DNA of 41,845 nt from Opitutales bacterium (GTDB lineage Bacteria; Verrucomicrobiota; Verrucomicrobiia; Opitutales; T3Sed10-336), in NCBI GenBank assembly GCA_007130045.1, contig SLTG01000007.1, forward strand, positions 1 to 41,845. The letters run 5' to 3'. The translations under genes were made by a program, and so were the position numbers. Positions 1 through 41,845 of this stretch are shown in pieces; position 1 is the first letter of the stretch; the number at the start of each line of letters is the position of its first letter. Below the pieces are notes generated by a model. It was given only the letters and a program-made list of their open reading frames with translations, was not told where the DNA came from and did not search any database.

Positions 1-269
1 CTTCGGTCGGCACGGATGAAGAAGGACGTTTGACGATAACCTACCGTGTGGACATGGACGCGGAAGGCGTGAGCGTGGCGCCGGAGGTGGCGCTGTCGCT
101 CGATCAGGACGTCTGGTTCCGGGAAGACAACGGGGGTGATGCTCCTTATGTGGTGATCAGTGAAGGCACGCCCGTTGAAGGGAGCATTTACGAGTTCACC
201 GCTACCGCGATGAACATCGAGGGTGGCCCGGCCGCGTTTATGCGGGTCTCCGTTGAGCAGCAGAATTGA
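1..269 (+). CDS. C-terminal end of a secreted or surface protein (5' partial)
   Basis: The reading frame is open from the left edge and stops with TGA at 267-269, so the start lies outside the window. About 89 residues are visible. They are acidic and rich in Val, Ala, Glu and Asp, with alternating hydrophobic residues as expected for a beta-sandwich (for example LTITYRVDMD and YEFTATAMNIEG). There is no membrane segment or cysteine. From memory this resembles the C-terminal beta domain shared by many large secreted verrucomicrobial proteins, but the visible part is too short for a family name. A strong hairpin terminator follows about 20 bases after the stop, so this is the end of its transcription unit. 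Confidence 0.6.
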   Translation, partial: SVGTDEEGRLTITYRVDMDAEGVSVAPEVALSLDQDVWFREDNGGDAPYVVISEGTPVEGSIYEFTATAMNIEGGPAAFMRVSVEQQN

Positions 270-290
270 GAAAAGTCGAGCTTTTCACCG

Positions 291-322
291 AAAGGCCGGT
301 CCCATTCGTGGGGCCGGCCTTT
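291..322 (+). terminator. Rho-independent terminator after the partial first gene
   Basis: A 13-bp stem (291-303 with 310-322, one G-T pair) closes a six-base loop. The stem is GC-rich and ends in TTT followed by a pyrimidine-rich stretch. It starts 21 bases after the stop codon at 269 and lies before ubiB at 406. Confidence 0.75.
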
Positions 323-405
323 CCTCATTACGGGGCCGGATCAAAAGAAAAATTGCCCGCTGTTTACAAGATGCTAAGCTTGAGACAGTTTCTTAATTCA
401 ACACC

Positions 406-2103
406 ATGTCGTTTTATCCTCCCGGAGTCATCAGCCGCACCTACCATCACGTCCAGCGTTATCGGGAGGTTGTCGCGGTTTTCATCAAATACGGGTTCGA
501 CGAGTTTCTACAACTGATCCACGGCAACCGTTACCTGAACTCGGTGTTTCGGATCAGCCGCCGGAACAAGCGGACCAAAGTTGCCCTCGAACGTTCGCGG
601 CCGGTACGGCTGAGGTTGGCGCTTCAGGACCTGGGCCCGACGTTCGTGAAAATGGGACAGATCCTCTCGACTCGCGCCGATCTCATTCCCCACGAATACA
701 TTCAGGAACTGCGCAAGCTCGAGGATGAGGTTCCCGCCGTCGCTTTCCCCGAGATCAAGGAGAAGATCGAGACGGAACTGCTTTCGAATCTTGATTCGCT
801 ATTTTCCGAGTTCGATCAGGAGCCCCTGGCCGCCGCGTCGATCGCCCAGATTCACCGTGCGCGGCTCGCGACGGGCGAGCAGGTCGTTGTCAAAGTCCAG
901 CGTCCCGGTCTCCGCCAGCGAATCGATACGGATCTCGAAATCATGTACACCCTCGCTTCCCTGCTGGAGAAACACGTGGAGGGATGGAGCATCCACCATC
1001 CTTCGGCGATTATCCGGCAAATGTCTCACATGCTGCGAAAGGAGCTGGATTTCACAATAGAAGCTTCCCACATCGAACGATTCGCCCACCAGTTCAAAGA
1101 CGAACAAACGCTTCACGTCCCCAAGGTGTACAGCGACGTTTCCAGCGAGAAGGTCCTGGTAATGGAATACCTCGACGGCATCAAGGCGACCAGGCTGGAT
1201 CTTCTCCAGGAAAAAGGTTACGACCTGAAGCGGATCGCCCATTACACGGCCGAACTTATGATGAAGCAGATATTCGTGCACGGCTTTTACCACGCCGATC
1301 CCCACGCGGGAAATCTCTTCGTCCTGCCGGAACAGGAGATTTCCTTTATCGATTTCGGCATGATGGGAATGATGAACCGGAAGATGCGCGAGCTTTTTGC
1401 GGACCTCCTTTTCTGCATCGCCCGGCGCGACGAAAGCGCCGCGGCCGATGCGTTAATTAAGCTCACCACATCGCAGCGGCCCCCCGAAAGGGGGGCTTTG
1501 GAGGCGGATGTCGCGGAGTTTATCACGCTTCATTTTTACAAGCCGATCCGCCAAATGAGCTTTGGAAGGCTCCTTCAGGAATTGCTTAACAAGACAACGC
1601 GCCACGGTCTGCGCATCCCCATGGAAATCTTCGTCCTGATCAAGGCGGTCGGTACCTTTGAAAGCGTGGTACGCCAACTCGATCCGGACTTCGACATTCT
1701 CAAGGAGACGGCCCCCTACGTGCGGAAGGTGCGGATGGACCGCACCCGCCCTTCGAGGCTGACGCGCAACCTCCTGGAGTCCGGGCTCAGCGCGCTCGAA
1801 TTCATGAAGGAATTGCCCGAAGATCTGCGGGCCGCCGTCCGATCGATCGAGATGGGCCGGGCCCGGCTCGCCTTCGAGCACCACGGCCTCTCTCCACTGA
1901 TTCAGGGCCTTGAACGCGTCAGCAACCGGATCGCTTTTGCGATCGTCCTCGCGGCTCTCATCGTCGGTTCGTCACTGATGGTCCACGCCCGTCTCCCCCC
2001 CACCTGGAACGACATCCCGATCATCGGTCTGGTCGGGTTCCTATTTGCCGCGATCATGGGCTTCGGTCTGTTGGTCTCTATCCTCAGGCATGGCAAAATG
2101 TAG
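406..2103 (+). CDS. ubiB: UbiB/ABC1/AarF-family atypical protein kinase-like protein
   Basis: 565 residues, usual for the bacterial family. UbiB/ABC1 proteins are atypical kinase-like ATPases that support isoprenoid-quinone biosynthesis at the membrane. All signature elements are visible: KMGQ (residues 82-85), the Ala-rich loop AAASIAQ near 142-148 in place of a normal P-loop, the ATP-site lysine in VVKVQRPG (K163), KELDF near 212-216, the catalytic block HADPHAGN (297-304) and DFG (316-318). Two hydrophobic segments at about 512-530 and 540-560 form the usual C-terminal membrane anchor. No other quinone gene is adjacent, so the assignment rests on sequence only. A convincing Shine-Dalgarno is not seen before the ATG; MSFYPPG is the first Met before the conserved region. 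Confidence 0.9.
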   Translation: MSFYPPGVISRTYHHVQRYREVVAVFIKYGFDEFLQLIHGNRYLNSVFRISRRNKRTKVALERSRPVRLRLALQDLGPTFVKMGQILSTRADLIPHEYIQELRKLEDEVPAVAFPEIKEKIETELLSNLDSLFSEFDQEPLAAASIAQIHRARLATGEQVVVKVQRPGLRQRIDTDLEIMYTLASLLEKHVEGWSIHHPSAIIRQMSHMLRKELDFTIEASHIERFAHQFKDEQTLHVPKVYSDVSSEKVLVMEYLDGIKATRLDLLQEKGYDLKRIAHYTAELMMKQIFVHGFYHADPHAGNLFVLPEQEISFIDFGMMGMMNRKMRELFADLLFCIARRDESAAADALIKLTTSQRPPERGALEADVAEFITLHFYKPIRQMSFGRLLQELLNKTTRHGLRIPMEIFVLIKAVGTFESVVRQLDPDFDILKETAPYVRKVRMDRTRPSRLTRNLLESGLSALEFMKELPEDLRAAVRSIEMGRARLAFEHHGLSPLIQGLERVSNRIAFAIVLAALIVGSSLMVHARLPPTWNDIPIIGLVGFLFAAIMGFGLLVSILRHGKM

Positions 2104-2181
2104 ATCCGTTCGTCCCAGGTCTTTTACGATTGACTTTGCGGCTGCCTGCGCCTGACTCTTCGTAAATTCCAATACCTTTAG

Positions 2182-2210
2182 TTGATCTGTCCTTCTGCAT
2201 AATTTAAAAT
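2182..2210 (+). promoter_or_regulatory. Candidate sigma70-type promoter of the sulfatase gene
   Basis: TTGATC (2182-2187) and TAAAAT (2205-2210) are 17 bases apart in an AT-rich stretch just before the sulfatase. The predicted start would leave a leader of only about six bases and would overlap the AAGGAAAG ribosome-binding sequence at 2211-2218, so the real promoter may lie a little further upstream. Confidence 0.3.
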
Positions 2211-2222
2211 AAGGAAAGCGCT

Positions 2223-3641
2223 ATGTTTTCAAAAGCAGTCACTTCATTGGGTGTAACCTCTTTTCTGTGCATGAATTTACAGGCAGGGTCGTTGCCCCAG
2301 GATGCATCAAGTCCGAATACGCAGACGAACCGGCCCAATGTCCTGGTCCTTTGGATCGACGACCTCGTACCCGCGTTGAATACGTACGGAATGGATTACG
2401 CGATCAGTCCCAATATCGACCGGCTGGCGGCGCGTTCAACCGTGTTCCAAAACGCGTATTGTTCAGTGCCCGTCTGCGGCGCATCCAGAGCATCTCTTCT
2501 TACCGGCCTGCATCCAACGCCCGACCGCTTCACCGCTTTCAATTCCAGGGCGGATGAGGATGTTCCTGAAATTAAATCGGTTCCGGAATTTTTCAGGATG
2601 AATGGTTACGAGACGATTTCTCTGGGCAAAATTTTTCATGTCAGGGCCGACCACGCCGAATCGGCTTGGAGCCGGCTTCCCTCAGGCGGCTCTCTCCCGC
2701 ATGCGACGATGCTCGATCCGGATTCGGAAAACTGGATCGGCGGAACTCGAGAGCGTGGCCCATTCTACGAAATCGGGGATGTGGATGACTGGGCTTATCC
2801 TGACGGTAAGGTTGCGAAACGGGCCATCAAAGAGTTGGAACGCCTTAACGGATCGGACGATCCGTTTTTCCTGGCCGTCGGCTTTATCCGTCCGCACCTG
2901 CCTTTTTATGCTCCCCGGCAGTATTGGGACCTCTATGACAGGGACGAGATTCCGCTGGCGCCTTTCCGGGAACGGCCTGAAGGGGCTCCGCAGCAGTTGC
3001 GTGGAAGCGGAGAGATACGCACTTATGGAGACAGGGGTCTGGAATACAATTCAGACGAATTTCATCGCATCGCCCGGCACGGATACCTTGCGTGCGTGAG
3101 CTATGTCGATGCATTGGTCGGACATGTACTTGATGCGCTGGAAAAAAATGGGTTCGCCGAGAATACCATTATCGTTCTCCTGGGAGATCATGGGTTTCTC
3201 CTCGGAGAGCACAATTTCTGGGGCAAACATAATCTTCTTCACAACGCATTGCATACACCATTAATGATCACTCGTCCCGGGCAAAATCCAATTGACATAT
3301 ACACTCCGGTTTCTTTGGTGGATGTCGCCCCCACGCTCTTCGACCTTGCTGCTATCGAAAAGCCCGACTATTTGCATGGGCACTCACTGCTGGAGGCTCT
3401 TGATGGAAGGGGCGAGCATTTGGAAGGCGTCACCTACAGCCGGTGGAGAACGGGCGATGCGGTCGTGACGCGCGACTGGATCTATGCTGAATACAATGGG
3501 GGGGATTCGTTGCTGCTGGATTTGAAGAATGACCCGGAAGCGCGTCGCAATGCCGTGAGTGATAGTGACAAGGGCGACGCGGTCGAACTCCTTAAGGCTC
3601 GTCTGAACGATTTCCGTGCGCAAGCTGAGGTGCTGCCTTGA
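2223..3641 (+). CDS. Sulfatase, iduronate-2-sulfatase-like (formylglycine type)
   Basis: 472 residues with a probable N-terminal export signal (about 1-23) and no lipobox. The sulfatase signature C-G-A-S-R, followed by LLTG, is present with the cysteine at residue 85; this Cys is oxidised to formylglycine in active enzymes. Metal-site segments are visible: LWIDDL near 43-48 and GDHGFLLGEHNFWGKHN in the C-terminal third. The overall pattern (SPNIDRLA, then RPHLPF, then WGKHNLLHNALHTPL) resembles the iduronate-2-sulfatase-like group that acts on sulfated polysaccharides; the substrate cannot be told. The ATG has a good Shine-Dalgarno (AAGGAAAG). Wobble positions look more AT-rich than in neighbouring genes, which could reflect transfer. 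No maturase is adjacent; the FGE-like protein at 6371 lacks the expected cysteines. Confidence 0.9.
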   Translation: MFSKAVTSLGVTSFLCMNLQAGSLPQDASSPNTQTNRPNVLVLWIDDLVPALNTYGMDYAISPNIDRLAARSTVFQNAYCSVPVCGASRASLLTGLHPTPDRFTAFNSRADEDVPEIKSVPEFFRMNGYETISLGKIFHVRADHAESAWSRLPSGGSLPHATMLDPDSENWIGGTRERGPFYEIGDVDDWAYPDGKVAKRAIKELERLNGSDDPFFLAVGFIRPHLPFYAPRQYWDLYDRDEIPLAPFRERPEGAPQQLRGSGEIRTYGDRGLEYNSDEFHRIARHGYLACVSYVDALVGHVLDALEKNGFAENTIIVLLGDHGFLLGEHNFWGKHNLLHNALHTPLMITRPGQNPIDIYTPVSLVDVAPTLFDLAAIEKPDYLHGHSLLEALDGRGEHLEGVTYSRWRTGDAVVTRDWIYAEYNGGDSLLLDLKNDPEARRNAVSDSDKGDAVELLKARLNDFRAQAEVLP

Positions 3642-3838
3642 TGTATTTGACGCCCGACTTCTTTTTGTCATCCCCGGGGCGGCAATGCCGGGAAGGGGGA
3701 GTCGTAGCGCTATAGTGACGGAAATCGACCCGATCTTCGGATCGTGCCAGTCCGTCTCCCGGCATGCCGGGACCGCTTTCAGGTTGTCGGGGATTGAGTG
3801 ACCGCCGGCAATTGAGCCGAATTCGTGATAGGGGGAGG

Positions 3839-5182
3839 TCAGACAAGGGTTTTCCGGGCGGTCCGGAGGGTTTTCAGTACGTCAAAGAAATCCGGAAAGG
3901 TTTTCGCGCAGCAGTGCGGATCCTTGATGTTGAGCCAGGGACGTCCGTCACCCCGCAGGTCGTGGCTGCCGAGGATGGCGAAGCTCATTGCGATGCGGTG
4001 GTCGTCGTAGGTCTTGATTTCGGTATCGCGGATGAGCGGGGCGGGGTGGATTTCGAGGGAGTCGTCCTTCTCCCCGATTCCCTGACCGAGTTTGCGGAGT
4101 TCGAACGACATGGCGTGGACCCGGTCGGTCTCCTGTTTGCGTGTGTGGGAAATGCCGGTGATGCGGGTCGGTCCTTCGAGCAAAGGAGCGATTGCGGCGA
4201 GCGTGAGAAAGGTGTCGGAAATGGCCGTGAAATCGCGGTCAACACCGCGCAGGGAGGTGGGGGCGGGCTCCCTCCGGGCGCGAAGTCCTTCCGGAGTGGC
4301 TTTGACCTCGAGACCGGTCGCGGCCAGGATTTCGGCAAAATCGACATCGCCCTGCAACCCGGAGTAACGCAAATCCCGAACAAGAATTTCGCCGCCAACG
4401 ACGGCCGGAAGGGCGAGAAAGTAACTCGCGGCGGTGGCGTCGCCTTCAACCGGATAAATACCCCCCGCCGGAGCGCGGTAGGGAGTTCCGGCGACGACGG
4501 CGAAAGTGTTGGCCGACTTCGTGTGATAGAACGGTTGGCCGAACTGGTGCATCATGGCCTCGGTCATGTTGACGAACGGGCGGGAAACCGTTTCCTTTGC
4601 GAGGCGGATCCGGAGATCGTCGCGGGCAAGCGGGGCGACCATGAGAAGCGCCGAGAGCATCTGGCTGCTTGCCCGGGCGTCGATCGTCACTTCGCCGCCC
4701 TGGAGTCCGGAGGCGGTGTCGATTTCGAGCGGAAACGAGTCGATGTCCGAGGCTTTGATGCGTATCCCGAGTGAACGGAGAGCGTTGACGAGTCCGGCCA
4801 TGGGACGCCGGCGCATCTGTGGAACACCGTCGAGTTTGTATTTCCCGCGCGCTGCGACGCAGCAGAAGGCGGCGAGGAAGCGCGCGGCGGTCCCGGCGTT
4901 GCCGACGTCGATCTCAGCCGTTTTCACCGGAATTACGCCGCCCTGACCCTCGACCTCGATGGTCTTCGATTCCCGGTCCTCATGGACCGGAATCCCCAGG
5001 TCCTTGAGCGCACGGATCATGATCAGCGTGTCGTCGCTAAAGAGGGCGTTTCCGAGACGGGTCGTTCCTTCCGCCATTGCCGCCAGCAGCAGAGCGCGAT
5101 TCGTGATGCTTTTCGAGCCGGGCAGAGAGACCGCCCCGAAGACGGGGTGAGTAAACGGTTGAATTGGCAATGGATTGCACAT
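3839..5182 (-). CDS. aroA: 3-phosphoshikimate 1-carboxyvinyltransferase (EPSP synthase)
   Basis: 447 residues, close to the family norm. The enzyme joins phosphoenolpyruvate and shikimate-3-phosphate in the cytoplasmic shikimate pathway. Visible motifs are LPGSKSITNRALLL (Lys24, substrate binding), NAGTAARF near 95-102, DGVPQMRRRP with the conserved arginines near 124, EGDATAASYF and, near the end, the catalytic-region DHRIAMSFA. The NAGTAAR motif is the class I form. It lies 18 bases downstream of tyrA on the same strand, so the two are almost certainly one operon for aromatic amino acids. Confidence 0.96.
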   Translation of the reverse strand: MCNPLPIQPFTHPVFGAVSLPGSKSITNRALLLAAMAEGTTRLGNALFSDDTLIMIRALKDLGIPVHEDRESKTIEVEGQGGVIPVKTAEIDVGNAGTAARFLAAFCCVAARGKYKLDGVPQMRRRPMAGLVNALRSLGIRIKASDIDSFPLEIDTASGLQGGEVTIDARASSQMLSALLMVAPLARDDLRIRLAKETVSRPFVNMTEAMMHQFGQPFYHTKSANTFAVVAGTPYRAPAGGIYPVEGDATAASYFLALPAVVGGEILVRDLRYSGLQGDVDFAEILAATGLEVKATPEGLRARREPAPTSLRGVDRDFTAISDTFLTLAAIAPLLEGPTRITGISHTRKQETDRVHAMSFELRKLGQGIGEKDDSLEIHPAPLIRDTEIKTYDDHRIAMSFAILGSHDLRGDGRPWLNIKDPHCCAKTFPDFFDVLKTLRTARKTLV

Positions 5183-5200
5183 GGTACGAAACGGATGACG

Positions 5201-6046
5201 TCAGAGTTTGTCGCGGTAGGCTTTGCCGCGGTCGAGAATGTGGCGTGCGAGGTAGTAGTCTTCGTTGGCGAGTGCGGTTTGGAATGCGTGCAGTTCGTCC
5301 TGATACTCGCGAAGGGCGCGCAGAATCTCGTGGCGGTTTTGCTGGAGGATCTCGCGCCACATTTCGGTGTTTCCGGACGCGACCCGGGTGGTGTCGCGGA
5401 GTCCGCCTCCGGCGTACTTGACCCAGCTTGAATCCTTGCGGCCGAGGAAATCGCAGAGCGTCGAGGCAAGCACGTGGGGAAGGTGGCTGATGTGGGCGAC
5501 GATCTCGTCGTGGGCTTCGGGTCCTATGGTGACGACGTCCGAATTGAGGTGTCTCCAAAACGCGACCACTATTTCAACGGATTGCGGATTGCTCTCTTCG
5601 AGCGGCGTTACGAAGCACGTGCGGCGTTCGAAGAGATCGTCGCGGGCGTTTTCCATTCCCGATTTCTCCGATCCCGCCATCGGATGGGATCCGATAAAGT
5701 GACGATTCCCTCCGAGTTCGTGGTGCCCTTGGCGGCAGATGAGGCTTTTCACGCTGCCGACGTCGGTGACGATCGCGCCGGGGGGAAGGGCGTCTTTTAT
5801 TGCGCGAACGAGTTCGGGGATTTTCTCCACCGGTGTACAGACCACCACGAAGCTGGATTCACGGCAGGCGTCCTGCGGGGTGTCGAATACTTCGTCGCAC
5901 CACGGGGCTTCCTTGAGTTCGAGGCGGGTTTCCGGACGGCGGGCCCAGACCGCAATGGTCGAAGCGAGACCGCGCTTGCGTACCGCCTGGGCGAGAGAAG
6001 CGCCGAGGAGGCCCGGAGCGAGAATAGTGATTTTTTTAAGCACCAA
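5201..6046 (-). CDS. tyrA: Prephenate/arogenate dehydrogenase
   Basis: 281 residues, typical for a stand-alone TyrA without fused chorismate mutase or ACT domain. It carries out NAD(P)-dependent oxidative decarboxylation of prephenate or arogenate in tyrosine synthesis. An N-terminal Rossmann motif is present (ITILAPGLLGASLA; the first position of the usual GxGxxG is Ala, giving A-P-G-L-L-G). GSHPMAGSEKSG at about 119-130 carries the catalytic His121. The remainder is the helical dimerisation domain. It is first in the tyrA-aroA operon. The substrate (prephenate or arogenate) and cofactor cannot be decided by eye. Confidence 0.93.
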   Translation of the reverse strand: MVLKKITILAPGLLGASLAQAVRKRGLASTIAVWARRPETRLELKEAPWCDEVFDTPQDACRESSFVVVCTPVEKIPELVRAIKDALPPGAIVTDVGSVKSLICRQGHHELGGNRHFIGSHPMAGSEKSGMENARDDLFERRTCFVTPLEESNPQSVEIVVAFWRHLNSDVVTIGPEAHDEIVAHISHLPHVLASTLCDFLGRKDSSWVKYAGGGLRDTTRVASGNTEMWREILQQNRHEILRALREYQDELHAFQTALANEDYYLARHILDRGKAYRDKL

Positions 6047-6197
6047 GAGTCCAGAAGTTTATGCATCAACGAGGGCCGGGGAAAAGATCTGAATTCCGCA
6101 GCGTGAACCACCCATTGTTCGCATATTTGTGATGCTAAGTCTTGCTTGGTTCCGAAATCAATTCAAACGAGGAGCAATTTTCTTGTGCCCGGGGTGA

Positions 6198-6225
6198 TTG
6201 ATCGTTTTTTTACAATAGGTATAAC
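6198..6225 (+). promoter_or_regulatory. Candidate promoter upstream of the FGE-like gene
   Basis: TTGATC (6198-6203) and TATAAC (6220-6225) are separated by 16 bases in an AT-rich island. A second AT-rich box, TATAAT at 6329-6334, lies closer to the preferred start codon at 6371 but lacks a clear -35 partner. Either could serve the downstream gene. Confidence 0.4.
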
Positions 6226-6370
6226 CTGCCGGAATCGCGGTTTCTTCGAGTGGACGCTCCTGTTATCGATGGACTCGAAAGTGGCGGAGAATTGAATGGA
6301 ACCGCACCGTTCGATTTGGTTTCCTTGGTATAATTATAAAACGTATTTCACGCAGTCACACACCCAACGC

Positions 6371-8113
6371 ATGCCCTACAAATCAAAGCTGAGTAGAAAA
6401 GCAAAGTTCCGACGTTTCGGCTACGTCTTTTTCTTCGGATTGATCGCCGTGGTGATCGGGGCGATCATCTACATGATTTTCGAGCCGGGTGGCGGACCAC
6501 GCAGCGTCACTCGAGGCGATCGCGCAGAGCTTTCCCCGGAGCAACGCACCGCCTTGATGGGAGAAAGCCGGGAACTGGAGCGGCGGTTTAACGAGTCGGT
6601 TGCAGGAGAGGAGAAGCCCGGCGGAGAGGAGATTGCGATTCTCAGGGAGGCGTATGATAAACTCAGAAGGGCCGTCACCAATAACCCGTACGCGTCGATG
6701 TCCGATCGGCAGCGATTGGATCGCCTGCGGGAATATTTGGTCGAATACGAAGGCGACTATCTCGGGGGACGCGTTGCAGCACTCCGTGCACAGGCCGCGG
6801 AGGAGCGTGCCGCCGGCGCCTACCTGAACGCCGAAAGCCTGATCGAGGAGGCGCTCGAAATCCAGGTAACCATCAACCGGGAACTGAGACAGAGCCCGCA
6901 CAGCAGCAACGCCCTGGTTTCGGCGTTGAACAGGGAGCTGGTGAACCTGCGCGCCGAGCCGATAATTGCTCGCAGTCGGGATGCCGAGGATGAAGCGCTG
7001 CAGGCGGTGCGCGAAGAGCGTTGGGCGGACGCGCTGGATCTCTACTCGGAAGCGCTCGAGGGGCAGGTCAGGATCAACCAGGACTTTCAGCGGACACCCT
7101 ACACCGACCGCACCCGGGTAAATCGGCTCGAAGAGGAAATCGCATCCCTGGAAACGTTGGGGGTTCGGTCCGAGATCGCGTCGCTTGAAGAGGAGGGACG
7201 GGTCCTGTTGGAGGAAGGGAGCTTCGAAGAGGCCGCGGAGCGATTCGCCCTCGCCGCTCGGCGCCAGACTGAACTGAATCGCCGGTTTCCGGGGAGCCGA
7301 TACGCGTCCACCGCCGCGGTGAGGGAGCTGGAAAGCGTACGGCAGACCGCCCTCAGCGGGGAGCTCGCACAGGAGTTGGAGGACGCGGTGGAGACTATGA
7401 ACATGCACCTTCGGGAGCGACAGCCGGCGGAGGCCCGGAGCGCCATGAGCGAGGCGGACCGTTTGATCCGCACGCTCGAGGGCGAGTTTCCCCTTAGCGA
7501 ATTCGGCGATGACGAACTTTCGCTGCGGATCAGCTATCTCAATTCGATTCAGGGCAGAATCGGCTCGATTCTCGAAGAGGTGTATGAAAACCTCGAGGCG
7601 GTCCCGGGCGGGAACGGCGTGATGCTCTACCGGTACGAAACGCCTCAGCGGCTGTATTCGGGAATTATGAACCGAAACCCGAGCCGCAACGTGGGCCCGG
7701 ACCTTCCCGTCGATTCGGTCAACCTGGGGGAGGCTGAGGAGTTCTGCCGGCGGCTGTCGTGGGTGCTTGGAAAAACGGTTCGACTCCCGACGCGCGAGGA
7801 GTTTCTTCTCGCCGCAGGCGACCTTCCAGCAGTCGATGAAGTTTCGCGGTTCGCATGGCACCTCCGCAACAGCGGAGGCGAATCGCGGCAGGTCGGCACC
7901 CGGGACCGCAACGCGCACGGTTTCCACGATCTCCTGGGCAATGTGGCCGAATGGACATCCACCAATGAAGGTGATCGCCGGGCTTGGGTTGCGGGCGGGA
8001 GCTACGACGATGAGCTCGATGAGGGCGGCGAACTGCCGTTTCGGGCAATCGAGGTCAACGATCGTTCGCGTGCGATCGGATTTCGGTTTGTGGTGGAGGA
8101 GCAATTCACCTGA
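6371..8113 (+). CDS. Membrane-anchored helical-repeat protein with FGE-sulfatase (SUMF1-like) domain
   Basis: 580 residues from the preferred ATG. A basic N-terminus (PYKSKLSRKAKFRR) precedes one membrane helix (about 17-37), so most of the protein should be periplasmic. Residues about 65-390 hold roughly five imperfect helical repeats of 55-70 residues, three of them with a pattern like ALEIQVTINREL / ALEGQVRINQDF / AARRQTELNRRF. Residues 415-575 match the FGE-sulfatase fold: PVDSVNLGEAEEFCRRLSW, RLPTREEF, LLGNVAEWTS, AGGS and GFRF. The cysteine pair of true formylglycine-generating enzymes, which should follow GGS, is absent, so it probably does not mature sulfatases; a binding role is possible. 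An in-frame ATG at 6296 has a better ribosome site (GGCGGAGA) but adds 25 residues with atypical AT-rich codons. Confidence 0.8.
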   Translation: MPYKSKLSRKAKFRRFGYVFFFGLIAVVIGAIIYMIFEPGGGPRSVTRGDRAELSPEQRTALMGESRELERRFNESVAGEEKPGGEEIAILREAYDKLRRAVTNNPYASMSDRQRLDRLREYLVEYEGDYLGGRVAALRAQAAEERAAGAYLNAESLIEEALEIQVTINRELRQSPHSSNALVSALNRELVNLRAEPIIARSRDAEDEALQAVREERWADALDLYSEALEGQVRINQDFQRTPYTDRTRVNRLEEEIASLETLGVRSEIASLEEEGRVLLEEGSFEEAAERFALAARRQTELNRRFPGSRYASTAAVRELESVRQTALSGELAQELEDAVETMNMHLRERQPAEARSAMSEADRLIRTLEGEFPLSEFGDDELSLRISYLNSIQGRIGSILEEVYENLEAVPGGNGVMLYRYETPQRLYSGIMNRNPSRNVGPDLPVDSVNLGEAEEFCRRLSWVLGKTVRLPTREEFLLAAGDLPAVDEVSRFAWHLRNSGGESRQVGTRDRNAHGFHDLLGNVAEWTSTNEGDRRAWVAGGSYDDELDEGGELPFRAIEVNDRSRAIGFRFVVEEQFT

Positions 8114-8165
8114 CGTCCTTCTTTCCTGCGCCGGGGTCGCCGGGGTCAATTTCTGAGAAAATGCG

Positions 8166-8194
8166 TTGACAGGTCAATCGGAGTACGCTTTGTT
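8166..8194 (+). promoter_or_regulatory. Candidate promoter of rpmJ-rpmE2
   Basis: A perfect -35 hexamer TTGACA (8166-8171) is followed 17 bases later by TTTGTT (8189-8194), a weak -10. The resulting leader would be only a few bases long. No Zur-like palindrome is visible around it. Confidence 0.35.
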
Positions 8195-8204
8195 CTTCCT
8201 CTTT

Positions 8205-8330
8205 ATGAAAGTTGTCACGTCATTGAAATCCGTAAAGGGCCGCCATCCCGGTTGTCAGGTCGTTCGCCGCCGCGGGAAGGTCTACGTCATCAATAAAACG
8301 AATCCTCGGTTCAAAGCGCGCCAGAGGTAA
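8205..8330 (+). CDS. rpmJ: 50S ribosomal protein L36, zinc-free type
   Basis: 41 residues beginning [20 protein letters not shown] and ending PRFKARQR. This is the C-minus form of L36: the zinc-binding CxxC and the later Cys/His of classical 37-residue L36 are missing and only one cysteine remains. The [19 protein letters not shown] core is diagnostic. L36 binds 23S rRNA in the large subunit. It sits 19 bases before rpmE2, and the two form a compact ribosomal-protein unit. Confidence 0.95.
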
Positions 8331-8349
8331 GAACCTTTATTTGTCCACC

Positions 8350-8604
8350 GTGAAGAAAGATATTCACCCAAAGCTCAATCCGGTCGCTTTTGTCGATGTT
8401 TCTTCAGGGAAACGTTTTCTGTCCCGTTCGACGGCAAGGTCCCAGCGCAAGGAGGAAATTGACGGAGTCGAACATTTCGTGGTCCTGCGTGACGTGACCG
8501 CCGACTCCCATCCGGCGTACACGGGTGAGAAGCGCATGGTCGATTCGGCCGGCCGTGTGGAGAAGTTCGAAAAGAAATTCCGCCGGGTCCGCCGCAAAGG
8601 TTAG
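8350..8604 (+). CDS. rpmE2: 50S ribosomal protein L31 type B, zinc-free
   Basis: 84 residues from GTG at 8350, which gives the family N-terminus (M)KKDIHPKLNPV. A TTG at 8341 would add three residues (M-S-T) and is possible. Type B hallmarks are SSGKRFLSRST, DSHPAYTGEKRMVDSAGRVEKF and a basic tail; the CxxC of zinc-binding L31 is absent. The protein is part of the large subunit at the intersubunit bridge. In many bacteria L31B and zinc-free L36 replace zinc-containing copies in zinc limitation; whether this genome keeps zinc copies cannot be seen here. Confidence 0.93.
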   Translation: MKKDIHPKLNPVAFVDVSSGKRFLSRSTARSQRKEEIDGVEHFVVLRDVTADSHPAYTGEKRMVDSAGRVEKFEKKFRRVRRKG

Positions 8605-8702
8605 GGCGGCCGGAACGGGTGCCAGGTTTCGGCGCTGACACGGATCCCCCGGCAGGCGAACGAATCTCCCGAGCGCCGCCTTTATCGGCCAGGTCAATTC
8701 TC

Positions 8703-9947
8703 TCAGTCCAGAGTATGGACGACGAGACCGCTTCTTAGCTTGGGTTCGAACCAGGTGGTTTTCGGCGGCATGATGTTGCCGGTGTCGGCGATCGCCATCA
8801 ACTGCTTCATCGTTACCGGGTAAAGCGCGAAAGCCACCTTCATCTCGCCGCTGTCCACGCGTCGTTCAAGCTCTTTGAGTCCGCGGATGCCGCCGACGAA
8901 ATCGATCCTCTTGTCGGTGCGGAGATCCCGAATGCCGAGGATCTCATCGAGAATGTGCGTGGAGAGTACGGTAACGTCGAGCCCGCCGATCGGGTCGCTG
9001 TCGTCGTAGCTATCCGGCCGCGCCGTCAGCGAGTGCCACATCCCCTCCAGGTACATGCCGAAGGTGTGCGGTTTCTCCGGCTTGAAGGGTTCGGTTCCGG
9101 TTTCCTTGACTTCGAAACGCTGCTTCAAGCGGGCGATGAACGCCTCCGGCGCAAGGCCGTTGAGATCCTTCACCACCCGGTTGTAGTCGATGATGTTCAA
9201 CTGGTTGTCCGGGAAGAGCACGGCCATGAAGAAATTGTACTCCTCGTCGCCGAAGTGAGAGGGGTTGGCCTTCTTCCTTTCAGCTCCGACGAGGGCGGCG
9301 GCGGCGGTCCGGTGGTGACCGTCGGCGACGTAAAAACAGGGCACGCCGGCAAACAGTCTTTCCAGCCGTTCAATGGTCGCGGCCTCGTCGATCACCCAGA
9401 AACGATGACCGAAACCGTCGTCCGCGACAAAATCGTACACCAGCGCCGAGGCGGCGGTTTCACTGGAAATGCGATCGATCTCATCGACCGCCGGGTAGGT
9501 GAAAAAGACCGGTTCGGCGTTGGCGTTGGTGGCGCGGACATGTTTCATCCGGTCTTCTTCTTTGTCAGCCCGTGTGAGCTCGTGCTTCCTGATCACGTCG
9601 TTGAGGTAGTCTTCGACTCCGGCGCATCCGACGATTCCGTATTGGGTTTTGCCCTCCCGCGTCTGTGCGTAAAGGTAGAACCGGCGCTCGGGATCCTGAA
9701 CGAGGTAGCCTTGTTCGATAAAACTCCGGAAATTCTCTCGCGCCTTCTCGTAAACGGCATCCGAATAAATGCCGGTGTCCTCCGGCAGTTCGATTTCTGG
9801 TTTCACGACCCGCAGGAAACTGTACGGATTGCCCTCGGCTTCGCGACGCGCTTCCTCCGAGTCGAGCACATCATAGGGGCGCGATGCCAGGTCTTTGACG
9901 AGTTCCGCCGGTGGCCGATAGCCTTTGAACGGTTTGAATATTGCCAT
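8703..9947 (-). CDS. DUF1015 family protein
   Basis: 414 residues from ATG at 9947, where the family N-terminus begins (MAIFKPFKGYRPPAELVKDL, then SRPYDVLDSEEAR). An open frame extends upstream to 10139, but that part does not look like the family and has non-coding character. Conserved segments include NPYSFLRVVKPEI, RKHELTRADKEEDR, YVADGHHRTAAA and FVGGIRGLKELERR. DUF1015 proteins are cytosolic and their activity is not established to my knowledge; in several phyla the gene lies near serine biosynthesis genes, which is not so here. It converges with rpmE2 and diverges from the chorismate mutase gene. Confidence 0.9.
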   Translation of the reverse strand: MAIFKPFKGYRPPAELVKDLASRPYDVLDSEEARREAEGNPYSFLRVVKPEIELPEDTGIYSDAVYEKARENFRSFIEQGYLVQDPERRFYLYAQTREGKTQYGIVGCAGVEDYLNDVIRKHELTRADKEEDRMKHVRATNANAEPVFFTYPAVDEIDRISSETAASALVYDFVADDGFGHRFWVIDEAATIERLERLFAGVPCFYVADGHHRTAAAALVGAERKKANPSHFGDEEYNFFMAVLFPDNQLNIIDYNRVVKDLNGLAPEAFIARLKQRFEVKETGTEPFKPEKPHTFGMYLEGMWHSLTARPDSYDDSDPIGGLDVTVLSTHILDEILGIRDLRTDKRIDFVGGIRGLKELERRVDSGEMKVAFALYPVTMKQLMAIADTGNIMPPKTTWFEPKLRSGLVVHTLD

Positions 9948-10190
9948 GGTTTTGTTGTTTGACCGATAGAATAAAATTGATGGTTTCCCGGCGAGAGGGC
10001 CGCCGCGAACGCGAAGGAAGTGTCTTTTGCGGGGAGGCCCTGCTTCAGGATCGGCAAAGAAAATCCATCGCCGTGACTGTAAAGCGGACCTCACTGGAAA
10101 CGAATATGCTTCGGGGCGCGGGGCGATCGTGGCAAGCATAAACTCCCGAAAGCCTTGACAGTTGAAGGATAAAGGACGGTAATACGGGGA

Positions 10191-10778
10191 ATGCGGAAAA
10201 TCGCGTTTTCACTGTTCGGTTTGTTTCTTTTGATTTTTCTGCCGGGGTGCGAGACGGGTCCCGGGGGTGAGCCGGGGTCGGGGCGCGGGGGCGCCGCGGC
10301 GAATGCGGCCTTCTCGGATCTCGTCGATCTCGTTGAGGAGCGGCTTGCCCTGATGTATCCAGTGGCAAAATACAAGTGGCGGAACAATATGCCCGCCGAG
10401 GATTTCGAGCGCGAGGAGGACCTTCTGGATCTGGTGATCGAAGAGGGCGGGAGGCGGGGGCTGTCCGCCTCTCTTGTCGAAAGTTTTTTCGTCGTTCAAT
10501 TGGAAGCCGGATTGCAGCTCCAGGAGCATTATCTTGCGGGTTGGAGCGCCGAGAGTCCGGAGAACTTCGAGAACGTTCCGGACCTCGAGGGCGAGTTGCG
10601 GCCCGAACTGGAACGCATCGCGAGGGCGATGGTCGCGCAATTGGCGCGCGTATACACCTCGCCGCCCTCCGAAGAGAATGCGGAGGAAAGGTTGACGGCG
10701 GCCAGGGAAAACCTCGTCGATTCCGGGAGAATTCCGGAGAAAGCCGTGGATATTGCTTTGTCCCCGTTCGCCCGGTAG
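10191..10778 (+). CDS. Lipoprotein chorismate mutase (AroQ gamma class, exported)
   Basis: 195 residues. The N-terminus is a lipoprotein signal with lipobox FLPGC, so the protein should be anchored on the outer face of the inner membrane or on the outer membrane. After a short Gly-rich linker, the region from about residue 40 matches periplasmic gamma-class chorismate mutases: LVDLVEERLALMYPVAKYKW carries the early Arg and Lys expected at the active site, followed by EDFEREEDLLDLVIEEGGRRGLS, then FFVVQLEAGLQLQEHY. The enzyme converts chorismate to prephenate. The ATG has an ACGGGGA ribosome site. Its role outside the cytoplasm is unclear, because tyrA and aroA (3839-6046) work in the cytoplasm. 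Confidence 0.72.
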   Translation: MRKIAFSLFGLFLLIFLPGCETGPGGEPGSGRGGAAANAAFSDLVDLVEERLALMYPVAKYKWRNNMPAEDFEREEDLLDLVIEEGGRRGLSASLVESFFVVQLEAGLQLQEHYLAGWSAESPENFENVPDLEGELRPELERIARAMVAQLARVYTSPPSEENAEERLTAARENLVDSGRIPEKAVDIALSPFAR

Positions 10779-10854
10779 GCCCGGCCGGAAGGGATGGAAA
10801 AGTTTCGGCTGGTCAAAGCCGGGAAGCACTTTCATGCTGCTGCCTTTCCGTCTT

Positions 10855-12201
10855 ATGAAAGTCACCGGTCTCGCCATCGTTCCGCCTCCCGAAGCCGCAG
10901 ACATGCCTCGTGTCACGCCGGAGTTGCTCGCTTCGGTCCTGGCGCGTTATTCCCGAAGCAACGAGGGGCTGGGAGCGATCCTGGAGAAGGTGGATCTCGC
11001 GAATCCGGACGCGTCGATCGACCGGATTCTAAGGTTTGTGGATTACGGGCACGCGTCGATCGGGGGATTGACCGGAGGGATCGCGATGGCCGTGGATGAT
11101 GTCTCGATGTGGCTCGCCTACAAGCTTTTCGAGATCGCTCAAATGGCCGACGGACAGGAGTCGAGCACCCGCTACATCGCCATGCGGGACGACAACCTCC
11201 CCGCTCCGGAGGAGATCGGTCTGGACGAAGATCTCGTTCCCGGGTGGAGGCGCCTGATGGAGGACGCCTTTGCCGCTTACAACGAGGAGTTCGCTCGCCT
11301 GGATGCGATCGCGGAGGAAAACCCGGAGATGATCCGCTGCCCCGAGGGCGCGAAACCGGCGGTGATCAAACGAATCCGCAAGAACTTCGCCCTCGACCGC
11401 GCCCGGTATTTCGTGCCCTTCGCCACTCGAACGAACCTTGCCCTCGTCATGACTTCGCGCATGTGGGCCGAGACGGTCAAACACCTGGCATCCCTGCCGC
11501 AGGTGGAGGCGCAAACGGCGGCCGGACTCTTGCGCGAACAACTGAAGAGGCTTTCTCCGCGCCTGATGCGTCACAGCGAAGCGGAGGAATCATTCGTCCG
11601 GCAAGCCGCCGCCGATCTGGACAACAGCTTTACTGCCGGCCTTTCGGCTCTCTCGATGGAGAGGCTGCCCGATGAGGTTTGGGTGCGGACCGACAGCGAG
11701 GCGCCGCCGTTCCTGCCTGAAACCCAATCGGTGTCCGATGCCCTGCGCCACCGCGCCAACCGCTACGGCCGGGTCGGGCGGGCGTTGAGGCGCATGCGTG
11801 TGACCTTCGCCTGGAACAACATAGCGGTCGCTGAATTGCGCGATCTGAACCGCCACCGCACAGGGAACCGGTTCACCCCCCTGATTCAGAACGGATTCTA
11901 CCTGCCCCCCGAGATCGACGCGGCCAAGTACAGGCCGTTCCTGGAGCGTCAGACAGCGCTGCTCAAACAGATGCTGGAAAGGAGGTCGGCCGGCTATACC
12001 TACGCCCTGTTGCTCGGAAGTCAGACGCCGTTCGAGCATTCCACCCAGGCGGACAAATTTCTTTACGAGGCCGAACTCCGTACGGGGATGGGAGCGCATT
12101 TCCGGTATGCCGAGCACCTGAGCGGCGCCTTGAGCCGGTTTTACGAAACGGTGCCCGAAGCGCGGGATTGGGTTGAAGAGGGGGCCGCCGAACCGGAATG
12201 A
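10855..12201 (+). CDS. thyX: Tandem ThyX-like FAD-dependent thymidylate synthase
   Basis: 448 residues from ATG 10855; ATG 10834 would add MLLPFRL. ThyX methylates dUMP with methylene-tetrahydrofolate, FAD and NADPH, and normal subunits are about 220-250 residues. Here two ThyX-like halves are joined. The first (to about 220) has GHASIGG, DVSMWLAYKLFEIAQ, QESSTRY (101-107) and ARYFVPFATRTN. The second (about 290-435) has FAWNNIAVAELRDLNRHR, with RHR at 333-335, then TQADKFLYEAELR. The first half has EIA where RHR is expected, and the second lacks the S-x-RY element, so the two signatures are complementary. Double-length ThyX homologues occur, as I recall, in Chlamydiae and other PVC bacteria. 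No thyA is visible in the window. Confidence 0.82.
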   Translation: MKVTGLAIVPPPEAADMPRVTPELLASVLARYSRSNEGLGAILEKVDLANPDASIDRILRFVDYGHASIGGLTGGIAMAVDDVSMWLAYKLFEIAQMADGQESSTRYIAMRDDNLPAPEEIGLDEDLVPGWRRLMEDAFAAYNEEFARLDAIAEENPEMIRCPEGAKPAVIKRIRKNFALDRARYFVPFATRTNLALVMTSRMWAETVKHLASLPQVEAQTAAGLLREQLKRLSPRLMRHSEAEESFVRQAAADLDNSFTAGLSALSMERLPDEVWVRTDSEAPPFLPETQSVSDALRHRANRYGRVGRALRRMRVTFAWNNIAVAELRDLNRHRTGNRFTPLIQNGFYLPPEIDAAKYRPFLERQTALLKQMLERRSAGYTYALLLGSQTPFEHSTQADKFLYEAELRTGMGAHFRYAEHLSGALSRFYETVPEARDWVEEGAAEPE

Positions 12202-12253
12202 TATCCGAAAACTTGGACTTGATTTTTTTCGGTCCTTGGTCTAGCGATGCGGG

Positions 12254-12823
12254 ATGCTTTTTTCATGGCGCAGTGTGATCGTGGGGGTTGTTGCGGTGCT
12301 CATGGTTCCGGCGTCCCTCTCCGCGCGGGATGTTACCCGGTCTGATTTAACGCGGAAGTCGCCGTTCGGCGGTCAGGTTTCACAGAGTTTTTCAGCCGAA
12401 CAGAAACGCTTTGAGGTCAATCAGAACATTTCCGGCAAGCGGTTTCCGGTAACCGAATGGCATGGGAGGTTCAACAACATCGGACGTCAGCGCGCCAGCA
12501 TTGATATGACCCCGAGGGAGCGGGATATGCTCTCGTATGAGACGCTTTCCTTCGATACCAGGGAGTTGTCGATGTCCCGATATGACGGCAGGCAGGCCTA
12601 CGTTCGGAATCAGGGTAATATCGAACGCGCGATGGATGCACGTGTGGCTGACGATGTTCCTGTGCGCCGGTTCGACGGCCCGATGAAAGAAATTCTGTCC
12701 GAATTGGATGTTGACGACCAGGTCACCATGGAGGACCTGAATCGGTTCTTCTACATGCGTAACAAACCGGGCGTTTCGGACACCGGAGAGATCCCGGTCA
12801 ACCGGGCGGGCTCGGCGGAGTAA
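12254..12823 (+). CDS. Secreted protein of unknown function
   Basis: 189 residues. An N-terminal signal peptide is clear (basic start, hydrophobic stretch IVGVVAVLMVPASLSA, likely cleavage after SARD or SLSA). The mature part is polar, with many Arg, Asp and Met residues (for example MTPRERDMLSYETL), no cysteine, no repeats and no membrane segment. I do not recognise the family. It stands alone downstream of thyX on the same strand with a 52-base gap containing a T-rich run, and converges with the minus-strand gene at 12856. Confidence 0.65.
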   Translation: MLFSWRSVIVGVVAVLMVPASLSARDVTRSDLTRKSPFGGQVSQSFSAEQKRFEVNQNISGKRFPVTEWHGRFNNIGRQRASIDMTPRERDMLSYETLSFDTRELSMSRYDGRQAYVRNQGNIERAMDARVADDVPVRRFDGPMKEILSELDVDDQVTMEDLNRFFYMRNKPGVSDTGEIPVNRAGSAE

Positions 12824-12855
12824 GCGAGTGGATCAGGGGTATTCCGACCGGCGAC

Positions 12856-13164
12856 TCAATCCTTTCCTTCGCGTATCCGGTCCTTCTTTCCTTCTTTTTC
12901 TTCCTCGAAACGGGCTTTTTCGGCGACGATCTGTTTTCTGATCTTTTCAGCTTCTTCGTGTTCACCTTTTCCGAGTGCCTCGGCGAGCTGCTTCTCGAGA
13001 AAGATCTCCCGTTCCGCTGCTTTGGCCGAATAGAGTTTGTCGATTGCCGCCAGTTCTTCTTTCTGTTTCCGGCTGAGAGTCTTCCGTGTGTCGGGATCGG
13101 AGGCGTTCAGCTTTTCCATGGCAAGTTCGTACGCGCTTTTCATTTGCCGAAGCATCCGCTTCAT
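12856..13164 (-). CDS. Small highly charged coiled-coil protein
   Basis: 102 residues, dominated by Lys, Glu, Arg and Ala, with heptad-like spacing over nearly its whole length (KQKEELAAIDKLYSAKAAER, then FLEKQLAEALGKGEHEEAEK). It has no signal peptide or membrane segment. Its start codon overlaps the comEC stop codon (13161-13164), so it is translationally coupled to comEC. I recognise no family; the function is unknown. Because it occupies the place after the ComEC membrane domain, I checked whether it could be a decayed hydrolase domain; it is not. Confidence 0.7.
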   Translation of the reverse strand: MKRMLRQMKSAYELAMEKLNASDPDTRKTLSRKQKEELAAIDKLYSAKAAEREIFLEKQLAEALGKGEHEEAEKIRKQIVAEKARFEEEKEGKKDRIREGKD

Positions 13165-14807
13165 TCGGGAAATGTCAAACGCACTCCGGTCAAAAGCAGG
13201 AGGGCGAAGACCAGGAACGGCATGACCGCGTTAATCCACTCCGGGCGGCCGCCGCGCTCGGAATAGAGCAGGAGACTGGCGAGTAAGGCGACTACGGTGG
13301 CGCCGCTGAATGCCGCCGTGCGATATTCGGCGTGCCAGAAATGGGCGGGAAGGAAGCGCCAGATTGCGACCGCGGATTCCATCAGAACAATGACAACCCA
13401 GGCGGCGTGATTGAAGAGAACGGTGAGCGGAATCAATCCCATATGGCCGAACAACAGCGCGAGCATCCCTGCCGAGATGACGAGAGAAGCCAGCGATACG
13501 AGGACCACATTCAACAGCACGGCGCCCGGTGCGAAGACATTGAAGTAATGGATACTGAGAGGGCTGCTGGCCAGAGTGGCCGTGAGGCTGACCGCCAGCG
13601 TGAGCAGGAAAAACTGAAGCATCGAGTCGGCCGTCCGGTGTATCCACCGAAGTTCATCCCGCGGAAGTCCGGCGAAAGGCCGTGCCCGTTCCTTCCAACA
13701 GTCGGCCAACGGTATGCCGAGCAGCAGGATCGATGCGACCACCGTGTAGGAGAGCTGGAATCCCGCGCTCCAGAGCTGGTACGGAAAGAGCAACAGGACG
13801 CACACCGCCGAACAGGCCAGGGCGGATACGGGATTCCCCGGACGCTTGAGAACCGACGCACACCAGAAAAAAGCGACCATGATCAACGCGCGCACCGCCG
13901 AGGGCGCCCCACCCGTGATCTCGACGTAGAGCAGGAGGATGGATAGACCGAATACCGCGGTCGGGACCGGAGGAACGCGAAGAATGGTCAGGACCGTGTG
14001 AAGCGCGAAGGCGATGACGCCGATGTGAAGGCCGCTGATTGCGAACAGGTGAAGGGTTCCGGTTTCCATGAATGCCGAGCGCTGTTCGGGCTCGAGCACC
14101 TGGCGCTTGCCCAGTAGCATGGCAACGTACACCCGAACGTAGGGTTTGTCTTCAAGAGCGCCACCGCGCAGCATACCGGCGAAGGTTTCGCGCCGTTCGC
14201 GACAGAAGCGGAAAAATGCGCGGGCGGGGCGGACTTCTTCCGGCGGCGGGCCGCGTGCGAACCGGAATTGCACGCCTGATCGCAACAGGTACTGGTAGAA
14301 GCTGTCCTGCGGTGACTCCGGATCGACCGGCTCCAATACTCCCCGCGCCCTCAATCGCGCGGTTCGGGCGGGTGGCTGGGTTTCAGGGTCGATGGGAAAC
14401 GAGAAATGGAGCCTCTTGTCTTCCAGTTCGGAAACAAGGGGAGGCGATTCGATGATTCGACCGATGCCCGAGATGCGGTCCTCAATCGGTGACGCGAAGA
14501 GACGCTCGACCTTGAACACCAATTCGGCTTCGCGGGGAGGGAGGTGTCCCCAGGGATCCAGGTAGCCTTTGCGGTGGTTGTAATACGCGAGGGCCAGACA
14601 GAAGACCGACGCGGAGAAGCAGCATGTCCATGCCATCCGTGGTTCCGGGCGGCGGATTGCGAGAAAAGCGGCGGCGCCGGCGAATGCCGTCCCGGCCGCC
14701 AGCCCGGTCCGGAACACACCGGGCAAAAGATGCTCCGATGCCGCGTATCCGGCGATCAACGGAAGGAGAAGGCGTAGTATCGGGCATCGCTGGGTTTTGG
14801 TTTTCAT
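13161..14807 (-). CDS. comEC: ComEC/Rec2-type DNA uptake channel without the metallo-hydrolase domain
   Basis: 548 residues. ComEC forms the inner-membrane channel through which single-stranded DNA enters the cytoplasm in natural transformation. The N-terminus has two or three hydrophobic helices, then an OB-like soluble region (about 90-190), then the competence domain, recognisable from MLLGKRQVLEPEQRSAFMETGTLHLFAISGLHIGV followed by several membrane helices. Full-length ComEC is usually 700-800 residues and ends in a beta-lactamase-like nuclease domain; that domain is missing and the gene ends in a 4-base overlap with a small coiled-coil gene. Short forms of this kind occur in several phyla, so it need not be a pseudogene. 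Confidence 0.88.
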   Translation of the reverse strand: MKTKTQRCPILRLLLPLIAGYAASEHLLPGVFRTGLAAGTAFAGAAAFLAIRRPEPRMAWTCCFSASVFCLALAYYNHRKGYLDPWGHLPPREAELVFKVERLFASPIEDRISGIGRIIESPPLVSELEDKRLHFSFPIDPETQPPARTARLRARGVLEPVDPESPQDSFYQYLLRSGVQFRFARGPPPEEVRPARAFFRFCRERRETFAGMLRGGALEDKPYVRVYVAMLLGKRQVLEPEQRSAFMETGTLHLFAISGLHIGVIAFALHTVLTILRVPPVPTAVFGLSILLLYVEITGGAPSAVRALIMVAFFWCASVLKRPGNPVSALACSAVCVLLLFPYQLWSAGFQLSYTVVASILLLGIPLADCWKERARPFAGLPRDELRWIHRTADSMLQFFLLTLAVSLTATLASSPLSIHYFNVFAPGAVLLNVVLVSLASLVISAGMLALLFGHMGLIPLTVLFNHAAWVVIVLMESAVAIWRFLPAHFWHAEYRTAAFSGATVVALLASLLLYSERGGRPEWINAVMPFLVFALLLLTGVRLTFPE

Positions 14808-14966
14808 CGGGGCGGATGGGGAGGTTGAGTCCGGATTCTCTTACAGGGTAAGTCCAGGTTCTACAGGCGAGGCGGTTGAGGTCAATCGGGAAAAGCGGAA
14901 ACGGATGCCGTGAATCCTGGGTTCCGGCACCGAAATTCCTAATCTTCTGGACAACCGGGATCCGGG

Positions 14967-15060
14967 GGACACTCGCAGGTGTTTGCCGTACCATGACTCG
15001 CGTTTGGCGGCATCGGGCCGTACGATGAACCCCCGGTCTGTCCCGCTCAATCCGAATCGA
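14967..15060. repeat. Direct repeat copy 1 (about 90 bp) at the 3' end of thiD
   Basis: This stretch begins GGACACTCGCAGGTGTTTGC and matches 16026-16119 in the same orientation, with about 7 mismatches in the first 70-80 bases, fading at the right end. It covers the thiD stop codon (15047-15049) and the last few codons. On the minus strand both copies read as related peptides (DAAKRES.YGKHLRVS and DAAIRES.YGKHLRVS), so the element may derive from coding sequence or be read in many genes. Confidence 0.85.
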
Positions 15061-15955
15061 CTGATAAGGGTCGTCCCTGGGAATCTGTCGGACTTTGCCT
15101 TGAGGCTAAGTCCGACAGGCTGCTAGTCCGTACTTTGCGTGCGGCGGACGGGTCGATGAAGCGGTTTCCGGCGAGGGCCTTCGGCGCAAGCATGCAGTGA
15201 TGGAGAAATGCGCGCGCGTCGGCGACGGCGGCGCTCATCGTATCTCCCCGCGCAAGGGCCGCGGCGATTGCCGCGGAAAAGATGCACCCGCTTCCGTGAG
15301 TGTTCAATTCAGGGAGTCGCCGGTATTTGAATACGGCAGGTTCGTTGCTTCCGTCGACCAGGACGTCGAGGACTTCTTCGCCTTCGAGGTGACCCCCTTT
15401 CATCAGAACCGCGCAACCGAAATCCCCTTGGAGCCGGCGCCCGGTCTCGATCATGGCGAGGATATCGCCCGGTCTTTTGCCCGCCAGCACGCCGGCTTCG
15501 TCGAGGTTTGGCGTTATCAGTTCGGCGCGGGAAAGCAGGCGGGCTTTCAGGGACTCGATCGCGGAGTCCTGCAAGAGCAAGGCCCCGCTCGTGGCGACCA
15601 TAACAGGGTCCACCACCGCCTGGATCGCCGGATGGTCTTCCAGAAATGAAGCGACCGTGCCGATGATCTCTTCCGAGTACAACATCCCGGTTTTCACGAC
15701 CGGCACATTGAAGTAGCGGGTGACCTGGAGCATTTGTTCGCGAACGAATTCAGCGGAGGCGGGAATGACCTTGCTGACAGATTCGGGGTTCTGGGCGGTC
15801 AGGCACGTAACGGCAGAAGTCCCGTGGACCCCGTAGGCGTCAAAGGTGAGAAGGTCGGCCTGAATACCGGCGCCGCCTCCACTGTCGGAACCGGCAATCG
15901 TCATGGCGACGGGACGTTCGGTGCGGGTTGCTTTTGTTTCTGGCATGTCCGGCAT
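15047..15955 (-). CDS. thiD: Hydroxymethylpyrimidine/phosphomethylpyrimidine kinase
   Basis: 302 residues; the core is that of ThiD (usually about 260-270). The enzyme phosphorylates HMP and HMP-phosphate in thiamine synthesis and salvage. Motifs visible are TIAGSDSGGGAGIQADLLTF (substrate binding), VVDPVMVATSGALLL, AELITPNLDEAGVLAG and the catalytic NTHGSGCIFSAAIAAAL. The C-terminal 25-30 residues (from about VRTSSLSDLA) are extra to the fold, and the last codons lie in a dispersed repeat, so the tail was probably added by the repeat insertion. Starts at 15955 and 15946 are both possible. No other thiamine gene is adjacent and no TPP riboswitch is seen upstream. Confidence 0.93.
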   Translation of the reverse strand: MPDMPETKATRTERPVAMTIAGSDSGGGAGIQADLLTFDAYGVHGTSAVTCLTAQNPESVSKVIPASAEFVREQMLQVTRYFNVPVVKTGMLYSEEIIGTVASFLEDHPAIQAVVDPVMVATSGALLLQDSAIESLKARLLSRAELITPNLDEAGVLAGKRPGDILAMIETGRRLQGDFGCAVLMKGGHLEGEEVLDVLVDGSNEPAVFKYRRLPELNTHGSGCIFSAAIAAALARGDTMSAAVADARAFLHHCMLAPKALAGNRFIDPSAARKVRTSSLSDLASRQSPTDSQGRPLSVDSD

Positions 15956-16025
15956 TTAAGGGATTTCCCCTGCGTATTTGCAAAATGAATCCGCGGTTAG
16001 AGGTTATAATAACAACCGAAATGCC

Positions 16026-16119
16026 GGACACTCGCAGGTGTTTGCCGTACTATGACTCGCGTATGGCGGCATCGGTCCGTCCGATGAACACCCGGTCCGT
16101 CCCTCTTGATCTGAATGCA
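16026..16119. repeat. Direct repeat copy 2 (about 90 bp) upstream of thiD
   Basis: Second copy of the element at 14967-15060, same orientation, offset 1059 bases. It lies between thiD (minus strand) and the SDR gene (plus strand), in the region that would carry both promoters. An AT-rich block (TTATAAT near 16004-16010) adjoins it. Confidence 0.85.
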
Positions 16120-16167
16120 TTAATAATCTTGTTTGAACCGTGGCGGCCATGGTATTGGGTCGACGAA

Positions 16168-16857
16168 ATGACAGGGGATACATATCGGATTGCGATTACC
16201 GGTGTCACGCGCGGCCTTGGCCGGGCGTTGGCGGAGGGCATGGCGAGGGAAGGGCACGTTATCTTCGGATGCGCGCGTTCGCACGGCGGAATTGAGAAGC
16301 TCCGATCGGCTATGCGTGCTCCGCACGCGTTCCGCGTGGTCGACGTCTCCGATCCGGCCGCGGTTGAAAAGTGGGCGCGGGAAATAATCTCCGATGGCGG
16401 TGCTCCGGACATCGTGATCAATAATGCCGGTCTCATCAACTCGAACGCGCCACTGTGGGAAGTCCCGCCGGAAGAGTTTTCGCGGGTGATCGACGTCAAC
16501 CTCAAGGGAACGGCGTTCGTCATGCGCGCGTTTCTGCCATCGATGATCGAACGGGGCGCCGGCGTGATCGTGAATATGAGTTCGGGCTGGGGGCGTTCGG
16601 TATCACCGTCGGTTGCTCCCTATTGCGCCACAAAGTGGGGAATCGAAGGACTTTCGGCCGCCGTCAGCCGGGAGGTTCCGCGGGGGCTGGCCGTGGTGGC
16701 GCTGAATCCCGGAGTCATCAACACCCAAATGCTTCAAAGCGCGTTCGGAGCCGGGGCTTCCGCTTCGCCGGATCCGAAGGATTGGGCGGTTCGGGCGGTT
16801 CCCTGCATTTTGCGGATAGGCCCGGAAAACAACGGTGACGCGCTTAGTGTTTCGTGA
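16168..16857 (+). CDS. Short-chain dehydrogenase/reductase (SDR family)
   Basis: 229 residues from ATG 16168, typical of a classical SDR. The open frame continues upstream to 15928 but runs through the repeat element, so the later start is preferred. A cytosolic NAD(P)-dependent oxidoreductase is indicated by the nucleotide motif TGVTRGLGRA near the N-terminus, VVDVSDPAAVEKW, INNAG, VNLKGTAFVMRAFL, the catalytic Ser in MSSGWG, and Y-C-A-T-K with the catalytic Tyr and Lys. ALNPGVINTQML follows, as is usual. The substrate cannot be predicted. A hairpin terminator follows about 20 bases after the stop. Confidence 0.88.
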   Translation: MTGDTYRIAITGVTRGLGRALAEGMAREGHVIFGCARSHGGIEKLRSAMRAPHAFRVVDVSDPAAVEKWAREIISDGGAPDIVINNAGLINSNAPLWEVPPEEFSRVIDVNLKGTAFVMRAFLPSMIERGAGVIVNMSSGWGRSVSPSVAPYCATKWGIEGLSAAVSREVPRGLAVVALNPGVINTQMLQSAFGAGASASPDPKDWAVRAVPCILRIGPENNGDALSVS

Positions 16858-16878
16858 CGGTGGAATTTTCTTGCATAG

Positions 16879-16898
16879 AGCCTCCTTGGGGCTTTCTT
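16879..16898 (+). terminator. Rho-independent terminator of the SDR gene
   Basis: A six-pair stem AGCCTC / GGGGCT with a three-base loop is followed by TTCTTT. It lies about 20 bases after the SDR stop codon and before the glutaredoxin gene. Confidence 0.55.
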
Positions 16899-17016
16899 TA
16901 GATGGGCTATTTTGCTTCGAGCGGTGAGGTTTTTCCGGATTCCTTGCCCACCTCGCGATCTTCCGGAAATGCCGGCGGGGATTTGACAAAGAAATTCAGA
17001 AGAAGGACCTTATTTT

Positions 17017-17352
17017 ATGAAGATTAAAGCGTATCTGAAACCAACCTGCGGTTGGAGCAACGGCGTTCGAGCCATTCTGAAAAAGTACGATCTCCCGTAC
17101 GAGGACATAGACATCATCAATTATCCGGACAACTATGCGGAAATGATGCGCAGATCCGGCCAGCAGCTTTCGCCGTGCGTTGAGGTTGATGGGGTAATGC
17201 TTGCTGATGTCAGCGGCGAAGAGGTCGAGAATTATCTTCTGGCCAACGAGTTGGTCGAAGCCAATCCGGCGGAAGCCGACGCCCCGACCAACAGTGCGTG
17301 TACCGACGAGGAGCACGCGCGAATGTCGTCCCAGACGATCCGGTTCTTCTGA
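17017..17352 (+). CDS. Glutaredoxin-like protein with CGWS site and C-terminal tail
   Basis: 111 residues. The N-terminal 80 residues have the glutaredoxin/thioredoxin fold: KIKAYLKPTCGWSNGVRAIL with a single active-site cysteine (C-G-W-S, so monothiol-type at this position), LPYEDIDI, then the cis-Pro region LSPCVEVDGVML. The usual TVP before the cis-Pro is replaced by LSP followed by a second cysteine. About 30 extra residues follow (with one more cysteine in NSACTDEEHARMSSQ), which typical glutaredoxins lack. The ATG has a ribosome site, AAGGA. It lies just before gltB but has its own terminator, so coupling is uncertain. It may be a redox partner or a metal-binding variant. Confidence 0.82.
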   Translation: MKIKAYLKPTCGWSNGVRAILKKYDLPYEDIDIINYPDNYAEMMRRSGQQLSPCVEVDGVMLADVSGEEVENYLLANELVEANPAEADAPTNSACTDEEHARMSSQTIRFF

Positions 17353-17384
17353 ACGGGCGCAGGAAACCACAGCTGTTTCACGGG

Positions 17385-17415
17385 GGCCGGAACTTCGATC
17401 CGGCCTTCTTTGTTT
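17385..17415 (+). terminator. Rho-independent terminator or attenuator before gltB
   Basis: A seven-pair stem GGCCGGA / TCCGGCC with a seven-base loop is followed by TTCTTTGTTT. A second dyad (ATCCCC ... GGGGAT, 17418-17438) follows immediately, about 30 bases before the gltB start. The first ends the glutaredoxin transcript; the pair could also form a leader structure in front of gltB. Confidence 0.65.
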
Positions 17416-17468
17416 CGATCCCCTGATCATGGGGGGATAAAATTCTTGAAATCGAACTCCTTCAACAG

Positions 17469-20400
17469 ATGGGCGTAATCCACCGATCCCCCCTTTACAG
17501 GTCAGAGTACGAGCACGACGCCTGCGGCGTCGGATTCATCGCCCGGATGTCCGGCGAACCTTCGTACGATATCGTTGACCGCGCGGTGGCCTCCCTCAAA
17601 GCACTGGCCCATCGCGGCGCGATCGATGCCGACGCTGTGACCGGTGACGGGGCGGGAATTCTTACCCAACTTCCCGTTCGCCTTTTCGAGAAATTTCTCG
17701 ACTCGGAGGGAATCGAAACCGTGGAGACCGGCGGGCTCGGCGTCGGAATGATGTTTTTGCCAAGGGAGCAACTCGTTACCCGCGATCACTGTAAACAGAT
17801 CGTCGAGGAGGCTGTGCGGCAGGAGGGGCTTGAGTTTCTCGCCTGGCGGGAGGTTCCGGTCGATCCGGCCTGCCTGGGGCACAAGGCTGCGACGACACGT
17901 CCGCTGATCGCCCAGGCGCTCGTGTCGGCTTCCGGGCGGATATCGAGCGATGCATTGGAACGGAAGCTCTACCTCGCCCAGAAGGTGGCCGAACGGAAGG
18001 TCCGCGTGAATGGGATTCATGGGTTCTACATTTGCAGTTTTTCGAGCCGTACCATCGTTTACAAGGGTCTGCTCAATGCGCCGCAGATCCGGAGATTTTT
18101 CCTCGATCTCCGTTCTCCCGATTTCCAGAGCTCCTTCGCTATTTTCCACCAGCGTTACTCGACGAACACCTTTCCGACCTGGCGCCTCGCACAACCCTTC
18201 CGAATGGTCGCGCATAACGGCGAGATCAACACGATCCGCGGAAACCGGAACATGATGCGCGCTCGGGAGTTTTCGGACGATTCCACGGTCTGGGGCGACC
18301 GGTTCGGCGACCTGCGACCCGTGATTCAACCCGGAATGTCGGACTCCGCCAATTTCGACAACGCCCTCCAATGCCTTGCGCTGGGCGGGCGTTCGGCCAT
18401 CCACGCCTGCCAGATGATGATGCCGGTAGCCTGGGAAAACGATCCTTCCCTGTCCCCGGAGGTCCGCGAGTTCTTTCACTATCATGCCGGCGTGATGGAG
18501 CCTTGGGACGGGCCGGCGGCAATTGTTTATTCGGACGGGCGGTACGTTGCCGCGTCGCTCGACCGCAACGGGTTGCGTCCCGCGCGCTACAAGGTGTACG
18601 CCGACGGTACGGTGCTGCTCGCCTCGGAAGTGGGCCTGATTCCCGACTGGGGAGCCAGGGTCGTCGAGTCCGGTCGCCTCGGTCCCGGACGGATGATCGC
18701 GATCGATCTCGAAGAGCGCCGGCTCCTGCACGACGACGCGATCAAGGATCACCTAGCGGGACGCCACGATTACGGGGACCTATGCGCCCGGTCGTATATC
18801 GATCTCAACCGGCGTGCGGCGGATGTCGAAGCGCGGAAAACGGACGTCCATTCGGTCGATCCCCGCGAAAAGCTGTCGCAACAGATCGCCTTCGGCTACG
18901 AGCTGGACGAAATCGAGATCGTTCTTTTGCCGATGGCGGAGCAAGGGTTGGAGCCGACCGGGTCGATGGGCGACGATACTCCGCTGGCGGTTCTGTCGCG
19001 GCGGCCCCGGCTTCTATACACCTACTTCAAACAGCTTTTCGCCCAGGTGACCAATCCGGCGATCGATTCAATCCGCGAGAGGCTTGTCATGTCCACCCAC
19101 GCCCTGATCGGCGGCGAGCTTGACAGTGTGTTCAATGAAAGTCCCAGGGATTCCCGAGTTGTCGAAGTCGCGTCTCCAATCCTGTTCAACGGGGAACTGG
19201 ATGCACTCCGCGGGCTCGAAAACGAAATTGGAGAGATCCGAACACTGCCTGTCTGTTTTCCGGTTTCGGACGGACCCGAGGGTCTCGAGAACGCTCTGGT
19301 GGAACTGACCCGCGAGGCCTGCCGGCTCATGACGGAAGAAGACGCGCGGGTGATTGTGCTTTCCGACCGCGGCGTCGATCGAAACCATGTTGCCATACCG
19401 ATGCTCCTGGCGACGGGGGGCGTGCACCACGCGATGGTGCGCGAGGGGCTGCGTCTCCGCTGCGGAATAGTTTGCGAAACCGGCGAAGCACGCGAGGTGC
19501 ATCAGATGGCGACTTTACTCGGGTTCGGCGCCAACGCGGTCAATCCGTACATGGCCTTCGAGGTGATCGGAGACTTGTGCGAGGAAAAGAAGATTGAAGG
19601 TGTCGAGAGTGTGCGCGCCGCGTCCGAGAATTATCGCGAAGCGCTGAACAAGGGTCTGCTGAAGATCATGGCGAAGATGGGAATCAGCGCCCTCTTCAGT
19701 TACCAGGCGGCGCAGGTCTTTGAGGTTCTCGGGATCGGTGAACAGGTCGTACAGGAGTGCTTTTACGGGGCGTCGTCGCCCATAGGCGGCATCGGGTACC
19801 GGGAGATCGGCGAGGAAACGTTCGCACGCCACCGGATGGCCTACCCAGAGAAGGGTGACCCGAGCCTTGTCAGCGAGGGCTACTACAAGCTCAACCGCGG
19901 CGGAGGAGAGTTTCACGCATGGAACCCGAAGGTGGTGGCCGGAATGCACAAGTTCATTAAGTCCGGCAATCAGGAGTCCTTTGCGAAGTACCTCGCGGCG
20001 AGCGACACGCATCAGCCGGTTGCGATCAAGGATCTCCTCGCACTGAAATTTTCCGAACAGCCGGTCAACCTGGGTGAAGTCGAACCCGCGGAAGACATAC
20101 GGCGGCGCTTCACGACGGCCGGAATGTCTCTCGGCGCCCTGTCTCCGGAAACACACGAATGCCTCGCGATCGCCATGAACGGCATCGGCGGGAAATCCAA
20201 TTCCGGAGAGGGGGGCGAGGATCCGCGCCGGTTCTCTTTACTCGAGGACGGATCCAACGCGAACAGCGCGATCAAACAGGTCGCCTCGGGTCGTTTCGGG
20301 GTGACCGCCGAGTACCTCGCTTCCGCCAAGGAAATCGAAATCAAAATCGCCCAGGGCGCCAAGCCCGGCGAAGGCGGCCAGCTTCCCGGCCACAAGGTCA

Positions 20401-22016
20401 CCCCGCTCATCGCACGGCTGCGATTCAGCGTGCCAGGCGTCACTTTGATCTCCCCGCCGCCGCATCACGATATCTATTCGATCGAGGACCTCGCGCAGCT
20501 CATTTACGACCTGAAAACGGTCAATCCGCGCGCCAAAGTGTGCGTCAAACTCGTTTCCTGTTCCGGGGTCGGAACCGTGGCGGCCGGGGTGGCCAAGGCT
20601 TACGCCGACGTGATCCTCATTTCCGGGCACGAAGGCGGCACGGGCGCCTCGCCCGTTTCTTCGATCAAGAACGCCGGGTCCGCCTGGGAGATAGGGCTGG
20701 CGGAAGCCCATCAGGTGCTGATGATGAACGGACTGCGATCCCGTGTTGTTCTGCGGACCGACGGCGGCATGAAGTCCGGACGCGACATCGTCATTGCGTC
20801 GATTCTCGGGGCGGAGGAGTACAATTTCGGCACCGCCGCGCTCATTGCCGCCGGATGCGCCATGTTCCGGGTTTGCCATCTCAATACCTGTCCGGTGGGG
20901 GTCGCCACCCAGCGCGAGGACCTTCGCGCGAAGTTCCGGGGAAAGCCGGAAAATATCGTCAATTACTTCAACGGCGTCGCAGAGGACGTCCGCCAATACT
21001 TGGCCCGCCTCGGTTGTCGCTCGATCGACGAAATCGTCGGTCGCACCGAACTGCTCGAACAGATAGATGATCCCGAGAATCCGAAAACGAAAATGATTTC
21101 GTTTCAGGGATTGCTTCACGATCCGGATCCCGGCGGCGAGACATCGAGAATCCACACTCGCGAGCGGAACGACCGCTTCGGCGGCGAAGGGTCGCCCGAC
21201 GACACTATCATTCAGGAGGTCAAGGACGTGCTTCGCAGACGGTCGGCACGCTACGCCGGCAGGTACAAGGTGAGAAACACCGACCGGTGTGTGGGGACCC
21301 GCCTTTCAGGCGAGATCGCTTATTCGCTCGGCAACCACGGTCTGGCTCCGGGTTCGATCGATCTCACGTTTGCCGGAAGCGCCGGGCAGAGTTTCGGCGC
21401 GTTCCTGGTCCAGGGAATCCGCCTGATCCTGATCGGTGAGGCCAACGACTATGTCGGCAAGGGAATGAACGGAGGCGAGATCGTCATTCGTCCCGGCGAC
21501 AACGAGGTCTTTGCCTGGCACGAAAACATCCTGCTCGGCAATACCTGCCTCTACGGGGCGACCGGGGGGTGTCTGTTTGCCGCCGGTCAGGCGGGCGAAC
21601 GTTTTGCCGTCCGCAACTCAGGCAGCATCGCGGTGGTGGAGGGGCTCGGCGACCACGGCTGCGAATACATGACCGGGGGCGTGGTGATCGTGCTTGGAGA
21701 AACCGGACGCAATTTCGGGGCCGGCATGAGCGGGGGTCTGGCTTTCATTTACGACGAAAGGGACGTTCTCAACTCTCGCTTCAACCCGGAAATGATTTCC
21801 GTCGAGACGCTGGAAAGCGAATCCGAAATCGATTCGCTGCGGCGGATGATCGCACTGCATTCGCGGCTGACCGGGAGCCCGCACGCGAATGACCTTCTGG
21901 AGAACTGGACCGAAGCGTTTGGGAGTTTTCGGAAGGTCGTCCCGCACCCGTCAACCCCGGAGACGCCGATACCCGTTTTCGAGTTCTCCAAGAATGATGT
22001 CTTGGCCGAGGTGTAG
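17469..22016 (+). CDS. gltB: Glutamate synthase large subunit
   Basis: 1515 residues, the normal size. The enzyme transfers the amide of glutamine to 2-oxoglutarate, giving two glutamates. Domains in order: N-terminal class II amidotransferase with catalytic Cys19 (HDACGVGFIA; the leader of 18 residues is removed in mature enzymes), a central domain, an FMN synthase barrel (SGEGGEDPRRFSLLEDGSNA, KPGEGGQLPGHKV, GHEGGTGASP), a 3Fe-4S site with C1130, C1136 and C1141 (GCAMFRVCHLNTCPVG), and the C-terminal beta-helix with GxxxGG-type repeats. The small subunit gltD is not adjacent: the next gene is 290 bases away and unrelated. So the partner is elsewhere, or the enzyme uses ferredoxin; I cannot decide by eye. 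Confidence 0.97.
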   Translation: MGVIHRSPLYRSEYEHDACGVGFIARMSGEPSYDIVDRAVASLKALAHRGAIDADAVTGDGAGILTQLPVRLFEKFLDSEGIETVETGGLGVGMMFLPREQLVTRDHCKQIVEEAVRQEGLEFLAWREVPVDPACLGHKAATTRPLIAQALVSASGRISSDALERKLYLAQKVAERKVRVNGIHGFYICSFSSRTIVYKGLLNAPQIRRFFLDLRSPDFQSSFAIFHQRYSTNTFPTWRLAQPFRMVAHNGEINTIRGNRNMMRAREFSDDSTVWGDRFGDLRPVIQPGMSDSANFDNALQCLALGGRSAIHACQMMMPVAWENDPSLSPEVREFFHYHAGVMEPWDGPAAIVYSDGRYVAASLDRNGLRPARYKVYADGTVLLASEVGLIPDWGARVVESGRLGPGRMIAIDLEERRLLHDDAIKDHLAGRHDYGDLCARSYIDLNRRAADVEARKTDVHSVDPREKLSQQIAFGYELDEIEIVLLPMAEQGLEPTGSMGDDTPLAVLSRRPRLLYTYFKQLFAQVTNPAIDSIRERLVMSTHALIGGELDSVFNESPRDSRVVEVASPILFNGELDALRGLENEIGEIRTLPVCFPVSDGPEGLENALVELTREACRLMTEEDARVIVLSDRGVDRNHVAIPMLLATGGVHHAMVREGLRLRCGIVCETGEAREVHQMATLLGFGANAVNPYMAFEVIGDLCEEKKIEGVESVRAASENYREALNKGLLKIMAKMGISALFSYQAAQVFEVLGIGEQVVQECFYGASSPIGGIGYREIGEETFARHRMAYPEKGDPSLVSEGYYKLNRGGGEFHAWNPKVVAGMHKFIKSGNQESFAKYLAASDTHQPVAIKDLLALKFSEQPVNLGEVEPAEDIRRRFTTAGMSLGALSPETHECLAIAMNGIGGKSNSGEGGEDPRRFSLLEDGSNANSAIKQVASGRFGVTAEYLASAKEIEIKIAQGAKPGEGGQLPGHKVTPLIARLRFSVPGVTLISPPPHHDIYSIEDLAQLIYDLKTVNPRAKVCVKLVSCSGVGTVAAGVAKAYADVILISGHEGGTGASPVSSIKNAGSAWEIGLAEAHQVLMMNGLRSRVVLRTDGGMKSGRDIVIASILGAEEYNFGTAALIAAGCAMFRVCHLNTCPVGVATQREDLRAKFRGKPENIVNYFNGVAEDVRQYLARLGCRSIDEIVGRTELLEQIDDPENPKTKMISFQGLLHDPDPGGETSRIHTRERNDRFGGEGSPDDTIIQEVKDVLRRRSARYAGRYKVRNTDRCVGTRLSGEIAYSLGNHGLAPGSIDLTFAGSAGQSFGAFLVQGIRLILIGEANDYVGKGMNGGEIVIRPGDNEVFAWHENILLGNTCLYGATGGCLFAAGQAGERFAVRNSGSIAVVEGLGDHGCEYMTGGVVIVLGETGRNFGAGMSGGLAFIYDERDVLNSRFNPEMISVETLESESEIDSLRRMIALHSRLTGSPHANDLLENWTEAFGSFRKVVPHPSTPETPIPVFEFSKNDVLAEV

Positions 22017-22308
22017 CCCGCAAAGACAGCGCTCTGGGAAGGGGGTTTTTTCCGGATGATCAGTACCTTTGGAATAAAGTTCGAAAATTGGAACTCCGAT
22101 TACTCGCTTTATGTTAATCCAGGGTGGACACTTGTGAAGGTGAGACCTCGCAGTCATACGGGCCGGCGGGCGATTCCACCTGTTTTTCTCCGCTACATTT
22201 TCGATCGGTTTTAGACGGGTTGGAAGTTTCGGACCGAGTTTTTGCAGTAGCGTGGCACACCCGACGGGTTGCGTTCATGGCCGATTCTGTCGTAGAAAGG
22301 TTGGAACG
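22017..22308. other. Intergenic stretch between gltB and glcD
   Basis: 292 bases without a gene. A G-rich run followed by six T (around 22036-22050) could end the gltB transcript, although no strong stem is seen. An AT-rich part (22070-22115) may hold the glcD promoter. I see no riboswitch, tRNA or repeat. Confidence 0.5.
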
Positions 22309-23742
22309 ATGAGTTACGAAAAAGCGACGCGGAGTTTGCGGAGAAAACTGGGTTCGTGTGTTGTGACGGATGATGAGTCGCTTTACGCGGCGTCGTTCGA
22401 CGGCAGCAAGCTCGCGTACCCGCCCGAGGCGGTAGTCAGACCGAAGTCGGAGGAAAATGTATCCGAAGCGCTGAAGCTGGCGAATCGTCACGGCGTGCCG
22501 GTGACGACGCGGGGCGGCGGATCCTCTCTCACGGGTTCGGCATCGCCGCGGCACGGAGGGTGGGTGCTCGACCTGACCGGGTGGAGGAAACTTCGTATCG
22601 ACCGCGTCACGGGCATGGCCTACGCTCAGTCCGGCGTTTTGACGGGTGCGATTCACCGGGTCGCCGAGAAGGCGGGTTGGTTTTATCCGCCCGATCCCTC
22701 CTCGCGTGATTACGGTACGATCGGTGGGAATATTGCGTGTAACGCCGGCGGAATGCGGGGCGGAAAGTACGGAGTGACCCGCGACTACGTGCTGGCATTG
22801 CGCGGAGTGTTGCCTTCAGGCGATATCGTCTCCTGGAGCCGGGACCTGAAAAAGTACGCGGCCGGGTACAACGTCCGCGACCTCTGGATCGGGAGCGAAG
22901 GAACGCTGGGCGTGATCACCGAAGCGGTGCTTCGACTCATTCCCAGGCCGCCTTCGCGGTGGACGGCACTGGCATCGTTTGAAAACGAAGCGCACGCATT
23001 GAAGGCGGTCAAGGCAATTCTTTCGGCGCGGCTTGTTCCGGCGATCCTGGAGTTCCTGGACCGGGAAAGCGTGGCGTGCGCGGAGGGCGCCACCGGGCGG
23101 ACGGTTTTTCCGGGCCAGGCGGGACGACCGGTCTTGCTGATCGAACTCGACGGGCATTCCGCAGTGGTTGCGGACGATCGGAAGCGGATCCTCGACGTGC
23201 TCAATGCTGCGCAACCTTTGGCCGTTCGGGAGGCGAAGGACGAAAAGGAAACCGAGGCGCTTTGGGAAGTGCGTCGCAAGTGTTCCGGAGCGATGTTTGA
23301 GCTCGGCGACAGCAAGCTGAACGAAGACGTCGTCGTCCCGCTCCGCAGCCAGCAGAAGCTTCTGGCGTTCATTCGAAGGTTGAGCCGGGAGAACGACGTA
23401 CCGATCGCCACCTTCGGCCATGCAGCGGACGGAAACTTTCACGTCAACATCATGTACCACCGCGACGACCCGAAGGAGGCGGACCGCGCGACGAAAACGC
23501 TGCACGCTCTGATGAAAAAAGTACTCGAACTCGGCGGGACGATCAGCGGCGAGCACGGGATCGGCCTGGCGAAGACTCCCTTCTTTGCGATGGAGCACGG
23601 AACAGCCGAGATCGCCGCCATGATGGCGATCAAACACGCCCTCGACCCCAACAACATCCTTAACCCCGGCAAGCTGTTCGAGGTATGTGAAGTGTGGAAG
23701 AAACGGCCGGAGCGGGTCAGGCTTCCGTGGGATCACAAGTGA
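22309..23742 (+). CDS. glcD: FAD-linked oxidase, glycolate/D-lactate dehydrogenase type
   Basis: 477 residues from ATG 22309, which has an AAAGG ribosome site; an upstream frame to 22252 is not family-like. The N-terminal PCMH-type FAD domain shows VRPKSEENVSEALKLANRHG, TTRGGGSSLTGSASPR and, after the typical YPPDPSSRDYGTIGGNIACNAGG, the segment GGKYGVTRDYVLALRGVLPSG. The C-terminal oxidase domain shows NEDVVVPL, ATFGHAADGNFHVNIMY and SGEHGIGLAKTPF with the conserved His residues. The enzyme should oxidise a 2-hydroxy acid such as glycolate or lactate and pass electrons to the respiratory chain or to a GlcE/GlcF partner, neither of which is adjacent. L-rhamnose mutarotase follows, hinting at lactate from deoxy-sugar breakdown. 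Confidence 0.88.
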   Translation: MSYEKATRSLRRKLGSCVVTDDESLYAASFDGSKLAYPPEAVVRPKSEENVSEALKLANRHGVPVTTRGGGSSLTGSASPRHGGWVLDLTGWRKLRIDRVTGMAYAQSGVLTGAIHRVAEKAGWFYPPDPSSRDYGTIGGNIACNAGGMRGGKYGVTRDYVLALRGVLPSGDIVSWSRDLKKYAAGYNVRDLWIGSEGTLGVITEAVLRLIPRPPSRWTALASFENEAHALKAVKAILSARLVPAILEFLDRESVACAEGATGRTVFPGQAGRPVLLIELDGHSAVVADDRKRILDVLNAAQPLAVREAKDEKETEALWEVRRKCSGAMFELGDSKLNEDVVVPLRSQQKLLAFIRRLSRENDVPIATFGHAADGNFHVNIMYHRDDPKEADRATKTLHALMKKVLELGGTISGEHGIGLAKTPFFAMEHGTAEIAAMMAIKHALDPNNILNPGKLFEVCEVWKKRPERVRLPWDHK

Positions 23743-23907
23743 TTTTCGGGGTTTGACGTCGAATTGTGAGCGACTGGCTCGGGCGAGGCACGGCCACAGG
23801 CCCGAAGAAGCGCACGGATCCTGCGCGCGGAACTCACGCTTCCAGCGTTCGCAGGCATCGCACAATCGACTTGCGTTCAATGGACAACGCATCGTAGAAA
23901 CCGACGC

Positions 23908-24228
23908 ATGGAACGCGTGTGTTTTTTGTTGAAGGTGAAGGCGGACAGGCTTTCGGAGTACAAAGAGGCCCATAAAGACGTCTGGTCGGATATGATCGAG
24001 GCGCTTCGCGAGACCGGGTGGACGAATTATTCGCTCTTTTTGCGTGACGACGGACTGCTGGTAGGGTACCTGGAAACGCCGGATTTCGAACAAGCTCTGG
24101 CCGGGATGGCTGAGAAGGAAGTCAACAAGCGTTGGCAGGACTCGATGGCGCCGTATTTTGAGAACATAGGCGGGGCGCACGCGGACCAGGCTATGGTGCG
24201 CCTTGAGGAGGTGTTTCATCTGGATTGA
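23908..24228 (+). CDS. rhaM: L-rhamnose mutarotase
   Basis: 106 residues, the standard length for this single-domain ferredoxin-like-fold family (RhaM/RhaU, former DUF718). It speeds interconversion of alpha and beta anomers of L-rhamnose. Family features visible are VCFLLKVKADRLSEYKEAHKDVW near the N-terminus (His in the active site), ALRETGWTNYSLFL, GYLETPDFEQAL and the end YFENIGGAHADQAMVRLEEVFHLD. It lies 165 bases after glcD on the same strand. Other rhamnose genes (isomerase, kinase, aldolase) are not in the window, so the gene serves a pathway encoded elsewhere. Confidence 0.92.
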   Translation: MERVCFLLKVKADRLSEYKEAHKDVWSDMIEALRETGWTNYSLFLRDDGLLVGYLETPDFEQALAGMAEKEVNKRWQDSMAPYFENIGGAHADQAMVRLEEVFHLD

Positions 24229-24421
24229 CGCTTGTGGCTCGCTTTCATCCGGCGTCGCTCTTGAAAGGATGGAGCCGGGTGGGGGATGCCCGCAACGAGG
24301 CTCCCATCGACCGGGTGATGAACGGAGATACCCGGTTGGTAAACTTTTTGGCGATTTATCCTTGAACTCGGGTCCCGGAACCTTATCAATCTCATAGTAT
24401 CCATCACTTACCAAGGTTCTC

Positions 24422-24679
24422 ATGAAACTAAAAAAACTCTGCCTTCTCCTGTCTATTGTGGCCGTCCCTTTGATGTTTTCGGCATGTGCAACCTCCGAAA
24501 GGGGCGGTACGAAGCACACCATTGTGCTTGGAGGGTTGTATGAGTACAGTGAAGCGAGCTACAAGCCTGTTAAGAAGGCGTCGCTTCCGATCCGTCGATC
24601 GGACTTTGATCCGGACGCTCCCACCTCCGGGAATAATATGACGTTTCTGTGGGGCCTTTTCACCTACTACGATTATTGA
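24422..24679 (+). CDS. Small lipoprotein of unknown function
   Basis: 85 residues. A clear type II signal peptide (MKLKKLCLLLSIVAVPLMFSA then C-A-T) ends in lipobox FSAC, with the lipidated cysteine near residue 22. The mature part is about 60 residues and rich in Tyr, Gly and Ser (TIVLGGLYEYSEASY, FLWGLFTYYDY). I do not recognise it. A terminator follows. The 190 bases upstream hold an AT-rich patch but no feature I can name. Confidence 0.7.
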   Translation: MKLKKLCLLLSIVAVPLMFSACATSERGGTKHTIVLGGLYEYSEASYKPVKKASLPIRRSDFDPDAPTSGNNMTFLWGLFTYYDY

Positions 24680-24755
24680 GGCGGGCGGATTTGTTGAAGA
24701 TTCTGCGGCTGAATTCGCCGACATGAATCGTTTCTTTTCCAGCTTTTAACCAAAG

Positions 24756-24783
24756 GCCGCTTACTTGGGTAAGCGGCTTTTTA
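24756..24783 (+). terminator. Strong rho-independent terminator after the small lipoprotein gene
   Basis: A perfect nine-pair stem GCCGCTTAC / GTAAGCGGC with loop TTGG is followed by five T. It separates the lipoprotein gene from oleC. Confidence 0.85.
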
Positions 24784-24938
24784 TGTTATCGAACGTCGAG
24801 CGGCTTTCGGGAAATTCAGCATAACGCCTCGATTGCTCCGCGCCCGCGGCTTTCCGCTTCGCGACTCATTCGGACGTAATGCTCGGCGCCGTGAGGATTG
24901 CGGTTGTGGCGTGTATATGTGCTTTTGCTAGGATATAT

Positions 24939-26606
24939 ATGGAAACGAATTTAGAACGATCGAGCAACGTAGCCCGATTCCTTCCGGCGCGGGCTGCCGC
25001 GGATCCGGACGCCTGCGCGTTGAAGATTCCGCGGCGGACAGGAGGGCGTCTCGAATATCAGCGGATGACGTTTTCGGAGTTGGATCGGGCGGTCGACCTC
25101 CGATGCCGGGTTCTGACCGAAAAAGGGGTTCGCCGCGGAGAGCGCGTGCTTCTGATGGTGCGTCCGGGACTGGATCTTATCGTTATCGTGTTTGCCTTGT
25201 TCAAGATTGGGGCCGTTCCGGTCGTGATCGATCCGGGAATGGGACTGCGTTCCTTTCTGCGATGTGTCGCACGAACGCGGCCCGAAGCGCTGATTGCGAT
25301 TCCGATGGGTATTGTGGTCAGCCGGATCTTTCCGAGGGCGTTCGGGAGCGTGGGGGTCCGTATCGGCGTCGGGGAGGTTATGGAGGAGTTGAATGCGCCC
25401 AAGGAACCGTTTCGGACCTGTATTTGCCGGCCCGATGATCCGGCGGCGATCCTCTTTACCTCCGGGTCCACCGGGGCCGCCAAGGGGGTCCGCTATGAGC
25501 ACGGAATGTTCGCGGCTCAGGTGGAGGCGATCAGGACAAATTACGGTATCGAGCCGGGCGAGGTTGACCTGCCGATGCTGCCGGTCTTCGCGCTGTTTAA
25601 CCCGGCGCTCGGAATGACTACCGTCGTTCCGGAAATGAATCCGAGCCGTCCGGCCACAGTAAATCCTTTACATATCGTCGAGGCGATCCAAACCTGCAAC
25701 GTGACCAACAGCTTCGGTTCTCCTGTTTTATGGAAAAGGATCGGCGCGTATTGCCTGGAGAATGGGGTGAAATTGCCTTCATTGCGGCGCATCCTGATGG
25801 CGGGCGTTCCGGTGCCTCCGGACCTGATCGAGGCCTTCGGCCGAATTCTCGACGGAGGAGAGATCCACAGTCCCTACGGAGCGACCGAAGCGCTCCCGGT
25901 TTCATCGATTTCGGGGCGCGAAATCCTCGAGGATACCCGCGCGATTACCGAGGCGGGCGGAGGGACCTGCGTCGGTCGTCCGCTTTCCGGAATCGAGGTG
26001 AAGGTTCTGGAAATCAACGATGTTCCTCTGGCCGGTTTCGACGAAGACCGCGAGTGCGCGCCGGGAACGGTGGGAGAAATCGTCGTGTCGGGTCAGGTGG
26101 TGACTCGCGAATACGATCGACTGCCTGAGGCGACCTCCGCGGCGAAGTTCAGGGAGGGCGGGAAGGTCTGGCACCGAATGGGAGACGCGGGATACATCGA
26201 TGAGCGGGGGCGGCTGTGGTTTTGCGGTCGCGTGGTCGAGCGAGTGCGGACACGGGAGGGAACTCTGTACACGGACTGTTGCGAGGCGATTTTCAATCGG
26301 GTTTTCGGTGTCTTCCGTACCGCGTTGATCGGACTTGGAGAACCGGGCAGCCACACGCCGGCGCTCGTGGTCGAACCGGAATCCGGGGCGTTTCCGAAGA
26401 GCCGGGCGCAGAAGGATGCCTTAGTCGAACGCTTGCGGGAAGCGGGCGGACGGCACGAAATGACCGCCGGAATTCGCACGTTTTTCTTCGAGAAGAAGTT
26501 TCCCGTCGATGTCCGGCACAACGCGAAGATTCACCGCCTGACTCTCGCCCGCCGCTGGTTGAAGCGATTTCGACGTAAGGTGGGAGTTGTGAGGCAATCC
26601 GATTGA
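24939..26606 (+). CDS. oleC: OleC-type beta-lactone synthetase (acyl-adenylating family)
   Basis: 555 residues from ATG 24939, preceded by AGGA; earlier starts from 24879 add a non-family segment. It belongs to the ANL superfamily: P-loop ILFTSGSTGAAKGV (171-184), HSPYGATEALPV, MGDAGYIDERGRLWFCGR and the C-terminal catalytic-lysine region HNAKIHRLTLARRW. OleC turns a 2-alkyl-3-hydroxy acid into a beta-lactone with ATP; OleB then decarboxylates the lactone to a cis-olefin. The N-terminal RFLPARAAADPDACAL and the segment PVFALFNPALGMTTV are typical of OleC rather than of fatty acyl-CoA ligases. The neighbouring oleD supports this. oleA and oleB are not in the window. Confidence 0.85.
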   Translation: METNLERSSNVARFLPARAAADPDACALKIPRRTGGRLEYQRMTFSELDRAVDLRCRVLTEKGVRRGERVLLMVRPGLDLIVIVFALFKIGAVPVVIDPGMGLRSFLRCVARTRPEALIAIPMGIVVSRIFPRAFGSVGVRIGVGEVMEELNAPKEPFRTCICRPDDPAAILFTSGSTGAAKGVRYEHGMFAAQVEAIRTNYGIEPGEVDLPMLPVFALFNPALGMTTVVPEMNPSRPATVNPLHIVEAIQTCNVTNSFGSPVLWKRIGAYCLENGVKLPSLRRILMAGVPVPPDLIEAFGRILDGGEIHSPYGATEALPVSSISGREILEDTRAITEAGGGTCVGRPLSGIEVKVLEINDVPLAGFDEDRECAPGTVGEIVVSGQVVTREYDRLPEATSAAKFREGGKVWHRMGDAGYIDERGRLWFCGRVVERVRTREGTLYTDCCEAIFNRVFGVFRTALIGLGEPGSHTPALVVEPESGAFPKSRAQKDALVERLREAGGRHEMTAGIRTFFFEKKFPVDVRHNAKIHRLTLARRWLKRFRRKVGVVRQSD

Positions 26607-26790
26607 TGCGCAACCGGAGGTGGTCGATGCTCTTGGCCGAGCATCGCTGCGGTGAGATCAAATTCGAGCCGGAGCCTGTTCGGAGTGAGTCGGAATCGTT
26701 TTTTTGCCAAGTAAAATATGTTTTCGAACGATCCGATTAACCCATGCGGGCTCTTGTCCTCCGGGGGGAATGCTGTTTGGGTTGTGGGTG

Positions 26791-27801
26791 ATGGGCAACG
26801 TACTTGTGACCGGTGGAGGAGGGTTTCTGGGCCGCTATATCGTGGCTCGTCTGCTGGATCGTGCCGACAGGGTGACGATTCTCGGACGCACTCCGCACCC
26901 GGACCTGCATGCGCGCGGGGTCACCCAGATAAAGGCGGACCTTGCGGACCGGGAGAAGGTCATCGAGGCTTGCCGGGACAGGGACGTGGTGTACCACGTG
27001 GCAGCGAAGGCAGGAGTGTGGGGGAGTTGGGACTCCTATTATCGTCCGAACGTCGAAGGAACCCGCGCCGTTCTCGAAGGATGCCGGCGCGGCGGGGTAG
27101 GCCGGCTGGTCTATACGAGCACCCCGAGTGTCGTATTCACTGGGGAGCCGTTGGTGAACGTGGACGAATCTATTCCGTACGGGCGCGACTGGCTGTGCCA
27201 CTACGCCCACACGAAAGCCATTGCGGAAGGCGAAGTGCTTGGGGCTGACGATCCCGGCGGTTTGCGAACCGTGGCGCTGCGACCCCACCTGATCTGGGGG
27301 ATCGGCGACAATCATTTGATTCCACGGGTCGTGGACCGGGCTCGTCGCGGTCGTTTGAGGATTGTCGGGGACGGACGAAACCGGGTCGATATCGTACACG
27401 TCGCAAACGCGGCGGATGCCCATCTTCTGGCGGAACGGGCGATTGAAGGGAAGGCGCCGGCCGGAGGAAAGGCGTATTACATTACCCAGGGTGAGCCGGT
27501 GGTGCTTTGGGAGTGGATCAACGGGTTCCTTCGCTCACTTGGTATTGCGCCGGTCGAAAAGAGAGTCTCTCTTCGCACCGCATATACGGTGGGCGCGATG
27601 TGTGAAGCCGTTTACACCCTGTTGCGGAGAAAGGAGGAGCCCCCGATGACCCGCTTCGTGGCGATAGAACTCGCCAAGGACCACTTTTTTGACATTTCCG
27701 CCGCCCGCCGGGACCTGGGCTACAAGTCGAAGGTGTCGACGCGAGAGGGAGTGGATGAACTGGTCGCTTACTGGAAACGCGGCTCGGGTGCCGGAGATTG
27801 A
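26791..27801 (+). CDS. oleD: OleD-type NAD(P)-dependent beta-keto acid reductase (3-beta-HSD/epimerase family)
   Basis: 336 residues from ATG 26791; the frame is open to 26704, and an ATG at 26770 lies too close to a G-rich ribosome-like run. It is an extended SDR: Rossmann motif VLVTGGGGFLGRYIV near the N-terminus, DLADREKVIEACRDRDVVYHVAAKAGVWGSW, the catalytic YAHTKAIAE (Tyr and Lys), and GDGRNRVDIVHVANAADAHLLA. This matches OleD, which reduces the 2-alkyl-3-keto acid made by OleA to the 3-hydroxy acid used by OleC. It lies 184 bases after oleC on the same strand; the gap contains no gene. Related 3-beta-HSD-like sterol enzymes are the main alternative, made less likely by the OleC neighbour. 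Confidence 0.84.
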   Translation: MGNVLVTGGGGFLGRYIVARLLDRADRVTILGRTPHPDLHARGVTQIKADLADREKVIEACRDRDVVYHVAAKAGVWGSWDSYYRPNVEGTRAVLEGCRRGGVGRLVYTSTPSVVFTGEPLVNVDESIPYGRDWLCHYAHTKAIAEGEVLGADDPGGLRTVALRPHLIWGIGDNHLIPRVVDRARRGRLRIVGDGRNRVDIVHVANAADAHLLAERAIEGKAPAGGKAYYITQGEPVVLWEWINGFLRSLGIAPVEKRVSLRTAYTVGAMCEAVYTLLRRKEEPPMTRFVAIELAKDHFFDISAARRDLGYKSKVSTREGVDELVAYWKRGSGAGD

Positions 27802-28101
27802 GCGGGGGTTGGTTGTCGGTGGTCTTGTTGCTATCGCGCCAATGCCTCCGTTGCTGAAATCATGCTTTTTCTCCGGCGAGAATTTCGCAGGACTTCGCCG
27901 CCTGAATCAATTCTTTTCGGGGGCGGCGTCAACGGCGTCGGGCGCTCGCGAGGCGAATACGCCACTTTCTGGGGCGGGGATGCGAAGGCGATCAATGCGG
28001 CGCCCTTGCCCCCGGCGCGGAAAAATATGAATATAGACCTTGTTGTTTTATTAAACTTTCGGGACTTATTGAAAGTACGATGAATCAGGGCATTCCAGAA
28101 T
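27802..28101. other. Intergenic stretch between oleD and the GbsR-like regulator
   Basis: 300 bases without a gene. The left two thirds show no coding frame I can support and no terminator. The right part, from about 28020, is AT-rich and contains the inverted repeat at 28055-28076 just before the regulator; it probably holds the regulator's promoter. Confidence 0.5.
28055..28076. promoter_or_regulatory. Inverted repeat upstream of the GbsR-like gene (candidate operator)
   Basis: ACTTTC (28055-28060) and GAAAGT (28071-28076) are perfect inverted arms around a 10-base spacer. They lie 26 bases before the GTG start of the regulator, a position suited to autoregulation. The half-site word GAAAGT also occurs in the centre of the second dyad at 28642-28657. 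Confidence 0.4.
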
Positions 28102-28590
28102 GTGCGCAGGCGTTTTATCACTCAATGGGGGGCTTTGGGCACGCAGTGGGGCATCAACCGGACGATGGCCATGATCCATGCGCTCTTGCTGGTGCCCGAA
28201 CGCGAACTGTCCACCGACGAGGTCATGGAGGAGTTGGATATCAGCCGCGGCAACGCCAACACCAACCTGCGCGAGTTGATCGACTGGAGGTTGGTGGAAC
28301 GGATGGTTCGGCTTGGGGAGCGCAGGGAGTACTTTGCGGCGGAGAAGGATGTCTGGAAAATATTCTGTATGGTGGCGCGGGAACGCAAGCGGCGTGAAAC
28401 GGAGCCCGCCCGGAAGGTGCTGGATGCCTGTATCCGGGAAACCGAATCGGGCGATTCACCGGAGGCCCGGGAATTCCGGCGGGAACTGACCGCGCTTTCC
28501 GATTTCGTCGCGCTGGCCAACACCGTCATGGAAAAGGTCGCCGCCGCCGAACAGAACCGGGTGCTCCCGCGCATTCTGAAAGTTCTTTGA
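28102..28590 (+). CDS. GbsR/MarR-family transcriptional regulator
   Basis: 162 residues from GTG 28102; an in-frame stop lies a few codons upstream, so no longer start exists. The winged-helix DNA-binding part (about 20-85) has the helix-turn-helix LSTDEVMEELDISRGNANTNLRELIDWRLVERMVRLGERREYF, with the N-x-N-x-N-L-RELIDW pattern typical of GbsR-like proteins. In Bacillus, GbsR represses choline/glycine-betaine genes; here there is no choline gene, so the effector is unknown. The C-terminal 70 residues are helical and probably dimerise. The next genes are a membrane protein and a TIGR01777-like protein, and dyads lie in front of both this gene and the membrane protein gene. Confidence 0.85.
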   Translation: MRRRFITQWGALGTQWGINRTMAMIHALLLVPERELSTDEVMEELDISRGNANTNLRELIDWRLVERMVRLGERREYFAAEKDVWKIFCMVARERKRRETEPARKVLDACIRETESGDSPEAREFRRELTALSDFVALANTVMEKVAAAEQNRVLPRILKVL

Positions 28591-28641
28591 TGGAGTACCG
28601 GCTCCACATTCGATTTAAACGCACATCTAAGTTTCCATATT

Positions 28642-28657
28642 TCTCGAAAGTTCGAGA
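28642..28657. promoter_or_regulatory. 16-bp dyad upstream of the membrane protein gene (candidate operator)
   Basis: TCTCGAA (28642-28648) and TTCGAGA (28651-28657) form a perfect inverted repeat around AG. It is centred 40 bases before the ATG at 28690, where RNA polymerase would bind. Its distance from the regulator gene's stop (28590) is about 50 bases, so the membrane protein probably has its own regulated promoter here. Confidence 0.5.
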
Positions 28658-28689
28658 TATGAAACCGATAAACCAAGAAAGGATCCGTC

Positions 28690-29106
28690 ATGAATCCCAC
28701 AGTCATCACCTACACTCTCTACTTGTTCATCAGCGTCGCCATGACGATTTGGGTGGCGCGCACCCTGCACCGGAATGGCCGGCTGTTCCTTGTCCGCAGC
28801 TTTGGGGGCGACGAGGGCCTTGCCGATTCCGTCAACCATCTTCTGGTGGTCGGCTTTTACCTGGTCAATATCGGGTTCATTTCCCTATTCCTGAAACTGA
28901 AGGTCCGGCCGGAGACGACCGAAGGCGTTTTCGAAGCGATCAACGGCAAGGTCGGGGTGGTGCTCCTGGTGCTCGGCGCCATGCACTTCTTCAACCTCTA
29001 CGTCTTCCATCGGCTCAATCAGCGTTACGAACAACGCAACGAGCCCCCTCCCGTCGAACCCGACGCCTACCGTGAACTGGAGGGCGGTCAAATGGAGCAA
29101 CCATGA
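28690..29106 (+). CDS. Conserved small integral membrane protein, three membrane segments
   Basis: 138 residues. Three hydrophobic helices are visible at about 5-23, 45-67 and 86-105, with a polar tail rich in Pro, Glu and Gln (NEPPPVEPDAYRELEGGQ). The loop between the first two has VARTLHRNGRLFLVRSFGGDEGLADSVNHLL, which looks conserved. The ATG has a good ribosome site (AAGAAAGGA). The stop overlaps the start of the next gene by four bases, so the two are coupled. I do not know its function; its placement behind a GbsR-like gene and an operator-like dyad suggests it is the regulator's target. Confidence 0.75.
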   Translation: MNPTVITYTLYLFISVAMTIWVARTLHRNGRLFLVRSFGGDEGLADSVNHLLVVGFYLVNIGFISLFLKLKVRPETTEGVFEAINGKVGVVLLVLGAMHFFNLYVFHRLNQRYEQRNEPPPVEPDAYRELEGGQMEQP

Positions 29107-29900
29107 AAACCCGACGGAATCTTCTCCTGGCCGGAAGCAGTTTCCTTAGCGCCGCAGCCACCCGGTGGTTTCACCAAAAAGGCTGGCAGGTGCGAGTGCT
29201 CACCCGGCGTCCGGCCGCGGTCGAGAGCCCGGCGGTTCCGGTCTCCTGGGACGGGGAGTCCCGTAGCGACTGGGAAGTGGCGTTGCGTGAGGCCGATGTT
29301 CTGATCAACTTCTGCGGCCGGTCGGTCAAGTGCCGCTACCATGCTGCCAATCGCCGCGCGATTCTCGAAAGCCGCGTGCTTCCGACCAGGTTGCCGGGGG
29401 AAGTCCTTGCCGAATGTCCAATGCCGCCCCGGGTTTGGTTGAACGCCGCCAGCGCCACGATCTACCGTCATGCGGAGGACCGGGGAATGAGTGAGTCCGG
29501 AGGGGAGGTGGGTGCCGGGTTCTCGGTTGACGTATGCCGCGCCTGGGAGGACGAAGCCCGTCGGTGGCGGTTGCGGGAGACACGCCAGGTGCTCCTGCGC
29601 ACCAGCATGGTCCTGGGAAACGGAGCCAACAGCGTTTACTCGGTGCTGGCCCGCCTCGCTCGTCTTGGGCTGGCGGGAAAAATGGGCTCCGGATCCCAAT
29701 TCATTTCCTGGATACACATGGAGGACTTCTGCCGGGCGTTGGAGTTTTTGGTTTCCGGCGATCTCGAAGGGCCGGTCAATGTTACCGCCCCGGAGCCGGT
29801 GACCAACCGTTTTTTTATGGAGGCCTTGCGAAAAAGCCTCGGATGTCGCTTCGGCCTGCCCGCCAGCGCGGTGGGGTGTGTCTCCCAATGGCTTGATTAG
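29103..29900 (+). CDS. TIGR01777-like NAD(P)-epimerase family protein, short and with degenerate nucleotide motif
   Basis: 265 residues; members are usually about 295-305. Family signatures are present: VSWDG near 47-51, VLINFCGRSVKCRY, NAASATIYRH, VCRAWEDEARRW, LRTSMVLGNG, GKMGSGSQFISWIHMEDFCRALEF and GPVNVTAPEPVTNRFFMEAL. Two things are odd. The N-terminal glycine-rich cofactor loop (usually TGGTGFIG) reads AGSSFLS, so NAD(P) binding is doubtful. The C-terminal DUF1731 part stops after about 25 residues, and neither other frame carries the missing 35-45 residues, so this is a truncation, not a simple frameshift. It may be inactive as an enzyme. It is coupled to the preceding membrane protein by a 4-base overlap. 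Confidence 0.78.
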   Translation: MKTRRNLLLAGSSFLSAAATRWFHQKGWQVRVLTRRPAAVESPAVPVSWDGESRSDWEVALREADVLINFCGRSVKCRYHAANRRAILESRVLPTRLPGEVLAECPMPPRVWLNAASATIYRHAEDRGMSESGGEVGAGFSVDVCRAWEDEARRWRLRETRQVLLRTSMVLGNGANSVYSVLARLARLGLAGKMGSGSQFISWIHMEDFCRALEFLVSGDLEGPVNVTAPEPVTNRFFMEALRKSLGCRFGLPASAVGCVSQWLD

Positions 29901-30143
29901 AGACCGCCGTGTTATCGATGCCTTTTTGAGTAAGGCCTGAGGCTCGGCCTATCCAGCGTGAAAAGGAGATAGGCGGGGAAATGCCGAGATTGTGTTAGGG
30001 TAATCCCGGATGGCTCGAATCATGGAATCACTAATAGTATAAAAACCTGAACTCCGGTATGTTATAGAAGATCTCTTAAACTGATTACGCCCGGTTCGGG
30101 TGGGGGGATATCATAAACTCATAAGATTCATACGTTAAAGACA

Positions 30144-30560
30144 ATGAACTACAAATCCAAACGGGGTTTTACCCTGGTCGAAATCATGATCGTGGTGGTC
30201 ATCATCGGGCTGCTTGCCGCGATGGCGATCCCGGCCTTCCAGAAAGTGCGGGAGAATTCAATCCGCAGCCGGATGGATAACGACGCGCGCCAACTCGCGT
30301 CGGCCGCCCAGCAGTACTTCATGGAGAATAGCGAGGCCACCGTGCCGCACGGCTACGTGGCGAATTCCACGAACGGTCTTTTGAGTCCGCAGCTTCAGCC
30401 GTACCTGAGGCAACTGAGCCGGGGGTACATTCGTGTTGATGGGCATCCGACCGCAGCAAACATTCCGGCCTCACTCGACACAAACGGTTACGCGTTTACC
30501 ATTGAGCACGCTCTCGTAGCCGCTCGCAACTACAACACGGAAGGCCAGTTTGTCGATTGA
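30144..30560 (+). CDS. Type II secretion/type IV pilin-like pseudopilin
   Basis: 138 residues. A short basic leader (MNYKSKRG) is followed by the prepilin peptidase site G/F and the methylated-pilin helix TLVEIMIVVVIIGLLAAMAIPAF with the conserved Glu5. The remainder is a small polar domain with no cysteine. Such pseudopilins, with FQKVRENS after the helix, are very numerous in Verrucomicrobiota and often stand alone, so it may be a minor pseudopilin or a free surface protein. A terminator follows about 55 bases after the stop. A second pseudopilin lies at 36589-37119. Confidence 0.9.
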   Translation: MNYKSKRGFTLVEIMIVVVIIGLLAAMAIPAFQKVRENSIRSRMDNDARQLASAAQQYFMENSEATVPHGYVANSTNGLLSPQLQPYLRQLSRGYIRVDGHPTAANIPASLDTNGYAFTIEHALVAARNYNTEGQFVD

Positions 30561-30614
30561 GGAGTTTCGTTTTCTGGCGTTTGCAATGTTATGAACGCAG
30601 CCAAGCTGCGAGAA

Positions 30615-30643
30615 GCCGCATCCCGATTTCGGGGTGCGGCTTT
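30615..30643 (+). terminator. Rho-independent terminator of the pseudopilin gene
   Basis: A ten-pair stem GCCGCATCCC / GGGGTGCGGC (one G-T pair) with a six-base loop is followed by TTTCT. It lies about 55 bases after the stop at 30560. Confidence 0.8.
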
Positions 30644-30852
30644 CTACTGTACGCTGGCTCGTAAACGATTGACCGGAGGAACGGCAGAATGCCGAGCTCT
30701 CGGATGGACTACGCGGGTGCGAGGGTGACGGCTCCGGGCATGCCGGGACAGGCGGAATAAGCCGCAGGAATTCTTCCTTCTCGGAGACAACTCCCCTTAC
30801 TCCCTGTGACATAGGTTACAATCCGCTTGGCGGGCTACACTAAGTTGAATGA

Positions 30853-32331
30853 TCATGCTGTCTGGTGGACGTGGGGCTCCTGTGAGTGAGCGTTATTGAC
30901 GGTTGCGCCCTCGCGGTCATCGAGGAGGCGGGCGACAACGTCGGCCGCCGAGTAGGAGTGTTTGCCGGGTGTGATAAACTCGGCGATGAGCGAAGCGTCG
31001 TTGCCGGCGGTGACGAGTGCGGGTTCCTCTTCTCCGGTTTTCTGTGTCTGGCCCAGGCCGATTGTGGCGAGAAGTCCGTTGCAGACGCACTTTCGACCTT
31101 CGGTTTCCGCCGAAGAACCGCCTTTTGTCAGGAAATCGGCCTCCGGCTCTCCGGGACAGCGGTGCCCGACGCTACCGTCGGGCCGCCGGTAAGCGCGGCG
31201 AAGGTATCCCAAGTCGCAAATTTTCTTTCGGCCTTCGAACGTTCTCCGCTCCGAGAGAGTTCCGGGGACATGAAGAACTTTGATAGGGAAGCCGGTTGGC
31301 GACGCAAGCGGGTCGGTAAAGACGCGGGTTTGTCCGGTGCGGCTGCTACGGATAGCCTGCTCTTTAATCCCGGGCAGGATGCCGGACTCTTCGCAAAAGG
31401 CGAAGGCCGTTCCCGCCTGGATACCGGTGGCGCCAAGTTCCAGGGCTTCACGGAGTTTGCCGGGACGGCCGTAGCCACCGGCAAGCCAGAATGGGAGACC
31501 GAGCGCGCGGATCTTGTCGATCTCCGGCACATCGCGCTCGCCGTAAACAGGTTCCCCTTCCGGCGTCAATTGCAGCGGTCCCCGGGGCGGCGAGTTGTGG
31601 CCGCCCGCGGACTGACCTTCGATCACAAAGCCATCGACCCGCCCGGTGCACTTGCGCGCCAGGGTGGTGGCGAGAGCCGAGGAACTGACGATTCCCAGGA
31701 ATGAAGGCCGTTTAAGGTCGGAACGATCGGTTCCCTCGAATCCGGCGGGATCGAACGTCGTGGTGAATTTTTCGCCCGGCAGGGCACCGGCGACATCCAG
31801 AGGCAGTTCGACCGGTTCCCGTTTGGCCAGCTTGTCGAGGATTCCCGGAATCGACCGGGGAATACCGGCGCCCATCAGGACGTAGTCCACTCCGGCCAGC
31901 ATGGTTCCAAAAAGAGTGGGAAGGGTGGGGAGCTGGATTTTCTCAAGCAGGTTCAATCCGACGAGCCCCGTGTGGTTTTCCTTCGCCAGGAAAACCTCGG
32001 CGAAACTCGCGACCACGGTCAGCTCGAGGAGGCTTTGAGGGAGCTTTAGGCTCGGCAGCGAATGCCTGGTAAAGGGGACGCCATCGGATTTGCCGCCGGC
32101 TATGAAATAACGGTCGAAGACCCGCGTCGCGATTTCAGGGGCGGGGAAGGCTGAAAACGCCCGTCGAAGGTGCCCGCCCTCGTCGCCCGATTGAAGGCGC
32201 CGGGCGCAGAGTGTGGCGAGCGCGGTGCCGGCTACGACGCCCAGATGTCCGGATTGAGAAACCGCGCGGGCCAGAGCCCAGCCCGAAACCCCGGCACCCA
32301 TGCCGCCTTGAATAATCACAGGAAGTTGCAT
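30853..32331 (-). CDS. Nitronate monooxygenase/2-nitropropane dioxygenase-like flavoprotein
   Basis: 492 residues from ATG 32331 (MQLPVIIQGGMGAGVSGW), the family N-terminus; ATG 32346 would add MLASG. The FMN-binding TIM barrel is indicated by QGGMGAGVSGWALARAV, GVVAGTAL, VIEGQSAGGHN and the phosphate-binding WLAGGYGRPGKLREALELGATGIQAGTAFAF. Classical nitronate monooxygenases are 320-380 residues; here an extra C-terminal region of about 100 residues contains several cysteines (KICDLGYLRRAY, HRCPGEP, KCVCNGLLATIGLG). This longer subfamily is known to me only as a conserved form of unknown substrate. It may have an oxidoreductase or isomerase role rather than nitroalkane oxidation. It stands 350 bases after the nearest plus-strand gene and is convergent with it. 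Confidence 0.85.
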   Translation of the reverse strand: MQLPVIIQGGMGAGVSGWALARAVSQSGHLGVVAGTALATLCARRLQSGDEGGHLRRAFSAFPAPEIATRVFDRYFIAGGKSDGVPFTRHSLPSLKLPQSLLELTVVASFAEVFLAKENHTGLVGLNLLEKIQLPTLPTLFGTMLAGVDYVLMGAGIPRSIPGILDKLAKREPVELPLDVAGALPGEKFTTTFDPAGFEGTDRSDLKRPSFLGIVSSSALATTLARKCTGRVDGFVIEGQSAGGHNSPPRGPLQLTPEGEPVYGERDVPEIDKIRALGLPFWLAGGYGRPGKLREALELGATGIQAGTAFAFCEESGILPGIKEQAIRSSRTGQTRVFTDPLASPTGFPIKVLHVPGTLSERRTFEGRKKICDLGYLRRAYRRPDGSVGHRCPGEPEADFLTKGGSSAETEGRKCVCNGLLATIGLGQTQKTGEEEPALVTAGNDASLIAEFITPGKHSYSAADVVARLLDDREGATVNNAHSQEPHVHQTA

Positions 32332-32488
32332 GCCGGAAGCTAGCATGAACTGCTATGCGGAGCAATGAGAAACGAGCCGAAACTCAGACCTCCTTACCTA
32401 CCCATTGAACCTGAATTCCGCGGATGGTCCGTCCTGGTTCCGCCTCCACCGGGTTGGGGTAAAGCCCCGGGGTGGCTGGAGGGAATGA

Positions 32489-33139
32489 TTACGGAGCGAG
32501 CCTGTCGATGCGCCATGTGCAGTCGGCCTCCCGGGTGTACAGGAACCGGTCGTGGAGGCGGTTCCTGCGTCCCTGCCAGAACTCAACGGTTTGCGGGATA
32601 ACCCTGTAGCCTCCCCAGGTGGAGGGGAGGGGGATGTCGCCTTCGGAAAACTTGCGTTTCATTTCCTCGTACTTCATTTCAAGGAACTTTCTCGAGGAAA
32701 TGACCGAACTCTGAAGCGAAGCCCACGCACCAAGCCGGCTGCCGACGGGACGGGTAACGAAGTAACGCAGCGATTCCTTGTGGGAAAGCCGTTCCGCGGT
32801 TCCGGTGACGCACACCTGGCGCTCCAGCGCTTGCCAGTAAAACAGGAGTGCCACATGCGGATTCTCGGCCATTTGTCGCGCCTTGGTGCTTTCGTGATTG
32901 GTATAAAAAACGAAACCGTTCGGTTCGATGTGTTTGAGAAGGACGGTGCGAAGACTGGGGCGGAGGTCCGTCGAAGCGGTCGCGAGGCTCATTGCGTTCG
33001 GCTCGCGTTGCCCGGATTCGCAAACTTCGTCAAACCACTTTGTGAATTGTTGCAGTGGATCGGCGACCAGATTCGAACGCCGCAGCTCGCCGCCGGCGTA
33101 TTCAGTGCGTTGTTCGATCGATGACTTTTCCTTACTCAT
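32489..33139 (-). CDS. pdxH: Pyridoxamine/pyridoxine 5'-phosphate oxidase
   Basis: 216 residues from ATG 33139 (MSKEKSSIEQRTEYAGGELR), the family's usual length; the open frame continues to 33418 but is not family-like and runs into the nnrS 3' end. It uses FMN and oxygen to make pyridoxal 5'-phosphate. Motifs: DPLQQFTKWFDEV, AMSLATASTDLRPSLRTVLLKHIEPNGFVFYTNHES, ALLFYWQALERQV, and the C-terminal signature VEFWQGRRNRLHDR. A GAAGGA sequence directly abuts the ATG. It follows nnrS on the same strand with a 157-base gap, and functionally it is unrelated to that cluster. Confidence 0.95.
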   Translation of the reverse strand: MSKEKSSIEQRTEYAGGELRRSNLVADPLQQFTKWFDEVCESGQREPNAMSLATASTDLRPSLRTVLLKHIEPNGFVFYTNHESTKARQMAENPHVALLFYWQALERQVCVTGTAERLSHKESLRYFVTRPVGSRLGAWASLQSSVISSRKFLEMKYEEMKRKFSEGDIPLPSTWGGYRVIPQTVEFWQGRRNRLHDRFLYTREADCTWRIDRLAP

Positions 33140-33296
33140 TCCTTCACTGTAACGAGTGTTCGTCAAATGACCCGCCAAAAAAAGTAATGCTCCGAAAACC
33201 GAAGAAGCTCGGCTGACAAGCTGCGGATCCCGCCGAAGGTAGGTGTTGAGCAACGCGAGTACGAATCCGGAAACGGAACGTATTCCCTGTCGCCTT

Positions 33297-34559
33297 TTAT
33301 GGGTCCGTGTCCGGCCTGAAAGCGAGAGGGACCGTGTGGAACGCCCAGACGGCGGCAGCCGCCACCCAGAGAAAAGCCGCTTTGCCCAGGTAGAAGGCGT
33401 ATGCCTCCGGATGGACATCCGCCAGGAAACGGAGGACCAGTGACGCGACGGACAGCGCCAGGACGATCCCGAGAAATTTCACAGGGCCTTTGAGCCGCGC
33501 CCCGAGTCCGGCGTGGCCGAAGATCACGCGGGTCGCCACGATCCAGGTGATCAACCCGATTCCCGTGAGCAGGACGGCGTGGAGGCCGGCCGTACGGAAG
33601 GCGGGGAAAAGGATCATCGCGATACCGCCGAGCGGAACAGAAGCAAGCGCGACCTTGAGCGAAAACGTGAGGAAGCCGGGTTGCTCGGGTTTTTTCCAGA
33701 GCGGAACCATCCTCAGCAGGTACGCGCTTACGCTGACGTAGCGCAGGGCGATCCCCGTGGCTTCGTGCGTCATGTACTCGATCCAGAAGGAGGCGAAGAC
33801 GAGAGCTCCGATCAGGAACGGCGCCATTGCTCCCCGCACCCATTCCGCGTCGGGTGTCGGGCCGCCCGGGAACCGCTGCCTTGGAGGGTAGCCGAGAAGC
33901 CGGGGAAAGAAGAATGCTCCGACTCCCGCGATCATGCAGAGCAACGCTCCCTCGGCGACGAATCCCATGCCCAGGCGGCTCCACGGAATGCCCGCTCCCC
34001 ATCCGCTGCCGCCGAGCAGAAACAGGAGTCCGACCGGAAAATGCGCGAAACCGCAGACGACCAGCGCGAAGGACGGCGGAGGCAGGTCGCTGCGCCTGGG
34101 GAAACGGCGTGCGAGCATCGTCGCGAAACCCGCGAAAAACACCAGGAACGCTCCGTCACCAAAGGCGAGCCAACCGCCGGCGTAGGCGACGCTGCCGGCA
34201 AGGTAAACTCCGAGAAGAGCAGCGGTTTCCGGCCAGCCCAGCGGGCGAACTTCGAGGATGCGGGGCGCGGCGGTTCCGAGAAATCCGACCACAAACGCCC
34301 CGAAAAAACTCATGATCATCATCCGCCCGTGGGTTGGGCCGGGAAAAAGCGGCCATAGACCGTAAAGAAACAAGGGCCACAGGATGACCGCAAAGACTCC
34401 TGCCAGCAGACCCAAAGGAAAGAAGAGACGGAACGGCTCGCCTGGAAGTTCGCTCCAGCGTATCGTTTGGGGACGAAGTTCCTCGTCGGTCGGACCGCCG
34501 TCCGCCGGCACGGGACCCGGAACTCCCGCAGGCGGATCTTGTTTCATGGGTTTTCTCAT
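33297..34559 (-). CDS. nnrS: NnrS family membrane protein
   Basis: 420 residues with about twelve hydrophobic helices. NnrS is a haem- and copper-containing inner-membrane protein linked to denitrification and protection against nitrosative stress. Family features: a Pro-rich cytoplasmic N-terminus, then GEPFRLFFPLGLLAGVFAVILWPLF, GPTHGRMMIMSFFGAFVVGFLGTAAPRI, HFPVGLLFLLGG, FFFPRLLGYPPRQRFPG and TGIGLITWIVATRVIFGHAG with conserved His residues. Start ATG 34559 has an AGGG ribosome site; ATG 34547 is an alternative. It is the third gene downstream of the FNR-type box at 35619-35632, after cupredoxin and azurin, with 66 bases between it and azurin. Confidence 0.88.
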   Translation of the reverse strand: MRKPMKQDPPAGVPGPVPADGGPTDEELRPQTIRWSELPGEPFRLFFPLGLLAGVFAVILWPLFLYGLWPLFPGPTHGRMMIMSFFGAFVVGFLGTAAPRILEVRPLGWPETAALLGVYLAGSVAYAGGWLAFGDGAFLVFFAGFATMLARRFPRRSDLPPPSFALVVCGFAHFPVGLLFLLGGSGWGAGIPWSRLGMGFVAEGALLCMIAGVGAFFFPRLLGYPPRQRFPGGPTPDAEWVRGAMAPFLIGALVFASFWIEYMTHEATGIALRYVSVSAYLLRMVPLWKKPEQPGFLTFSLKVALASVPLGGIAMILFPAFRTAGLHAVLLTGIGLITWIVATRVIFGHAGLGARLKGPVKFLGIVLALSVASLVLRFLADVHPEAYAFYLGKAAFLWVAAAAVWAFHTVPLAFRPDTDP

Positions 34560-34625
34560 TATTACCCTGACGCTGCGGACACCGCGGAAGTTCCGTCCGC
34601 GTGAACGCGTACGCGCGTTCTGACG

Positions 34626-35102
34626 TTATTCCACGTGCATGGTCCCCACCATGCCGGCCGGGGTGTGGTTCGGGAAGGAGCAGACGAAGGGATAGTCGCC
34701 GGCATCCGAGGGCGCGGTGAAGGTCAGGGTTTCCTCTTCGTTGGGGCCGAGGATCCGGGTGGCGGCGATTACGCTGTCTTCCATTTCGGGTGCGATGTAT
34801 TCATTGTCCCTATGCCGTTGCGCGGCGGCCGAGAACGCGTTCGCGTCGGTCCCCTGTTCGAGAATTGCGAGATTGTGACCCATCGCGTCCTTGGGCATGC
34901 GTCCGATGTTGCGGAAAACGACGGTGACTTCGCTTCCCGCCTCGACCGTGAACTCCGTCGGGCTGAACTGCATCAGGTCGTTTCCCGTGATGACGATTTC
35001 GCCGGCTGATCCTCCCTGTTGGGGAGCGTCGCCGCCGCATCCGGCAAGGATTGAAATTCCGGCCAGTACGAGAAGGCCGTTGAGGATTCGATTTTCTTTC
35101 AT
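34626..35102 (-). CDS. Azurin-like cupredoxin lipoprotein
   Basis: 158 residues. The N-terminal lipoprotein signal ends in lipobox ILAGC (Cys22). The mature domain matches azurin: ITGNDLMQFSPTEFTV, VVFRNIGRMPKDAMGHNLAIL (ligand His76), then YPFVCSFPNHTPAGMVGTM with Cys141, His146 and Met151 as type-1 copper ligands. The H-to-M spacing (five) is one longer than in classical azurin (four). It should shuttle electrons at the membrane face. It lies 33 bases after the other cupredoxin and 66 bases before nnrS, so it is the middle gene of a three-gene operon. Confidence 0.93.
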   Translation of the reverse strand: MKENRILNGLLVLAGISILAGCGGDAPQQGGSAGEIVITGNDLMQFSPTEFTVEAGSEVTVVFRNIGRMPKDAMGHNLAILEQGTDANAFSAAAQRHRDNEYIAPEMEDSVIAATRILGPNEEETLTFTAPSDAGDYPFVCSFPNHTPAGMVGTMHVE

Positions 35103-35135
35103 GGGTTACTCTTGCTTGTTTTCGGTTTTCTGTGA

Positions 35136-35582
35136 TCAAAGCTCATTGTGCGCAACGACAGGGGTGTCGTCGATCAGCTTGAATTCACCCGCCATGCCGG
35201 CTTCTACGTGGCCGGGAATCGTGCAGTAATAGCGGTCGTCGGTTTCGGCGACGAACGTGATACCCGTGACCGCGCCGGATTCGACGATGGTGTCGCTTCG
35301 GACCCGGTGCCGGCGAAGCGCGATGTCGTGAACCATCCGTTCGCCGTTGACGATGGTGATCGAGACCGTTTCGCCTTCACGGGCGCGAAGGACGGGATTC
35401 CGTGTCCCGTCGATTTCACCGCCTCGACCGTAATAGCCGGTCATGACCGCAACCAGGGTGAACTCCCTGTCGGATGGTCCGGTCGGCTCGACCGCTGCGT
35501 CGTTCTGGTTGCGGGTGCACGCCACACCGGCCGCCATTGCTGTGGCGACCAGCGCGCCGAATATCAAACGGAATCGTGTCAT
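35136..35582 (-). CDS. Exported cupredoxin-domain protein (nitrite reductase-type copper domain)
   Basis: 148 residues. A hydrophobic export signal (about 5-21) ends in GVAC; the residue at -3 is Gly, so lipidation of Cys22 is possible but not canonical. The remainder is one cupredoxin domain with all type-1 copper ligands: His85 (MVHDIAL), Cys120 (DRYYCTIPGH), His125 and Met130 (VEAGMAGEF). YYCTIPGHVEAGM resembles cupredoxin domains of copper nitrite reductases and related oxidases, standing alone here. It is the first gene after the FNR-type box. The ATG at 35582 lies about two bases from the predicted transcription start and no ribosome site precedes it, so its message is probably leaderless. 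Confidence 0.88.
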   Translation of the reverse strand: MTRFRLIFGALVATAMAAGVACTRNQNDAAVEPTGPSDREFTLVAVMTGYYGRGGEIDGTRNPVLRAREGETVSITIVNGERMVHDIALRRHRVRSDTIVESGAVTGITFVAETDDRYYCTIPGHVEAGMAGEFKLIDDTPVVAHNEL

Positions 35583-35583
35583 T

Positions 35584-35632
35584 GGCGTTCACTCTAGCCG
35601 GGGGCCGGGTGAACGCGTTTGATCTTGATCAA
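35584..35632 (-). promoter_or_regulatory. FNR/DNR-type operator and class II promoter of the cupredoxin-azurin-nnrS operon
   Basis: TTGAT (35619-35623) and ATCAA (35628-35632) are perfect FNR/NnrR-type half-sites around four bases. On the minus strand a -10-like TAGAGT lies at 35596-35591, giving a predicted start at 35584. The box centre (35625.5) is then exactly 41.5 bases upstream, the normal position for direct activation by CRP/FNR-family regulators. The cupredoxin ATG begins two bases further. Nothing else on either strand nearby explains the motif. Confidence 0.75.
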
Positions 35633-35658
35633 AAAAACGAAGAAATTGGATCCGGAAG

Positions 35659-35687
35659 AACCGGGCGCTTCGAATCAGCGCCCGGTT
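35659..35687 (-). terminator. Hairpin at the 3' end of the GspB-like lipoprotein gene
   Basis: A ten-pair perfect stem AACCGGGCGC / GCGCCCGGTT with a nine-base loop includes the stop codon (35675-35677) of the minus-strand gene. A T-run follows only after about 20 bases, on the other side of the stem, so termination may be weak. Confidence 0.45.
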
Positions 35688-36550
35688 GGGAGGAACGATT
35701 TCTCGTATTCAGCACCAGGGCCGTCCGAAAATACGACCCGCCGTGGTTCCACCGCCTTCAGCCTCACCTGGACTCCTTGTCCGATGGCTTCACCTTCTTT
35801 AAGGAGGCGACCGTTGACGATGATTCGATTCCAGCCCGGCGCTATGGCACTGATCGCGAGTTGGTCGATATAACGTCGCGTTTCCGCGTTCTGGCCGGGA
35901 GCGGTAATTCGTGTGAGTTCGGACAAAATCCGTTCCTCCATAGGAATCTCCGGTTCCTTATCCGCGTGTTCGGTCCCGGCGATTTCCTCTTCCGCGAGCG
36001 GCTCGGGTTCCTTTTCGACCGGTGCGGGCGTTCTTTCGCGTTCGTCGTCTCTTGAGGCGACACGAATCGTCACGTCCGGTTCGTCGAATCTGACCGCGAT
36101 CCGATCGGCGACGAGTTGATGGTTGACGAGTTCGATAGGCGAGTTACGTGTGCTGAAAGTGAGCTGCTCGATCGCTTCTTCCTCGTCGTAATTCACTCGG
36201 TACATCAGGACCGTGAAGGTTTCGCCGGGATTGTCCTCCGGTCCGAACGTTTGAGTTCGAGCCTGAATAAGAGAATGTCGCCGGTATCGTCCAAGGTTCT
36301 CTTCGATCTCGGCAAGAGTCTCGATCCAGCGTTCGCGCGGCACACGTTCGTAGAATCTGGGCGAATACAGCGCGGCGGCCTCCTGGTAATCGCGCTGACC
36401 GAGGCGCTCGTACACCTGGTTCGCGTGGGCTTTGGCTTCTTCCGAATAGTCGATGCCGCCTCTGCCGCACGCTCCGAGAAGAAGTAGGATGATAAGAAGG
36501 AAGGGCGCGGACGCTTTCCTTAATAAGTGATTAAATGATTTTGTTTTCAT
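35675..36550 (-). CDS. Lipoprotein with NTF2-like domain and GspB/GspC-like C-terminal domain
   Basis: 291 residues. The lipoprotein signal ends LLLLGAC (Cys28). Residues about 35-165 (YSEEAKAHANQVYERLGQRD, ALYSPRFYERVPRERWIETL) look like an NTF2-like DUF4019-type domain. A linker of charged and Pro residues (about 170-210) follows. Residues about 225-290 (LAISAIAPGWNRIIVNGRLL, then GEAIGQGVQVRLKAVEPRRVVFSDG) match the small beta domain of type II secretion assembly proteins GspB/PulB or GspC. It lies 38 bases after a pseudopilin gene on the same strand, with a GGAGAG ribosome site, so the pair is probably an operon. A role in an envelope assembly is an inference. Confidence 0.75.
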   Translation of the reverse strand: MKTKSFNHLLRKASAPFLLIILLLLGACGRGGIDYSEEAKAHANQVYERLGQRDYQEAAALYSPRFYERVPRERWIETLAEIEENLGRYRRHSLIQARTQTFGPEDNPGETFTVLMYRVNYDEEEAIEQLTFSTRNSPIELVNHQLVADRIAVRFDEPDVTIRVASRDDERERTPAPVEKEPEPLAEEEIAGTEHADKEPEIPMEERILSELTRITAPGQNAETRRYIDQLAISAIAPGWNRIIVNGRLLKEGEAIGQGVQVRLKAVEPRRVVFSDGPGAEYEKSFLPTGR

Positions 36551-36588
36551 GGTAAGGCGTCTCTCCAGGTGACGGAGCAGGTTATGTG

Positions 36589-37119
36589 TTATTCACTCAA
36601 TACCCAAACGATGGTGGTCGAATCGACGAGGTAGAACCTTCCGGTCATGATATCGCCGTTGTCGATTCTCTCCGATATGCTTTGATAGAGAATGTGCTCC
36701 CTGTCGGTTCCGGCATAACGGATTCCGACTCCGGCGTCGTCGTTGTTGTTGTGCCATTTCCATTGACCTCCGACGGCGTTCGTCTGCGCAAAGCTTCCGG
36801 ATCCGATGTATCCATCCATTTCCGGAGGGAGTTCTCCGACAACCGTATCGGAAGGCCAAGTACCGTTGGCGAAATGATAGCTTTCGAACTGCCCGGACAA
36901 TACCCGCAGGTCATTGAGGAATTTGTTTACGTTGGCTTGGTGCCGTATTTTCTGAAATGAGGGAATCGCAAGCGCTGCCAGCAGACCGATGATAACCACC
37001 ACAAGCACGATCTCAATTACCGAGAATCCCGATCGATCCCTTAATCGACGGCTTTCGGGCTTTGAGAAATTTTTTACAATTGGAACGGAATTATGATTGT
37101 TAAAGATGTCCTTGTTCAT
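36589..37119 (-). CDS. Type II secretion pseudopilin (GspG/H-like)
   Basis: 176 residues from ATG 37119, which has an AGGAG ribosome site; a longer frame to 37242 is not supported. The leader is unusually long (about 31 residues, NNHNSVPIVKNFSKPESRRL) before the cleavage site RSG/F and the helix SVIEIVLVVVIIGLLAALAIPSF with Glu5. The soluble part has NDLRVLSGQFESYHFANGTWP and GQWKWHNNNDDAG, similar to verrucomicrobial pseudopilins of unknown role. The lipoprotein gene with the GspB-like end follows 38 bases later. No secretin, ATPase or GspF is nearby. Confidence 0.88.
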   Translation of the reverse strand: MNKDIFNNHNSVPIVKNFSKPESRRLRDRSGFSVIEIVLVVVIIGLLAALAIPSFQKIRHQANVNKFLNDLRVLSGQFESYHFANGTWPSDTVVGELPPEMDGYIGSGSFAQTNAVGGQWKWHNNNDDAGVGIRYAGTDREHILYQSISERIDNGDIMTGRFYLVDSTTIVWVLSE

Positions 37120-37341
37120 AGGGACGTTCTCCTGTGAAAATAAATTGAGAAATACGGTTGGACTCTGTGCACGCGTTCCCGGAAAGCGGAAAACGATGTT
37201 TTCAGCTTCCACTATGGGAGGGAGACACGCTCCTGGATGCACTCCATTAATTAATGAGGAGGCTTACCGACGCACCATACGATTTCCGAAACACAACTGC
37301 GGGGGGAGGAAATTGACGAAATGGATTTCAACGGTTCCATT

Positions 37342-37611
37342 TCAGAAAAGAGCTTGAACGGTTCCCGGGAGGATGGGGGCAATGCGTTCGATGATAAACG
37401 TCATGAACTCAGGTTCATCGCGGTTTGCCGACCAGGAAACGATCTTGATTGTAAGAGCCAGGAAACACGTTAGCGGGAAGAAGACGCGGTTGAACTTGTT
37501 CGAGCCCTTGAAATACATGTAGAAACAAAAGATGAGCAGAATGAAAAGCGCCAGATGTTCGACGATATCCAATACCGTCATATGGGTGAATGGTCTGAGA
37601 AGAATTTCCAT
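37342..37611 (-). CDS. Small hydrophobic protein, two membrane segments
   Basis: 89 residues with two hydrophobic stretches (about 15-35, HLALFILLIFCFYMYFKG, and about 42-60, RVFFPLTCFLALTIKIVSW). The rest is short and polar. Its base composition is lower in GC than most genes here. There is no recognisable family and no ribosome site of note. It is separated from the pseudopilin by 220 bases without features. It may be a real gene, but an intergenic frame is not excluded. Confidence 0.5.
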   Translation of the reverse strand: MEILLRPFTHMTVLDIVEHLALFILLIFCFYMYFKGSNKFNRVFFPLTCFLALTIKIVSWSANRDEPEFMTFIIERIAPILPGTVQALF

Positions 37612-37703
37612 AGCGATTTCGAGTTAGGACCCGTAAGTGTATAGAAAATCGCAACGCAAATCTACCCCCTGGCCTGAAATATGTGTCAAAAAAGGATAAA
37701 ACC

Positions 37704-37732
37704 AAAAACCGCTCGTCGTTGAGGACGAGCGG
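37704..37732 (-). terminator. Rho-independent terminator of the porin gene
   Basis: On the minus strand the stem CCGCTCGTC / GACGAGCGG (nine pairs) is followed by TTTTTGG and later more T. It lies about 60 bases after the porin stop at 37792. Confidence 0.8.
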
Positions 37733-37791
37733 CTTAACCCTATGAAGCAGAGCCTTGCGGCGGTGGCATTGCCCCGGTCGTTCGGACCGGG

Positions 37792-38973
37792 TTAAAACAG
37801 CACGCGCCAGGCGCCGTAAACGGTGGTGGCCTTGAGGTCGCCGTCGGCGGTGTCGTCGAGTTGCGAGAGCTCGACGCCTCCCATGACCTTGTTGGCGTCG
37901 CCCGCGAAGTAGTAATTGGCGCCGGCGTAGATCGCCCGGTAGGTGTCGCCCCTGTCGTTGTCCAGTCCCGGCGCCTGGCGGGCGTAACGGCTCGCTGCCC
38001 GGAGTCCGAAGTCATCGTCGGAGTACGCTTCCTCGTAGCGCAACACACCCTGGATCTTGTCGGTGAAGTACAAGGACGGCATGATGTACCAGCCGTAGGT
38101 GTTGTCCTCGGCCCGGTCCTCGACCGTGATGAACTCGGTCCGGAGATCGAAAGGGCCGCGGACGTAGTGTCCGCTGACGCTGATGCCGTTTTTGAATGCG
38201 CCGCCGAAGTTGCCGCCGCCGTCATCCGAGGCGATGAAGTCGGCCCGGAAGTCGAGATCCTGTCCGTTGCCGATAAGGTCTCCCAAATTCACACCCGCGC
38301 TCAGGTTGTAGAGGTGGCGGGCGGGCTCTCCGGCTGGATTCATGTTGGCGCGATCCGTGTAAACGCCGGCCCCATAGGAAAAGCGGTCCTGGGAGCCGTC
38401 AATCGCAACGCCCAGTTGCGCGCCGGGCGCCACGGTGTTGTTGATGAGGGTGCGTTCCACGGTCAGAATGCTGGCCGATGAGGTAATTTCCTCGAATCCG
38501 AAGGTCGGTTTATCGAACCCCACCTTGATATGCGCCGCGTCGTGTTCCCGCCACTGCAGAAAAGCCGAGCGCATGGAAAAGCCGTTCGGCAAGAGGTTCG
38601 CTTCCAATTGAGCGCGCACATTTTGCAGGAGGTGCCCGCGCGCGCCGAGACGGACGCGACGCAACTCCAGGGTGCTGTAGTCCTCGCTGATTTCGTCGTT
38701 GCTGACATTGGTGTACCCGAACTGCGTTTGAATGCGTCCGCGAATCCGGAAGTCACGGAAGTTCGTGCCGGCGGGTTCGACCGTCGGGCGGGAGCGCGCC
38801 ATTTGTTCGCGGAGGTCGCGGGCCTGTTCTTCCGTCAGGGCGTTATTCTCGACCAGTGCGTCGATCAGGCCGGGCATTCCCTGAAGCTGAGCCGCGTTTG
38901 CGAATAGCAGCGCGGCCGTCAGGAGGAGGCGCCAGCGATATTTTATTATCGTATTTATTTTGAAGGGATTCAT
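37792..38973 (-). CDS. OprP/OprO-like phosphate-selective porin
   Basis: 393 residues. A signal peptide of about 30 residues (RWRLLLTAALLFANAAQL) precedes a short coiled-coil part (IDALVENNALTEEQARDLREQMARS) and then a beta-barrel: alternating hydrophobic/polar strands with many Tyr, Gly, Asp and Asn, for example FRIRGRIQTQFGYTNVS, LELRRVRLGARGHLLQNVRAQLEANL and the ending TTVYGAWRVLF with terminal Phe. This is the phosphate-selective porin O/P family pattern. It faces phoB head to head across 297 bases with Pho boxes in both directions, which supports anion or phosphate uptake. A terminator follows the gene. Confidence 0.88.
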   Translation of the reverse strand: MNPFKINTIIKYRWRLLLTAALLFANAAQLQGMPGLIDALVENNALTEEQARDLREQMARSRPTVEPAGTNFRDFRIRGRIQTQFGYTNVSNDEISEDYSTLELRRVRLGARGHLLQNVRAQLEANLLPNGFSMRSAFLQWREHDAAHIKVGFDKPTFGFEEITSSASILTVERTLINNTVAPGAQLGVAIDGSQDRFSYGAGVYTDRANMNPAGEPARHLYNLSAGVNLGDLIGNGQDLDFRADFIASDDGGGNFGGAFKNGISVSGHYVRGPFDLRTEFITVEDRAEDNTYGWYIMPSLYFTDKIQGVLRYEEAYSDDDFGLRAASRYARQAPGLDNDRGDTYRAIYAGANYYFAGDANKVMGGVELSQLDDTADGDLKATTVYGAWRVLF

Positions 38974-39069
38974 CGTTTGGAACTGATATTGTGGTTGTAT
39001 GACTTTGACGCACGCGTCGTGCGATCCATCGTTTATAGATCTGAAGTGTTACTGTTGTGTTGGCGCGTC

Positions 39070-39086
39070 GTGACGGTCATGTGACA
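39070..39086 (-). promoter_or_regulatory. Candidate Pho box facing the porin gene
   Basis: On the minus strand TGTCAC (39086-39081) and CGTCAC (39075-39070) recur with an 11-base period, the spacing of PhoB half-sites. TATAAA (39037-39032) downstream is a possible -10. The site is about 100 bases before the porin start codon. Confidence 0.5.
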
Positions 39087-39139
39087 AATCGGGCGGACGT
39101 TTTTCTCTCGGATCCATTCCTGCCGCAATCCTTCGAGAA

Positions 39140-39161
39140 TGTCACCAATCTGTAACACGCG
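39140..39161 (+). promoter_or_regulatory. Candidate Pho box facing phoB
   Basis: Two 11-base units, TGTCACCAATC and TGTAACACGCG, start at 39140 and 39151. They match the direct-repeat form of PhoB sites. TAGAAT at 39178-39183 is a good -10 for phoB, about 16 bases after the second unit. This suggests autoregulation. Confidence 0.5.
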
Positions 39162-39270
39162 GAAATCCTTCTTATGGTAGAATATAGCGAATCGATAAAA
39201 TGGTATTAGGAGAACACATAAGCCAAGGCCGGGAAATCTAACCACCGGTCAGCCGGAAACCGGAGTGACT

Positions 39271-39969
39271 ATGAGTGAGGAAAAGCCCTTTAAGGTTCTT
39301 ATTGTCGATGACGAAAAGGACGTGACGGAGTTGGTCAGTTATCACCTTATCGCGAAGGGGTATCAGTTGAGGGCGTTGAACGATCCCCACCTGGTTTTGG
39401 AGGAATGCCGGCGGTTTTCTCCGGACATTGTGATTCTTGATGTTATGATGCCGGATCTGAGCGGGATTCTGCTTTGTCGCTTGATGCGGGCGGATCACAA
39501 GCTGAAGGAAACGCCGATTCTGTTCCTGACCGCGAAGACGGCCGAGGGGGATCGTATCGCGGGACTCGAAGCGGGCGGCGACGACTACATCTGCAAACCT
39601 TTCAGTCCGCGGGAACTCGTTCTGCGGGTGCAGGGCTTTCTGCGGCGTTCGGCCAAGCGCGGGGACTCGGTCGTCCGGCCTTTGGCGGCGGGGAGGATTG
39701 TAGTGGATGTCGACCGTTACGAAGTGACGGTGGCGGGCCGGCCGTTGGAGCTGACCGCGACCGAGTTCCGGCTCCTCAGTCTGCTGGTGGAGCGAAAAGG
39801 ACGAGTGCAAAGCCGGGAACAACTCCTCGCCAATGTGTGGAACTACGACGAGGAAATGGAAACCCGAACCGTGGATACCCATATCCGGCGCATACGCGAG
39901 AAACTCGGCGAGGACGCCTCCATTATCGATACGGTGAGGGGGGTCGGGTACCGCGTTGTCGAGAGTTGA
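39271..39969 (+). CDS. phoB: PhoB-like OmpR-family response regulator
   Basis: 232 residues from ATG 39271, which has a CGGAG ribosome site five bases upstream; a GTG at 39265 is two codons earlier. The receiver domain (1-120) has acidic pocket D13 D14, phosphoacceptor D57 (VILDVMMPDLSG), T88 and K109 (CKPFSPREL). The C-terminal winged helix (about 135-230) shows LTATEFRLLSLLVERKGRVQSREQLLANVW and TVDTHIRRIREKLGED, ending RGVGYRVVES, typical of OmpR/PhoB proteins. It binds DNA to activate phosphate-starvation genes in the best-known members. It lies between an OprP-like porin and a PhoR-like kinase, supporting this role. Confidence 0.9.
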   Translation: MSEEKPFKVLIVDDEKDVTELVSYHLIAKGYQLRALNDPHLVLEECRRFSPDIVILDVMMPDLSGILLCRLMRADHKLKETPILFLTAKTAEGDRIAGLEAGGDDYICKPFSPRELVLRVQGFLRRSAKRGDSVVRPLAAGRIVVDVDRYEVTVAGRPLELTATEFRLLSLLVERKGRVQSREQLLANVWNYDEEMETRTVDTHIRRIREKLGEDASIIDTVRGVGYRVVES

Positions 39970-40064
39970 CGTGGCGGCGGACGCTCCTCTGATCACTCCG
40001 TGCGGAGATTTTTCGGGGAAGAGTATCTCCCTTTTAGCGCGAATACAGCTCGGTTAAGCAAAAA

Positions 40065-40160
40065 GTAGAACACGCTTCCAGCGTGTTGACTCAGGCATCT
40101 ATACATTATGCGAAGTTTCGTGCCTGCCGGGAGAAGCCTAAGCTACATCGATCCAGGGCC
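40065..40160. repeat. Palindromic repeat element copy A, upstream of the kinase gene
   Basis: AACACGC TTCCA GCGTGTT (40069-40087) is a hairpin, followed by GACTCAGGC, about 35 unrelated bases and GAAGCCTAAGCTACATCG ATCCAG (40133-40155). The outer parts recur at 41570-41614, where CTCAGGCTGG directly meets GAAGCCTAAG. So copy A is the same element with an internal insertion. Confidence 0.8.
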
Positions 40161-40247
40161 ATTCCGTTTAGCGGTGATCGCCGCGAGTATCGACTTGTAA
40201 ACCTCGCCCAAAAACCCGGGTTTGTGGGGAAGCGGTATTTCTGCTAA

Positions 40248-41567
40248 ATGGTCTCAATCATGTCGTCTTTCGTCGTTCCCGTTTTGGTTCTTGTGTTGGC
40301 TCTGGCCTTCTGGCGGCTCGCCGCGCAACGCCGGTTCATCCGGCGCCTTTCGGAAGCCATTGCCAGCGACCAGGCCCTGCTCCGCGCCCGGGAGGGGGGA
40401 TTTTACCGAAGTGGATTTTGGAACCGTTTCCGGCTCCAGGTGAACGGGTTGATCGACGAATTGAAGCGAGTTCGTTCCGACCGGGCGACCCAGGTCGGCC
40501 AATTGCAGGCGACGCTGGAGAGTATTCGGGAAGCGGTGTTGATCCTCGACGGCGACAACCGTATCGTCCTGGCCAACGACGCGTTACGCGCTCTGTTCGC
40601 TCCAGGGCAGGAGATCGTGGGAGCGCGCGTCGAGACGGTGTTCCAGAGTTCCGGTTTTCTGACGTACGTGGCGGAGGCCAGGCAGGCGGGCGGGGAGAAG
40701 CAACGCGAGATCGAGTTCGCGCGCCCGAAGGGCGTAGTCTGGGCGGAAGCGACTTGCTCGGTGATTCCGGGATTCGGCGAGAAGGAGCCCGAATCGATGC
40801 TGTTTGTCCTGCACAACATCACCCGCCTCAAGCAGCTCGAATCCATACGCCAGGAATTCGTGGCCAATGTTTCGCATGAATTGCGCACTCCCTTGAGCAT
40901 GATCAAGGGTTATGTCGAAACCCTCGTTGATGGCGGAAACGACGTGGCGGAAAACGATCGGGTGCGATTCCTCAATACCATCCACAAACACACGGATCGT
41001 TTGAACGCCCTGCTGGAGGATCTGCTGACCATTTCACGACTGGAAAGCCGCCGGGAAAAGTTGGCCTGGCAGCGTATCAACCTGAGGCATCTGATTGATG
41101 AAGTGGCGGAAAACTACCGGGAATCGGGTCTCCTGTCGGGGGATGATTTGTCGGTTGACTCGCCCTTCGCCGATCTTCCTGTCCTCGGCGATCATGCGCG
41201 CCTGATCCAGGTATTCGAAAACCTGGTGGACAATGCGGTAAAGTACTCCGCCGAAAAACCTGGAATCGAAATCGGCAGCCGGATCGAAGGCGGACTTGTA
41301 AAGGTCTGGATCAAGGACCGAGGCGTCGGTATCGCCGCCAAAGACCTCCCCCGGATCTTCGAACGCTTTTACCGGGTGGACAAGGGGCGATCCCGGGAGA
41401 AGGGAGGGACCGGCCTCGGCTTGAGCATCGTCAAGCACATTGTCCAACTCCACGGCGGTTCGGTCTGGGCGGAAAGCCGGCAGGGCGAGGGAACGACCTT
41501 CTTTTTCACATTGCCACGGGCCTCCGAAACGACGGGGGATGAGGTGTTGTCTCCGCAGGGGGAGTGA
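40248..41567 (+). CDS. phoR: PhoR-like sensor histidine kinase
   Basis: 439 residues from ATG 40248; ATG 40260 is an alternative. One hydrophobic helix (about 6-24) anchors it, with no large periplasmic domain, as in PhoR of E. coli type. A PAS domain (about 90-195: ESIREAVLILDGDNRIVLAN, FVLHNITRLKQLE) follows, then the dimerisation/phosphotransfer domain with His210 (ANVSHELRTPLSMIKGYVETL), and the ATPase domain: N box ENLVDNAVKYS, G1 DRGVGIAAKDL, F box IFERFYRVD, G2 GGTGLGLSIVKHI. It lies 278 bases after phoB, unusually far for this pair, with a palindromic repeat between, so it may have its own promoter. Confidence 0.9.
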   Translation: MVSIMSSFVVPVLVLVLALAFWRLAAQRRFIRRLSEAIASDQALLRAREGGFYRSGFWNRFRLQVNGLIDELKRVRSDRATQVGQLQATLESIREAVLILDGDNRIVLANDALRALFAPGQEIVGARVETVFQSSGFLTYVAEARQAGGEKQREIEFARPKGVVWAEATCSVIPGFGEKEPESMLFVLHNITRLKQLESIRQEFVANVSHELRTPLSMIKGYVETLVDGGNDVAENDRVRFLNTIHKHTDRLNALLEDLLTISRLESRREKLAWQRINLRHLIDEVAENYRESGLLSGDDLSVDSPFADLPVLGDHARLIQVFENLVDNAVKYSAEKPGIEIGSRIEGGLVKVWIKDRGVGIAAKDLPRIFERFYRVDKGRSREKGGTGLGLSIVKHIVQLHGGSVWAESRQGEGTTFFFTLPRASETTGDEVLSPQGE

Positions 41568-41569
41568 TT

Positions 41570-41614
41570 CCAGCGTGTTAACTCAGGCTGGAAGCCTAAG
41601 CTACATCAATCCAG
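41570..41614. repeat. Palindromic repeat element copy B, just after the kinase gene
   Basis: It begins three bases after the kinase stop codon and reads CCAGCGTGTTAACTCAGGC then TGGAAGCCTAAGCTACATC. The core CTCAGGC TGGAA GCCTAAG is an inverted repeat with loop TGGAA, as in a REP-like hairpin. It is the uninterrupted form of the 40065-40160 element and could also act as the kinase transcript's end. Confidence 0.8.
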
Positions 41615-41690
41615 CGGCTTAACCGAGCGCCATTCACACTAGGCGGAAGTTTTAGATCAATAAATACGTAAGTCTTTGTTTTGTAATTAT

Positions 41691-41704
41691 TTGATTTAAA
41701 TCAA
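41691..41704. promoter_or_regulatory. Second perfect FNR/DNR-type palindrome
   Basis: TTGATTTAAATCAA is a perfect palindrome with the FNR/NnrR consensus halves TTGAT and ATCAA and a four-base centre. It lies about 125 bases after the kinase stop and 10 bases past the stop of a partial minus-strand frame. No start codon with a good frame is close, so a target gene, if any, lies outside the window. AT-rich context raises the chance of coincidence. Confidence 0.35.
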
Positions 41705-41713
41705 GACTGTGGG

Positions 41714-41845
41714 CTACTGGCTACATGGTGTTGCTTTGGGTGTGATTTTCAAGAGATTGAAGGCCTTCTGTTGGATTGCAGTGGGTTCGGCGAGCTTGTA
41801 GATGAGTTGCGCTCCCTTTATGGCCGGGCGCAGGGTGACCCGGCA
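41714..41845 (-). CDS. C-terminal end of a possible transposase (5' partial)
   Basis: A frame is open on the minus strand from the right edge to a TAG at 41714-41716 (43 residues). It reads RVTLRPAIKGAQLIYKLAEP then TAIQQKAFNLLKITPKATP. The pattern KGAQLIYKL, then EPTxIQQKAFxLL, reminds me of the last residues of some DDE transposases, but I cannot name the family. The chance of such a frame being random is not negligible. If it is an insertion sequence end, a terminal inverted repeat should lie between 41640 and 41714; I see no clear one. Confidence 0.35.
   Translation of the reverse strand, partial: CRVTLRPAIKGAQLIYKLAEPTAIQQKAFNLLKITPKATPCSQ

Follow-up and report, generated by a model that had tools for sequence, protein, structure and literature searches.

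Here we describe a promoter region in the genome of an Opitutales bacterium, located in a 41,845-nt stretch of DNA that is referred to below as the window. We consider it likely that positions 35583-35632 constitute a class II promoter of the DNR type, from which a near-leaderless cup1-azurin-nnrS operon would be expressed as part of a denitrification/NO regulon. For a soda-lake family of Verrucomicrobiota with a cultured member that produces N2O from nitrite, this would be a concrete regulon of the DNR type, in which both cupredoxins, NnrS and also a small PCxxC protein are controlled together with the nitrite and NO reductases.

Promoter architecture

The features of the operon and its upstream region are:

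35659-35687, minus strand: 11-bp GC-rich hairpin (z -3.4) between the upstream gene and the box
35619-35632, minus strand: DNR/FNR-type box, a perfect TTGAT-N4-ATCAA (TTGATCTTGATCAA at these coordinates)
35591-35596, minus strand: -10-like hexamer TAGAGT, 22 bp past the box, the class II spacing
35583-35584, minus strand: predicted +1 (35584) and 2-nt leader, placed from the spacing
35136-35582, minus strand: cup1, lipoprotein-like type-1 cupredoxin, 148 aa (H85, C120, H125, M130)
34626-35102, minus strand: azurin-like cupredoxin lipoprotein, 158 aa (PF00127)
33297-34559, minus strand: NnrS, 420 aa (PF05940, 106.3 bits against a cut-off of 28)

Read directly from the sequence toward cup1 (minus strand, 35632-35619), the box is TTGATCAAGATCAA, and its centre at 35625.5 lies 43.5 nt 5' of the A of the cup1 ATG. 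The hexamer is followed by GAACGCCA and then by the ATG at 35582 (minus strand), 8 nt beyond TAGAGT, and no Shine-Dalgarno-like word was found in the 20 nt 5' of this ATG. With +1 placed on the seventh base past the hexamer, that is, at 35584, simple arithmetic on the sequence puts the box centre at -41.5. In class II promoters of the CRP/FNR type, such as those of Escherichia coli FNR, the box lies at -41.5, and the cup1 upstream region has, at the sequence level, the box position, the -10 element and the spacing of this class. An earlier note on this DNA, made from the sequence alone, had reported the same box, -10 and ATG, which agree with the sequence base for base, and its values for the box centre and the 2-nt leader are reproduced if transcription starts at 35584.

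The hairpin extends into the end of the gene that lies upstream on the same strand and stops at 35675; a T-rich stretch comes about 20 nt after the hairpin. The hairpin was not among the predictions of an intrinsic-terminator search; its position suggests, short of proof, that cup1 is the start of its own transcription unit. A second perfect box (TTGATTTAAATCAA) is present in the window at 41691-41704, in the intergenic region past a histidine kinase gene and 141 bp from the contig end, and might be a chance match.

The cup1-azurin-nnrS operon

The type-1 copper ligands of cup1 (H85, C120, H125 and M130) are invariant in the alignment of its relatives. cup1 shares this H, C, H, M set with the rusticyanin and plastocyanin/azurin cupredoxins but scores below the cut-offs of both families, just below for Pfam plastocyanin/azurin (19.9 against 21.2) and at 34.8 against 146.7 for rusticyanin. 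The second cupredoxin reaches 76.5 bits with the TIGR02695 azurin equivalog, below the cut-off of 105.1, and we therefore call it azurin-like. Thus, among the gene names proposed earlier, NnrS stands on its PF05940 match, cup1 retains the cupredoxin ligands at a score under the Pfam cut-off, and azurin has to be weakened to azurin-like. NnrS used as a single query against the genome contigs found no relatives.

Outside the host family, the nearest relatives of cup1 come mostly from Bacteroidota, where they have different gene surroundings. Among the tested denitrification neighbours, these homologues had none, except for one weak azurin match, and they were therefore left out of the promoter comparison. 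In three relatives (G001, G002 and G006), cup1 adjoins the NO-reductase operon, and azurin homologues adjoin nirK (G004), the DNR gene (G002) and nosZ (the bacterium's own genome and G002). Hence, the cup1 operon gathers members that in relatives sit beside the reductases.

Conservation of the box and its spacing

In the 3.4-Mb genome we counted seven perfect copies of TTGAT-N4-ATCAA and none of the reversed pattern; a first-order Markov model built on 142 kb of the same genome gives an expectation of 3.1 (P about 0.04). A perfect box by itself is weak evidence, its count being barely above chance, and it is position, spacing and conservation that turn this weak evidence into strong evidence.

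We searched 132 genomes for cup1 and obtained six matches at the threshold, five of them clear (in the bacterium itself, in two members of its genus and in two of its family) and one weak (G021, 31%). In all five clear carriers, the box lies exactly 22 bp 5' of a -10-like hexamer, which in turn precedes the ATG by 7-10 nt, and the spacer is 40% identical compared with 90% for the box arms. The box is therefore kept in the four relatives that carry the leading gene, and its loss, which the earlier note had named as a possible refutation, was not seen for that gene. Similar promoters were found in front of the NO-reductase operon (4/4 genomes examined; spacing 21, TATACT, ATG 9-11 nt further on) and of nirK (three genomes; same architecture, spacing 22). 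Across unrelated genes, the spacers are 27-53% identical and the box arms 87-95%, with the spacing fixed.

When the best match to TATAAT was recorded at each spacing for 11 promoters picked without regard to spacing, it peaked at 21-22 bp, with a mean of 4.3 of 6 compared with 1.6 (sd 0.5) at other spacings. In the host family, 42 matches had class II spacing, 28 had the wrong spacing and 3 followed the reversed pattern. In two genomes that have neither cup1 nor a convincing DNR homologue (G005 and G007), all seven pattern matches fall inside long open reading frames.

Denitrification enzymes and the probable regulon

The earlier note had stated that reductases for nitrite, NO and N2O are absent and had suggested that the unit may be a stand-alone one. 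The statement holds for the window only: a search of the full genome for nirK, nor and nos, which that note had recommended, found all three. A stand-alone operon is thus rejected, and both the NO-reductase operon and nirK have the same kind of promoter as cup1.

The putative NO reductase, encoded on contig C76, is a B-family heme-copper enzyme in which the cross-linked Tyr is replaced by Gln, whereas the Cu-B and heme histidines are kept; in the active-site alignment, GH-QSQQ- stands against GH-PIVY-, with HH retained. The Tyr-to-Gln exchange is the mark of eNOR in a published table (PMC8756737), and the C76 enzyme carries it. Further products of the operon are a COX2-like subunit, SCO1/SenC and a fusion of cytochrome b, ferredoxin and FlpD, and its SCO and cytochrome b genes also recall clusters of the sNOR type. 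We describe the predicted enzyme as an eNOR-like B-family NO reductase. The head gene of this operon (L012:9108-10610, minus strand) encodes a paralogue of heme-copper subunit I that is degenerate: it shares about 27% identity with the catalytic subunit, lacks the Cu-B HH pair and gives no significant Pfam match. This gene is kept in G001, G002 and G006.

The copper nitrite reductase (CuNIR) on contig C92 scores 124.6 bits with TIGR02376, below the cut-off of 296.3, and matches 6hbe with 427.7 bits over 409 residues, so that the homology extends over all domains, including the C-terminal cupredoxin domain. The entry 6hbe, which we take to be from Thermus scotoductus, is annotated as a copper-containing nitrite reductase. 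In an alignment of the C92 protein (L039:4757-6775), Ser and Trp appear to occupy the positions of the catalytic Asp and His of classical NirK; its best match, 6hbe, likewise has Ser in place of the Asp. Contig C113 encodes a clade II NosZ (810 bits).

Boxes precede nor in four genomes, nirK in three genomes of the family and nnrS in three, the latter with its own box in G003 and G006 and as an operon member in the bacterium's own genome. Upstream of nosZ, boxes were found in G002 but not in the own genome: in G002, two boxes lie between the SCO gene and the facing nosZ (L181:7109-7280), whereas the own SCO-nosZ intergenic region contains no box within two mismatches. The regulon is therefore uneven. 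Boxes in front of nir, nor, nos and nnrS are what a DNR-type regulon comprises.

A small PCxxC membrane protein gene is preceded by a box in four genomes. The encoded protein (L009:6881-7465; L054, L058 and L060) has no Pfam match, and its gene combines a class II box with a near-leaderless start 9-10 nt past the hexamer, the start codon being GTG in two genomes. Ribonucleotide reductase is preceded by the pattern in G002, G003 and G004; these ATP-cone-containing, ribonucleotide reductase-like genes (L061, L074 and L076) show class II spacing with ordinary leaders. Two further perfect boxes in the own genome lie 5' of a fasciclin-domain gene on C59 (L010:5575-6144), the likely ATG of which is about 37 nt past the box centre, a misfit to class II for this start, and in the gap that separates a DUF2249 gene from the Crp/Fnr gene. 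We take DUF2249 to be COG4309.

The probable regulator

The genome encodes one protein with an HTH_Crp_2 domain above the threshold, on contig C69; the remaining domains of cyclic-nucleotide type in the genome are parts of larger open frames. The best solved relative of the C69 protein is Pseudomonas aeruginosa DNR (3dkw), with 136.6 bits, the next scoring 88 and FNR about 64. The N-terminal cysteine cluster that binds [4Fe-4S] in FNR is absent, and the recognition helix keeps E-x-x-S-R. Judged by sequence similarity, this sole Crp/Fnr-type HTH protein is a DNR homologue, as expected for a DNR-type regulon, and because of this relationship it probably senses NO through heme. The search for FNR, DNR and NnrR homologues proposed earlier thus returned a single DNR-like protein without the FNR cysteines. 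Three genomes, G000, G002 and G004, yielded a DNR homologue. None was found in the box-bearing G001, G003 and G006, a point against the DNR reading, but these MAGs are 82, 92 and 67% complete, respectively, so its absence from them is unproven.

Predicted near-leaderless promoters

We found this near-leaderless geometry in 18 promoters, which belong to five types of gene (cupredoxin, NO reductase, nirK, nnrS and the PCxxC protein); in them, the hexamer lies 5-11 nt 5' of the start codon and the predicted leaders measure -1 to 5 nt. Shine-Dalgarno-like words are absent from the last 20 nt in 16 of the 18, including all five cup1 promoters. Eleven of these promoters were identified without use of the spacing pattern. 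The remaining seven were found through it and therefore cannot count as separate evidence for the spacing. The distance from hexamer to start codon was no part of the search pattern.

The boxes of the DUF2249, fasciclin, ribonucleotide reductase and G002 nosZ genes lack near-leaderless spacing. In a crude test on 103 open reading frames of the same genome, -10-like hexamers were hardly commoner 5-11 nt 5' of the start than at neighbouring positions; near-leaderless starts as a genome-wide habit were thus not seen, with the caveat that start picking is noisy. A literature search found no paper that connects a DNR regulon with leaderless mRNAs; as negative evidence, this is weak. We tentatively propose, as a possibility that falls somewhat short of being probable, that the DNR-controlled core NO/denitrification genes of this family are made as leaderless or near-leaderless mRNAs, with box, -10 and start codon forming one nearly invariant unit of about 50 bp. 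If so, NO sensing would be coupled to Shine-Dalgarno-independent translation. The fixed unit makes it easy to test whether near-leaderless mRNAs can serve a stress regulon.

Alternative explanations

The promoter might be as described and yet the transcript carry an ordinary leader, starting elsewhere, either at an upstream promoter or by read-through from the gene at 35675-36550. The two same-strand genes are only 92 bp apart and no canonical terminator is predicted between them, but the 11-bp hairpin does separate them, and the distance from box to hexamer is constant in five genomes despite a differing neighbour gene; we regard this explanation as improbable. We are slightly more doubtful still that the activator is an O2-sensing [4Fe-4S] FNR and the operon a general anaerobic electron-transfer unit. 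Such a regulator would suit the box, which is identical to the FNR consensus, and the boxes at the ribonucleotide reductase genes of three relatives, which fit an oxygen response. However, the only Crp/Fnr-type HTH protein lacks the cysteine cluster and resembles DNR much more closely, for which reason FNR is not supported as the activator and was rejected, and the near-leaderless targets of known family are NO/nitrite genes. The FNR/DNR class II promoter of the earlier note consequently survives as to promoter type, on sequence and conservation, and loses its FNR half.

The explanation to which we give the least credence, as very unlikely, is a chance match, the similarity then being due only to common descent of the upstream DNA. 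By chance, the genome should indeed contain about three perfect boxes, so we rejected the box count alone as proof, and one of the seven lies within the ccoN coding sequence; the divergent spacers, conserved arms and fixed spacing across unrelated genes described above argue against this explanation.

Proposed mechanism

Under the preferred DNR reading, the C69 regulator, probably sensing NO through heme, would bind TTGAT-N4-ATCAA centred at -41.5 and activate RNA polymerase at a -10 without a -35. Transcription would begin 0-5 nt 5' of the start codon, yielding a nearly leaderless mRNA. The cup1 operon would be co-regulated with the NO-reductase operon, nirK, the PCxxC membrane protein gene and, probably, DUF2249. 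The most likely role of the two cupredoxins is to ferry periplasmic electrons to NirK, NosZ or the NO reductase, and that of NnrS is to guard against NO stress.

Comparison with known systems

With the class II promoters of E. coli FNR, the cup1 promoter shares the centre at -41.5 and a -10 hexamer 22 bp past the box, without a -35; unlike them, promoters of the cup1 type have a predicted start 0-5 nt 5' of the start codon and no Shine-Dalgarno sequence.

The GTDB genera PXDC01 and SLOW01 belong to the family T3Sed10-336, now Verruconatronumaceae, and the cultured Verruconatronum alginivorum AB-alg1 uses NirK and an eNor homologue to respire nitrite to N2O (PMC13274419). AB-alg1 is apparently of the same family as our bacterium and has the NirK and eNor homologue in common with it; however, its NirK belongs to clade 5 with cytochrome c, whereas the NirK described here is cupredoxin-fused and closest to 6hbe. 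The main text of that paper makes no mention of azurin, FNR or Crp.

The DNR consensus is CTTGATnnnnATCAAG (Rodionov et al. 2005, PMC1274295), and nnrS and COG4309 fall within NO-responsive regulons (PMC1274295). The regulon described here shares with the DNR regulon of Pseudomonas and beta-proteobacteria the box consensus, the DNR-type regulator, the targets nir, nor and nnrS, and likewise COG4309, which is linked to nor there (PMC1274295). It differs in phylum, in its eNOR-like B-family NO reductase and cupredoxin-fused CuNIR, and in its near-leaderless promoters. The best reading of these sequences is thus a DNR regulon of the Verruconatronumaceae (Opitutales), of a known kind but with an unusual near-leaderless habit.
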